Positions 1-64,000 of a DNA stretch of 64,000 nt are shown here, in pieces. Within the stretch, counting starts at the first letter, position 1. Each line of letters begins with the position of its first letter. A model generated the notes under the pieces. That model was given only the letters and a program-made list of their open reading frames with translations, did no database searches and was not told the origin of the DNA. The position numbers and the translations under genes were made by a program. Source of the DNA: Macrocybe gigantea (lineage: Eukaryota; Basidiomycota; Agaricomycetes; Agaricales; Callistosporiaceae); the NCBI GenBank assembly GCA_011319805.1, contig SJRY01000294.1, positions 229,057 through 293,056 on the forward strand, given 5' to 3'.

Positions 1-95
1 ATGATGTCTAGGTATTTCCGCGCACCGTATACAAAATTTTGCTTGTCTTACACATCGTTTATTCATTAGGTGCACCTTGACAAGGATTGTGTGGC

Positions 96-1655
96 ATGTC
101 TGAGGGATTTTGCTCGAAATATTTCCAGGGACCTGTCAAAAGTGTCAGCGAAGCAAGGTTTCCCACGGTTGAAGACGAACGTCATCTTTTGGGCCAACTT
201 GACGACGTCATCTTCCCGTTCAAATCTCTCAAATATGAGGTCGTTCAGATTTCGCAAGGGGCTCAGGCGTATCCAAAGTGCTGTCATTCTTCCTTTCAGG
301 TTCCTATCGTTCTGGGCGACGGGTACGGTCAACAAACCAACGAAAGATCAGCTTTTTCCACAGTCAGAAATTACGGTCCCCTATTGGTACGATGTTCTGG
401 AGTTGTTTGAGCCTGGCACCATCGAAGGCTGCATCGTGAAAAAAGTCGTATTCCTCAAGTTCATGCTTCCGACTCAGCACGAGGCCATCATAGTGGAAAT
501 ATGGGATCGAGCTAAAGATATTCGGAAAGGTTGGGTGCGCATAGAACGAAGCAGCGAGAACGTAAGATCCACTCAAAAAACAGGTGAGCGAATAACTTGG
601 AGCAAGACTTGCAGTACATCTTACCTCCGTCCTTTCAGATGTTCCTGCCGCAGTATCATCGGCGGAGGAATTGGGGAGGCCAAGCACTCAGGGGGGCGCC
701 CAGATTTCTGAATCGTCTCCTGAGCGTCCGAGCCAAGAAGAGCTTTTGTCTCGTTTCTCCCGTAGGCACGATCGACTATCGGCGACAGAAGACGAAGTCC
801 CGACTTCGGAAGCCGAGGCCAGCGACAGCGCTAGACCGCAGCCCGAGAGCAGGCACGGGCGGTTTCTCTCGAGTTTGTCCCTTTCGAGTGCTTGGAGCTC
901 CTCTTCTGCATCATTCCTCAGTATCCAGTCGTCCTTGCAGGCAAACGACCAGGACTCGCAGACTAGTAATCCCAGTAGCAGCAGCTTGAAACCGGATGCT
1001 GATGCAAAAGATACCGTGCGAGATTGGTGTGATCCGGAGCACGACGGAAGGGTTCGAGGCGCCATCGTCGCGACCATCAAATACAAAGGGGACAATATTC
1101 CTACGCTGCCTGATCTCATCCTCGCGGCCAACGCGGTGCATGGCGTAGAAACGCACTATCGTGTGTTTTCTCATCAGTGCTATTGGTTCGCAGACTCGAT
1201 CTTGGCAATTCTTGAACATGTGGCTGGGCCAGCCAATTTCGACGTTGAATTCGTCTCGAAAAGACGTATTCCAGGCCTAAACCGCGAAGGCAAGAGGCTC
1301 AGTCAGTTCAGCGGACGCTGGCTTGGCTTTAAAATTCACCAGCGTGATGAGGAAGCTCTGAACAACTTGATTGAAGAATTCGGAACCTGGAAGCAGACTC
1401 ACCAAGCCTTTGTGAGCGTGTCACTGTGTTATGGACCGCTTCCACTAATATGAACTTTCTGGAAAGTTGAACAGGGTGAAGGAAGAACAGCAGAAAAAAA
1501 TTGAAGACATACAGCGCCCGCTCTTAGCACAGCTCTCTCAGAAGGACGAGGCGCTTTCGGAGGCACACCGCATCATCGCGCAGCTCTTGGCTGAAAAAGA
1601 GGGCAGGACGAACGCCACATCGTCCGCCGTCGTCGAGGGTTCCTCAGCTGCTTGA
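96..1655 (+). CDS. Uncharacterised Agaricomycete protein with C-terminal coiled coil
   Basis: Four exons (96..299, 364..583, 639..1411, 1467..1655) join in frame with GT-AG introns and give a 461-residue protein. I do not recognise a named domain. The middle (about residues 70-140) is a compact mixed region with the motif PYWYDVLELF. Next comes a low-complexity Ser/Pro-rich linker, then a block around FSHQCYWFADSILAILE, a pattern I associate with unnamed proteins of mushroom-forming fungi. The last ~60 residues are rich in Glu, Lys and Gln and should form a coiled coil. The start is the first ATG in the frame after the leader. No signal peptide or membrane segment is visible. Function unknown; the splice phases are the main support that it is real. 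Confidence 0.7.
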
Positions 1656-2102
1656 CATCCTACAGCACATCACGCGCGTTCTGCCTTTGTCGCGTTCTGC
1701 ATTTTCTTTTCTTTTTTTTTTTTTTTCGGAATCCTGAATTCTTTTTCCTTTCGATTGCCGTACGTGCACGTCTGATTACCTGGCACAACTGTGTACTTTA
1801 CCGAGTCAATGCACGCACCATCGCGCGCAAAACCCACTCTTGAGCTCGACCGACTACTACAACAGCGCCAATCCCGCAACCAGCACAAATGCCGAACACG
1901 TGAATCCTACAGTATGTATTGCAAAAGCCAAGCCAAATTACACAATTAAGGATACATTAACTACTTGCGAACGAAAAAAGGGACGAGAAAAAAAAAAAGA
2001 TGGGATGGAGTGCAGATAAGAACAGAATAGAAAAAAAAAAAAAAGGTAAAGAGAGTCGAAGCACGAGCAGGAAAAAGATGATGAAAACCCTGAAAGAGGA
2101 AC
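1656..2102. other. Intergenic region between convergent genes
   Basis: No coding potential is visible. The stretch holds the 3' ends of the flanking convergent genes, a T-run near 1720-1735 and several A-runs between 1988 and 2044. No RNA gene recognised. Confidence 0.5.
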
Positions 2103-4409
2103 TAGGCCTCGTTTTCCATCGCTTCCTTCTCGAATTTCTTCTTCATCGCGCTCACTGAGACAAAAAATCAGTCACCAAAAGGAAAAAAAAAAAGTGAGCA
2201 CTCATCACATACCATCACGCGAGATCTGGCCAGCAGACATCCATCCCTCCGGGAACGCGGCGACGATCTGGACGTTTCACGAAACAAGGGATCAACGAGC
2301 CAACCGCCCTGGTTTTCTCTCTCCAACGCACCTTTTGATACAAGACCTTTCTCAGTCCCTGCTCGCTGACCTGAATGACGGACCCTTCGAGCGTGCTGTG
2401 CACAACACAACGAAGCACCATCAGTTTTCTGCGTTCATCTCACACGCATCAGCGAAGCGCACTTTTTTCTCGTTCTCGAGCCGGCAGCACTCGTTGCTCA
2501 GCAGCACGAGCTGCCACACGATCGCCTTCATCGACTCTGTCAGACGATACTTTTTTCGCCGGCGGGTGATCCGTCTTGCCCGCCCCCGCCCCCGCTCCCG
2601 TCGCACCAGCAGCACCAGCAGCACCGACCGAACCACCAGAGACAGCGCTGGCGCCAGGCGCATGGTCAACGTCCATCTCCTCGGTCGGATGACGCGTCGG
2701 ACCGCCCGAGTCCGTGCCGTCCATAGACGTCGACGGCGCGATCGAAGACGACTGCTCTGCACGGAGCTTCTCCTGTCGTTTGTCTGTCCGATGCAAACGC
2801 GTATTGTATAAACTCAAGAACAGGAAAAAAAAAAAAAGGAGAGAGAGAAAGAAAGGGAAGAGACGCACCCCAAGCGACGACGCTCTTCTCCCACTCCCCT
2901 TCAGCCTTGGCAAAGCCGGTCTTGGCCTGATCAGCGAGCTCCTTGAGCAACGCCTCCTGCCGCTCCATCTACAACGCCGTGTGCTCATGAAAGACGGTCC
3001 GCTTGATCAACTTCTGTCTCGCAAAAAGGGAAAAAAAAAAAAGTGGCATCAGACGCGCGTCGAAGAACGAATTTTTTTTAAAAAAAAAAAAAGAGAGAGG
3101 GGCGGGAGGGAGAGCAGAGAGACGCCACGCACGCTCATGGTAAACTTGTTGTACGGAAAGAGCGTCGGCATAAGGTTGAAAAAAATGCTCATCGTACTCG
3201 TCCAGCTTGATCGCGAGCACGGCCAGCTGCGACAGCAACGGCTTGAGAGTCGGCGGGAACTTGCCCTTCTGATCCCAGTTCTCTGTGCGTTTCGTTTTTT
3301 TTTTTTTGTCAATCAGAGCAAGTCCATGCAAAGTGGACGCGGTTACCGCGATCGAACGGGGCTCACCTTTCGTGATGGCCTGCTTTTCGGCCTGGTGCTG
3401 TCAGGGGTGGTAGTGGTCGCATCCGCGACGTGGCCCGCCGAGGACGGCGCGTCTTTCACCGGCACGGACACAACGTCTTTCGCGGCTTCATCGCCGCGTC
3501 CCACGTCCGGGCGGATGGGTATGGCTTCTGCGTCCGATCGCCGTCTCTTCTCCTGCTCGCTGCCCTCCTCCTCAGCCTCCTCGTCGTCCTCGCTCTCATC
3601 CTCATCGACGACAATCGGCCCGCGCGGGGGCTGGCCAGACTTGCTGCCTTCCTCCTCCACGTCCTCGCCTTCGTCTTCTTGCTCTTGCTCTTGCTCATCC
3701 TGCTCCTCCTCGTCTTCTTCTTCGTCCGCGTCCTCCTCCTCGCCTTCATCTTCGCCTTCCTGCTCGTCCCGCTCCTCATCGTTGCCGCTCTCCGCGTCTT
3801 GCTCCTCCTCCGCGCCTCGTTCGCTCACACCGCTGAGCGCACCGACGTTTCCGTTGACAACGACGCCGGCGCGGTCCGGGGGCTTTCTGGCCGCACCACC
3901 GCTATTGCCACCATCGTCAAGCAGGACGATGTCCTTGAACTTGCGTGACGGCGGCTGGATCTGGCTCTGGCTCTGGCTCTGGCTCTGGCTATGCGGGGTC
4001 GAGGGCGAGGGCGACGCGGGAGAAGAGTGTTTCGAGATGACAGACACCGGACCTGGACTGCGCGCAGCGGGAGAGGCGGTGGTGGTGGCATAGTGCCGCG
4101 CGGGCGAGCGCATGCGTGCATCTTCGACTCCGCGGGGGGACAAATCAGCGCGCGAGTGCGAGGGCGAGTGCGAGGGCGGATGGGGACGGGGATGGGGAAG
4201 GGAGTGAGGGAGGACGTGTGATGGAGCGTCGCCGCCGAGAGCGTGCCGGGCAGGGTCGAAAACCCCAGCCTCGTCGCCCAAGTCGAACTCGAAGCGGTGC
4301 GTGTCGGAACATCCGTCCAGGGCTCGTTGAATCGCTGCTCGAGGGTGTGCAGAACACGAATGCCAGTTCCAGGGTCGACGTGCTCAGCGTGTTCGGCTGT
4401 CACTGGCAT
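2103..4409 (-). CDS. HPC2: Hpc2/ubinuclein-family subunit of the HIR histone chaperone complex, with two frame breaks
   Basis: The ubinuclein middle domain is recognisable: an exon starting near 3290 reads NWDQKGKFPPTLKPLL, then EYDEHFF, then (one frame over) NLMPTLFPYNKFTM. Later come LIKRTVFHEHTAL, KKYRLTESMKAIVW and LLSNECCRLENEK, then IQVSEQGLRKVLYQ and a C-terminal exon ending at a stop at 2103..2105. Upstream is a long acidic Glu/Asp-rich segment typical of this family. Hpc2/ubinuclein works with HIRA in replication-independent H3-H4 deposition. The conserved frame is broken twice, at an A7 run (3179..3185) and a T6 run (2551..2556). In each case one base fewer would restore the family sequence, so this is either an assembly overcall or a real defect. 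The N-terminus is uncertain: the main frame is open past 4281, but the best upstream ATG (4409) is in another frame. Confidence 0.72.
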
Positions 4410-4699
4410 GAGGTCGCATGAGAGCGTTCTGGACTCTGGAGCAAGCTTTTATGGGGTTGAGCTTCTCGGTTTCGATGGGACGGACGGGTCTCCCGATAAA
4501 ACCGCAGCGAGGGAACCATCGTTCTGATCTCTCCCCCCTCGCGCCGTCGCTCCCTGCATTCCTTGAACTCACTTTCCGTCAGCGAACTCGTCGGGCGTCC
4601 ATTACCGGCTCACGATGCCATTGCCGCGTCGGTTCTAGTCCGGAAGTTTGAGCATCGCAGTCGAGGCATACGATAAAAAGTCTTACAGGGAAAGCAAGC

Positions 4700-5852
4700 G
4701 CGAGGGATCAGTCAATGCCCTGCTTCCGCCGTCGTCCCAGTCGTTGGTCGCATCCGAGACGGGCCAATGGAGCTCGCAGCAGCTCAACAGCTACCTCGGA
4801 CTTCATGAAATCGGCGCCATGTCCGCCCTCTTCTTGTTCGGGCTGGTGACCATCCAGGCTTTCACATACTTCAAAAAGTACCCCGGCGATTCGGTATGGA
4901 TAAAGAGCATGGTGAGTCGCATGAGCGCTGCAATGCTTGGAAATTCTATTGTGCTCAGACGAAACAGGTCACTTTTGTATGGTACGCGCCAGTCCGGACC
5001 GTCCCCTTGGCTTGTCAAAACTGAGGCCAAAAAAAAATAGGCTCCTCCTCTTGGCGTACAACACTCTCACCGCCGTTTCGCTGTACAACCGTACCGTCGT
5101 CAACTATGGTCGAACCAACATCTTGGAAGCATATCCGGCTGGGATGTGTGGAACGTTTGCGTTGTCGGGGACCATCGGCTGGACCGTCCAGGTGAGGCCA
5201 TTGTTTCAAGATCCGCGACTGCGACAACTTATCCCGGCACCAGTCGTTCTTTGCCCATCGCCTCTACAAGTTCTCTCACAAAGTCTTCGTGCCTCTGATA
5301 TGCTGGGCCTTCTCCGCATCTCGCATGACCATCCTCATCTTCGTCTCCATCACCACCTGCCGAACGGAGACAGTGCACGAGTACACCGTGAAGTATCTCT
5401 GGGTCGTCATCGCGGCGTTGACGTTGTCAGCCGTTACGGACGTGACCATCGCCGGATCGCTGACCTATTGCCTCTGGGTGAGGAGGAAAGATGTGTTCAA
5501 ACAGTGCGCTCCATTTTCCTGCCGTTGACCTCTCCGAGACAGCCATTGCTCACACGCACGGCTCAGTGCGCAGCGCGTGGTCGACAAGTTGATCGTGTGG
5601 ACGATCCGTAAGGAATCTATCCCTCCCCGAGCCAACCCAATCTCATCCTTTCTTTCTCGCAACGAACAGAAACGGGCTCCCTCACCAGGTGGGGATCGAA
5701 TTCTTCGACTTGAGATACAGATCGCTCACCGGCACGCTCTCAGCATTTCAAGCATACTCATGCTCGTTTTCGTGAGCTTTCGGTTTGCTCTCAGGCCTGC
5801 GACTTGTCTTACGGACGGCGAACTCGCATATGCAGTATCTTTCGATGCATAA
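4700..5852 (+). CDS. DUF6534-type multi-pass membrane protein, probably truncated
   Basis: Successive exons encode hydrophobic helices in the order typical of the mushroom-specific DUF6534 family. A first exon contains MSALFLFGLVTIQAFTYF followed by a KKYPGD loop. The next has YNTLTAVSLYNRTVVNYG, then LICWAFSASRMTILIFV, then a helix with AVTDVTIAGSLTYCLW. A short exon then reads VVDKLIVWTI and continues across an intron into QTGSLTS. Seven-helix plasma-membrane topology is expected for the family, and no biochemical function is established. The start is unclear because no ATG precedes the first helix in its frame apart from the internal one near 4818. After the sixth helix the frame runs into a stop at about 5850, without the family's usual cytoplasmic tail, so the 3' end may be missing or mis-spliced. 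Confidence 0.55.
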
Positions 5853-5999
5853 TTTTGCCTAGATGGCAGCGTATATAGTTATTGCAGGGCGTAGGTCTAC
5901 TCTCAGCCTCAGAGCCCTCTCGACATTCCAACTCGCCATCATTCTTCTTTTTGCAGTGTTCGGAAACTACCTCTTGGCATCGAGAAATTTCCCAGCTGG

Positions 6000-7299
6000 T
6001 CATTTCAGGAAAGCGCCGTTGGTCTCTTCGAGCAGGAGGTCGTATTCCGGCTGGAACTAGAACAGAGATGTGAGAATATGATCTGTACAAGATGGCACAT
6101 AATCGTCGTCTCACGTTAGTGTAAATGACATGCGGATTTTGGATGATCCTTGCATTGTATTCTGCATCTTCTTTAGCGATGAAGGTGCGCTGGACTCCGC
6201 CGTTGGCGGCCGCGGCTTCGGTCAGCAGCTGCACATGGCACTGTCGCTCGAGAGACGAGAAGAGGTGGATCGCCTCGTCGATCGTGTCGCCGACTAAACG
6301 CGCAAGCCTCAGACAAGTCGCATCGAAAGCAACGGGGGGGAAAAAAAAAGGCGAAAAAGAAAAGAAAAAGGAAAGGCGCGAAGGGAGATCGACTCAACGA
6401 GTGAGAAGCCCGTGATTCTGCAGGATGCACGCGCGCCACTTGGGGCCCAAAGCGCGCGCGATGTTCTCGCCTTCCTCCGGCGCGAGGACGACGCCGCCGT
6501 AATTCTTGTACACGCCGAGGTTGTCGTGGAGGATGCACGAGTCCTGCGTCGTGATGTCGACAGGGAGGCCGAAGGTGGACCAGGCCTTGCCGTGGATCGA
6601 GTGGCAGTGCGCTGCCGCTTTGATTTCTGGGCGGGCTTTGTGGATGGCGGAGTCTGCGTCACGCGGAAGAGGTATGTGTAAGAATGGGGGAGAAAAGGCG
6701 GATGATGCTGCACGTACGAATGAAGAAACCGGCTGCGTTGATGGGAAGCTGGGCGCCGTGCGGAGAGACATATCCGTCCGGGCCAACCAGAACCAGCTTT
6801 GATTTCTATTAGAGGAGGTCAGCGACTGGTTGCGCTGGGCGAACTAAATTCCTTACGGTCATGGATGAGAAATGCACGGCGACTGGGTTCATCCCTTTTT
6901 AAAAGCCCGTAAGTATTTCTTGAAAACGAATCCGCAATTCTAGAAGAACACACCAATAGTGGTCAGGCAAGACTGGATCGCGAACTGTGATATGCCCCGC
7001 GATTCCGTCCCCATAGCCTTGCTTGCCCCAGAATCGAAATCCAGCAGCCATATGTTCCTGTGGATTAATGATCCTTCATACGCCAGTGCATCGATTGAAG
7101 AGAAACTCAGGCAGACCTTGATCCACTCCCTCTCCTCGTACGGGCTCTCAAACACAGGAATCCCGTTCAATCGGATATTGCCCTGCTTATTGCCGCGCCA
7201 GATCTGGTTGAATGGATGATCGGGGTGATCTAAGCCAGCTTGAGGATTATGGGCCGGATGGGAAACGGTAGAAGGCTTGAGGTCGACGGATGGACTCAT
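6000..7299 (-). CDS. Class II aldolase/adducin-domain protein
   Basis: The reading frame starts at ATG 7299 (exon 1, 7117..7299), passes several short introns, and ends in a 57-nt exon (6000..6056) with stop at 6000. Visible family motifs are GHITVRDPV, the metal-binding AAHCHSIHGKAWS, then EEGENIARALG, the second metal-ligand motif ILQNHGLLT, and DTIDEAIHLF. The C-terminal FQPEYDLLLEETNGAFLK is typical of fungal members. The enzyme class uses a divalent metal (usually zinc) held by histidines and acts on small sugar phosphates or related aldols; the actual substrate of the fungal branch is unknown. No signal peptide, so cytosolic. All introns preserve frame and it appears intact. It is convergent with the membrane-protein gene upstream in the window. 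Confidence 0.85.
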
Positions 7300-7376
7300 T
7301 GTAGATCAGTGTGGGAGGTGGGGCACTTCAGAGAACAAAAGAGATGAGCACTGAACCCTGAGAGGCGATAATGGGC

Positions 7377-7384
7377 TTATATAC
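7377..7384 (-). promoter_or_regulatory. TATA-like element of the class II aldolase gene
   Basis: A TATATAAG-type sequence on the minus strand lies about 80 bases upstream of the start codon at 7299, a normal distance for a basidiomycete core promoter. Confidence 0.4.
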
Positions 7385-8013
7385 CGGCTCATGGTGCATC
7401 GCGAAGGTCGTCTACAGCTTCGTGATTGGTGCCTATAACATAAATAGACACTGAAGCGACAAACCAGGTCATAACACCAGCACGATGCCATACGGCCCTG
7501 GAGTAGCCGAGTCTGCAGAGCCGCAGTAGTTTTGTTCGAATTCAATGTTGTAGGACCATAGAAGGACAGCAACGTCGTCCAAGTTCGCAGCGAAGGATGG
7601 TAAGGATTGAAGCTATCAAACCATTTGAGTGCCCTGGGCACAGGCGAGAAATTTCAACACATACAAGGATACCAACCTGCTCGGCGATGAGGGTCACAAG
7701 GTATACACTAGACCAATCCCGGATCTAGCTGGTTTAGACATCGGATTATGAAGCCTCCGAATTATCTCGCAAATTTGTCAGGTCCGGTGTAGGATAAGGG
7801 ACATGATCGTTGGAAAAGCCGTGAAGGCATCATGTTAGGAGATAATTGTGTGCAATGAACGCGCGGCAACGGAAACCGGATATCGTTTTACCGTTCTTAT
7901 TACAGTACGGAAGCGGAAAACGTTGAAGCACCCTCTGTTATTCCGATGACTGAAGGGAAGAAAGCTGAATCTAACAAACAGGAAGCATTTCACAATTGCT
8001 GCGGCTCAAACGA
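7385..8013. other. Upstream region of the aldolase gene, no gene seen
   Basis: Short open frames occur on the minus strand (for example 7306..7641) but none shows a domain, signal peptide or plausible splicing. Treated as promoter sequence plus the 3' side of MRD1. Confidence 0.4.
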
Positions 8014-10903
8014 TCAAGCATCCACGTCCTCTACATCTTCTTCCCCAGTCTTGCCCATATCCAGCTTGCGTTTTCTTCCAGGCATAGCCCTGCCATCTCC
8101 ATAACCCACACCAGCCTTCTTCCGCAGCATATCCAGGTCCTCTTCCTCCTCGGCCCATTCCAGAACCAGATGTCGACCGAGCAAGTGGGTGTGGCGCAGG
8201 GCGGCAAATGCATTCTCTGCCTCGGTGCGGGAAACGAATTCGAGGAAAGCAAAGCCGCGAGTCCGAGAGTCGAACTTTTTCGGAAGTCGTACCGATTTAA
8301 GATGCCCATGTGCACTGAAAGTTTTCTTAGTGCATAGATTGATGAACGGATGTGAGCAGACCCACCTGAACAGTTCTCGGATATCTTTCCTTGTAGCCTC
8401 AAAAGGCACATTTTTGACGATCATCTTCGTCGTTCTGCTCTTGGCCTTCCCGGCGTCCTTGCCCTTCGCGTCCTCTTCCGCGCCCCTGCCAGCAAACTGT
8501 ACATGCAGAGCGTGCCCATCCAGAACGAACCCTTGCATACTCTTCAGCGCCTTCTTTGCGTTCTCAGCGTCCTTGAAGCCGACAAATCCGTAGCCCATGC
8601 TCAGTCGTGGACCGGAGGGACGCTTAGCGTCCGGTTTCGTCTGCACGCGGGCGAATGAAAAAGAAGATAAGTGTCGGAACACTTGCGTCAGACGTTCCGA
8701 AGTCGTCGCAAAAGAGATATTCTTGATGAAGAGCGTCGAGCCGCCAGTAATGGAAGGTTCTTCGCCCTCTTGTTCGGCATCGCCGATCTCCTGTTCCGCT
8801 ATTCTGACAGGCGGTATCGCAGAGCTAACAACAGGAGCCGAGGCACTCGTCTGAGGAACGTCGCCATCAACAAACATGCCTGCAGGGCCTTTCTCGAGAT
8901 ATATGACGGAATTGCCGAGACGCCTGTAGGCGACAGCACGAAATGCGTTGGCTGCTTCATCTGGTTTGTCAAACTCCACGACAGCGATTGTCCCCGCAGG
9001 AGGAACAAGGACTCTCGCCAGCTCCCCGTGCTCCCGAAAGATCTCCTCGATCTGGCTTGCCGTGGTGCCGTACGGTATGTTCTTCACAAGGATGACAGTG
9101 TCTGAGCGAGCACGGGAAGAAAAAGCTGAGAGGAGGACACCACGGGATTCGAGGTATGACTTGGTCTCCTGAATAATGTGCGTCTCGGCGAGCGCAAGTT
9201 TGACGGCGGCGTTGTCTCCCGTTTCCGGATTAAGAATGGATGCCTTGTCGATGTTCATTCGGTCTGCAATCGAAGAGGCAACGGCATCGCTCTAGACACG
9301 GAATAAAGCATGAGCAGGTGCATGAACGAAAAGCAATAATATTGGGATTGAATTGCACGAACATTCATGTACAACATACTCCAATTGAAGTCCTTTCCGG
9401 CCATCGCCTTCCGTTTCGCCTGCTTCTCGCCTTTCACGGTCTTCTTACGACCTTCACCTTCCTCAATTTCGGCTCTACCCTTGCGGTCCACGGCACCTAT
9501 AATGTGAAGCAGCCGTCCTTGGAAGGACTTCTTGTCAAGGGCCTCATATGCAGCCATTGCACTTGAAACCTGTATGTATTTCACGTATGCGATGCCCTTT
9601 GACTGTTTTGTTGAAATGTCAACGGGTATATGGATCTGAAAAAGTATTGTGATCAATTTTCGGTTGCAATGCCATTCGATTTCCAAGCTCAGAAGGAACA
9701 ATTGTAAAAGTAAAGGATCAACATGCTCAGCGAGTCTGATGTTATCCCGTGAAAGTTTCATCTTAAAAGCAATGCAATTGAAATGATATTCACCTAGAAA
9801 AGGCACGAAGAATCAGCGTCCTGATCAATCGGTATTCATGAAAACGTAAGGAGAGGCATCGAGAATCAGAAAAAAACTTTCTACTATCGATTTCCCTGAG
9901 GATCAGCATTCCCGAAGGATCTGATGTCCCTATACAAGCTCTCATCTGCAGACGCCTCTCTGTTTCATACAAGAGAAAATAATTCTCACCTGTAATATTT
10001 CACCGTAGGGGCTGAACAGTTCAAGCAAGTCGGCTTCGGTACAAGAAAAAGTGAGGTTGCGAACGAAAAGGCGAGCCGTCTGAAGGATGGTATCTTTGAT
10101 CAAATCGACGGGATCCTGAGGCTTGGGTGTGCCATAGCGTTGCTACATAGGAATAACTCAAAATGAAGTATCGCAAGGTCAGTTAGGATCTACGAACCGA
10201 TTTCTCGTCGTCCTCTTCATCTGATTGTTCAAAAGCATTCTCGGCATCATCGACTTTCTTAGACATGCGACGTTTCATCCACTCGAGATCGGATATCCCT
10301 TCATCTTGCTTAGCAGTGTCATCCTCATCGACCACGGTATGGTCAGCGTTGTCGGCGAAATCCTGACCAGAAGTCGTCGTCGTCGGAGCGGAGGGTTCGT
10401 TTGCCCAGGATGGTCCCTTCTTGGTGCGAGGCTTCATGAGTTGCAAAAATTCGTCGACCTGAGCGTCTTTCGCTCCATTCTCTGGCTCTTTGCCCTTTTT
10501 TGATGCCATGATCTTCCTGCCCGGCTCGGGATGCCCGTCGTTTGGAGATGGCCCTAATCGGCGACGTTTGTTTGGACGGGCAGCCGGTGCGTCTTTTGCG
10601 CCCTACAAGTGGGAAACATAAGTGATAATTCCCCAAGCAGTTCGGTTATTGACGCACCTCAACGACTTCTACACTGATCCGAGTAGAATCGATGAATGTC
10701 CGGTCGAACCACTCCTTAGCGGCGAGGGCTTCCTTTTCGGTCTTTAAACCGACGAATCCAAAGCGTCTCGAAGTTCCATCGCGTTTCGACGCGACTTTGA
10801 CATCAGTCAACGTACCCGCGGGAGCTCCCTTCTGCTCGAAATGTTTTCTTAGACGTTCTGGCGTGACATAGGAGGGTAAATTTTTGACAATCAGCCGAGA
10901 CAT
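8014..10903 (-). CDS. MRD1: Mrd1/RBM19-type multiple RRM protein for pre-rRNA processing
   Basis: The start MSRLIVKNLPSYVTPERL at 10903 opens RRM1. Acidic and low-complexity linkers follow, then further RRMs around 10090-9500, 9110-8890 (VILVKNIPYGTTASQIEE), 8750-8500 (LFIKNISFATTSERLTQ) and 8450-8060 (MIVKNVPFEATRKDIREL). RNP1-like octamers such as GYGFVGFK and RGFAFLEF are visible. The protein ends with an acidic tail and stop at 8014. Five RRMs in this order, with the last pair being the best conserved, fit yeast Mrd1 and human RBM19, which bind pre-18S rRNA in the small-subunit processome in the nucleolus. Exons stay in frame throughout and no break was seen. The upstream ATG at 10933 is in frame, but the family start is the one at 10903. 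Confidence 0.9.
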
Positions 10904-11114
10904 CGTCGGTCCGCTGCGCGAAGTCGAAGACACATGTCAGACCAAAAGAAAGTCTCCGTCGGAGGAGAAATGGGACAGACCTGAAGAAAATCTAGGAGGA
11001 GGAAAAAATTGCAGGTTTATAGAGGCAAGTGATGAAATGCAAACTCCGCTCGCTGATCGCCGAGACTTGAGCTCATCGTCGACCTCAGCGCCGCCAGCGA
11101 CCTGATAACGATTC

Positions 11115-11977
11115 ATGGCGTCGAGAGCCGTATTCTCCGATGAAAAAAATCCAAGAGGAATTCCAAAAGCACCGTTCTTGGTAGGTTAGGCTTATCATAA
11201 CGCGTTGTTCGTTCTAAAACTGGTTCCTCCGCGCGTAGAAAGATGTGGAAGAGTATCTGGGTGGTCCCGATGTGAGGTCGAAGGGACGCTCAAGAGTTTT
11301 CAAGATGCATTAGCGTACGTTTTGAAATCGTGTTGTGCGTTTTGTCCGACGTCTAACCTTGGTTCACGAAAGGACAGCAAGTACCGTTACATGGATGAAA
11401 TCTAGCACAACGACGTAGTAGTCTTGAAGAAAAAATCCCAGACATAAAAAAGACGCTTGATATGGTCGAATACCTTAGAGACAGACGGGTAATGCTATGT
11501 TTCTCCGGTACCCTGTCTCATTGGTGCTGAATTTTGTTTAGGAAGGGAAAGGCAAAGCAACAGAAGACGATGTCGATGACCTGGATGATGAGGACGATGG
11601 CGGTCCATCCAAACCCATAAGAACGACGTTCGAACTCAATGATACCCTATATGCCGAAGCGGAGCTAGAAGAGACCGACACCGTTTATCTTTGGCTCGGT
11701 GTAAGTTCATGCTTTTCAGCATTTTCAACGTCGCACCAATGTTATCAATCAGGCAAACGTTATGCTATCATACAAAATTCCCGCCGCCATCGCTTTGCTG
11801 AAATCCAAACTTGAGGCCGCGCAGACGAGCTTGGAAAACACGATTGAAGACCTCGAATTCTTGCGCGAACAGTTGACAATAATGGAGGTTAATACTGCTC
11901 GAGTGTACAACTGGGACGTGAAAAGAAGAAGAGAGAAGAGGTTGAAAGAAGAAGCTAGCCAGGCAAAAGATCGGTAG
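11115..11977 (+). CDS. PAC10: Prefoldin subunit 3 (VBP1/Pac10)
   Basis: Exons from ATG 11115 encode MASRAVFSDEKNPRGIP, then DVEVEGTLKSFQDA, KYRYMDE, KTLDMVEYLRDRR, and FELNDTLYAEAELEETDTVY followed by WLGANVMLSY. The coiled-coil C-terminus ends at stop 11975..11977. The family hallmark is the beta-hairpin motif around ELNDTLYAEA, with YLWLGANVMLSY between two long helices. Prefoldin is the hexameric cytosolic chaperone that hands unfolded actin and tubulin to the CCT chaperonin; subunit 3 is one of its alpha-type subunits. It lies head-to-head with MRD1, about 210 bases apart, so the two may share a divergent promoter. Looks intact. Confidence 0.9.
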
Positions 11978-12384
11978 CGTGACCTTTACAGTGAATACGA
12001 TCTTTCTTTTGTCCTTCCTCCTTTTTTGCTTGCATCGTCATTCAGCAGCGAGAGTGCGCGACAGAGCCAGTCTAGATGTCCTGAGGTGACAATGAACTTC
12101 CCGCCGATGTCGATGTTGCTGGCGTCGACAAGCTAATGGCTCATGACATGACTCGATAAATGTAAACGAATGAATCATTAGAAATTAGAATCAAGGGTTG
12201 ACGGGACCGTCCCAAGTCATTTGGCCACGTGATGATAAATATCATGTGGGTCTCAAGCGAAAGTCACATTTAAATTGTTTGGCTCGTGTCGCGTTTCCAC
12301 CCTCCTCGAAGGTCATCGATTCTTTCTCGTCTTCCTCCCTGTCTCTGCATTGCGTTGCTCTCCTCGTAAAAACCATAGAGATCT
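11978..12384. other. Intergenic region upstream of the SNF2-RING gene
   Basis: No coding signal. It contains the 3' end of the prefoldin gene and presumably the promoter of the following helicase gene. A short frame at 12198..12455 has no family features. Confidence 0.45.
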
Positions 12385-15300
12385 ATGCGTTCAAGCTCTT
12401 CACGACATGTCCTGGCCATTCGAACTCCATCCTTCCATGTCTGGGCGCGCTGTGAAGATCCTCCGTTTAGACCATACCTGAATGTCCCTGAGTTTGCTGA
12501 GCTCCTTCAATCATCCGCCCTCCAAGACATAGTTCAAAGCATTTCGAAGGGCAGGAAGCGTTCCGCAAGTGGAGCCGCTGAAGAGGTCCGACCTGTCAAG
12601 CGCCTCAAGACCGCAACATCGTCATCCTCAAGTAGCGACAGCAAATCGAAGCTTGACCCTCCAACGCTAAATTTGCCACCGCATTCCTACCCCGGACATC
12701 TCTCTCTTAGAGGCTGGGATGTCGAAAATCGCGAGCCCCCAGACGCCGCGGATGTAGTTCCGGTGTTTCATCACATTCTGGAAGTTCAATATACAAAAGA
12801 CGAGGTTCCACAAGTTGTAGGAAGGATGAGTAATGGCTGGAAGCTTGAGGAAGAGAAATTGAACGAAATGATTGCCGAGCTGCGTAGCTCCCTGTCAAAT
12901 CCTATGACGATTGATCTTGGTGATTTCCAATTGGCAGTTTATAAAGACCGCCTTGTTCTTGTCACCAGTTCGCGTCAAGGGAATCCTTTGTGGCTATTGT
13001 TGCTCCCACGATACACCCAAGACTCCGATGCCCAGTGGAACAATTATACCTCTCCAGTTACCGATGACCTTTTCATGGCTGCATTCATATTGCACTCAGA
13101 CGATCGAGCTAGAGTCACTGCAAATGTTAAGGTTGTCGTCAATCCCTCAATGCCTTTGCGAGATTCCAACAGCTTGCCATTTGAGCTTCAAGTCGAGATC
13201 AAGTTGTCATTCGTTGTTCCGAACATCTTCAACCTCATTCCCCGCAACCGCAAAAACCATTGGTCGATTGAGGACGCCCAAAGACGGGTTCTGGATCACC
13301 TTTATCCAACTGACCGGCCCACTCCCGATTCGTTCCACGGTTCGATTGATATCCCGTTCTTTTATTCCATTATGCGGCCCGCACCAGCTCTTTCTCAATC
13401 AATTTCGGATGCTGCTCTGCAACCAAAGGACCTCGTCCCTACTCTTTTACCATTCCAGCGCCGCAGTGTCGCATGGCTTTTGGACCGGGAAGGCAAGACT
13501 GTTACTGAGGAGGGTAATATAGTTTCGAAGCCGAAGATGGGCAACTTCAATCTCTGGGAAAAGGTGCAAGACGGAAACTACACTTGGTACCGTAACCGCT
13601 TGAGTGGAAATCTTTGTTCCGAGGAACCGCCGGAAATTTATTGCCAAGGTGGTATGCTAGCAGAGGAACCTGGCTTAGGCAAGACGCTGGAGATCATTTC
13701 TCTGATCTTACTGAACCCAGCTGCTCCGACCCGGACTCCAGAGGCCAAGCGTTCGGATCCAAAAGCTTCTTTGCCTATTAAAGTACGTTTTTTTTTATTG
13801 GACTTGGTTGAGCAATACGGACTTACTCTGTATGTCATGGCAGACGACGCTCATCGTTACTCCTCCAGCATTAGCATCACAATGGGCGGATGAGCTGGCT
13901 GCTCATGCGCCATCTCTCAAAGTCATGGTATACGATGGTTGGAAGAAGGTCCCGGTGCGGATTACGGGGAGCCCGGCGGAAGCACATCGCGTCAAGAACT
14001 TGAAGCCGAAGAAACGCGGTCGTGCAAACACTACCAGGCGTGGTAAAAAGACGACGAAATCGGAAGGGGGGCGAGACGCCATGAACATTGATGAGCCTGA
14101 AGAGGATTTGGATTGGTGCTCCTACGTCCAGACGTTCGACGTGGTGATCACCACTTATCAGGTCCTGCGTAGTGACCTGAACGTCGCCCGCATTCCTCTA
14201 TACCGACCGCGGAGGGAAGACGCCGCCTACTCGAACGACGAATACCCGCGTAGCCCCCTTGTCATGTGCGAGTGGTATCGGGTGGTCATGGACGAAGTCC
14301 AGATGGCCGGAGGGGCTCGTACAGAGTAAGCGTTGTTTGAGTCCATCAGAAGATTGCCCCGTCTTACTGATCTTGCAGGGATATGGTTTCGTTGATTCCA
14401 CGCCTATCATCTTTCGCGGTGTCCGGCACGCCCGCACGGGCACAAATCGCTGATTTGATTCACGTTCTCAAGTAAGTCGTTTGTCGAGCATGGATGCATA
14501 TTTGTATCGACTTTGTACGCAGATTCTTGCGCATAGACACCATTTTTGACTCTTCTCGCCTCTGGAAGAGGATGATCTCGTGCGGATTCGGTGCCGCCCA
14601 TCTCACAGCACTCTTTCAGTCCTGCGCTATCAGGTAAACTCCTCCTTAGAATTGTTGCCCACTATTTCAAACATTGAGAATCCGTTTAGGACTCTGAAAT
14701 CCCAAGTCAGTGAAGAGCTCACGATACCGCAGCAGACACGTTTCCTCGTCGGCATTACTATGGGCCCTGTCGAGAGACACGTTAGTGTTCGTTGACTGTT
14801 GGCCCCAACATTATTCACCGCTTGTGCTCTAGGTGTACGACCAAGCTCTTGAAACAGTTCTGCTTGAGCTTGGCCTCGACGCTCGAGGCATTGCTACCTC
14901 GCAAGGCTGGCGGGCGGATAGCACTGTTTTGCGGTCAGCTATACGAAAATTGCGTGGAATATGCACGCATCCTCAGGTACGTATGGACTTGATGAATCAC
15001 GTTTTCTAAGTTGTTGACTACTTCTATGCTTTTTTTCGTCTAGGTTGGGCAATTGCAAAAAACATACGATCGTCTTACGAAACCTGGAGTGGTTAAGACA
15101 ATTAATGACGTCCTTAAGGTCAACTTTTCTTCGCTTTGGAAACGAAGTAACTGCTGATGTTTTATCGCACAGAATATGGAGGAACAAAATTGGCGAAGCA
15201 CCATGGACGATGCCAAGTCTAGAGTAAGCGAGCTAACACTGCATTCGATGCACAACTATTTAGCCCTGGCTAGATCCAGAGTCTCATCACATATGCTCAA

Positions 15301-18300
15301 CTGCAACGCCAAGACGAGAAAGACCTGGGACGGTATCGACATGCCTTAGAAACGCTTTTACAGGCCGAGAAGGAGGCCAACGTATTGATAAACGATGTCA
15401 AGGCCTCCCTGAAGGAGGTTACTGTCGAAAGCTCTCATTTGAAACCCGAGACAGAAGTTGACGGAGATGAGGATCCCGTCACCAATAGCAAAAGAAAGGA
15501 ACGATCTCTATCCGAACAAACCGAAGCACGCACCGAGGATGATCTACCTGTAGGCGGAGCAGCGGACGAGTTGAGAAAACGGCGCGGCGCGCTGCAAAAC
15601 CGCCTTCGGGAGTGTCTTCTTACTCTCCACAGGGCGAAATTCTTACAAGGCGATATGTACCACGTACTTGGCGATGCTGCGTCCGAAGACGCGGCGTACG
15701 GAGCTGCGGAGGAAATCCGTCGCACTTTGTTAAAGGGTGATTACCGAAGCCCTGTGATTCGTCATTGTAGTATTTATATTGATGACTTTCTTAGGCACGG
15801 AGGCGGACGCCGAACGTGCGATGTCCCAGTTTATGGACGAAGTCGCCAAGAAACAGCTAAAGAAGGAATCGTTCCTTTTACACAAGCCTTATCTAAATGA
15901 GGCTCCGGCTCTAGCGCGAACCACTGGACTACAGCCAACGCCAGCGGAGCTGAAAGCTAAGCCTGTGCTGCAGAAGGTCACTATTTATAAACGCGCTTGC
16001 GATTATTTGAATCTCGTGCGTCTCTTTCGATGTTCTAGCGAGCAACAGACTCAGTATTGGTCGTGCAGATCACCGAGGCCAACGATATTATTCAAGAGGT
16101 CCTTAATAAGCAAGGCGGCCTTCTGTGGGATTGGAGAACTCATATCGTGAACCTGATCACTCAGAGTTTATCCTCTCGAGAAAACGAAGCCGATGGCGAG
16201 GAATACCAGCGCACCTTGGACAACCAAGGTGAAGCGGAGGCTTATCTGCAATGTTATGCTGCGGTATTGGCGGACCGCAGACAAGCCCTCGTCGACGAGA
16301 GAACACTCTTGGCCGCACATGACGCTCGCGAAAAAAAGCTTCGTCAGACGAAAGCGGCCATGAAGGCGGCCCAGAACGACACCATTTCTCGCCTAGAAGA
16401 TGGAGAAAATGTTGACCTGCAGCCAGAACACGAAGTTCTTCACAGACAGCTTTCGGAGAAGAGGAAAGCTGTGCTTGAGTTGCTCGAAGGTAGAGCAATC
16501 AAGAGTGTGCGTTGAGGTTCGTGTCGTTCAAAGATGTCCCATCTGACTTGCGTTCACTTCAGGTCATCGTCGAGCTCAATGCAATGTCAACGCGCATACA
16601 TAAAGACACAGATCCAGACAAAATCATACTTAAAGAGGCCAGCGCTGCTCTTCGCAAGCTGATTACATCGGAAAGTATGTATGCATGTATTTCCATCTCG
16701 GACTGCAATAACGTTCCCTAGCTGGGCTCTTGGACAAGTTGGAGAGCGACCTGGGCATGATGCGAAAAGTATTCAATCAGCGGATCTTATATTTCCGTCA
16801 GCTGCAAGAAATCTCAGACTCTGTCGCTGAAGTAACCTGGGAAGGTACACTCGCAGATGCTCTCGAGAACTCCCGCCAGGTGCAAAGGGAGCTAGAAGGA
16901 AAAGTAAACACCTCTCGGGCCCGACAACGTTACCTCGAAAACTTGGCGAAAGGGAATGCAGACGGCACTGACGATGAAGATGATGAATGCTGCATCTTGT
17001 GTCGTTGTGAATTTACCAGGGATTCGTTACTCAGTGGTAAGCATGCTGCGTACATGAAAATGCCTCGAGATGTTTACCTTCCCGCCATATAGTGCCCATG
17101 TCTTCTGCGAGGTTCGGGTTTAGGGTGTTATACGAAATAAGAAACCGGACCTGATCTTCATTATGTCAGGGATGCATGAAGGCCTGGATGCTTCGTAAAG
17201 AAGGAAAAACATGTCCCGTTTGCCGGTAAGTCAACACTGCCTATTTTTTGGTTACAATATAATTATCTTGTTGTAGTGTAATGATCGATCCCGATACCGT
17301 TCAACGGTTCACCATCGACCAGTCAGCGCCTCAGCCTTCGGCCTCCAAATCTGCTAATGTAGAACCGATACCGAAGTCACGTCGGACGATTGCTTATAAT
17401 ACAATAGGTAAGCGTCGCGAAACCTGCTCTCACTTCTTGTCTCATGAGTTCTTTAGATCATAGACTGCTGGACAAAATACAAAGTGTCGACTCATTTGGC
17501 GACTTTGGGACCAAAATACAGACACTCGTTCGGCACTTACTATACCTTCGTGAAGAGGATCCAGGTGCAAAAAGTATTATATTCTCGGCATGGGCCGATT
17601 CATTGCATAGTATGTTCTCGTCATATCGTACAAAGCACACTCTCATCCGGTATCCTTTCAGTCATGCAACAAGCATTGCAAGAAAATGGTATTTAGTCGT
17701 TCTGATTCCTTTCTTTGTGATGCCAACTCTTTTCAGGTATTACCAGCCTCAGAATCGACCAAAGTACGAAGAAAAAGAGCGCGACGAAGAAGTTCAAGGA
17801 CGATCCCGACATTCTCGTCCTGTTGCTGCATGGGTCGGTTTTCATTTTCCACTGATTGGCACCAATCTTATTTTATTTCTTCAGCGAGAGAGAAAATGCT
17901 GGTTTGAATATCACCTGTGCCTCTCGCGTATTTTTGATGGAAAGTGTCGTCCATCACGGCTTTGAGATTCAAGGTTCGTTGAAATTACTCTGGTTATTTA
18001 GGTGATGAAAACTGTCTTCTTCGTGTCCAGCAATTGCACGGATCGATAGGATGGGCCAGTCTCGGCGTACAGAAGGTCAGTGTTATGTGTTTCCCGATGA
18101 GAATCTCATTGACACCTGTACCGCACTAGTTTATTGCTATTATGCCGAGGGTAAAAAAGTTGTCGTTATTGCGGTAGACGAATGAAACTCATGTTTGCCT
18201 CAGATACAGTAGAAAGAAACATTCTGGACCTTGCAGCGAGGAAAGGGATGTCGCTCTATACCAAGGTCAACTCGGCTGGAACGCTGAATATCTCTTCGCT

Positions 18301-18603
18301 CGTAAACGACACGGAGAAGAAGAAAGACATTGACCATTTGACGAGGAAGAAGAAGAAGAAAGTCCAAAAGGGAGACTTCATCTACAAGTGCGCCTTTGAA
18401 TGCTCGCATGTCGAAAACACTGACCGTCAAGCCTTTTCGCAATCAGGATTGACGATATGCTTGCAATCCTCTTCCCTCACATGTACGAGGACATAGAATA
18501 CCTTATCCCGGAGGATGCCTTATCGTTACATACCGGCAACCGAGTTTCGAGAGGAGGCATCGAGGTTGACGCTGTCGCAGGTCCCTCTAGGTCCGGGTCA
18601 TAG
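12385..18603 (+). CDS. SHPRH/Irc20-type SNF2 ATPase with RING finger
   Basis: About twenty exons span 6.2 kb. The Walker A motif lies in GGMLAEEPGLGKTLE (13650-13690) and motif Ia in LIVTPPALASQW. Next come VITTYQVL and the DExH-box variant VVMDEVQMAGG (14285), with DEVQ instead of DEAH, as expected for SHPRH and Irc20. SGTPAR is motif III. A C3HC4 RING finger begins CCILCRCEF near 16987 and ends with CPVC at 17212. The C-terminal helicase half has SIIFSAWADSLH and the motif VI pattern ARIDRMGQSRRT (18030-18070). The protein ends at stop 18601..18603. Relatives are nuclear E3 ubiquitin ligases acting in PCNA polyubiquitination and recombination control. The exact start is uncertain (12385 is used; another ATG at 12405 is in a different frame). 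The exons I followed stay in frame. Confidence 0.87.
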
Positions 18604-19394
18604 TGATCGATGTATTAATCCTCGGGATATTGTCGTTTTTCGGTCATATCAATGGTCCGTCTTGAACCCACTCGTGTCTTCATTCAAATTTGCTTGAGTC
18701 AGATTTGCAAGGCTTCAAAGTAGACACATCTTCTGTTGTGAACGTCGTACCTGTTGTAGTACATTGAGAATTCCCCTTGAAGTCGCACAAAGGCATGTTA
18801 GATTAGTCGGCGGATTCTGTATGTAGCAGCAACAGTAGAGGAGCACTATGGAACTTGACATCGGCATCAACGCCCCACCTCCAACTTTAGCTTGAAAGGC
18901 TGAACGCGAATGGCATGCCACCATGTGGTGTAGCATTTGCTGCATTCTCCCGATGGTACATGGTCAACAGCTTCTCGCTTGGTCCCTACCTCCGCAAATT
19001 ATCTTCTACCACTCAATTACTGGACAATCGTCTCGGTCTAAAGTCTGCCTGCGATGAAACGTGTGTCCAGACTTCAATCACCGCCTTTGGGGCATTAACG
19101 TTTTTACGTTCAGGACCGGTCCGGTGATCCATTCTATCCCGCTGCCATGTTCACTAAACCGATCTGTATCAATAAGTCGCAGCTGCTTGTCTCAGCAAGC
19201 ACGGTAACTGCATATATGTTTCATAGTCTCAAGAACAACAGAGGGTCCTATTCAACGTTACCTAGCCCTATGAATTAGCCCGACATCTTTGCAAATACAC
19301 GTCCCATACGACAGCGAGCCCGAAACTCTAAAGTTTGCTTAGCAAAAATCCTCTGAACCTCCATGGACCGCCTTTGCGAGTGGACCTACATGCC
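18604..19394. other. Intergenic region between the SNF2-RING gene and the peptide precursor
   Basis: No supported gene. Short frames on both strands (for example 18715..18945 minus, 18915..19127 plus) lack recognisable features. The repeats of the neighbouring precursor do not continue into it. Confidence 0.4.
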
Positions 19395-19714
19395 TCAATC
19401 ACGCACCCAGTAGCGACCACCCTCTCCGTTAGAGTAAGGTAGGTCTACATTGACTTCTCCCTGATACACGTGTCAGTCGGTCATCCACGATCATTCAAAG
19501 TTAGAACTCTATCACCTCTACATTGCGCACCCACCAGCGTCCTCCGTCTCCGTTTGAGAAGGGAAGGTCTGCATTGACTTCGCCCTGATCATTTTCTTTT
19601 CGGTCAATGGTGGATTGCCTATCAATTGCAACCCTTTACCTCAACGCCGCGCACCCAGTAACGACCTCCTTCGCCGTTTGAGTATGGCAGGTCAACGTTG
19701 ACTTCGCCTCTGTT
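19395..19714 (-). repeat. Three-unit exon repeat array of the peptide precursor
   Basis: Three copies of a roughly 69-nt coding unit, each on its own exon (19640..19714, 19516..19584, 19395..19460) and separated by 55-nt introns. The coding parts are near-identical at the protein level while the introns differ. The first copy has two extra codons at its start; the last is cut short by a stop after the WVRD residues. Confidence 0.8.
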
Positions 19715-19838
19715 CTATGGGGTGGCATTATCTACTCATTCGCTCTCAAGAGAAATTTGGACTTGCCTCAACTGCGGTAGGTGCAGCTTTGGTGGAAAGA
19801 ACAAGGGCAGCTGCTACAATGTACAGAAGAGCGTTCAT
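19395..19838 (-). CDS. Candidate RiPP precursor: secreted peptide with three exon-encoded repeats
   Basis: Four exons join in frame to a 93-residue protein: 19767..19838, 19640..19714, 19516..19584 and 19395..19460. Exon 1 is a signal peptide starting MNALLYIVAAALVLSTKA, followed by a short propeptide. Exons 2-4 each encode one repeat of about 23 residues. The invariant blocks are GEVN, DLP, SNG, GG and WVR; variable positions are V/A, Y/F, E/D, Y/W and G/N/D. Introns 2 and 3 are both 55 nt and phase 0. Intron 1 would use a GC-AG border. The protein starts 649 bases from a divergent UstYa-family oxidase. A secreted repeat precursor beside UstYa is the layout of ascomycete dikaritin RiPPs (ustiloxin, asperipin, phomopsin type). 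No Lys-Arg Kex2 sites separate the repeats, so processing must differ or use the single Arg residues. Function is inferred, not shown. Confidence 0.72.
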
Positions 19839-20487
19839 GGCAAATGAGTACGTGAATGATAGCGCTGTCTGGATTCCGACATTTATGCATCTGGCCTTGG
19901 GCTCTTCACGTATTCACCATGCTACAAGAAGACGGTTGTCCTTTCTATAAGGGGTTAGCCCCTCCAAAACCGAAGTCAAAGATTGAGCAACTCGGGGCAT
20001 CTTGTCGATTTGCAACCCTGGCCGTATTGGCCCTGATGCTGCTCATCCTAACATTCGAAGTGAGTGTGAATGCACTGAGGAAACGATTACATTAGGAATG
20101 GGCAAGCTGGGAACTGCTGCAGGATAATACAGTATTTTTTTGTTGAAATTTCTGATTTCCCCTACCAAACTCGTGTGCGACAAGCACAGGTCGAGAGTGA
20201 TGGAAATCTAGGGTCGTCACATTTATAACCAAACTGGCAACACACGGGATCAACCTGAACCATGAACGATGCATGAACACTGGGCGCTGAGCAGCGTGAC
20301 CTTCGAGATTGCATAAAACGAGTGATCTGCGGTCAGTGATGGTATGCAGTCTACAACATGTCCATCAGCAAGCCGTGCTAAATCGCTTGGCCTAAACTGT
20401 TTCTAGAAAGAGATCGAAGAGAAGCCTCTGTGGGCCCGAGTCGACGCCTGCCTTCCCTCTTGAGTCGTTCAAGCAGCAGTGTCTTTA
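19839..20487. promoter_or_regulatory. Divergent intergenic region of the precursor-UstYa pair
   Basis: 649 bases lie between the start codons of the minus-strand precursor and the plus-strand UstYa-like gene. No convincing coding frame is present. A shared bidirectional promoter would allow co-expression, which is inference from the head-to-head layout. Confidence 0.45.
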
Positions 20488-21508
20488 ATGGTCAACGGAT
20501 CCTCGGAGCACCTGCCCTTCATCGTCGAATCACCTAGTCTAGAGGACGGCCATGACACCACGTTCAGCAAGCAATCTGGACTCGGAAAATGGACTCGCAG
20601 AGGGCATGGACCTTGCTCGGCGACGACACGAGAGAAGTTCTTACTCGCACTCATAGTCCTACAAGCCATCGTATTGCTCGCCGTGTTACTCGTCAACCGT
20701 CGAGAGGTCGCTTGTCAAGGCCAGAGCAATGACTATCCCCTACTCTATTGTAAGCATTCTCAAGGCTTCTCGGGAGCTCCATTGATTCGCCTACCTGAAC
20801 AGCCCCTGCTCAATCAGTCATCGAATATGAAGTCAAATCTTTTACAGCGGGTCGAGAGCACAAGACCGTATATCAAGGAATATCGAAAGAAACGGATCGT
20901 GCTTGGGGAGAGCTATACAACCGTACGTCCGTTGACTGTCTCCAATTCCTCCGACTGGACATGTTTGAGAACAGATACAATAATGAAAATCCCAAAGAGC
21001 GAGGCCGCACTCTTGCCCAACAGGACATATCCCATCAAAGACGAACCGGGTTTCTATCTTGCTGGTCTTGACGTTTTTCATCAATTGCATTGCTTGGTGA
21101 GATTTGCTGTAAATCAAACTTGTGATAGACACGCTGATCTGCGTCTGTCAATAGAACAATGTCAGACGGGCTCTCCATCGCGAACACTATAGTCATGACC
21201 CAGACTTGGACGACGAGCATGTTTCGCACTGTGTGGACACTATCCGTCAGTCCTTGATGTAAGTTTAGTAATCGACGATCATATCAGACCTAATTACCTT
21301 GAAATTTAGGTGCAACGCGGACATATCGGTGAATGTATGGCAGTGGAGCAAGGAGCTGTCAGCAGTGGTTGGTTATAGCACGCAGGCGCATTCGTGTCGC
21401 AACTTTGACAAGCTTAGGGATTGGGCACGATCTAGGCGAGTGCACAAGTGGATTGATACTCGGTTGTTCGTGGAGGATGATTTGCCAGACCCTTCAATCA
21501 TCAGCTGA
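20488..21508 (+). CDS. UstYa-family oxidase (DUF3328)
   Basis: Five exons (20488..20749, 20803..20922, 20975..21096, 21155..21258, 21310..21508) join in exact phase to 268 residues. A basic N-terminus is followed by one membrane helix (FLLALIVLQAIVLLAVLLV). The lumenal part shows SPAQSVIEYEVKSF, then YQGISKETDRAW, then IPKSEAALLP. The two family signature motifs are HQLHCL and SHCVDTIRQSLMC. These histidine/cysteine motifs are essential in characterised members. UstYa and UstYb are membrane-anchored, copper-dependent oxidases that cyclise tyrosine-containing core peptides of ustiloxin-type RiPPs or act as halogenase- or desaturase-like tailoring enzymes. The stop is at 21506..21508 and no lesion is seen. 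The head-to-head neighbour is the repeat precursor, the obvious candidate substrate. DUF3328 proteins also occur without RiPPs, so the pairing is suggestive rather than proof. Confidence 0.9.
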
Positions 21509-21658
21509 ATTGTTATGACTGCTATTGCGCTAGATCCTGCGAAAATCGATGATTAATCTGGAACCGACAGCAGTGTAAGGCCTTCTAGACCATGGTCCGG
21601 TGAAGGTCAAGAAAACAACAGCATTTCAAGGCTCCGATCCCCTCGCAACCATCACAAT

Positions 21659-22270
21659 GCTGAGGACTCCGTTGGTATTTCTGGCTGCTTCTGCACTGGG
21701 CTCCTTCCATTCTTGACGTTGGTGAACGGGTTTCACAGTATTTTCGCAGCCCATCAGCCGGAGAAGCAACTGTTACCTTGATTAAAACATGAACAGATGC
21801 CACAGTGTTCAGTTACAGTCCCGACGATAAACCCATCAGTATTATACAAACCCATTGGCATTGGATCAAATATGGCAACAACATACGAAGGGATTTTGAT
21901 CTCGAATGAATATTTGAGTCCCGTAAGTTAAGCTTGAATTTTTCTATCCCAGCCAGCGTAATCAGGATGAAGCCAGGACAAATGATCACGCTCCAGGGCC
22001 AAAAGCTGAATGGTCGAGAGACGTGGTCATTGATAGACTACTGTCGGGAAACGTTGATCGCGGACGCGTTGCACTACGAGTATTCCTTGATCCCAGAACC
22101 CACTGTGCCAGTAACGGTAAGACTCGCGGCCGATAGCCTGGAATGCAATTTGGACGCCTCTGGAGGAGGTATAAGGGAAATCAAGCACCTTTTTATACGC
22201 TGGTTATGCAGAGCAATAGTGCTGTAATTTCAAGTTCAGCGAGAGGGTCGGCGTTTGCAACAAATATCGG
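21659..22270 (+). pseudogene. Broken tandem copy of the downstream secreted-protein gene
   Basis: The region is colinear with the gene at 22503..23270. It has a signal-peptide start (MLRTPLVFLAASALG at 21659), then a stretch equivalent to KPIGIGS..ATTYEGI. ALHYEYSLIPEPT follows, matching SHYQYSLIPEPT in the downstream copy, then AADSLECNLDASGGG. It cannot be read through: the second exon equivalent has an in-frame stop and a frame change around 21785-21860. About 85 bases corresponding to the segment after the ASGGG motif are missing near 22168. It is therefore a decayed tandem duplicate. Confidence 0.65.
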
Positions 22271-22502
22271 GGCGACACATACCCCATATTGTCTTCTGAT
22301 TACCTTTTTGATTTTTAAAGGGAGAAATGCTCTATGGGGATTGCGGACGGCCCGGTGGTGTTATGCCGGTGGTATCATGAAACGGCATAACAGCATACAT
22401 GCAGATGGTGTACTTTGTCCCACGGCTGTTGATACCTCCGGGGATTTTGATCTACGAGGGGGCATAAGAGCCGGTGCGAGGTGCGAGGTACACTGAGCCT
22501 CT

Positions 22503-23270
22503 ATGAAGCTGAAGACTCTGTTGCTGTGCCTCGCTACTTCCGCCCTAGGTTCGTGGACTGGCCGACATCGATTGAGGCGTGACTCACCGTCCTTTTGTAG
22601 CCTTAGCAGGGCAGACAAATGTTACGCTGATAGCGGTGCCACAGCCAACAGGCTCTATTTCAGTTCCATCGTTGCAGCCTTCAATTACATTCAAGCCAAT
22701 CGGTGTTGGATCGGATGGGGCCACAACGTACGAGGAGATTGTCGTCGTGAGCATGTACCTGGGACAAAACCGTGAGCTCGATAGACCGTCTTGAGACAAT
22801 AACGCTTGCTTACCTGCTCGCCAGCCTCAACCACTGCCATTGGTATAGAGCAATTAACGGCGGTCCCAGGTCCGACAATTACAGTGCACGGTAAGGCAGC
22901 GTTGAGCGTCCGAGAAATGGATCTAACGGACTGTCTAGGAACGTTTATCGAAGGTGCCTCGCACTACCAGTACTCTTTGATCCCCGAACCGACGGCAGCC
23001 TCGCTCATCGCGGCGGATAGCGTTGAATGCGATCTGAACGCGTCGGGTGGAGGCTCATGCGTCCTGAAAATCTGGGCAACAGTCCAGGGCCAAAGCACTG
23101 CACACACGCTGACTGCGACGTATACCGGGACACAGGTACCTTTTTACACGGTGCTTGTCAGCGAGACGCAGAGTAGCGACGGCGGAAGGCCGTCGAGAGG
23201 GCCTGTATTCGCGAGCTGCATGTTGGTAGGAGTTGGCGTGGCAACTGGGTTGATTCTTGGTGTCATTTGA
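22503..23270 (+). CDS. Small secreted protein with hydrophobic C-terminus
   Basis: Exon 1 (22503..22548) encodes a signal peptide beginning MKLKTLLLCLATSAL. The next exons read AGQTNVTLIAVPQPTGS, ITFKPIGVGSDGATTYEE, TTAIGIEQLTAVPGPTITV, GASHYQYSLIPEPTAAS, and then ADSVECDLNASGGGSCVLKI. The C-terminus is LVGVGVATGLILGVI with no polar tail after it, as in GPI-anchored or membrane-tethered surface proteins. Stop at 23268..23270. Similar small surface proteins are common in mushroom-forming fungi, without known function. It lies directly downstream of a broken copy of itself and near the RiPP-like pair, but nothing ties it to that pathway. Confidence 0.65.
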
Positions 23271-23719
23271 ATGGCTGTAGATCCTTACGATCATCCCGAA
23301 TGAACATCATGTGTACCCATCGTATCATAGTAGTTGAGAAGGTAAATGTCAAGTTTAAAAATGATAAGGCTTCCGTTTGACCTTCAGAGGTGTGATGGTG
23401 ATCGACGAATTGTCGCGCTTATCTCATGTATTTATGATTCTTGGACCACAAGGGTGGTGCAACCAAACCGTCAGTCAGTCAATAAAACATCTCCTGTAAC
23501 CAGCCAGGAACTATCACCCATGCAGGTGGACCGCGTTTACATCTTGCTAGTAATCCCGTCGAGTTAACGTGTGTTACATAAATTGACAGAAAATGTAATA
23601 GTGTTAGCGAGCATTCCAAGAAGCTGACGTGACTCTGAAACGCGCAGCTACAACGGAGTCTGGACGAAACGGAGAGAGCTATCGCTAGCAACAGTGACAG
23701 GCTGAGATGGCATTGGTGC

Positions 23720-26700
23720 TTAGGAAGACACGGTGGGGCTGCTGGCGAAGCCGGTGGTGGTACTCGTGAACGCTGAATGGCAGGGAAAAAAAAATCGGAA
23801 ATGACACAAAGCCTTTTGCTCAAATCATACTTACGTGCACACATAGCATTGTACAGTGTCACCGCGGTGCTCAAGTCCTCCGTGGAGCAACCATGGGCTA
23901 CGCAATAGAAAACTAGGCCTCTCCAATTACTGCTCTCGCAAATACACTCCACATCAGACCTACGGTATGTCATCAGTAAGCCTACTGACAGAAGGGATGA
24001 TGACTGACGGAGAACGGGGAGACCCCAGCGGGATTCGTGGCAGGCAGGTCACAGGAAAGTGGTGACCTCGTGCGAGCCTAAAGGGGCAGGTCACGAACAT
24101 CCGTGACTTCGCCGCTGTCTGTAAGACCTCCATACACTCTCCTTCCCTCCGCGCGCTGGCGCCACCCCCTTCCCTCCTCTTTTTTTCCACCTCGCTCGGT
24201 CCTTTTTCTTTGTATTTATACGCCATTTATTTCGTTCTACTCGAGGGTACGTCAATGGTCGGACAGCACGCGATTCGAAGCTAAGGTACCCCATCAGCTT
24301 TCCACGCGACACGATGGCAGGCGTCTCCATGATCCAGATCGATCCTGCGCTACTCACGCGCGTTGACACGCCGTCCAACGCACCGCAGAGCGCGGGCGCG
24401 CTGCTTCCCGCGATAAATCTGGCAACGCGGGAGCGCCCAGCATGCGCTGGGGTTGTCCAACCACCCCGCCAGCAAGATGGTAGGCTGGTCACTACCCAGG
24501 AGGAATATCTCGTGTATCTGTGAGTATTGCTCACCCTCTCATCACTGTATTGTGCTCACTTGCCATTCAGCAACACGTTTATGCTCAAACGGCCTCTCCG
24601 CGAGGCTCTGATTGCACTCGGTGTGAATGCGCCTGCATCCGCCAACTGTGCTCGGCTACGACGACTACTGCTAGGGTTTTGGTGCGCATTTCCTGCATTT
24701 CATTCCATTTCAGGTGTAAATCTACTCGTTCAGGTACTCGAAGGAAGCTGGAACCCATGAGGCACAGAGCAATAGCAATGGTGGCAATGCTGGACCATCC
24801 TTCACACGGTTTGAAAAGGTAAAACAGCAGAATCTCGGAGCGGGAATGGCGATAGCAACGGCAACAACAGAGATGGCAACAACAGCAACAACAGCAATGG
24901 CAATGACAGCCACAATGACAGCGACGGTGACTGCAGATATGTCGGCCCCCCTTTGGCTACTCACACGTCCCAAACGTGCAAGAAACGGCAATCACAGCCA
25001 ATAGACCCGCGGCGACCGAAGAAGATCAAGACGTGAGGATAGACAGCAATCATGTTCTACCTTGTTGTACATTACTACTCATGTATTCATTTTCTATCAT
25101 GTACACTGCTAATTATGTCTGTACAACAGAGCTTGTCGTGCGTGGAATGTCTCAGCACGAAGGAAATCTTGTTTCAGTCCACCATGGGCATTGACAGGCT
25201 TTGGCCGGTATGTTCAAATCATTAGAGTTGCAGCTTCTGTGTGAATTTCCTCCAACAAAGGTGGTGGCTCCTGCCGAACAAACCATTTCATTCCAAGGAT
25301 TCACTGTGGCAGAAGGATTTCTTCGAAATGATAGCACGGCACATGCTTTGCATGTTGGTATTGACATCAGGTACGTCAAGTGGTTTCAAAGCTGTGAGCC
25401 TCGGTGATTTGCTGTCAACATAGTATCTGGCTAGATGGTTTCAATGCTGCTTTTCGCAACATGCCTCTTCATGCTCATGCAGGGGAGAACCCAGAATTGA
25501 GGGCACTTTTCTACAGAATGTGCCGCCTTCGCAGTTCACCAGTTGTTGCGGTCTTTGTTTTTGATGGTCCAGCACGTCCCGGATTCAAACGAGGCAAAAA
25601 GGTCATTATTCGACCTCTTTGGTTGGTTGATGCTGCCAAGGAGCTCATCCGGCACTTTGGATTCCATTGCCATGATGTGGGTATAATTGAAGCCAGTCCT
25701 TGAAACCGTGGCTGCAATATTGAATTTTACAAGGCACCTGGAGAGGCTGAAGCAGAATTGGCAGCCCTCAACCGCACAGGAATTTTGGATGCTATCATCA
25801 CTGATGACTGCGATGCACTTGTCTTCGGCGCATCTTGCATAATTAGAAAGTGGGATCTCTCATTCATGCTTTCATAGTACTAGAGCTTATTCTAAACCCG
25901 TGCGAAGCCCACAGGATAAATTGAGACCAGACAATGTCGCACTCTATGCTCAGGATGCCATCGAGCATCACGAGGCTGTAGGACTAACCTCGGGTGGCCT
26001 CCTGCTGTTCGCCCTGCTTTCAGGTGGTGACTACAGTTCTGGGCTGTCAGGTTGCAGACCCGCATTGTCACACCATCTTGCTCAGTGTGGACTTGGGGAT
26101 GAACTGCTGTCAACTGTTCGAGAAAATAGTCCCCAGAGCCATCCAGAGCTCCAGGCTCTCCTTGCAGAATGGCGTGAAAACCTCCGCACAGAGTTGACAA
26201 CCAATAAAAGTGGTTTCCTCAAGGCAACTTACCCCCAGCTGGCCAATCGAATCGACGAAAACTTTCCTGACTATGACATTCTGACTCGGTACATGAACCC
26301 AGTCACGTCCTTCTCCAGCACAGAGCCAGGTTCCTCTGTGGATCATTTGAACTTTGTGAATGCTTGGAAGCACCAAGAGCTTGACATTTATGGCATTGCC
26401 AGGTTCTGCACTCAGCGCTTTGGTTGGCATGCTGGCAACGACCTCATTAACAAGCTGCGGTCACTTTGGACCAGTGTCCTATGTAGCATGCTCATCGAGG
26501 TGAGAATTGCTGCTGCCCACCTGGGCATGTATGGTACACTTGCGCTTGCACTGTTGATTGCACATCTAGCCCGGACGACTTTTTGATCCAGACCGGGATT
26601 TACTAGCCACACCGAACATGAACACGAAGATCCTTCAAGTACGCCAAAAACGAAAACGATCTCCTGCTCAGGATTACAGTGCCGAGTCGGTCCATGTTGT

Positions 26701-28366
26701 CATCTCTACAGGCAATTTCGAAGCCTTGGTCGGATACCATGCAGATGCACCCAGTCAATCGGCACAATCCATTGACATTGATATTCCAAGAGTCATGGTT
26801 GCAACCGTGCTCACGGAGGCGGTGATGCATCGTCTCCTCTCGGCGTCATCATCCCGGGAAGCGGTGAGTCGTACACGCTGAGCACTGACTGATCACTGAC
26901 ATGCCTGCCACTGTAGGGCCCGCCTCCAGGTGATGGTGCACCTGCACAGCCAGGTACATCCATCGCAACAGGCGCGGAGGAGCTAATGGACCTTACCGAT
27001 GCCCCCGAACCACTGGGCCCCAGTGTGTCCATCGCGGCAGGTGGTGCGGAAGAGCTGATTGGCTTCACTGATGCTCCCGGATCTCCGGGGCCCATTACAT
27101 CCACAGCAGCAGCTACGCAAGAGGTGGCCGACCTCACTGACACCACTCCAGAACCCCTGCAGCCGAGCACATCCATGGCAGTGGGCACACGCGAGGTGAT
27201 CGACCTCACCGACACCACCCCAGAACCTCGGTGGCCGAGCACATCCATGGCGGCAGGCGCGCACGAGGTGGTGGACCTCATCGACACCACCCAGACCCCC
27301 CCGGATTCAAGTGTTAACGTTGGAATGGTCTCGACTCACCCTGCAGTCCCCAATACGTCGGGTCGTCAGCTCAGTCCGGAGATCATTGACCTCACAAGCG
27401 GTTAATTCACACATGCAACTTTTGTACCATTCCCATAGCAGTCCTCTATGTACTTGTACGTCGTGTATTCTGCCCGAAAAGCCCTTTCGTTGTTCGTCCT
27501 GCAACAGCTACCAAGTCGGAGAGTCCGTGAAATGACTGGCGGCCGTCAAGAAGCGTGCCGGGCTGCCGCGAATGAAATCCTGTCCCCAGTGGCTTGGGCG
27601 GAGGTCGAAGGAGCCCCGGATGGACGCCCAGCACTCGCTGCATGCTGCTTGTAAGTGCAGCACCCTCGGAATCGTCGAAACGCGTTACTCACCGTAGCCA
27701 TGACCCGAATTTGGTTGCAGTTTTGGGACCAATTCCCCTGCCGAGCGCCGAGCCCCATGATCGAACGGAGAATGGCTTCGTTTGACGGCCAGCGCGTCGG
27801 CGGGAGCGTCACCCTCGGCACCATTCAAATTCCTGTGACCCGGCCAGCCAGACGCGTCGTGACCTGAGACCACGGTGGGGCCGATCGGATTCGACAGATT
27901 CAGTCGAGGGGTCCGGGGGCTGCGTGGGTCACACCGTTGCCGGATCCGGCGTCGAGGGCTGCTGCTGGTCGTGCAGCGGGGGGAGGGCCGGGCTGGGACG
28001 ATCCCCAGCGCTGCAGAGGGGCCAGAGGGGTGGCGGGGCACCTGTCCAGGGACGCGTCTCGCGGCGGCAGCGAGCAGCGCGCGGTAGAGGACGTGGACGG
28101 AGGGGGCCTCGAGCCTGAGGGAGGGGAAGGCGCCGGAGGCGTCGAGTCACGCGGTGGCGGTGCCGAGCTGAGTCAGCGGGCGGCCAGTGACCCCAGGTTG
28201 GAGACACGGTCGCAGGTCACGGGGAGTCGTTCATAGAACATTCGGTGGTAACGGTCCGAGCACAGCTTTGCGCACACGGGGGCCAATCTTGGAATGGGTC
28301 TTGAGCTAACACTGATACGACAGATGACAGAAACAAGAGATGGACAAGCGATCGTTTCCACGCCAT
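23720..28366 (-). CDS. CFEM-domain secreted protein with a 4.26-kb first intron
   Basis: Exons 28221..28366, 23835..23959 and 23720..23772 join in exact phase (146 + 125 + 53 nt) to a 107-residue protein. Exon 1 gives a signal peptide (MAWKRSLVHLLFLSSVVSVLA) followed by PPCAQSCARTVTTEC. Exon 2 begins SDVECICESSNWRG and continues VFYCVAHGCS to YNAMCA. Exon 3 is a Ser/Thr-rich tail. The eight cysteines fall in the CFEM pattern only when exon 1 is joined to exon 2. Donor CC|GTGACC at 28220 and acceptor GTAG at 23960 bound a 4261-nt intron that carries two genes on the opposite strand. CFEM proteins are extracellular or GPI-anchored, and some bind haem or act as effectors. Whether so long an intron is still spliced is unknown; otherwise the gene is split. 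Confidence 0.75.
24314..25036 (+). CDS. Small Asn/Ser-rich protein with basic C-terminus
   Basis: The first exon from ATG 24314 reads MAGVSMIQIDPALLTRVDTP and ends in QEEYLVYL at a GT donor (24524). The next exon has NTFMLKRPLREALIALGVNA followed by RLRRLLLGFW, an amphipathic helical segment. After another intron there is a low-complexity stretch of AAC/GGC/AGC codons (Asn, Gly, Ser, Asp repeats, about 24840-24935). The frame ends in a lysine/arginine-rich tail, RRPKKIKT, before stop 25034..25036, which could be a nuclear localisation signal. No known domain. It lies inside the CFEM intron just upstream of the nuclease gene, on the same strand. The exon joins around 24820 are uncertain. Confidence 0.4.
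25184..27405 (+). CDS. PIN/XPG-like nuclease (GEN1-related) with C-terminal SUMO-interacting-motif-like repeats
   Basis: It starts MGIDRLWP at 25184, the XPG/FEN1 N-terminal signature. Further exons read FQGFTVAEGFLRND, IWLDGFNAAFRNMPLHAHAG, AVFVFDGPARPGFKRGKK, then the acidic active-site block APGEAEAELAALN, and TDDCDALVFGASCIIR. After these comes LLFALLSGGDYSSGLSG, the helix-hairpin-helix entry. Acidic residues in GIDI, FDGP, GEAEAE, TDDCD and GGDY match the metal-binding set of flap/Holliday-junction nucleases. The C-terminal 140 residues contain repeated DLTD-type motifs (see separate entry). Stop at 27403..27405. Such genes are present in many copies in Agaricomycete genomes. This one is nested in the CFEM intron. 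The main frame appears open apart from introns. Confidence 0.8.
26980..27400 (+). repeat. Array of SIM-like repeats in the nuclease tail
   Basis: The coding sequence repeats a unit of about 23 codons ending in a hydrophobic-acidic motif: LMDLTD (26983), VADLTD (27127), VIDLTD (27196), VVDLID (27265) and a final IIDLT (27379). Spacers read TTPEP..PSTSMA. VIDLT-type motifs next to acidic residues are the classical SUMO-interacting motif, as in RNF4 and SLX4. Confidence 0.65.
27406..28211. other. GC-rich tract without a supported gene
   Basis: The stretch is strongly GC-rich, especially 27880-28200, and has open frames in many phases because stops are scarce. None shows a domain. It forms the right part of the segment inserted in the CFEM intron. 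Confidence 0.45.
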
Positions 28367-29194
28367 GATGCTTTCAAAGACAGGTTGAAGAAGAAGGAGG
28401 AGGTGGAATGGCCAAGCAGGAGAGTTGAAATAAGGCACAGGACTTGAGGCGAATTCAGCCCGGTGTGGGCCTTTTTGCTTGATGAACAACCTACCTCGCG
28501 ATAGTGCATCCTGTTTGTCCATTCCGAAGGCCAGAACCAAGCTCGATGAGGAGAAATGCAATCTAGGATCACAAACACGCACAGGACGGACAAAGGCAAT
28601 GTTGGAAATGGAGTGTTCTGATCGCAACGCCCGTTGGTCCGACTGATGGGTTTGAAACGGTTCCTATTCCATCTTTGCAAATTCTTATCTGTTTCTTATC
28701 TATAAGTAGTTGTACTGCTGATGTGCCCCTCCCCATGCGTTTGCCTCACGAGCTCACCGAGGCCAAATGGAATCTATTTGTTTTGCTGCCCCCTGTCCTG
28801 CTGTTCGACTCGCCATCCGCTGGCTGATTTCCCGCGTCGCGCTCGAATTCTAACAGGCAACGACGTCAGAGTCATCACTTTTGCATAGAAGAAATGCTCG
28901 TAAGAAAAAAGAAGAAACGATGGCTAGAAGTCGATTCTTTGCGTAGCCGGTTTGTGACGCAAAATTCAGACGCGAATATGGTTGACATGCCTCCAGTGGT
29001 GTCTTGAGTAAAGAACTACGCGAATCGCCTCCGACAGCTGAACCGAAGCACATTTGTCATTATACATGATAATACACGTCGAAAAGATCTACATAATGTC
29101 GACTTTATATTTCCTCTTCTCCTAATCAAACAAGAACCCGCCGCCGCGGGGGGGGGGGGGTTGATGTGACAAAAGCCAAGCAGGAACTGGTAAT
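28367..29194. other. Intergenic region with a long G run
   Basis: No gene is supported. It contains the promoter of the CFEM gene on its left side and the 3' flank of the BBE-like oxidase gene, with an uninterrupted G run near 29149-29160. Confidence 0.45.
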
Positions 29195-30997
29195 TCAGGC
29201 AGGCGTGATGGGGAACCACTTGTTGAAGATATTATCTGGGTCGTAGCGCTTCTTGATCTTCTGGAGCCTGGGATAGTTTTCCGCGAAGATGAGCTGGGCC
29301 TTATCCTTGACGCCGTCTGAGCTATTGTTCAGTGGTTCGGTGTCTGACAGAAAGACGGCGATAAACGGAACGGTCAACGAAAAAAGAGTCAACGTGGCGC
29401 GTCACCATAATTGCCATATCCGAGGCCGTGGAAGTCTGCCGTCTCCCGCTGCTGGTGCGACGTGATGATGTTCGCGATCTGGTGCGCGATGCGCCTCGCG
29501 TGTGTGACGGTCTCGTCCCTCTTCGCCTCGTCAAAATCGGGCGCGGCAACGCTCTGACCGTCCCACTGGACGATGACGAGCACGTTGGAAGTCGGGTCGC
29601 GGCGGAACGCGGTCTCGTCGCGCGCGACGGCGTTGATCTGCTGGAGTGGAAAGTACTCAAAGACGACCGCCGGGCGCAGAGAGGTCGACGCGTGCGTCTG
29701 GGTTACGATGTCGAGACATTGCTGGGTGTAGCCCACGTGTGGGCCCTTGTGTGACACGCCCTTCATGTACATGCCGTACCCATGTGGAACACCAGGGTTC
29801 TGGGTTCGATGCTAGATGAGGAGGCGGGAGGCGGAAAGAAAGATAGAGAACACGTACTTGGACGCTATTGAGTGTTTCGTAGGGGATCTCCTTCGTCTCG
29901 TCCACGACGGGCCCGATATCGATGAAGGATTTAAATTTCTCGCGGCCTTCAGCCTCAGATCCGTTATAGAACGGCCAAACGATGATAACGGGCTAAACGA
30001 CATCAACAAAAGCGACGCAGAAACGTAGATAAGCAGCACGCACACGTCCCTCGGGCGAGACGGTGATCAACTGCAGCATCGCCTCGTTTTCGTTGGTGCG
30101 GGACAACCACTCGTTCGTGGTCTCGACGAGCTTCTCAAGTGCGGTCGGGGCAAAGATGAGCGCGCCGGACCAGACGGTCGCGCGTTGCGGATGGAGCTTG
30201 AGCACGAACTCGGTCACGACGCCGAAGTTGGACCCGCCGCCGCGAAGGCCGAAGAAGAGATCTGGGTGCTCGGAGCTGTTGGCCGTGAGGACCTCACCGC
30301 TCGCTGTGACCACGGTTGCCTAACCGTGCGAGCGCGGGCGGTGAGGATAGGAAAGAAGGAGACTTAGGGAAGGGCGGAAGGGGCCTACCTGGACCAAGTT
30401 GTCGATGACGAGGCCGTAGGAGCAGCTAAGCCACCCGTAGCCACCGCCCAGGATCAGTCTGCATTTGGTGTAAGATTCTGCGCCAGCGTCGGTGGTGCTG
30501 TTACTTACCCTCCCACACCGGTCTGTATAATGAAAGATAAATATTAGCAGTGCCGATTGAAACTCAGTGCGAAGCTTGAGCTTGATCGATCGAGGGCGTA
30601 CATGATTGACAGTGCCTGCAACCGACGCCAGACCATATTTGATGGCCTCTTTGTCCACCGTCTCCCAGAGCGCGCCGCCGCCAACATACCCAAGCTTCTT
30701 CTCAGGATCGACTCTGACAGTGTTGATGTACCTCGACAAGTCGATGACGAGCCCGCCCTCGCTCGATGAGGCGCCCGACGGGTTATGCCCTCCGCCGCGG
30801 ATGGCGATGGGCAGCTTGGTCGCGCGGGCGTACTTGATCGCGAGGGCAATGTCCTGCTCGTCCTTCACAAATGCGACAATCTTGGCCCTGCGCTCTGCGT
30901 TGATAGCCCACCGCGCGATCGCTGCTGCATAGTCGCTGTCTGTCGGAGTGACGACGTCCCCTTTGAAGTCGTTCTTAAAGGCCTCAAGGTCTGACAT
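29195..30997 (-). CDS. BBE-like FAD-linked oxidoreductase
   Basis: From ATG 30997: MSDLEAFKNDFKGDVVTP, then the FAD-binding PCMH domain with PIAIRGGGHNPSGASS (the His of GGGHN is the usual covalent FAD attachment residue) and GGLVIDLSRY. Next come LILGGGYGWLSCSYGLVIDN, DLFFGLRGGGSNFGVV, GVPHGYGMYMKG, and the berberine-bridge C-terminal motif around FAENYPRLQKIKKRYDPDN followed by FNKWFPI. Stop at 29195. The Cys of the second flavin link, often CxxV after the GGG block, is replaced here (GYGWLS), so probably only the His link is present. Enzymes of this type oxidise sugars, alkaloids or polyketides; the substrate is unknown. No clear signal peptide. Introns are short and the frame seems intact. 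Confidence 0.88.
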
Positions 30998-31055
30998 GCT
31001 GCTTATCTCAATCAGATCGTGGGTTTGCAGAACAGAGAAAGGCGACCTTCACGGA

Positions 31056-31066
31056 GTTTATATACC
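31056..31066 (-). promoter_or_regulatory. TATA box of the BBE-like gene
   Basis: A minus-strand TATATAAA-type sequence lies about 60 bases upstream of the start codon at 30997. Confidence 0.45.
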
Positions 31067-31419
31067 CTGACAGTGGTCATAAATCAGCCAGCTGCCTGGG
31101 CACAATCGTCAGCACTTCGAAGCTGATACGCCATCTCGGCAACCCCGCAAAGTCCATAAAGCAATGAAAGATTTCAAATTTTGACGAAAAACAGTACAGC
31201 GCAGCGAATGTTTTCCTGACATGCAGGAGATGAAGTAATCATGTTTACTCCAAATGGTAAGTTGGTTTGATTCTGCCACCATCTACGTACTAGCTGGTTC
31301 ATTTTGATGCTCATTCGTTCTCTGTCATTCTAGTCTTGCGATTCGCCATCCAGAACTCTACATACATCTCAGCTCGGTTCGATGAAGGTGGCCCCGCAGA
31401 TGAGTGAATAGTAAAGCGC

Positions 31420-32405
31420 TTGAAGATTCGGGACAGGATACATACACGTAACCTGTCGGCCATTTCTTGGCTCGTTGAGGAGGCGCGGCTCTGTTACACT
31501 GTCCCAATCGCTGACATGGTACGTACATGTCTTGATGGCAGAATGTCTCTTTTTCTCATAACTGTGCCGATGACTCTTTCCTACACGAAGTCGGCAAAGG
31601 CTCTATTCTTCTTATCGAGCACATTGACTGCGCATTCCCCTCCTCGAACTACAAAGATGATGACCCCTGCCTCCTGTTCCACGCTACCTTGGCATGGTCA
31701 CGTCCAGATACATACGATGTTATCTATATTGTTGAATGTTCCGGATGGTATAGGAATTGAAGAGTGGGAAATTGTTCTTTGTGACCGTGAGTATCGATCA
31801 ATGCTCACTTACTATCACATCTTTCCATGCGTCGATCGCTGACTTGGATGGGTAGACGAATTAAATGGAAAATTTGTTTTCAGCGTTGATCTGTTCTGGA
31901 AGAATCGACAAAAAGATCCCGCACAAGCTGGCGATGCCTACCGGGCTGCATACCTTTTCATGCGGTTGTACCCCGAGCTGTTCCAGAAGCAGAGCTACGC
32001 AAAGCAATTCAATGTCTCCCGAGTCAGAGAAGCACGATTCATAATCCACTGTCGAGCTCCTCCGGTCGCACGTCCCAGAATTCTGCTTCTCCATCTCTTC
32101 TTGTGCTAAAAGGACCTTCAGGGCATAGCAGCGGGCGTGTGCACATGGGTCGAGAAGTAGCTGAGCGAACGCGCAGAGAAAGCGGTGCAGAAGCGGGTCC
32201 ATGCGGAGAAGGAGAAGAAGGAGAGAAAGAGAGTGCTCAAGCTTCAGGGCACGATCCAGGCGCTGGTAGCATGGACATATCGGTGTATTCCACGCCGCCG
32301 ACCTCATTGCCGTCCTCTGGGAACCTCGCATCCAAACCTAAGCCGCTGATGAGCAGGATGTCGAACGAGGCAGCGCCGGGGTTGGGGGCAGATGCAAGTG
32401 CCTGA
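31420..32405 (+). CDS. Uncharacterised multi-exon gene, model uncertain
   Basis: Several adjacent open stretches without frame ATGs look protein-like. One reads NCADDSFLHEVGKGSILLIE and later CLLFHATLAWSRPDTYDVIY (about 31560-31750). After a plausible intron another gives DELNGKFVFSVDLFWKNRQK and YRAAYLFMRLYPELFQKQSY (31858-32030). The last, ending at stop 32403..32405, is Ser/Gly/Glu-rich. I do not recognise the family. Splice signals exist but I could not fix a consistent set or the start, so boundaries are approximate. It could be a decayed gene. Confidence 0.35.
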
Positions 32406-33716
32406 TGGAAACGATACGGGATTCGAGCCAACAGACTGGACGATCGAGAGGACAACAAAACATGACATTGTATTCCCGCTATGACGCTTTTTCCATTTTA
32501 CGACTGGCTTTCGTCTATCTACGTGCCCGACGATTTCCCATCCATGAATTGGCAATGGTTGCCAAACAGCCCACCCGCATTCGCCATTCCTGCGATGACC
32601 AGCCTTGCTTTCCACAAAGAGCTCAGCTAGTTTTCTTTCTTTTGTCGGTTGTCACTCGTCTTTGTTTGGACTGCAATCATTCCGTCTTTATGTCCTTTTC
32701 TTCAATCACACTTGCGCGAGGCATGCGTTTTCTGGTATTCGAGCTTCTAGTCTACATGCTACTCCGCCGTTACGGCTCTGGCCTTTCTTCTCAAGTCATC
32801 AACATCATCCAGCCTCATCGATAACCTAGCCACCACGTTCTCAGTTCGTACCATATGTTGCTCTCTGCGCCAACCAAAGCGCGCAAGAGCTCAAAGCAGT
32901 TGAGAACGGGACAGCCTAGCATCTGATGGCAACCATACCATAACCGTGTCCATGAGCTGTGGCTGAGAGACAATGACAGTACTCAGCTTCGGAGTGACCG
33001 TTAATGACATCTCGTGCCTGATTCCCAATTGCAAGAACGCAGACGGGTTGCCCTCGTGTCTTGAAGTCAATATATGCACAATGGTGCAGAAAGACTTCTT
33101 CAGGCTTCTAGACATGTACTTTCAGCAGGTATGATGTAGATCGTCTAGGAAGTGACCATGTGGCTGGATCGATATTGCCGTTGTTTGCCATCATGGCATT
33201 CCCTTCAACAGAACGACGCATCCATGAAGCTTCTCAAGACCCGAAACAATGCTCTTTTTGCCTCCCGAGTCCACCGAAAGTGAATAGAGACGCTGATCAT
33301 GAAACCCAGCACCTTTGATAGGGACGACAACAATCATTGCCCTCATTTCGCATGGACACAAGTACGATCTCGTTGCTTTTTGTGCGGTTGTTACGCACGA
33401 TGATCGACACGGTAGCAATTACACCAAGGTCTGCCCAGTCAACTGACTCCATCAAAGGGTTGCGGCTCTGCCTTTTCCAACCCTATTTTGAACATGGTTT
33501 GCAGTTCAGCTGATGGAAATCTTTGATGCGCGAATACAGATCATGGGTGCTCAAGACGAATATATGCCCAGACTTCCTTGTTCCGGGTTTTGCCTTGAAC
33601 ATATGCTTACACAGCATCGTCGACGATGAGGACAATTAGAGTGAGCTCGCCGAGTTTCCATTTTTTTTCCCTTGTTCTTAAGGATCTGTATGGACTTTCT
33701 CAACAGCGCTTTCAAA
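32406..33716. other. Region without a supported gene
   Basis: Only short frames without recognisable motifs on either strand. It includes the upstream region of the GH78 gene. Confidence 0.4.
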
Positions 33717-36700
33717 ATGCGTCTTGTGGCTTTGCTGGGTATGGGAGCCATCTATAAGAAGTGCTGGTGAGTAGCAGGGATACTTCATGGGACGTTTGGA
33801 GCGACACTCAAATCATCTGTTATTCAGACGCTACTCTCGGCTTGACCTCGCTGCAAGTTGAAAACAAGGTTGCACCCCTTGGCATTGACGTCAGCCCTCG
33901 CTTCTCCTGGGTAGTAACGTCCAGCCAGCGCGGAGTGTCCCAAACATCCTACCAGATTCTCGTGTCAAAAGTCAAGCCTGGCAACAGTGACGTTTGGGAC
34001 AGCGGCGTGGTCCTATCCAATAGACCGTATCTCATTGAGTATGATGGACCCGCCTTGTCCTCAAACACATTATACTTCTGGAGTGTCAACGTTGCTGCGT
34101 CGACCGAAGAAACGGCTACAGCGTCTTCCAACTTCACCACCGGTTTTCTGTCTGCGAGTGATTGGAATCCTAGCATCTGGATTGGGAAACCGAACGATGA
34201 TCGAGCCATCTCCACAAATATCGTCAGCGCGTTTCGTTCTGCTTCTTGGATTTGGACTTCTGAGGACGGTGCACCAGATGCCCCGCCAGATGACCGAGCC
34301 TTTCGCAAGACATACAGTGCACCTTCTGGCAAAACTGCGGTTTCCGCTACAATACTATTGACGGTGGATGATCAATTTACATTATTTGTCAACGGCCAGC
34401 CGATAGGTTCCTCCCCCAACACGACTGATGTCTGGAAAGTCTCTCAAGTATTCCACGTCCCTCTCAGCTCTCGCTCTAATGTGTTCGCAATCCGTGGCAT
34501 AAATTTACCGGACGTAAATACAGGAGGTGTTAGTCCTGCTGGAGTTTTGGCTGCAATAGAAATTACTCTTTCGGATGGGTCGTCGACGGTGATCACTTCC
34601 GACACTACATGGCGTTCCTTCAAAGGTGTCCCATCCGACTTTCAATCACTTTCGTTTGACGATTCACAGTGGCCTGCGGCCGCAGGACTGGCAGCTTATG
34701 GATCAGGTCCCTGGGGTACCCAAGTCACAATTCCTTCTCCAACGCCAGAACTTTCGTTCACTAATTCGACGTGGATTTGGTCCTCTGAAACATCGCCCCC
34801 ATCAGCGCCTGCCCAGCCCCGTGCATTCCGCAAGACATTGGTTGCGCCCAGCGGAAAGACATTGAAGTCGGCAGTCATCATAATCACAGCTGATGACGGC
34901 TTTGACTTGTACCTCAATGGCGATCGAGTGGGCTCGTCTCCCAATCAGTTGGATATCTGGAAATCGGCGCAGAAGTTCACGGTCAATCTCGCAGGTCCCT
35001 CTGCACTCGTTGCCGTTAGGGCTGTCAACCTCGCTGACAGAGGCAACGGTGGCGACTCTCCTGCAGGCCTGCTTGCTGCATCCAAGTGACGTTTTCGGGT
35101 GGCTCCTTGGACACGGTCGTGTCAGATACATCATGGAAAGTCATCAAGACTATCCCAGCGGGGTTCGAACAGCCCTCGACAGACGATTCCAGCTGGAGTT
35201 TTGCAGCGTCGTTAGGGAAGTTTGGCGTTGGTCCTTGGGAACCAGTGTAACAATTTCAGATTCACTTGCTGAACACCCGGCTCCACTGCTACGCAAAGAA
35301 TTTTCAATATCGAAGTCCATTGCATTCGCACGGCTATATTATTCAGCGGGCGGGTATGTTAGCATTTCCATCAACGGCGCCCTGCCTCCGACCGCGTTCT
35401 AACTCCTGGATTCACGAAATACGATACCGAGGTCCAATACATTTCCGTAGATGTTGCCTCCAAGCTCCGACAAGGAACAAATGCCGTTGGCGTTGAGCTT
35501 GGCCGAAGCCACTATGGTGTTACTCAGGGAAACGTCTGGAATTGGAACAATGCACCATGGCACGCCGAACCCGCGCTTAGGATGGTGCTTTCAATTGTTT
35601 TCACGGATGGCACCACGACCAAAGTCGTATCAGACTCGTCCTGGCAAGTTAAAGAAGGCCCAACGCGTCTGGACGATGTCTTTGGTGGTGAAAACTTCGA
35701 TGGTGAGCGCTCCTATTATGTACCACCTCCTACATTTGATTCACTTTCATAAATGTGTAGCTCGCTTATTGCAGCCTGGATTCGATCAACCAGGTTTTGT
35801 GCCCACTGGTTGGATCAACGCTCAGGTTGTGGCTGGGCCAAGAGGCGCCTTGGTTAATCAGGGCCAGCCTCCCACGCGTATCATACAAACGCTAACACCT
35901 GTAACGATCACTCAACCAGTGCAGGGAATCTATGTTGCTGCTTTCGAACGTAATGTTGCTGGTTGGGCCCGAATCACTGCGACCGGACCGGAAGGAAGTT
36001 TGATCACGATTCACTATGGTGAAAGCTGAAGGTGGGTGATAAATCTTTTTGTATCTACATATGAGTTTAACTGCTGCTTTTCTTGCAGAATGATGGAACC
36101 GTTATGTTCGAAGACACGAATCATTATTATGCAAATAATTTTCAAACGGGTAATTTGACAATTATCTAAACGTTTCATGTTCTCACAAGTGCATTACCAT
36201 AGACCGATTCTGGCTTTCCGGAACGGGGTCTTCAGAATCCTTCGAGGCGAAATTTAGCTACAAAGGCTATCAATATGTTCAAGTGGAGGGATGGCCTGGC
36301 TCATCTCCGCCAACAGCGTCCAATATCATAGGGCGTGTTGTCCATGATGACCTATATCCGCGTGGCAGCTTCGACTCATCCAATGATCTTCTCAACAAAA
36401 TGCACAAGGCGGCCCTTTTCACGATGTTGAACAACGTTCACAGCATACCGGAAGATTGTCCAACGTTTGAAAAGAATGGTTGGTCAGGGGATGCGATGTT
36501 AGGCGCTGTAAGTTTCGGATAATGTTCCGCGGCTTGCACTTATTTTGTATCCCAGGAAATGTTTCTTACGAACTTCGCGGCGGAAGAACTGCTTGCAAAA
36601 TATGTGCAAGACCTCGATGAGAGTCGGCCAAATGGATCTGGTCTCCAGGTGTGATAGCACCTGACAGCGGATGGGGAGCGAATAACCAGGCTCCTACTTG

Positions 36701-37965
36701 GCAGTAAGTCTCACGTTCCATAAGCCGCCTCCTCGGGCTCAACAATGGCCAAATAGCTCTGCTTTTGTTCATACCGTGGTGGATATATTACTACCGGGGC
36801 GATACAAGAATTCTCCAGACTCATTATGATAGCATGAAGAACTACGTCCTGTTTGAGCTCAATCGATCACCCAATAACATTGCTTCAACGAGCTTGGGAG
36901 ATTGGGTCTCACCGGAAACCAGTCCAGATGGAGGCAATGCGCCGGAAGATCTACATGTCAGCGCGACTGCATACCTGTGAGAACGTTGGTTAGACCATCC
37001 AAGACCTGCACCATTGAAATTCCTGACACACACAGATATCAAATGCTGGTGACAATGAGCAACATTGCCACTGTGCTAGGAAAATCTGACGATGCGAAAA
37101 CATTCGGGACACAGGCTAGCAATGTGAAGAGTGCTTTCAACAAGGCATTCTTCAACGTCTCGACTGGGTTTTATGCCGGGTCTGGTGACAATGGGTATCG
37201 ACAAACTCACAATTTGTTGGCCTTGGCATTTGGGCTTGCTCCTAATGCAACTTCAGCGCAAGGCGTGGCTGATAGCGTTGCCAAAGATGTCATCGCACGC
37301 GGCAACCACCTCAATACGGGCGCTCTGGGCACGAAGTACGTTCTGCCCATGTTATCGGATTATGGCCATGCCGATACAGCCTTTGCTGTCTCGCAACAAA
37401 CAACGTTTCCAAGTTGGGGATTCTGGATCGTCAACGGTGCAAACACTATGGTATGTAGCTATAAAGATGAGGACTTCTAGCAATAGGCTCAATGTCTCTT
37501 TCAAGTGGGAGCATTGGGCGATGAAGCTCGTTCTCATGACCATGTACGTCGTGCCATTGACTTCCTTGGCAGTTTTTCGACTGACTCTTCCCTCCGCAGC
37601 TGTTCCTCGGCACATTTGAAGACTGGCTTTACAAGCATGTAGCAGGAATCCAGGCTACGTCGGCTGCGTTCCGGACGGTGACAATCAAGCCTCTCCTCAC
37701 TTCACATTTCGACGCTATTCATGCCTGGACCATGACGCCCTTTGGGAATCTCACTGTCGAGTGGTCAAGGAATGGCAGTAGTGTTAACTTGAACGTCGAT
37801 GTCCCAGTCGGCGTCAACGCTACGATCAGTGTCCCTACGGCCACGGAGCTTGCTGAGAAAAACCCTGCTGCCGGTCAAGGGATTAAGGCGAAGGCAGATG
37901 ATAGCGCATCGGGTATTGAAGTCAAAATCGGTTCTGGATCATATACTTTCGCCATCGTCTTGTGA
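33717..37965 (+). pseudogene. GH78 alpha-L-rhamnosidase, disrupted by single-base deletions
   Basis: The protein is clearly of the fungal GH78 type. A short hydrophobic leader at 33717 precedes TLGLTSLQVENKVAPLGID, then a duplicated lectin-like module. The concanavalin-like and catalytic parts contain VYDVSG-equivalent blocks such as GWARITATGPEGSLITIHYG, then SESFEAKFSYKGYQYVQVEG, HSIPEDCPTFEKNGWSGDA, TSLGDWVSP and HNLLALAFGLAPN. The C-terminal beta domain ends GSGSYTFAIVL, stop 37963..37965. GH78 enzymes remove terminal alpha-L-rhamnose from plant polysaccharides such as pectin, outside the cell. The frame breaks at about 35079, 35239, 35381, 36023, 36640, ~36767 and 37516. At nearly all of these a single missing base, mostly in a short homopolymer, would restore the family sequence. 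Between breaks the protein is well conserved, with no nonsense substitution seen. Confidence 0.75.
34240..35085 (+). repeat. Duplicated module inside the GH78 protein
   Basis: Two copies of roughly 105 residues (about 34240-34560 and 34760-35080) share the order SWIW/TWIW, RAFRKT, APSGKT, DD.F.L..NG, SSPN, D.WK and SPAG.LAA. They look like tandem galactose-binding-type beta-sandwich modules inserted after the N-terminal domain. Confidence 0.65.
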
Positions 37966-38857
37966 TGCAAGTTCTGTATCCGGGCAACGCTTTAAATTAG
38001 GACTCTCCTTCATAGACAGTGACAGATGGAAAACTGACATTTTGTGCGCGATGGAACACTGGCCCGCTTTCTCCAGCTTCGACAGGATGTGAAAGAGGTC
38101 AACCCCGTTCCAGGCTGTTAGATCGCTCTCGTACATAACTTGAAGGTCCCAGTAGTTCGAATTCCAAAAGGAAAAGGTGATAAACGTTCGTCGATCATTA
38201 TTGTTCCTGCTGTCCTCTCATCCGCAAGCGCCGTGGCTCTTATAGAGTTCGCCTCCAGCAGCGCGACGTCGAGGCAAGTCTCGTCCGTGCCGTTCAGTAT
38301 GACTGACTATGGAGATAATTCGGTGCCTTTGAGTGAGGAAGATTGAGCACCTACGAGCGACGAACACGCAAAGACTCACGGTCTGGACCGCCCCGACAGC
38401 AAATCTTCGCTACCCTCCGGATGGCCAACAAGAGAGAGGCATGCGAACAAGGGGCCCTCCGAGAATTTTAGTTAGTAAAAAGCTAGCTCAATCGTTCCAG
38501 AGCTTTCGCCGCTGCTAGCACCTCCAGTCGAACTCTTTCCATCTTGTCTTTGCCGAGTTTCACACTCGGGCAGCTGATACGATGCCCACTTAGGTGATTT
38601 GTCAAACAGCGCCCTTTACGAAATCGGTCGACTGGACGTTCGATCAAGGTATTCAATGCCCTGTAATGGTCGCATAGCTTCAGCAATATATTGCGAAGCA
38701 TATTGCTTTTCCAAATACGATTCATATGCACGAGATTGCTCCGAAGATGGAAGGAAAAAAAATACAGCGTAAAATATGTTCTTAATTTCCGCCAGTCCAA
38801 CTGTAAGCAAGAAAGGTTTGTTAAGAGATAGAATCTTGTTTATGAAACCAAGACGAC
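37966..38857. other. Intergenic region between convergent genes
   Basis: No supported gene. Frames such as 38140..38346 (plus) and 38483..38800 (minus) show no domain. Confidence 0.45.
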
Positions 38858-40131
38858 TCACACAGCAGGCCCTGGGATTGGATACGCCTGTCGGGTAAGA
38901 ACGATGAGAGAATTGAATGACGAGATAGACCGAATTTGGGCTTACTCCGGTGTCTGTCGAATTTTCCGGCAATAGAATAAGACATTCTATCCACAAGTGA
39001 CAAACCTGGAATATGCTCACTGGTGTAGACATCATACACAATACCTGGCATAAAAAAGATTTGTTAGCGAGGATTAGGACAAAGCGGGAGATCGTGCTAA
39101 CCTGGCGTGCTTGCAGTATAAGCACCCGGGAATGACACGAAAGATGTTGGAAGCGCCGCTCCAGAACCAGTGACCTCAACTTGGATGCAGCTAGGATAAA
39201 CCTGGACGCCGGGATATTGGTAAGCTGCAGGGACGAAACGCGATGAGCTTGCATCTTCAAACAATCGTGGCATCTTCACCTGCGTGCAATGCAAGACTTT
39301 GGAACACAGACATCAGCTTTCCCGTAAATTGGGGCAACAGGGAGTACTAACATCTCATGTCTGATGATATACTGGCCCGCTTTCAGCTTGGGCGGGATAG
39401 TGAACGTATAAATGGAGTTTGAAGCCAGTAGGAGATCTGCAGCGGCCCACTGTCCGGCGGCATTCTTGCCAGACTCTGCTATCTTGAACCACACGGCACT
39501 TTAGAGATACAGGCTGAGACTGAAAGCACTGGAAGGAGGAATGGAGCCGTGACTTACGACGTGCCGGGGTTCCATTTGGTGATATCAGACGGGGCGCGAG
39601 CCATGTAGGTGATGATAGGGCCCTTGTGGCTATCTGGCCACGTCGTCCAGTTGAGCTTCACCTGGGATCCGGCGGCAACGGTTCCAAAGATGGGGGCCGG
39701 TGCAGTGTCATAGCTAGATCCGCCTGCTGACCAGCCGTTACACTGAATACTACAGTCGTGATCAGCACGCTGGACATATTCTGTCCGACAGCATCTCGTA
39801 CTCTTTGAGCGAGAGATCTTCCACGGGGCCTGCAAAACAGCGATTCAGGAACGTTTTCTTACGACGAAAAACAAAGCATACCGTTCCCTGGATCTTGCGG
39901 ACTATACGTTGCGGCACTGGGTTCATGTAACTATAGGAACGTGGCATTCCTCGTTGAGTGTAAATATGGTAAACGGCATGAATTGGAAACGTACGGATCC
40001 TGGTATGGCAGGTAGCCAGTGTACTTTGTCGATCCAAGAGTGATCTCCTGGACATAACCATGTCCCTTTACAGAGTAGGCCAGACCGAGGAGAGTGGCCG
40101 CAAGTGTGAGGACATTCTTGGCGAAAACCAT
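38858..40131 (-). CDS. AA9 lytic polysaccharide monooxygenase
   Basis: From ATG 40131 a signal peptide ([20 protein letters not shown]) is followed by [10 protein letters not shown], so the mature protein begins with the copper-binding His1. Later exons give [44 protein letters not shown] and [10 protein letters not shown]. The second-sphere motif RHE.LALH is split by an intron, and [15 protein letters not shown] carries the axial Tyr. The C-terminus reads [11 protein letters not shown] and, in the last exon, YPIPGPAV with stop at 38858..38860. All copper-site residues are present. AA9 enzymes oxidatively cleave cellulose or hemicellulose outside the cell. The join into the final exon is phase-ambiguous (a weak donor or a one-base slip). 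No CBM1 is seen. Confidence 0.85.
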
Positions 40132-40182
40132 CGTTGAGAACGAGACAATGTTGAAAAAGACATGCCTGCGAGACCGCCTCAA

Positions 40183-40190
40183 TTTATATG
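40183..40190 (-). promoter_or_regulatory. TATA-like element of the first AA9 gene
   Basis: A minus-strand CATATAAATT sequence lies about 53 bases upstream of the start at 40131. Confidence 0.4.
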
Positions 40191-41792
40191 CCTCGGCTTC
40201 CGGGTTCTATGGCAGGTCTTGCGCGCACTGACGCATTCAAGGCCTTGTTGGGATGATGCACAGGTTCATGATAACGGCCCATGACATTGTCGAGCGGCTG
40301 GAAGAGGCAGACGCCGGACCGCTCAATCTCGCATCGCATGGTCATGAATATGCGTCTTCTGGGCTTCTCCGGGTCAAGAGATCGGTCAGGAGGGACGGCA
40401 AGCAGCAGAACGGTTGCTTGATCTGAATAGTTGTTGGCATGCGCCAGAGTCCGAGCCCCAAATGTGCGGAGAAACAAATGTAGGCCTCTCTGACACAGAC
40501 ATTTCATACCTTTCTTTGCAAGAACGTCGTCTCAAAGCCCTATACGGATGAAAGGTCGACACTGGGTACAATGACGAAAACTCTTGGCGTCGAAAGAGGA
40601 ACCGGACTATTCTGTCCAAAAAACGCGATCCACGTTCAACGAACGGATCAACTCACCTATTCCACGGGCCCAATCGTCATACAGTTCCTGTGAACTTCGG
40701 AAAATGTTTGGGCTTATTTCTGCAAAAAAAAAAACGGGGATGCCCCGGATGGAGATGTGCGCGGTTTCATTAGTTCTGTGGGGAAACAAGCACCGCAGTG
40801 GGCAACCAAGCGTTTGAAAATGTTTTTCCGAGCACTTGAACGCGTTTTCCGCTTGGTCATACGGGGCACATGAAATGCACATGATCTACGCGACCCACAC
40901 CGCGACTCTCTTCTTTGCGATACGAGGCTGTTCATTTGTACAGGATATGAAAGGAATACCGCCATTATTGAAGATGCATGATGATAGCCATCCGCAAGCA
41001 AGCCCAGAAAGGGGCCTTACATCTGTAGGGCCGCCAGCATATGCATCCTAGGATCTATGCGAATCTCAAACCACACCACACGGTATCCAAAAGGCCACGG
41101 AGCGCTGAAACCGCACCAAAGTCCCCAACCCCCCCGTTCTGTTTGAGGCGTGCCATATTCACGTTCCGAAACACCCAGGCAAGATTCAAGTCACCCACGA
41201 CGCCAAGCCTCACCCCTTCCCGAGCGCAGCTGCCCAAGAGTCCTGCGTCAACAGTCGGCCTTGTTATTGGCGTCTCAAAGGCTGGGCGCCGTGGGTCCTG
41301 CTGACGTTAAGGAACACATTGAGGGCGTTTGGCCATGATGATGGTGGTCGTTTCGTACGCAAGACAGGCATGCCAGCACCCACGGTCAGACAGGCTTCAT
41401 TCACCAGCATTTGAAGAGTTGCCAACTATAAACATAAGCATAAGAATAAGCATCACAACTCGACAAACAGTTGTGATAAACGACCTAGCATGAGATAGAG
41501 ACACGCGCACTCGACGACCGTCACTACAACTACAGTACAGCTACGCATACGACTACAACTACAACCATGACGGCCGAAAGTTCCTCGCTTGCGTGTCGTG
41601 GTCGTGGGTCAAGAGCAAAGGACCAAAAATTCGCATGCCGGTATTGAGACAAGAAAAAAAAAAGACACGAAAGAACAAAAAAAAACGATATAACACTATC
41701 ACCGAACCAGAAAAAAAAAAAAAGCAAAGCAGCTTGCACAAGAACAAAAAAAAAAAACAAAAAAAAAAACAGACGATGACGAGCAGCGCGCA
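40191..41792. other. Region without a supported gene
   Basis: Open frames on both strands (such as 40607..40882 minus) have no recognisable domain. A minus-strand segment around 40540-40700 looks mildly protein-like (SSQELYDDWARGIGEL) but no gene model could be built. Dense A-runs occur at 41650-41770. Confidence 0.4.
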
Positions 41793-43592
41793 TCACACGA
41801 CGTCCACGCTGCTCGCGACGCTGATGCGCATCATCTTGCCCTGCAGCGGGCCCGTGGCCGTCGGCGCGCCCTCCGAGCCGTCCGCCGACGCAACATCGTC
41901 CAGCTTCATCTCGACCTTGGCGATCCCAAACTCGATGTGCTGGAGGAGGCGCGGCTCTGCGTCTCCTTCGTCTTCCTCTTCGCCTTTGTCTTTGTCCCAG
42001 CTCCTAGATGCCGCGATTGGACGGATCCTGGCGCGGCGCGCGTCTCTAGCGAGTCAGGCGAGACAAAGCCGGACGACGTCGGGGTGGACGGACGCGGCGC
42101 GGCGGCGCTGATGCTGCCTTCTGCTTCCATTAACGGCGGATGTTCGTAGGTCGAAGAGGATGGCGACGATACGGCGTCGGATGACGTCAGCGACGGGCGG
42201 AGGTAACGCGGCTTCGCGGCGGAAGGCATCGCGATGAGCACGGCGACCTGCACGACTGGGACCGGTACGGCGGCATGTGACGGAGCAGCCGCATCGTCCT
42301 GTCGCGCGCCGACACCCGTGCCAGGACCCGCGCTGCCGATGATGGGCGATGTGCGGTGCAGCTCGGACGCCGAGCCAGCCGCCGCCGACGGTGTGGGGAA
42401 GGACGGCCCCGCTGCGGTGGTGGGCGCAGGCGTGAGGGGGTGCGGGAGGGAGAGCTCGGCGTGGCGGGTGTCGGGCTGAGCATGTGTAGGATGCGGCGCA
42501 AGACGGTGCGCGTGCCGGTGCCGACGCCGCGGCGTCGTCTGCGCTCCTGTTGCTGCTGCTGCTGTTCTGCCTGCTCCTGCGTGCGGCTGCCTAACAATGG
42601 CTGTAACTGCAGCTGTTCTTGTATCGTTCCGCCTGGTAGAGCCGAAGCGTGTGTCGTCGTTCCTGACGGAGGAGGGACGAGGTACGCGACGGCGATGGGC
42701 TTGAGGTTGTCCCACTCGCACTCACCCTCCGTCTCGCGGTCCTCGGCTCGCTCCGCCCTCAACGGATCCCAAGGCGCCTCTGCGCGCTTCTCCTCATCTC
42801 GAACGCTCGTCCGTCTGCCCTTCTCCACAAAGCCGCCGACTCCCACGCCAGCAGGACCGACGAACGCCTCCCACATCTTTGGTTTCTTGCTGAGATCCAC
42901 GGCCCTCGCGCGACCAGGCCCGAACGGATGGGCGTGCATGCGTCCGCCAAAGCCGCCTGCCGCGGCACGCGCGCCAGTGCCGTCACTCGCGAAGGCGGTG
43001 CCAGGGGAGGGCGGGATCCAGGTGCCGTTTCGGATGGCCTCTTCGACCATGCGGCGGTGTCGTCTGCGGAGGATGAGCGATCGGAGGATGATGGCGGCGC
43101 TGACGGAGAGCAGCAGCACGAGCGTTGCGAGGAAGGTATACACTGCTCGCGGTGCGGGGTCGTCGGATGGTTCGGATTTATTAGATCAGTGAGTATGTTA
43201 GTTAAGGTCGAGCGGTAACGGGTCGGGATTCGGTCGGTGGACGATCGACGGTTTTTTTTTTTGGAGTGCAAATAATGCAAAGGCGGGTACCCAGAAAAGG
43301 ACATGCGTCGATGAGTACTTTTTTTTGTTTCGAATTCCGAGGTCGAATGCTCACGATAAAGGGAAGCGGAGGATGCGATCGAGGGACCGTTCCATCCTGC
43401 ATTGTTCCCTCCTCCACCTCCACCACCGCCGCCGCCACCAACAGGAGTCGTCGACGTGCTCGAGACGGAGGGCGGCGTGAAGGTCTGGCTGACGATGGGA
43501 GACAGCGTCGGAGAAGCCGAGATGGAGTCGGTCGTCGATGGCGATGTGGAGCTGGCGGAGGAACCGCGCGTGCTCGAGACCGTCGACGACAT
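41793..43592 (-). CDS. Ser/Thr-rich single-pass membrane protein with long cytoplasmic tail
   Basis: The first exon from ATG 43592 is Ser/Thr/Pro-rich (MSSTVSSTRGSSASSTSPST) and ends in a polyglycine stretch. The next exon carries the membrane helix FLATLVLLLSVSAAIILRSL followed by a basic stop-transfer LRRRHRRMVEEAIRNGTWIP and KKPKMWEAFVGP. Later the family-like segments VQVAVLIAMPSAAK and LLQHIEFGIAKVEMKLDD occur, and the frame ends SVASSVDVV with stop 41793..41795. These three conserved blocks lie in three different frames, with switches near 42490 and 42055 and no obvious introns there. Either small indels or unusual splicing separate them. Orthologues occur across Agaricomycetes; function unknown. 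A second such membrane-protein gene lies divergently at 44465. Confidence 0.6.
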
Positions 43593-44464
43593 CGTCTTTC
43601 GGCGTCGTTAGAATGTCGTAAGAGTGAAAAGTGATGGATGACTGTGCGCTTGCGTTGTTTGTATCCAAGGGATGGTCCGAGAGGAGGGGAACTGCCAACA
43701 GGAGTAGCCACGCAAGAAGCGACCGAGCGTGGAAAGAGAAAGAGGGGGCGAAGGGTGGAAGGGAGGGGCCAGTCCGTCGAGTCGAGTGAGAAATTATAAA
43801 ATGGGAAAGGGGGAAGGCTTGAGAAGGAGAACGTCGTTTATGGACTGTGGGTCGGTTGCCCTGGTTGTCGCTGTTGCTATTTTCTTCGCGGGTTTGTGTG
43901 ATCAAGCACAGCTGCCCGAGGAGGGCAGAAATTGAAATCGGACTAGCGCGATCCCAGTCTGTCAAATCTACGTTCTATTCCCCTCAGCCACGGGTCGTCC
44001 GCACGTCAAGCTTCGAGTCTCGGCTGCACCGTCTCCACCCTCTTGCCCCGGTTCTTATAGTGCACCAGGGGGAGGGTGGGCAGTATGCATTGTGGCGTGG
44101 AAAAAGGGGGGCCGGAGATGCATTTGATACTTGGAATATGGTCAAACGAAGCGATGGCCCTCTTGATGCCACCGCGAACAAGCTAGATACAGCCAACTCA
44201 TTCCAGAGACACTGACCAGCATGTCGAGCAGTGAGTCCTTTTCTTCTCCGGTTTTAGCCATGCAGATCGGGACAGCTGCGAGCGCCTGCCGAGAAGTGCG
44301 GCGGGCAGAACCATGCATCCGCCACGAGCAGAGATAACACAAATTAGATTAGTCCCTACTCTTCGCTTCAGCTCCGTAGTCTCCTTCCCCCCCTTCTCCT
44401 TCCCTTTCTTTCGTCTTTAGTGGCCAAAAGAAAGCAAAAGAAAAGCCAGAAAAAAAAAAGGAAC
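43593..44464. promoter_or_regulatory. Divergent intergenic region between two membrane-protein genes
   Basis: No supported gene in 872 bases. It contains the start regions of both flanking genes. A short plus-strand frame overlapping 43847..44215 shows no features. Confidence 0.4.
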
Positions 44465-46246
44465 ATGGCCTCGTTGCCGACGTCCCTGTCCTCGCCTTCC
44501 GTCTCTCGCCCCAGCACGTCATCCCCATCCAACGGTCCAGCCCTTTTCCTCCTTCCTCCTCGTCATCCTGCAGCCCGCGCTGACCGTTTCTGTGCAAACA
44601 GGTCCAACATCTTCGCCTTCATCGACGCCCTCGACGCCCTCGCAGTCGACACCCTCGCAGCCACCATCGACATCACCCCCTCCGCCCTCGTCGCAGCCGC
44701 CACCCCCTTCGTCAGAGCCCTCCTCCCAGCCCTCGAGCGCCCCCTCGAGCGAGCCTTCGTCCTCAGCTTCCTCCTCCGCATTCTCGACCTCATCCAGCGC
44801 ATCAAGCATTTCGTCCGTCAGCACGCTCACCGCGCCCTCCACCTCCGTCTTCCAATCCACGATCATGCAAGTCTCTCATTCCCTTTCCCGCTTCCGTTTT
44901 CCTATCCGATGATGACGCTGATCGCTTCCCGTTCTTTTTTTTTTCCATCTGTTTCTGTAAATAAACAGCGGAACGAGCGATGGCCAAGTGTACACCACCG
45001 TCGTACAGAGCACGACCGTCCTTGCGCCCGGAACGGATGTCACCGGCATCGGAAATTCTGGCCAGAACAAGGGCGGCTCTTCCAACGTCGGCGCCATCGT
45101 CGGCGGCGTCGTAGGAGGTGCGTCTCCAACTTTCCTCTTATTATCACTATTTCTCATCCTTCCGAATCTTAAAAAAAAAAAAAAACTCAAAATAAACCTC
45201 AAACAACACGATTAAATATTACGTAAAACCCGCGATCCTTGCCTCGACAAGGCGTCGGCGGCGGCCTCGCACTGTTGCTCGTGCTGCTCTTGTTCCTGCG
45301 CTACAGAAGGAAGCAGCGCGAGCAGTCCTCGTTCGATGGAAACTTTGACCCCTCGCACGTCATACGCCCCGCGCATCACTCGGGCAGCGTCGACCTTCTC
45401 GCCGGCGAGGACGATGACGCCCCACCGAGGGGCAACAACACCGCGACGGACGGCGTGTCGTCCTCCGTCATCCCGGGCGTCGTTACCCCGTTCGTGTACA
45501 ACCCCGGCTCAAGCGCCGCCCCCGAGATGCGCGACGTCGGTCCTGGCGCTGGCGTCGCTGGCATCGGCGTCGCTGCCGCCAAACAACCATATGCGTCTCA
45601 GTATGCGTACCCAGACCCCCGCGCGGCCTCTGCAAGTCCGGCAGAAAGGCAGTACTCGCCGCCGCCTCCGACGACGGCGGGCGGGACGAGCACGAGCAGC
45701 GAAGGGCAGTATTACGGCATGACGCCGCAGGGCCTGCCCAACCCGTACGAATACTACGCTGCGAACCCCTCTTCGTCGTCGTCTTCTGGAGCAGCAGCGG
45801 CGGTGTCGTCGTCCAGGAGCGCGAAAGAGCGCGAGGCGTACGCGCGGCAGTACGGTTCCCAGCCGGCGCAGGCGAGTGTGGGCGGCAGCGGCGGCGTGGG
45901 TGTCGGTATGGGCATGGGTATGGCGGTGGCGAATCCGGACGTTAATGCGGAGACGGAAGCGGACTTTTTGCGTGGCGGAAGCGGCGGCGGCAGTGGGGCA
46001 GCTGGAGGCGCGAGCGGTGTGGGCGTGGACGAGGCAGCGAGACGCGCGTACTTGCAGCGTGGGCCATCTGGCAGCAGCGGCAAAGCGGGTGTGCCTGGAG
46101 TTGAAGCTGGAGCTGGAGCTGGGGGCGTCATCGTGCATTCCGATGCTGGTCGTGTGCTGGATGGTCGGGAGGACTTGCCTGACCCGGCAGAGCAGGAAGA
46201 GATCCCGCCGACGTATGACAGTCTACCGCTTGGCGAGCGGCGGTGA
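44465..46246 (+). CDS. Ser/Thr/Pro-rich single-pass membrane protein (MID2/WSC-like architecture)
   Basis: The extracellular part is extremely rich in Ser, Thr and Pro (about 44590-44870), followed by GQVYTTVVQSTTVLAPG and a Gly-rich spacer (SSNVGAIVGGVVGG). After an intron comes the membrane helix GGGLALLLVLLLFLRYRRKQ. The cytoplasmic tail is long and low-complexity (Ala/Ser/Gly), with EMRDVGPG, YASQYAYPD and GMGMGMAVANPD, and ends EEIPPTYDSLPLGERR, stop 46244..46246. Layout and the PPTYDS end are shared by many Agaricomycete cell-surface proteins, possibly wall sensors. The first exon frame is uncertain: ATG 44465 opens one frame while the Ser/Thr-rich domain lies in another, reached through a splice or indel near 44600. 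Confidence 0.65.
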
Positions 46247-48369
46247 GCAGCGCGATCGGACAGGATTGGAAAATCGTCTGCTTTTTTTTTTTTTCTTTTT
46301 TTTTTGATTTTCTTATTTATGCGCGCTTTAATTCTTTTCTCTGCTTTCTTTCTCCCTTTCTTCGAGAAGCGCGCTGGTTCGACGCTCTGGACTTTTTTTT
46401 TTTTTTCGTTTTTTATCCCGTATACTGCTTTACGAAAACCTCGCTGCCCCTGCGCCCCCCCCCCCTCTTCCCTCCCCTACCCCTTCTTATCCTCTCCAGC
46501 CCATGAGATTACTTTTCTTGAATGCGGAATTGTCTCCTAGGCACGTCAGCCGCCACGAATGATATCATAATTACTTTGCGTAGCCAAGCCATCTCTTACC
46601 AGCGCCGCATACGTACGCATGTCGAAAATGCGTCTATCAACCCCTCTCTCCGCGATCTATCACTCATAAGGACCAGCTAGGCGCCCGAGCTGTCACATTG
46701 CCTCTGCAAACGCCATACATGACTAGTACATGCTGTTCTGTTTTTTTTTTTTTTTCTAATTTATTTCTAATTTCGCGCTAGAACTTTGTTTTGACGTACA
46801 GGTTCGTGCGAATGAGTGCGCGCCACGGAACGGCGTTCTTCATCTTTTGTACGCGGATAACGTACGTACTATGTACGGTCGTTTGACCTATGCTGCATGG
46901 AGCTTGTGCTGGCTGTTCATTTTGCAACAGCATCGGATTATGTATGGTGCATCAAGTATCGGTATATCAGGGAATTTCGTGGAGCTCGGAGCGCGCATGC
47001 AGTGATTCGTCTGACTAAACGTTCCCTCTCTACATTCATGTTGGATCGCGATTGCGCATGACTGGAGCAGAGTGGCTGCGGACACATTGCAGTAAAATGT
47101 GTGGCAATAACCTCAAAAGTGCAGACACGTCCGCACGTCCTGTAAAAACGCTCGTGCCTTTTTCATTGCTGGTTCCATATGTCAAGTCCGTGAGTGTTTT
47201 GAATACAACTCGCTATTTTGCCTCGTATGTATGACATGTGCATGAAAGCTCACATATACTTATGTGCTATCTTTTTCTTCTGCGAGGCAGGGTAGTGTAA
47301 ATGACTGTTCTTGCCTGCAAACCAACGGTGGCAATACGAATCTCGACAGGCGCGACCGTTACCTTTTTTTTTTTTTGCCCAGAGCTTTTACCCTTCCCCT
47401 AGTCACGCTTCTTGATCGTCTCGCAGAAAAAATTCGCCGCTGTTGCGGGTGCTGCTGATCTTGCATGGACCTGCGTTCATCGAGATAACAGCCATTTGAA
47501 TTTGCTGCATATCGGACGGTTGTTGTATCCTAGCGTGGCGTGAAAGCCTCCTGGTGGGACTCGATGCGAGATGTTCATGAAAAAAAAAAGCAGTCGTCGT
47601 TCGCGTCAGCGACGTCTAGGATGGAAACAAGGGCTCATGGGTCTTCCTGTCCTGACCTCTTATCGTCATCCGTCTCAGTCGTCATCCGTCTCGATGACGA
47701 TGGAGAGTTCAACGCGGATGTATGGCAAAACAAGAGCCCGAGTTACATACTGCAAGAAGCCATGAACGCTTTGCGGCCCAGTTCCGTCGCGACTGGTTGC
47801 CACAAGCTTTGCCGACTCGCATTCACACGTCCTGCGCCATAATTAGGTCGTTCATCCACCTGCAAGTCCATGAGTGTTCTAAACATAGGTAGCCCAATAT
47901 AATGCATATGAAAATAGACACATGTCTCTTGTCTTCTGCTTCATCCGAGGAAAACCAACGCGAATGCAGCGCTGCTCGCCCCTCGTCCTTCACTTTCGGG
48001 GCTCTGCCTCTAGACTATGCAGACAGCTGCGGGTGCCTTCGCTGCCGTACAGGCACTGACCTCAAACTCTCATCGTATGGCACACTAACAAGACGATCGC
48101 GCCACGCGATTCAATTTCGGAAAATCCTGGCACGCTCCACTGCGCTTATATCGTTCTCCGAGCTTCATCCTCCAGCGATATCTCACGAAGCACCCAAAAA
48201 TTGCGACAACTTGCAGGGGGCTTCATTCTCTCAGTGCCCAGGCGGCCCCGCGGGGGGTTGATGAATTGTAAAGACGACAACCATGTGCTCCATCGGGTGC
48301 GTTCCCCTGGGTCAAAATTTTCCGCACCTTCTCCGCGCGCGTCACGATAAACACAAATTGCAAGACGCG
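46247..48369. other. 2.1-kb region without a supported gene
   Basis: Short frames only. It contains several long T-runs (46282-46305, 46393-46406, 46741-46755, 47364-47376) and a C run near 46457. An imperfect direct repeat CGTCATCCGTCTC occurs twice around 47664-47693. No RNA gene recognised. Confidence 0.45.
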
Positions 48370-48376
48370 TATAAAA
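48370..48376 (+). promoter_or_regulatory. TATA box of the second AA9 gene
   Basis: TATAAAA lies 58 bases upstream of the ATG at 48428, an optimal distance for a strong, regulated fungal promoter. Confidence 0.55.
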
Positions 48377-48427
48377 GGCCTGGGCTTAGTGGTCGTTCGG
48401 TCAAAGATTGCGTCGCGTCTTGAAAAG

Positions 48428-49333
48428 ATGAAGCTCGTCAGTCTTCTTGGTCTCGCCTTCCTAACCCAGAGTGTCTCCGCGCACTGTACGTCCTTCCTGC
48501 CATAAGGTCTAGCGTCAACACTCTCACTGCAATCCCCCTCTATGCTTCAGATATCTGGCACACCTTGATCGCGGGCAGCACGACCTCGTCTGCTGCCGTG
48601 CGCCAGCCGCAGACCAATTCGCCCGTGACGGACGTCACGTCGAACGACATCCGTTGCAACGTCAGCCCTACACCAGCCACGGAGACGGTGACCGTCGCCG
48701 CCGGGTCCACGATCGGTTTCCAGCTCGACAACACGGTGTATCACGAGGGCCCCGCCGCGATCTACCTCGGCAAGGCACCTAGCACCGCGGCGAGTTGGGA
48801 TGGCAGCGGAGCAAACTGGTTCAAGGTGCGTTATCCGGAGAACTAAAGGCGAGTTGGTTGACATTTTGGTTAGATTGCAGAGTGGGGCGCGACGTTTAAC
48901 CCGTTCGGCTTCACCGACTATGGCGCCTCTCAACTAACGACCACAATCCCAGCCAACACGCCTCCAGGCGAGGTATTTCCTTCCACTGCTCCTCACTGCA
49001 CCGTTCCCTTGAATGCTGACCGCACGCTCTCGCTACCCGACAGTATCTCGTCCGCATCGAACAGATTGGGCTGCACGTCGCCGGCGCGCCGCAGTGGTTC
49101 ATCTCGTGTGCGCAGATCCACGTCACGGGCTCCGGCACAGGCAACCCGAGCAAGGTGTCGATCCCTGGATACGTCTCGCCCACCGGTGAGTTCCCCGTGA
49201 TTGGCTCGTCTATCGCTCGTGAACTCGGTTTTTGACTTTTCTCTTTATCACAGATCCTGGTCTCACGGTCAACATCTACTACCCGGTTCCGACAGCGTAC
49301 ACAGTCCCTGGGCCCGCCGTCTGGAGAGGATAA
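48428..49333 (+). CDS. AA9 lytic polysaccharide monooxygenase with Phe at the axial copper position
   Basis: A signal peptide MKLVSLLGLAFLTQSVSA precedes HYIWHTLIAG, giving His1 of the copper brace; the codon for Tyr2 is split by the first intron. Later exons read SNDIRCN, TVYHEGPAAIYLGKAP (second copper His), GANWFKIAEWG and PPGEYLVRIEQIGLHVAGAP, with the conserved E-x-I-x-LH block. Next is QWFISCAQIHVTGSG, and the end is DPGLTVNIYYPVPTAYTVPG followed by PAVWRG, stop 49331..49333. In most AA9 proteins the block before ISCAQ is FY, with the Tyr as axial ligand; here it is WF. All other hallmarks are intact. Secreted polysaccharide oxidase. No carbohydrate-binding module is seen. Confidence 0.88.
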
Positions 49334-49462
49334 GCGCGAGAGTGACGTTTCTGATATTCTTGATCGTCTTGTGTTTTCTACCATGCATGTGCTTGTACAA
49401 TTTATGGCTCTCTTGCTGAACTTCAAGCCGCGTGTCTGTAACCAGAAAGGGAGACTTGGCGG

Positions 49463-52400
49463 TCATATTGACAACCAACGTCTGTAGATCGCGTCTGCCA
49501 GGGGTGTCGCTCCAGTGAGCACATAAATAAGAGATAAATTATACGCCGCTTCGCGTGCAAAGTTGTTGCCCTGCGGCCAAAAAAAGTCTTTCAATGTTGA
49601 TCATCGATTTCCAACAACTAAACTTCTCACCTCTGTTGTTGACTTGTCCGCCATTTCAAGGACTCGTTCGTAGTGCCGTGCCGCATGAGAATACAAGCCT
49701 ACTCCGACAACGATTCAGCAGGACAATCGTATTATAGAACGACAGATACGGACTCAGTTGATGGAATGCCCTCCCAAAGTTGAACTCGACTTCCGCAACG
49801 CCTTGAGGATCATGCACGCGCAGCTGTCGATACTGTGAGAGGAACGCCATGGCCTGTCGATGAGCCGAGATCAACGACCCGTAACGATGCAAAGCGTAAT
49901 ATCGTACGCACCTGGCTATAAGGTGATGTCGATTATCTGACTGCCGTTGCATTGCCCTCCCGATGGATGCTATTGCCAAGCACAGACAGATCATGGGATC
50001 CTCTGGGCAATAATCATACGCATGCAGCAGATAAACTAAGATCAATCAACGTCAGTGAACATATAAGTGGAGTTCTGATGCTCGAGTCGCTCACAAATAG
50101 CGCTCTGGTAGCTTTTTGCAGCTATGCAGATCTGCCCATAGATCGCCACAATGATCGGATTTGGCTTCTTGGGAATCTCCGTCTGCTCTTTCTCTCCGCT
50201 TGAAACATGCTCACTTGTCTCCGCCTCCTCGTCACCCAATTCCTCCACATCCGCCGACTTGATCTGTGCTGAAGGGGCATACCGCTTGTTAAGCGAGTTC
50301 CATTTCAAGACCTCTGGGCTCTTGAACGCTGTGTCGGCGAGCTTGAGCTCTCGAAACAGATGTTTCTGCAGCGTCGAAGTGATGAAAGCATCGGTCTCCC
50401 TCAATCCACTGGATAGTGCAGCAAGGAGGACGCGTTGTGGTTCGTTGTTAAACTGATGCGCTGTAATGAGCTTTCGTGCATGTTCAACAACGACAGACGG
50501 CCGGCCGATTGCCAGGGCGCATGCTGGTTAGGTATTCAGTAATGAAATGAAGAGGACACTCAAAGCACACTGACTGATCAAAGCAAGTCGTATAGAATCC
50601 TGCCGTTCACGGGATTGGAATGCATTCGAAACCAGAAGGTGGCGCAGGACCTCATCGGCGACTTCGTATTGCCCTCGAGAGGTAAGAAGGAATGCATACT
50701 GCGAACTTTATGAGAAATAAAGTCCATCATACACGTCGATTGCATATATTCACCTGCATGAACAGACGAAGCCAATCACTGAAGTTGACTCCACGGAATA
50801 CATCGACCGCGCCCTTCGGAGCTCTGTTAGCCAACACATCGTGCTCTGCTTCATAGGCACGTCAGCTCGTTCGCGCGTTGAAAAAAGCAAATCGTTGCCA
50901 ACCCATTTCAAGATGCAGCCGTGACGCCATTCTGTCCTCATCATCTTCATTCGTCTGCTGGTTTTTGCGAGCCCTGGACCTCGGAAACATCCCGCGGAAC
51001 GGGTTAGTCTAAAAGATCGCACGCAAGTCGGTCGATCGAGGCAAAAGCAGAACCATATAATAGCTCACTCTGCTCGTCAAGAAGAGGTTGCGCGTCTCGC
51101 GGAAGGTGTCGACCAACTTTTCCGCTTCCAGCAACCACACCCTTACCGCATCCTCTTCACCCGCAAGCATTCGGGGCCACAGCTCCTGCACACGGCGATA
51201 CCCTCTCATTACCTCCTTTTCTCGCTCAGCCTCCAGCTCACGTAGCTGGGCGTGGGTCAAACGCTGCTGTGCCTTGGACGTGACTTTGCCCTTGCCGGCC
51301 GCGCGCTCCTCGAACAGCGATGTTGACGTGAGCGTGCTGCCTTCTCGCTGCATAGCGCTGGGTTCCTTGCCGCGTTTCTTGCGCGAGTCAATGACTGGAG
51401 GGGATGGTGAATGGTGTGTTTATATGCATGTGCCGCGGCATGGGATACCAACCTTCATACACAAGCTCGAGAGCTTTGCGGGGTTCGTTGAGGATCTCAT
51501 ATATTTCTGCAAGCTTCATCTTTGCGTCGTTGTTGGTGGGATCCGCCAATCTCACTGAAACGGGCATGAGATCTGGAGTGCATATCTGAAATGACCAATA
51601 CCATGTTCATAAACCTCTGCCGCTTCCTTGAGTTCATCCAACATTCGAAGACAGGCCGCAGTTTGAAGCAGAACATACAGACTACTTGTCTAGATTATGA
51701 TTAGAACGCAACGAAAAGGCAGAGACAAGAAAGATGCTTACTACTTCGTCAACACCAAGAAGCTCGTAAATGGGTCTGGCATCGGCGTACATCTCACGTT
51801 CAAAATACGCGTCTGCAATTTCCGTGAACAATGGAGCGTAATCCAGGACGTCCTGAGATAGTACAACGTTGGCGTGCGTCTGATGCAGCTATCAATAAGT
51901 GATATTTTCATGGAAACGAACGAAACGGACCTTCCCCTCTTCGATGTCACCCATCTTGATCCTCGCCACCGCCAAACGATGCCGAGCATTAATATCAAGA
52001 GGAAATCTCCCCGGCTCAATATACCCATCCTCGCCCGTGACAACCCTCGGTGGAAACTCCAGCAGATCATACTCCCTATCGTCCGCACACAAATCCCAGT
52101 ACTTCTGCTCTGCACGACCCTGTAGCCACCTGCACCCCTTTCTTATCGCATCAACGGCGCGGTCATAGTCTCCAAGCGTGTTGTAGATGTCCGCGAGGAC
52201 CAGGATCTCCATAAGGCCGAACCCTCCGCCAATGATCTCGACATTGTTCGCGACGTCTACTCCGCGACCCGAAGGATACGACTTGTGGTAGTGCTCAAAG
52301 GCGTCCTGGAAGAGAGTCACGCATGTGGGAAGCTCTGAGAGCTCGATTAGGATGGGCCGAAGCTCGGAGAGGACGGTCAGGTCATGCGGGAAGCGTTTGA

Positions 52401-53460
52401 GGATGGAGAGGAAAGAATTTCGAGCCTGTGACGAGAAAATATTAAGATCTGCGAGTTGTAGAAACGAAGGCAGGAATAATTACAGTCTTGAGATCTCCTA
52501 TTTCTTTCGCCAGAGAGGCGCGGTCCCATAGCGCATCGGCATTGGTTGGGTCGAGGCTGTATACTTTGCGATAACAATAGAGAGCCTGTTGGTTGAACCC
52601 AAGCTCCCTAATGAAGGATTGGTGTTAGATTTTCGTCGAAAACAATGGAGACGACGCACACACCTGGACTGCCGTGCCAGCCGATCCCACTCATCCGCAT
52701 CGTGTCTGAGATGTGCGGCCATGATCCTGAGCTGCAGCGCTTTCTGATCTTGGCCCATATCAGCGTAACACTGAGCTAAAACGGACCACGCCGCGACCGC
52801 GCGCGGCTCGATGCGTATCACCTCCTGCATGATGCGAACCGCCTCTGGATGTCGCTGTCAACATACGCTTGGTTCCCTTCGCCGATCAGTGCGCGGACTT
52901 GCTGGGACAGGACAGGGCCCGCCTGGCGGCCCTTCTTCTCGCTGAGGTTAGCAAATGGAGAAGGGGTTAGTAGATGTGGGAGAGGGGACGCACCTTCCTG
53001 CGCCGCCGTCGTCCAACGCCAGAGGCTTCGCGCAGGTCATCGCGGAACTCGGCCTCCCGTTCCTCAATATTGAAATCCCAGTCTCTAGCCAAAACACCAG
53101 CGCCGTCAGACGTGTCCCGGCTCCTTATGTTCTGAATGAGACGACTGGGGGCTGGAAAGTCAACCATTGATTATAAGCGAGGTTATCGAGACTGACTCAA
53201 AATCCCCCTCGATCTCCTTCTCTGCGTGCACTGCCTCTGGCTCAACTAACCCCGCTTCCTCTTCCTCTTCGCTTTCTTCTTCCTCTTCCTCACTCAAAAA
53301 CTCGTTTTCTGATGTTCCTGGATTGGAATCTTGTTTAGGATTCGTCGCACAAATTCGAGCTGCCTGCTTTATGCTGACCGTAGGAATCCTCGTCCTCTAT
53401 TATGGAATCGTTGTCCGAAACCGTTCCGTCGCGTTCATTTCGATCTTCTGCTGGGGCCAT
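49463..53460 (-). CDS. TFC4: TFIIIC TPR subunit (Tfc4/GTF3C3 homologue)
   Basis: It starts MAPAEDRNERDGTVSDNDSI at 53460 with a strongly acidic N-terminal exon (runs of Glu around 53260-53300) and a basic segment RRRRRK. A long series of TPR repeats follows, including VIRIEPRAVAAWSVLAQCYA, DEWDRLARQSRELG, SLDPTNADALWDRASLAKE, LMEILVLADIYNTLGDYDRA, INARHRLAVARIKMG and LADPTNNDAKMKLAEIYE. C-terminal motifs are VLLAALSSGLRETDAF, LHAYDYCPEDPMICLCLAIA, EVEFNFGRAFHQL and, in the last exon, AREAAYNLSLIYVLTGAT, with stop 49463..49465. This is the tau131/hTFIIIC102 scaffold that recruits TFIIIB to tRNA genes. The frame is intact across at least a dozen introns. Confidence 0.9.
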
Positions 53461-53545
53461 GCAGGATTAGGAACGCGTTCCAATTTTGATTGCTTCCTGC
53501 TTGTGATTACGTAATGCGGTACTGAATGGCGAGGCTTTTTCTGCC

Positions 53546-53800
53546 ATGGCCGACGATCAAAATTATGGCATCGTAAGATTGAGTAACAGCTTCAGCCAAA
53601 CACGACGCATATTAAAAGGGTTACGTGCGATCCACCAACCGGCAGGCAAGCTGCTGGGACGGATCTTATTTCCTGATGATCGCAAACAAATTAGACTTGG
53701 GCTGTCTACGGTTGCCGAGCAGGGTCAGGTCAAAAAAAGCCTAATGGATGGGCTGCCAGAGGGGCTGGCACCGCTTCTTCAGGAATTCTGGCGGTCGTGA
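53546..53800 (+). CDS. Small conserved-looking 84-residue protein
   Basis: A single uninterrupted frame begins MADDQNYGIVRLSNSF with a good start context (GCCATGG) and ends LLQEFWRS, stop 53798..53800. It is rich in basic residues, with no signal peptide or membrane helix. It is divergent from TFC4, 85 bases apart, a spacing typical of paired genes in compact fungal genomes. Family not recognised; it could also be an exon of a longer gene. Confidence 0.45.
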   Translation: MADDQNYGIVRLSNSFSQTRRILKGLRAIHQPAGKLLGRILFPDDRKQIRLGLSTVAEQGQVKKSLMDGLPEGLAPLLQEFWRS

Positions 53801-53946
53801 CAGTAGATATAATCTTGATCAGCATGTGTACATTTTTACAATCAAGTAATTGTTAGGTATCTTAATCAAATTTTCAAAGGTGTGACATTTATCTAAGTAG
53901 CACCAACCGACACTGGAGCAATTTCACTACGTACAGAATTACAGTA

Positions 53947-55640
53947 TCAAAGCCAGATGTGTTTGACTCTCTGACCTTTCTCTGCATCTTCCGCTGGGCA
54001 AGGGACCTCTATCATCCGACGACTCCTCTTGGGATCGGCATACCAGTCTACAACCCTCGCGTGAGTGAAATACACCCATGAGACACGTCCAGGTGTACAA
54101 ATATGATGAGTTTTCATAACGTCAGGTTGCCATTCTTCGACCTCGTGAAATAAGGCATTGGAACGCAGAATAACAACATCACCAGGCCTATAACTGTTTT
54201 CTGCATCAGCATCAATTTCAGATGTAGAATAAAAACATACGCCAGACGCAAGTTCAAATCAGGCAGATTTAAATAGCCACCTGTGAAGGACCCAGCACAT
54301 GTAATAGCGCAGATGCCCCAGTCCTTGTCGTCAATGTGAACGCCGACTTGCAATTTCCAAAGTGTAGCTACACCTAGAAAAATGCTGTGCCGCTCCCTGA
54401 TATAACGACCACATTCAGCTGTTCTATTGAGTACCTTATACTCATCAGGACAGAGGCGCTGCACAAGAATATCAATATAGTGCGCCTGGCGATTGAGATC
54501 AGTGAGATATTTTGTAGCACGATCTTGCCGGCGAACGCTTGTTTGCAGATAGCTTCCAGCCCCAACTAATTGAGCTGAGGGAATTGGACCTTCATTCTAT
54601 GTATTACAAGCTATCAGTTCAGGAGTTCGAAAGCCTTATTAGTTGGATAGGCTTACGAAATGACCTTGTTCGAACCATCTCTCTACATCGTGGCGCAGCC
54701 CAACATTTTCGAATATATCTACGGAGACTTCACCCTGCTCCTTAGTCGACAAATCTCGTTCGACCTCATACTTCATGAACGGAAAGGAGCTGTTGGTTTC
54801 ATGGCGTTTGTCGTCAATCTTGTCCGGAGAGTCCATCGGAAGGTCAGCAAAAGCACGCTGTGTTTGCTGCAGACTATAACTTGCTTCTGTTGACTATGTA
54901 AAAGTAATTAGCATCTGTTTCCATAAAGGAGAAGCCTTACTGTAAAGCCGTCGGGGTGTCTACCTGGTTTCCCAGATCCTTGAACATATTCATGATAACT
55001 TGCGTATATCACGAGCACATTGCCATCTACATCGACCCATTTTCCAGATTTGTCACGCACTTCTTGGCCACTGGACTTCATCTCTGCTGCTTTATGGATG
55101 GCCTCGAGCTTAGCTGCTTCCGTGCTCGCTCGAACCTTGAGATCAGACAGGGAGACAGGAGCTTGGAAGGCTGGAGTATCAAATCAGCCTATACAGTCCA
55201 TCAACCAGACAGAAACTACATACTATTATTCTTGAGGTACGTTGCGAGCTCGTTCGCCCGTCTAGTGTACCAGTGGTCTTCGGATCTCCAGCAAGCGGCG
55301 ACCTTGGGATCAGCCCAGTCCTGACTGAAGACCTCGCCGCGGTTAGTACCATGACCTCGGCGTGGCGGAAAACGTGGGACGGAATAACCAGGCCGGGTGG
55401 ATGGAATAGCAGCAGATTGACGACTCGGCCACGGAATGGTGCCACTGCGAGTTCCGTACGGCGCTACCGCACGACGCCGGCGCTGCCAGCAGTGACGTCA
55501 GTCAAAGAAAGCGAATCGAAACCAGTACTCACAGGTTCTGCATGTCCCCTGGCGGCTGACGGGTGGTTCACCATGTCCGGAGGAGCTGACGCTGTAAGGC
55601 GGTGTAGGCGGATGCCGAATGGTGGCAGGCACTTGTGTGG
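53947..55640 (-). CDS. TET/JBP-like 2-oxoglutarate Fe(II) dioxygenase of the KDZ-transposon-associated fungal type
   Basis: The N-terminal region reads HPPTPPYSVSSSG, then FRGRVVNLLLFHPPGLVIPS followed by HVFRHAEVMVL, then DWADPKVAACW and WYTRRANELATYL. After a lysine/glutamate-rich helix and WVDVDGNVLVIYASYHEYV come QTSVRRQDRATKYLTDLNRQ and IRERHSIFLGVATLWKLQVG. The catalytic core has H-x-D in VHIDDKDWG, then SFTGGYLNLPDL, YRPGDVVILRSNALFHEVEEW (distal His) and PGRVSWVYFTHARV (the Arg for 2-oxoglutarate). Stop at 53947..53949. Agaricomycetes carry many such genes linked to KDZ transposons, and some oxidise 5-methylcytosine. No KDZ transposase is visible here. At the expected start the codon is GTG (about 55637), so the first exon may be defective. 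Confidence 0.68.
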
Positions 55641-56079
55641 AGATCAGGTGTCAGTCACATGACCGCCACGCATATTTATGACGTGACGGTTGATATGTTT
55701 TCCTTCTTCGCCACACTCCGCGTCTGAGCGAGAAGATCGACGCGTTGAGCGAAGGACTCTTGTAGTCCAGTTGGGGCAATGAACCTCACCGGATGCCACG
55801 CGCCTGAGCGAGATGATCGGCGCTAATGGTGACGAGCACTTCGACTGTAAATGTCGAAGTGTCGCCGGTGAGGCTTTCAATGGAGTTCTCTCCTCATTTT
55901 GTCGGGCGTCCTCGGGCGCATTGTCATTTTCTGCCTGTCTCTACAATACTTCTCACTGTTCCTTCCTCCTTCAGGTTGCCTATCCCTTGTCCACAGGCCA
56001 CAGGCCCTCTGCCTACTGCATCCTTCGCGGGACTGCATTCTCCGCGTTCTTTCCTATTCAGTGCCTGCCTTGGAGGGCC

Positions 56080-58056
56080 ATGAGCCGTCTCCCAACTTCT
56101 AAACTGGCCAAACGCTATAGCCGGGCAGACTTGCAGATGCACCCTGATTCGAATGGTCAGGCGGTCGCATCTGTTCCTACGGCGGACGAGACTGCAGGTC
56201 CAAGCGCCCTCGATAAGCCATCCAGCAGTGTGCCGCAGCCATCGGTTGAAGGTATGGTTCTTCTGGCGATATACCGACAGTTATGTTAGCGAGTACTAAT
56301 TCCTAATCTTTCATCATTCACCAAGCAACGCCGAATTCTTCTGCTCCCACTTCTACCCCGTCGTCAGAATCTCAGCCCTCGCCCCCGCTTGAGACTCCGC
56401 CCACTGAATCTGGCAGCGCCTTGTCTCCTGCATCAGATCCACCCTCTACGACCAAGTCGCTTCTCCGCAGATCGTTCTGGTTTGGTTCGCTTTCTGGACC
56501 CAAGGAGAATTCCACCAAGAATGTCGCCACCCTCGACAACCCAGTCGATCTGCATCTCAAAGAACTCTCTCATGCCAGCGAATTAATCTGTACAAATTCG
56601 GAACAAAGACCTGTGCATGATCCTTCCCTCCCCGCAACGTCGTCCTCAACAGTTCCCCAGATGCCAACTCCGGCGCGTCACAATGCCCAATCATCAGACT
56701 CTGCGCGGCCTGCCAAGACTGATCGACCTCCATCTACTCTTTTGGCTCCGTCGTCGACCCCACCTTGTCCGACGAAACCCGAACAGCATGATTCAGCGCT
56801 CTCCAACAATGATTCCGTTTCCCCTGCGGGCTCACCAATCCCATCTTCTTCAGACACGGCTCCGCCACCACCGTCATCATCTGTTCTCGCCATATCATCT
56901 GAGGACGAGGCGCCTCGCTTGTCCTCCTTCAATCAGTCCTCCAGTCGTTTTGGGCTTACCATTCCTTTCTTAGGGAGATCAAAGACCCCAGCCGATAATT
57001 CTTTGTCCCTCAATTCTACATCAAATCAAAGGCAACATGGTTAGTCCGTCGTTTTGTTCTGCAGATCTTTCGATGTTTTAATGCATCGTGTCAGAGCCGA
57101 GCAACATCACGCCCACGCCTGGAGAGGACCACGACCGAGGTCATCCTTTAATTGCCTCTAAAGACTCTCCCATTTCCCAGCCGTCACCTTTGCAGTCCTC
57201 TGACGAGATTACGACAGAGTACAATACTGTACGCGTAGTTTCGTCTACGACGTGGTGGGACTATGTTGGTTGGCGGTCGGGGTCGTCCGCATTCCCCGGT
57301 CCGGATCAAAAACACATGCAGACATCCTCAACGACGCCTGATATCACTCCTGTGAACCCCAATATTGAGAGGACTCCTCCAATTTCTTTCTCAGAAGGTG
57401 ACAGACAACATTTGGAAACTGTGTCCACAGCGCACGTGCAAACTGGGAACAAACAAATGTCCAAAGAAGATGATCTTGCATCGGCACCGCCAGAGACTGA
57501 AAAGAATCAAGGGTCATCGTGGTTCTCTCCCTGGTCATGGTCCTATGGTACTTCCATACCACCTGCTGACGGCAAGACAACTGTGATGGAAGCGTCGTCT
57601 GATTCTGTGCGAACGACAGTTATTCCCATTCACCCTCCGACGGCCGATGAAACAAGCATCACTTCACGGCAAGATGTTGCGCAAGTCAGCACTGCGCCAG
57701 CCAGCGCGTCGACTGCTAATCCGATCGAATCGACGATTGAGACCAATCGGTCAGGCTGGATTTCCTTCTTCTCTTCCAGATCGCTTTTGGTCAAGACTAT
57801 CACGGCTAGCGCTCCGGAAGGTAACAAGGAAATGGAGATAATGGACATCGAGGAGGACAGCCAACTTTCTTATGAGGAAGTTGTCGATACGAAAACTGCA
57901 GCCGAACCGAACGTCTCAGGCATAACACAATCTGCTCCCGTAACGCCATCCAGATCGCGCAGCGCTGAGACGAGCAGAGCGCCTTCTCCTGTGTCTGATC
58001 TTGCTTCAGGTAACCGAAAATCCTCCTTGAAACCACCATCGGCCCCCTTTTCATAG
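56080..58056 (+). CDS. Ser/Pro-rich protein lacking its expected C-terminal part
   Basis: Three long exons, starting MSRLPTSKLAKRYSRADLQM at 56080, encode a disordered Ser/Thr/Pro-rich protein. It is punctuated by short aromatic blocks: SLLRRSFWFGSLSG, TTWWDYVGWRSGSS, SSWFSPWSWSYGTS and RSGWISFFSSRSL. Then comes the acidic EMEIMDIEEDSQLSYEEV, and the frame ends SSLKPPSAPFS at stop 58054..58056. I associate such aromatic-block N-termini in mushrooms with longer proteins that continue into an alpha/beta-hydrolase-like domain, but no such domain follows. Immediately after the stop the sequence changes to an unrelated coiled-coil reading frame. The gene therefore seems cut at its 3' end. Confidence 0.5.
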
Positions 58057-58890
58057 GAGGAAAACGACGAATTGTACGACATTCTGAAGCAAGGTGAAAC
58101 CGGGCGGTTGAAGGAGGAGGTGCGGGGCCTCCGTCGGATCGTTGACAGGCTCGAGAATGCACTCAGAGGGCCGTCTATCGCTTCATCCAGTCTCTTGCAC
58201 ACACCTGGCGTGCTCATTTGCCGTACTTGATGCAGAATCGCACCAGGTGACATCCACTTTCGTGAGTACATGCCGCCAGTCGCTCTTTGCTTCATACCCC
58301 ATTGATCTCACAGCACGGAACTAGACAAAAGCTACGAAGCATTCGCTGCTTATCGCGTGAGCAACAATCCGCGGCCGTACTCCAGCTCACCGAGGAACTC
58401 GTACTATATGCCAGCACCCTCTGCAAGCACAGACAATAACGGCGCCGCCCCATCAGCGGGCAAGCTCCCTCCGACAGGGCCCAGGGTGCACAAGAAGCCG
58501 CGCATATCCGATGCAGGCACCCAGCAACCGCAGCAGCACCAGCATGTGCCCTCGTCAGCGCGTGGTGGACACGATACTGGCGGTGGTAGAGAGCGGACGG
58601 GTCGACAGCCATCAGATGGACGCGGCGCGTCATCCGCGAAACCGGCAGGTGCAATGAAAATGGATTACGACGAGGATCAGCGGGCATGTCTACCATTGCC
58701 AGTGCACGAGCGTAACCAGGACCGGGACAGGGAGCGCGACTGAGGACCAAGGGAACGCGAGCGAGACAGAGACAGAGATAGGGACAGGGGCGATAGGGTA
58801 AGGGACCGCGACGGCATCAAGTCGTTCAGACGCAATGGGAATTTTGGAGGCGGAGGATCCAATCGAGGGTCCGGTGGCAGACGTAGTGAC
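58057..58890 (+). pseudogene. 5'-truncated coiled-coil/RD-rich gene remnant
   Basis: Directly after the preceding stop the frame reads ENDELYDILKQGETGRLKEE and VRGLRRIVDRLENALR, a coiled coil that starts without an ATG. After an intron-like gap it continues ELDKSYEAFAAYR (58318), RPYSSSPRNSYYMPAPS and KLPPTGPRVHKKPRI, then an Arg/Asp-rich tail. That tail is interrupted by TGA at 58741..58743, after which the same frame continues with alternating RE/RD residues and a Gly/Arg-rich end to about 58890. The missing start and internal stop mark it as a gene fragment. Confidence 0.5.
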
Positions 58891-58984
58891 ACAGTGGCGA
58901 TCGAACGTTGGCTGAGCAGATGGGACTCTAAAATCACAACACGAGGACGGACCCTGTTTTTTTTTTTTTTTTTGGCTCCGTTTT

Positions 58985-59240
58985 GTTTTGCTTTCATGCC
59001 ACTGAGCAACGCCACCCGGGTAGACCTCACGGTCGTCGTCCCACGAGACGGAGCGGCTGCCAGGCATGATAGCATCCACGCTCGTGCACCTGATGTCGTC
59101 GCAACTCAAGGGATGCTTGTGCCATATTATTGTCGTGGACAATGGCTCGAGCAATGGAACGTCTGACACCACGTTGCACCTCGCGGCGACCTACCCCACG
59201 CGCGACATCAAGGTCGTTGGGCATCCCGCACCTCAGTGGT
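58985..59240 (+). pseudogene. ALG5-like dolichyl-phosphate glucosyltransferase relic
   Basis: One frame gives RVDLTVVVP, the first strand of a family 2 glycosyltransferase. After a small deletion or frame change, another frame gives ETERLPGM (59048), ASTLVHLMSSQLKG and HIIVVDNGSSNGTSD, then YPTRDIKVV. The order VVVP..ETERLP..VDNGSS.GT..YP.RDI.VV is that of ALG5 in fungi. The rest of the enzyme is absent. A real ALG5 should exist elsewhere in the genome. Confidence 0.5.
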
Positions 59241-59531
59241 TTATCGATCGCCACATGGCCGTGATGAGATGCCAGTGCCGGATCTTATCATTCACAAGAT
59301 ACTCCCTGTGTCACTACAATTTTTGGATGTGTTTTCACCTCCAGAAGGCTTTCGGATTGAGACGATATAGGTTGTGTAATTATTACTCAAACAGAAAAAA
59401 ATGTGTTGAACTGGTGGTTCCACTTTCATTCGAAATTTTCTTCTCCACGTCTTCAGCGCCTTCATTCAAATCCTCCACCTGGTTATTCATGTCTTCCAGC
59501 CGCAATCACAATCCCCGTGGTAGAAACCAAT

Positions 59532-61024
59532 ATGGCGATACCAGTGAGTAGCTGTAAAGTAGTAAGACATACCTCTTGACGCTTCTTACCGTGCTATAGT
59601 TAGTCGGGATGACCCTCGGCTGGTGGAGGCTCTGCAAGAATACCACCGCCAGTTGTATACCAACAATGAGAAGATTGCTGAGCTCCTCCGGTCTGATCAT
59701 GGCATTGAAATCAGGTACGAGGCCTTGGTAGCATTTTATGGGCATTTACCTATTTTTGCTCAGTGCCAGTTCAGTCAAGCGCGCACGGAAACACCACAAT
59801 CTTTTGGGAAGCGGTGCCAGTATGAGGACTATGTCCGACAGAGAGGCGGAGCAACTTGTTCTGGACCATATGGACCTAGATGCAGGTCGAGGAAAAGGTC
59901 CACGCACACTTAGGCAAAACATCGCACGTCGGACTGGTCAACACATCAAACGTGACTTTGTGGCGGACACCATGCGGACCCATGATCCTCAGGGATTCCA
60001 GATGCGCAATCCTAGTGCGAAGAAGATTGTCCGCATTCCGAAAGTTCCAATAGGCATCCACGAGCGATGGTCAGGAGATGGGCATGATAAATTATACAGG
60101 ATTGGCTTTCCTGTATATGGAATTGTCGACGATGCTACAGGTAAATGGCTAGGTGCATGGGTTGTACCCAGCAATCGTTACGGTCCTGTAGTCGGATATC
60201 TCTTCCTGGATCTGGTAGAGAAGTTCGGTGGTATGTCGCATGCTGTTTGAATGATCTGTCTGTTGATGGCGGTTAGGAATGCCTCTGCAATTCACAACAG
60301 ACTGTGGATCAGAAACAACTCATGCGTATGGACTTTCCAATGCATTGAGGTATGTGATGATCTTGATCGAACATCTATTTTATTCACATATTCATATTTT
60401 AGAGAAATCTTCCATCCTGAATATGACATTTCAGAGCTACCCGCTCATGTCTACTTGCGAAGTGTTAACAATATCTCCGTCGAACGTTCCTGGCTTCGTC
60501 TTAGGTTAGAAGGGGTAATACAGCAATAATCTCATTCGAAAAAGGTCAAATCCTGGGTTATTATAATCCCAGCGATCCCAATCAATAGTATGTCTTGAGT
60601 CTGTACTGAGGCGTGCGATAAACGTCTAACTTTTATGTTCTTCAGTCAGCTTTGTCAGTGGCTATGGCCAAAGCTACTCCAGCAAACTCTCAATGACTTC
60701 ATGGAGGAGCGAAACGCTTTTCACAGTCGCAAGAACAACGACAAGGCTGGTCCATCTGGTATGTCTCGTAATGAGGCTTTTAGCTTGCCTGAACAATGGG
60801 GCGGCCGCAACTGTCTTCTCCCTGTTGATGTTAACATTATTCGGACTCTCAAGGAAGAGGTAGGGGGTCCAAGCCTCTTGGAGTTTGTTACGCCTGCATT
60901 TTCGGAGCAGGCTGAAGCGGCGTATAATTCTTTGGGCATTGAAGAGCTGACTTTTGGGAATGTGTGGATGGTTTTTCGTCAGCTCTGTCCCCTTGTTTTC
61001 CCATCCTCGTCCTTGTCCTCTTAG
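59532..61024 (+). CDS. Integrase-core (DDE) transposase-like protein
   Basis: After a short first exon the sequence encodes DDPRLVEALQEYHRQLYTNN. A helix-turn-helix-like region follows (DREAEQLVLDHMDLDAGRGK, then TLRQNIARRTGQHIKRDFV). The catalytic core has ERWSGDGHDKL, IDDATGKWLGAWVVPSNR-like VDDATGKW, PLQFTTDCGSET and NISVERSWLRLR. The D of GDGHD, the D of TTDCGSE and the E of SVERSW would be the DDE triad. The C-terminal part reads YQLCQWLWPKLLQQTLNDF, then GMSRNEAFSLPEQWGG. Stop 61022..61024. This family is multicopy in Agaricomycetes and resembles cut-and-paste integrase-type elements. Terminal inverted repeats were not found. The region 60350-60540 needs two introns to keep frame. Confidence 0.68.
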
Positions 61025-61222
61025 GTTTCTAGCAAGAAGATTGAGAATTTAACAATTGTTTGTCGAGACTTGAGCAAGTTCTGTGTTCTGCGGTGCTGTG
61101 CATGGGCAAATTGGCAGGTGAGGACGTAATTCGAAACCGCGGATCATTGTATTCCTGTCAGAACACCAGGAGGCCATGAAAGATTTTTTTTCTGTTCTGT
61201 TTCGTCCTCGACAGTCTTGTCC

Positions 61223-63717
61223 ATGGTCGTCTGTCCTAGCTGCCGATATTCTTTTGTGCGCCTTCTCGAGACAGAGTTGCCCTGTGCAAAATGCCGAGCC
61301 CGGCGACCTGGATTGTCAGTCGCCAGTCTTGAAGCAATCAACGTAAGCCATTCTTTTTTTTTTAGGTCTGCGGCGCATTAAGCTTAGATTCTGGACAGTT
61401 GAGGCCGCAATGCGCTGGATGTGGCGTTGTATATAATGGTCTCTTCAACCCCATCTGTAACAGTTGCATTGAGTACTTTAGTAAGTGAAAATCATGTGCT
61501 TATATTTCTCTGCTAAATTGTTTCTACAGAAAACCAAGATTCTGTCCCTAAACAGCTTCTAAAGATCGACGGAATAGCGGCGCTACTTTCATCCCCAGGT
61601 GCCACTAGCGATCTGGGCTCCGAAGTGGAATCCACCCACCGCTTGACTGTAGCAGAGGTTTTAGAACGCGCTAATGTGCATCGCCAAGGCGCTTCAGAGT
61701 TTCGCTTCACCGCTCCTACCCCTAAAACCTTCGAGAGTGGTTCGGGCTCTGATAAAACGAAATTTCCGAATCTGAGCAAGGCCGCTGCTGTCCTAGCGGA
61801 GCGTAGGCAGAGAAGAAAACTGAGGCCGAAATGAAAGACCGGAACTTAGGCATTCAGATATCTGCAACTATCTGGAAAAGATCAGTTAAAGGAGGTTTGC
61901 GAGGGTGTGACATCTACTTTTCTCTATCTCGTCAGAATCTGATTTGAATTTGGTCTCTAGGTCAAACCAATTCGAGTCACGCTCTTCTTCCAGCTCAGCC
62001 GCTCCTTTAAGTCAGCTTTGGATGAATTGTTGGGACACATTAGACTCGAATTTGCTAAGAGCTACCCGGGAACGAAGGAGCTCGATTGGTATGCTTCTGG
62101 CAAATATAAAAGTTTACTAAGCTGATTTTTTTGAACTATAGGTCTAACATTCAACTCTATTTCATGAGACTAATTCACGATGTTCATCCTTGGAACATGT
62201 CAATAAGACCGGTTGGGTGGTAAACGATCTCAGCAATTACCTCGCCAAACAGCGTCTATTCAATGTTACAGACAAAAGGCGAACGATTGATCTGCGCTTC
62301 ATTTACAATGAAGAGGATATAGTAATCTAGTTCTCTGAGCTTTCTTTTTTTTTCAGCTGTGCTAACTAAGACTATATTATAGCATGAAGAAGATGACGCA
62401 TCACTCCCCAGCTCTATTCCTACATCATCTATGGATCAGTTGGAATCATCTATAGGAAAGCGCAAGCGCACAACAGCTAGTGCGGTCCCTGCCTCACGCC
62501 AATCTGCGGTTACTCTCAGGAGTGCTTTCATACCTCCTCAGCATTCTTCACATGCTCCTTATCACTCCGAGAACCTGGACAATCAGTGGACGCGTGATAT
62601 TCCTATGATTGCATATCAGTTTTTCAAAACTTCGGCTAAATATGCTCAGGATGGCTCCGTCGTATCTACGACTGAAGTCGAAGAGGATACTATTCTAATT
62701 GCGAGAGACTGGCAGAAAGGAGAGGTTGCATGGGAAAAGGGTTACGATCATAATCATACTGGCTTTATTGGTAAAGGTTTTACCAAGCGTGGTGTCTACG
62801 TGAGTTGTATTCATTCTGAATAATAACAGAACAATTAACAGCATAAAGGCAAGGCAAGGCAGCAGAGAATATGTTCTTACGCAACCATTTGATGAAACTA
62901 TGTCGCGTTCTATGGTTCATCATGTTCTTCGGGCTGAGTTCAAACTGCTGGCTCAATGTGATGGTTTCAAAAAGGAGTTCGATGAGCATGCTAAAAACAG
63001 GGAATAAAGACTATGCCAAGTATATTCACCTATATCAAAACATCGATCCTTTGCTGACACCTTATTCATAGAATTCTACTTTAACTTCATATCATCTTTT
63101 ATCGGTGAACTTGTTCCATCTAGGAACTCGGGTAGTTGATTCTGCCCTATCCGTATTTCATAGCCACTCCACTATTGCCTTGCGGACCATTAGACGCCAG
63201 ATCAAGAAATTTACGGGTAGTGATGATATTGGAGAAGCTGGAGACCATCTGACGAAAGCAATCCATGCCTTCCTCATTTTTTCTCTTTATACTCACATGG
63301 GCATATGCTTTTTTGTGATTTACAAGGCGCGGATGATTTATCTCTTTGTTGGTTTCTTAATAGCTCATGCTTGTTAATCGCCTTTGTAGGAGCTCCAGAT
63401 GCCAATGGCGTCATGTGTTTGATAGATCCACAAGCGCATACGTGCGTCTTTAACGCATCTATTATATATTGATAATTAATTGATCAATATTTTTCTAGAA
63501 ACACAGAAAACTCGGAAGATCGTGATATCTACTGGGATGGTGGTCCCAAAAGATCGCTGCATTCAAGGACCAGCATTTTCCTGTCTGTCAGGACAACTGG
63601 ATTTGCCGAAAGCTAGGCTTACTGAGTCTCACTGTTGAACGGGAAGATGAGGAGGTATCGACGCAGAAGTCGAAGACTCAAAGCAAGCAAAACATTGACT
63701 ATATAATTGTTAATTAG
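61223..63717 (+). pseudogene. Zinc-ribbon alpha-type protein kinase, frame-disrupted
   Basis: The N-terminus reads MVVCPSCRYSFVRLLETELP then CAKCRARRPG, and the next exon CAGCGVVYNGLFNPICNSC, giving two CxxC zinc knuckles. After a linker (STHRLTVAEVLERANVHRQG) come VKPIRVTLFFQLSRSFKSAL, then HEEDDASLPSS, then the alpha-kinase-like part: KGFTKRGVY, SREYVLTQPFDETMSR, RAEFKLLAQCDGF, FIEFYFNFISSFIGELVPS, AIHAFSHFSLYTHM (partly frame-shifted), GAPDANGVMCLIDPQAHT and KDQHFPVCQDNW. Frame changes occur near 61818, 62193, 63003, 63050 and 63315. The first three are single missing bases in short A or G runs; the last two are less simple. Alpha-kinases of this type are expanded in some mushrooms. Confidence 0.6.
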
Positions 63718-64000
63718 TTTCAACTTGTAGCGAAACTGAATGTGATTATTCAGATTAAACACTGATTGCAGTACAGAATTATATCTAACAGTCCCTCATG
63801 GAGGGGCATAACATATGACTGAGTCAGCAGGGCTAGCACGTCTTTATGGATTTGTGATGAGTATAGGCTATAAACCACGCGGTTTGCAAATCCTATGTAT
63901 TCAATGTTTCATACTGAACTATGCTACACATGTTCCGTGCCTACAAGTAGCGTACAGGTTTCGTCAACTGTGACAATGTGAACATCAGATGATGCACTGT
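63718..64000. other. Terminal 283 bases, nothing recognised
   Basis: No coding frame, RNA gene or repeat is evident before the window ends. Confidence 0.4.

Follow-up and report, generated by a model that had tools for sequence, protein, structure and literature searches.

Proteins of the DUF3328 (UstYa) family are regarded as the class-defining enzymes of the dikaritins (Montalban-Lopez 2021, cited in PMC12048977), whose precursors are described as a signal peptide followed by repeats that are separated by dibasic Kex2 sites (PMC9769878). The five-gene dikaritin set given in PMC12048977 includes a tyrosinase, a methyltransferase and a peptidase or transporter. Ustiloxins, phomopsins and asperipin-2a are reported to be linked through Tyr (PMC7329392), and victorin to be closed through Phe (PMC9233826). 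Victorin and the epichloecyclins, which come from ascomycetes, are presented as products of dikaritin-type pathways with multi-core, Kex2-processed precursors (PMC9233826). The KEPs of Agaricomycetes are defined by Kex2 sites between their repeats (PMC6339444, PMC9769878), and cycloamanides and borosins, two other groups of ribosomal peptides from mushroom lineages, are according to PMC9769878 processed in the cytoplasm by S9 oligopeptidases.

That UstYa-like genes of Agaricomycetes are probably involved in dikaritin production has already been published (PMC8893723); the same source reports 16 such genes in Pleurotus ostreatus, six of them developmentally expressed, versus only two UstYa loci in the Macrocybe gigantea assembly used here. 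For the Basidiomycota, 103 of 1680 repeat precursors were reported near DUF3328 genes, with the comment that these fungi may hardly cyclise repeat peptides, or that the motif of the cyclisation factor may differ (PMC7329392). This survey, whose procedure was fundamentally the same as that of PMC6339444, filtered like the latter on Kex2 sites between repeats. Literature searches on UstYa, DUF3328 and dikaritins in basidiomycetes or mushrooms, with most subscription journals and supplementary files outside their reach, returned no title or abstract opening that dealt with a Kex2-free or exon-per-repeat precursor. Searches on exon duplication in RiPP precursors found no paper, and those on UstYa together with copper and cyclization gave nothing to the point.

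The DNA analysed here, a 64-kb stretch of the M. gigantea genome (64,000 nucleotides, referred to as the window) on contig C292, contains a three-gene cassette (Table 1). Its repeat protein is a likely RiPP precursor, and cross-linking by the adjacent UstYa-type oxidase is predicted, which would make this a dikaritin-like system without Kex2 dibasic sites; we regard this reading as probable. Like the Ascomycota dikaritins (ustiloxins, phomopsins, asperipin-2a), the locus combines a signal-like leader, a repeated core and an adjacent UstYa/DUF3328 oxidase, and like that of asperipin-2a (PMC7329392) it has a single oxidase. It differs from them in the lack of dibasic Kex2 sites in the precursors, in a unit of about 18–20 residues instead of a short core such as YAIG, in the location of the repeats on separate exons, in having Trp and not Tyr as the invariant aromatic residue, and in an extra third gene of no known family, with no tyrosinase or methyltransferase in the ten neighbouring frames scanned. 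Since a definition based on the enzyme covers the locus and one based on Kex2 sites does not, we call it a dikaritin-like variant and not a standard member: the DUF3328/UstYa protein has its catalytic motifs and the precursor has multiple near-identical core repeats, which are not split by dibasic KR, RR or KK pairs. With the KEPs the precursor shares a small size, a signal-like leader and repeats, but not the Kex2 sites; with victorin and the epichloecyclins it shares the multi-core organisation, the cores being different. Cycloamanides and borosins are not known to have a secretion leader or a UstYa enzyme.

Table 1. Features of the cassette and of the precursor gene at the second locus. Positions refer to the window unless contig C206 is named.
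Feature	Position	Strand or orientation	Basis
Precursor exon 1, signal-like leader MNALLYIVAAALVLSTKAAPTAVE	19767–19838	−	GC donor (GCAAGT); homologous leader in the C206 paralogue with GT donor
Precursor exon 2, repeat unit 1 NRGEVNVDLPYSNGEGGRYWVRGVE	19640–19714	−	Direct repeats and splice model
Precursor exon 3, repeat unit 2 GEVNADLPFSNGDGGRWWVRNVE	19516–19584	−	Direct repeats and splice model
Precursor exon 4, repeat unit 3 and stop GEVNVDLPYSNGEGGRYWVRD	19395–19460	−	Direct repeats and splice model
Divergent intergenic region between precursor and oxidase, 649 bp	19839–20487		Promoter comparison with the 689-bp C206 counterpart
UstYa-type oxidase, 268 aa	20488–20749, 20803–20922, 20975–21096, 21155–21258, 21310–21508	+	Splice model, PF11807
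Truncated tandem copy of the third gene	21782–22224 (approximate)	+	Last-exon match covers residues 2–43 of 110; frame ends soon after
Third cassette gene, 204 aa	22503–22548, 22601–22771, 22825–22890, 22939–23270	+	Splice model; homologue C206:33445–33771, same order and strand
C206 precursor, 69 residues, two repeat units	C206:31063–30992, 30935–30864, 30810–30751, 30697–30692	Head-to-head with oxidase	Homologous leader, phase-0 intron after leader (GT donor)

On the minus strand of 19395–19838 a 71-nt direct repeat occurs three times with a spacing of exactly 124 nt, and four exons join into a gene for 93 residues, a leader and three repeats, with one phase-0 exon per repeat. All the introns are in phase 0, the first being GC-AG and the second and third GT-AG. 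The leader contains a hydrophobic stretch (Kyte–Doolittle 2.9 over 11 residues) followed by small residues, and is kept in the C206 paralogue. The same region was found on contig C203 with 98% identity over 7.4 kb; we take this copy to be the other haplotype, and the precursor protein encoded by it is identical in its 93 residues. Between the two haplotypes the precursor exons carry one substitution in 282 sites, versus eight substitutions and three indel columns in the 163 sites of the introns (Fisher p = 0.0018, substitutions only). Of the intron indels, the one in intron 2 is a 2-base deletion and that in intron 1 a 1-base insertion; in coding sequence either would shift the frame. All 20 core residues of repeat 1 recur in repeat 3, but the 20 codons differ at 11 bases, with 11 synonymous and no nonsynonymous changes; in a random-mutation simulation, none of 200,000 sets of 11 mutations preserved the protein. 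Judged from this 11:0 count, the precursor peptide is under purifying selection. The splice model, the haplotype contrast and the synonymous changes thus bear out the four in-phase exons, 93 residues and three near-identical repeats that a preliminary description of this DNA had proposed. It had also noted that no Lys-Arg Kex2 sites separate the repeats and that maturation would be unlike the classical case, and both statements hold, as neither the 93-residue precursor nor its 69-residue C206 counterpart contains a single KR, RR, KK or RK pair.

In a protein database search, which covered proteins with exact shared five-residue words and similar length, no homologue of the precursor reached E ≤ 10, whether the query was the one sequence (31 candidates) or the alignment of the two precursors (71 candidates). 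NCBIfam gave no match, and the two sub-threshold Pfam matches (14.5 and 13.8 bits; cut-offs 24 and 28) were taken as chance. The pattern GGR-x-WVR had six matches in the whole assembly, three per allele and none elsewhere; the reversed pattern had five, so the count of six alone proves nothing.

The divergently adjacent gene, previously described as an intact UstYa-type oxidase, is indeed one. The product of its five spliced exons matched PF11807 with 163.6 bits over profile positions 18–220 of 220, whereas the unspliced sequence gave two single frames of only 24.9 and 33.8 bits. The motifs HQLHC and HCVDTIRQ are present, also in the C206 paralogue, and correspond to HxxHC and HC...R, which we take to be the motifs of the UstYa family (PF11807). 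One N-terminal hydrophobic helix was read by eye, and the oxidase of the C203 allele differs in one of 268 residues. The protein search with the oxidase gave 254 relatives, the best 120 of which were listed; among the matches listed, the best named relatives were from Gymnopilus, Phlegmacium, Cyathus, Crucibulum, Guyanagaster and Armillaria (Gymnopilus and Crucibulum being Agaricales, taxonomy checked), with other Agaricomycetes and a few ascomycetes lower. The AlphaFold model of one relative from Gymnopilus junonius (P0002; mean pLDDT 72, pTM 0.58) has a membrane-type helix at 38–59 and a mixed helix/strand domain. In P0002 numbering, H155, H158 and C159 are invariant in 58 aligned relatives of the 120 listed, and H185, C186 and R191 occur in at least 90% of these 58. 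No relative with a solved structure was found at E ≤ 1. A maximum-likelihood tree was built from 62 rows, namely both oxidases of this genome plus 60 of the 120 matches listed; it places the C292 and C206 proteins as sisters (support 97/72) within a group that includes sequences from Gymnopilus and Galerina.

The second UstYa oxidase, on contig C206, has 263 residues, is 74% identical to that of C292 and starts 689 bp from its precursor gene. The 41.2-Mb assembly was searched exon by exon, for which reason the counts may be lower bounds. The repeat region gave seven exon-level matches, namely the six C292/C203 copies and C206:30834–30932 (E 2.4e-4); the oxidase gave 15, on C292, C203 and C206 only; the Pfam UstYa family gave seven, on the same three contigs; and the C206 precursor as query gave nine, at the loci of these contigs only. 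Precursor relatives and UstYa genes thus coincide at two of the two loci found in these exon-level searches. The dikaritin-like pairing of precursor and oxidase put forward in the preliminary description gains support from this result: the assembly searches found one further UstYa locus, and there, too, the oxidase gene lies head-to-head with a gene of this repeat-precursor family. The last exon of the C206 precursor consists of the final Val and the stop only; its last intron has 53 nt, and if left unspliced the frame continues for 44 residues past W-V, so that the paralogue ends at W-V only if this modelled intron is spliced.

Between the two oxidases, synonymous sites have reached saturation (pS 0.83 for the catalytic part), with 161 of 182 residues of the catalytic part identical; the N-terminal part is far more diverged than the catalytic part (pN 0.38 versus 0.05). 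No similarity above shuffles was found between the 649-bp and 689-bp intergenic regions, which have 20 8-mers in common (shuffle mean 12.9, maximum 26) and no common 10-mer. Because the pair was kept despite saturated synonymous sites in the oxidase and lost promoter similarity, the precursor and the oxidase very likely work together, as far as can be judged from the sequences.

Alignment of the five units, three near-identical ones from C292 and two more divergent ones from C206, gave six invariant columns (E, V, N, D, W and V). Once the last C206 unit is shifted by one residue, inspection by eye shows [Y/F]-x-N-G and the aromatic residue before the Trp to be kept in 5/5 units. Aromatic residues occur at three places in all five, and only the Trp never changes. 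The paralogue narrows the unit to EVN-x-D...[Y/F]-x-NG...[Y/W]-W-V. The conserved blocks DLP-x-SNG and GGR-x-WVR given earlier are therefore correct for the C292 copy and do not apply to the family as a whole, as the C206 paralogue keeps only part of them. The variable Y/F and Y/W positions, earlier taken as plausible cross-link sites, do vary, Tyr being replaced by Phe in unit 2 of C292, but the best candidate lies elsewhere, in the Trp of [YW]-W-V, the aromatic residue that is invariant in the five units. With this exchange, not all units could form a ustiloxin-like Tyr-ether at that site; given the closure of victorin through Phe as described in PMC9233826, it is compatible with an enzyme of that kind. 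In four units Arg follows W-V; in the last C206 unit, with the intron spliced as modelled, W-V is the C-terminus of the protein. The single Arg inside the C292 units (GGR) speaks against a protease that simply cuts at each Arg.

The precursor–oxidase pair previously described stands as a pair and not as the full unit, since a third gene, ending at 23270, makes it a three-gene cassette. Inspected by eye, the third protein begins with a signal-like stretch and has a hydrophobic tail at its C-terminus; it is likely to be a cell-surface protein with a GPI or membrane tail. It matched no Pfam or NCBIfam family at threshold; one NCBIfam match of 12.4 bits (cut-off 87) was rejected as chance. Its last exon had five matches in the assembly, corresponding to the gene and its truncated tandem copy on both C292 and C203 and to a single homologue on C206 (44% identity), downstream of the oxidase. 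When the window was compared with the frames of C206:22000–41999, strong matches were obtained only between window 19398–23267 and C206:30840–33777; the best match outside the cassette had an E value of 4.9e-4 (38 residues, 37% identity), and no convincing further gene was common to the two stretches. As modelled, the unit common to both loci is three genes in the same order and orientation, and in whole-assembly searches the precursor, oxidase and third-gene families were each found only at these two loci and the C203 allele.

The ten neighbouring frames scanned, which do not cover every exon, contain no tyrosinase, methyltransferase, peptidase or transporter. No protease was recognised near the cassette in this non-exhaustive scan; matches at the level of the Peptidase_S8 family occur elsewhere in the assembly. 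The neighbouring frames include a FAD_binding_4 oxidoreductase (30323–31048, −), about 9 kb away and conceivably a tailoring enzyme, an alpha-L-rhamnosidase (33758–35086, +) and an SNF2-type protein (12379–13890, +). These three have no strong counterpart in the C206 stretch compared and for this reason were not counted as cassette members.

We infer the chemistry, processing and product of the system as follows. The leader would route the precursor to the secretory pathway, where the oxidase, with its N-terminal helix as anchor, would face it. In each unit the oxidase may recognise the constant EVN-x-D stretch and act on the [Y/F]-x-NG-x(3,4)-[Y/W]-W-V part, most likely on the invariant Trp, which by its constancy is the best single candidate. 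A protease from outside the cassette would then release the units by cutting at single-Arg or acidic spacers, with W-V as the probable mature C-terminus, in view of the stop of the paralogue in the splice model and the Arg that comes next in the other four units. The third protein would hold, export or receive the peptide at the cell surface; it could also itself be a substrate of the oxidase. As for the absence of precursor homologues from a protein search in which the oxidase has many, either the small genes are unannotated elsewhere or the oxidase has another substrate as its partner in other species.

Other explanations differ widely in probability. If the repeat gene were not real, but open frames that happen to splice together or a repeat without coding function, the protein search without a homologue and the GC donor needed at intron 1 would be accounted for; at the corresponding intron, however, the paralogue has a GT donor, RNA folding of the precursor gene gave no structure above shuffles (z = 0.30), and the haplotype and paralogue evidence, together with the 11:0 synonymous count, largely refutes this explanation and leaves it a negligible probability. 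It is very improbable that the association is passive, with three unrelated genes duplicated as one segment and adjacent without joint function. A segmental duplication would leave the same cassette order on both contigs, as is observed, but the divergence is old, with saturated synonymous sites in the oxidase and no promoter similarity left, no convincing flanking gene is still common in the stretches compared, and all three genes keep their arrangement and the repeat units are conserved.

A linear secreted peptide (a signal, pheromone-like or surface-active), never cross-linked, with the UstYa protein acting on the third protein or on a small molecule, deserves more weight and is nevertheless unlikely. 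UstYa-family proteins also occur in pathways without such a precursor, for instance that of cyclochlorotine, and the third protein is linked to the oxidase as tightly as the precursor is. A peptidomics study of four Agaricomycetes describes their repeat-derived peptides as linear, or modified to a minimal extent (PMC9769878). What speaks against a linear peptide in the present case is that precursor and UstYa genes were found in the assembly at two loci each and these are the same two, and that aromatic residues are kept at three places in each of the five units, allowing for the one-residue shift in the last.

Starting from the preferred reading, that of a precursor cross-linked by the adjacent oxidase, a wider proposal can be made, though only tentatively, as it seems to us possible rather than probable: a mushroom-lineage, Kex2-free class of UstYa RiPPs, with units of about 18 residues on separate exons, a Trp-centred oxidative cross-link, and a three-gene cassette (precursor, oxidase and surface-anchored partner) duplicating and diverging as a unit. 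If such a class exists, surveys requiring Kex2 sites would be blind to it, and this would help to explain why only 103 of 1680 precursors were reported beside DUF3328 genes in PMC7329392. The precursor gene described here, with short exons and no dibasic sites, would be missed by surveys that apply the Kex2-site filter. A suitable search rule would be tandem phase-0 exons of 60–75 nt beside UstYa genes, instead of KR sites. The locus supplies a concrete candidate substrate for one mushroom UstYa oxidase, and the candidate repeat peptides EVNVDLPYSNGEGGRYWV, EVNADLPFSNGDGGRWWV and EVNADAQAYDNGPNTYWV have masses that are directly searchable.

Splice donors vary between the loci: intron 1 of the precursor gene has a GC donor here, in both haplotypes, and GT in C206, while the third oxidase intron shows the reverse, with GC in the C206 model and GT here. 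The haplotypes also differ downstream of the cassette. An insertion of about 4.2 kb (window ~24011–28234), flanked by the 5-bp direct repeat AGAAC and with no terminal repeats in a self-comparison, is present in the C292 haplotype and absent from C203, and a second haplotype-specific insertion of about 255 bp (window ~28600–28855) lies near it.
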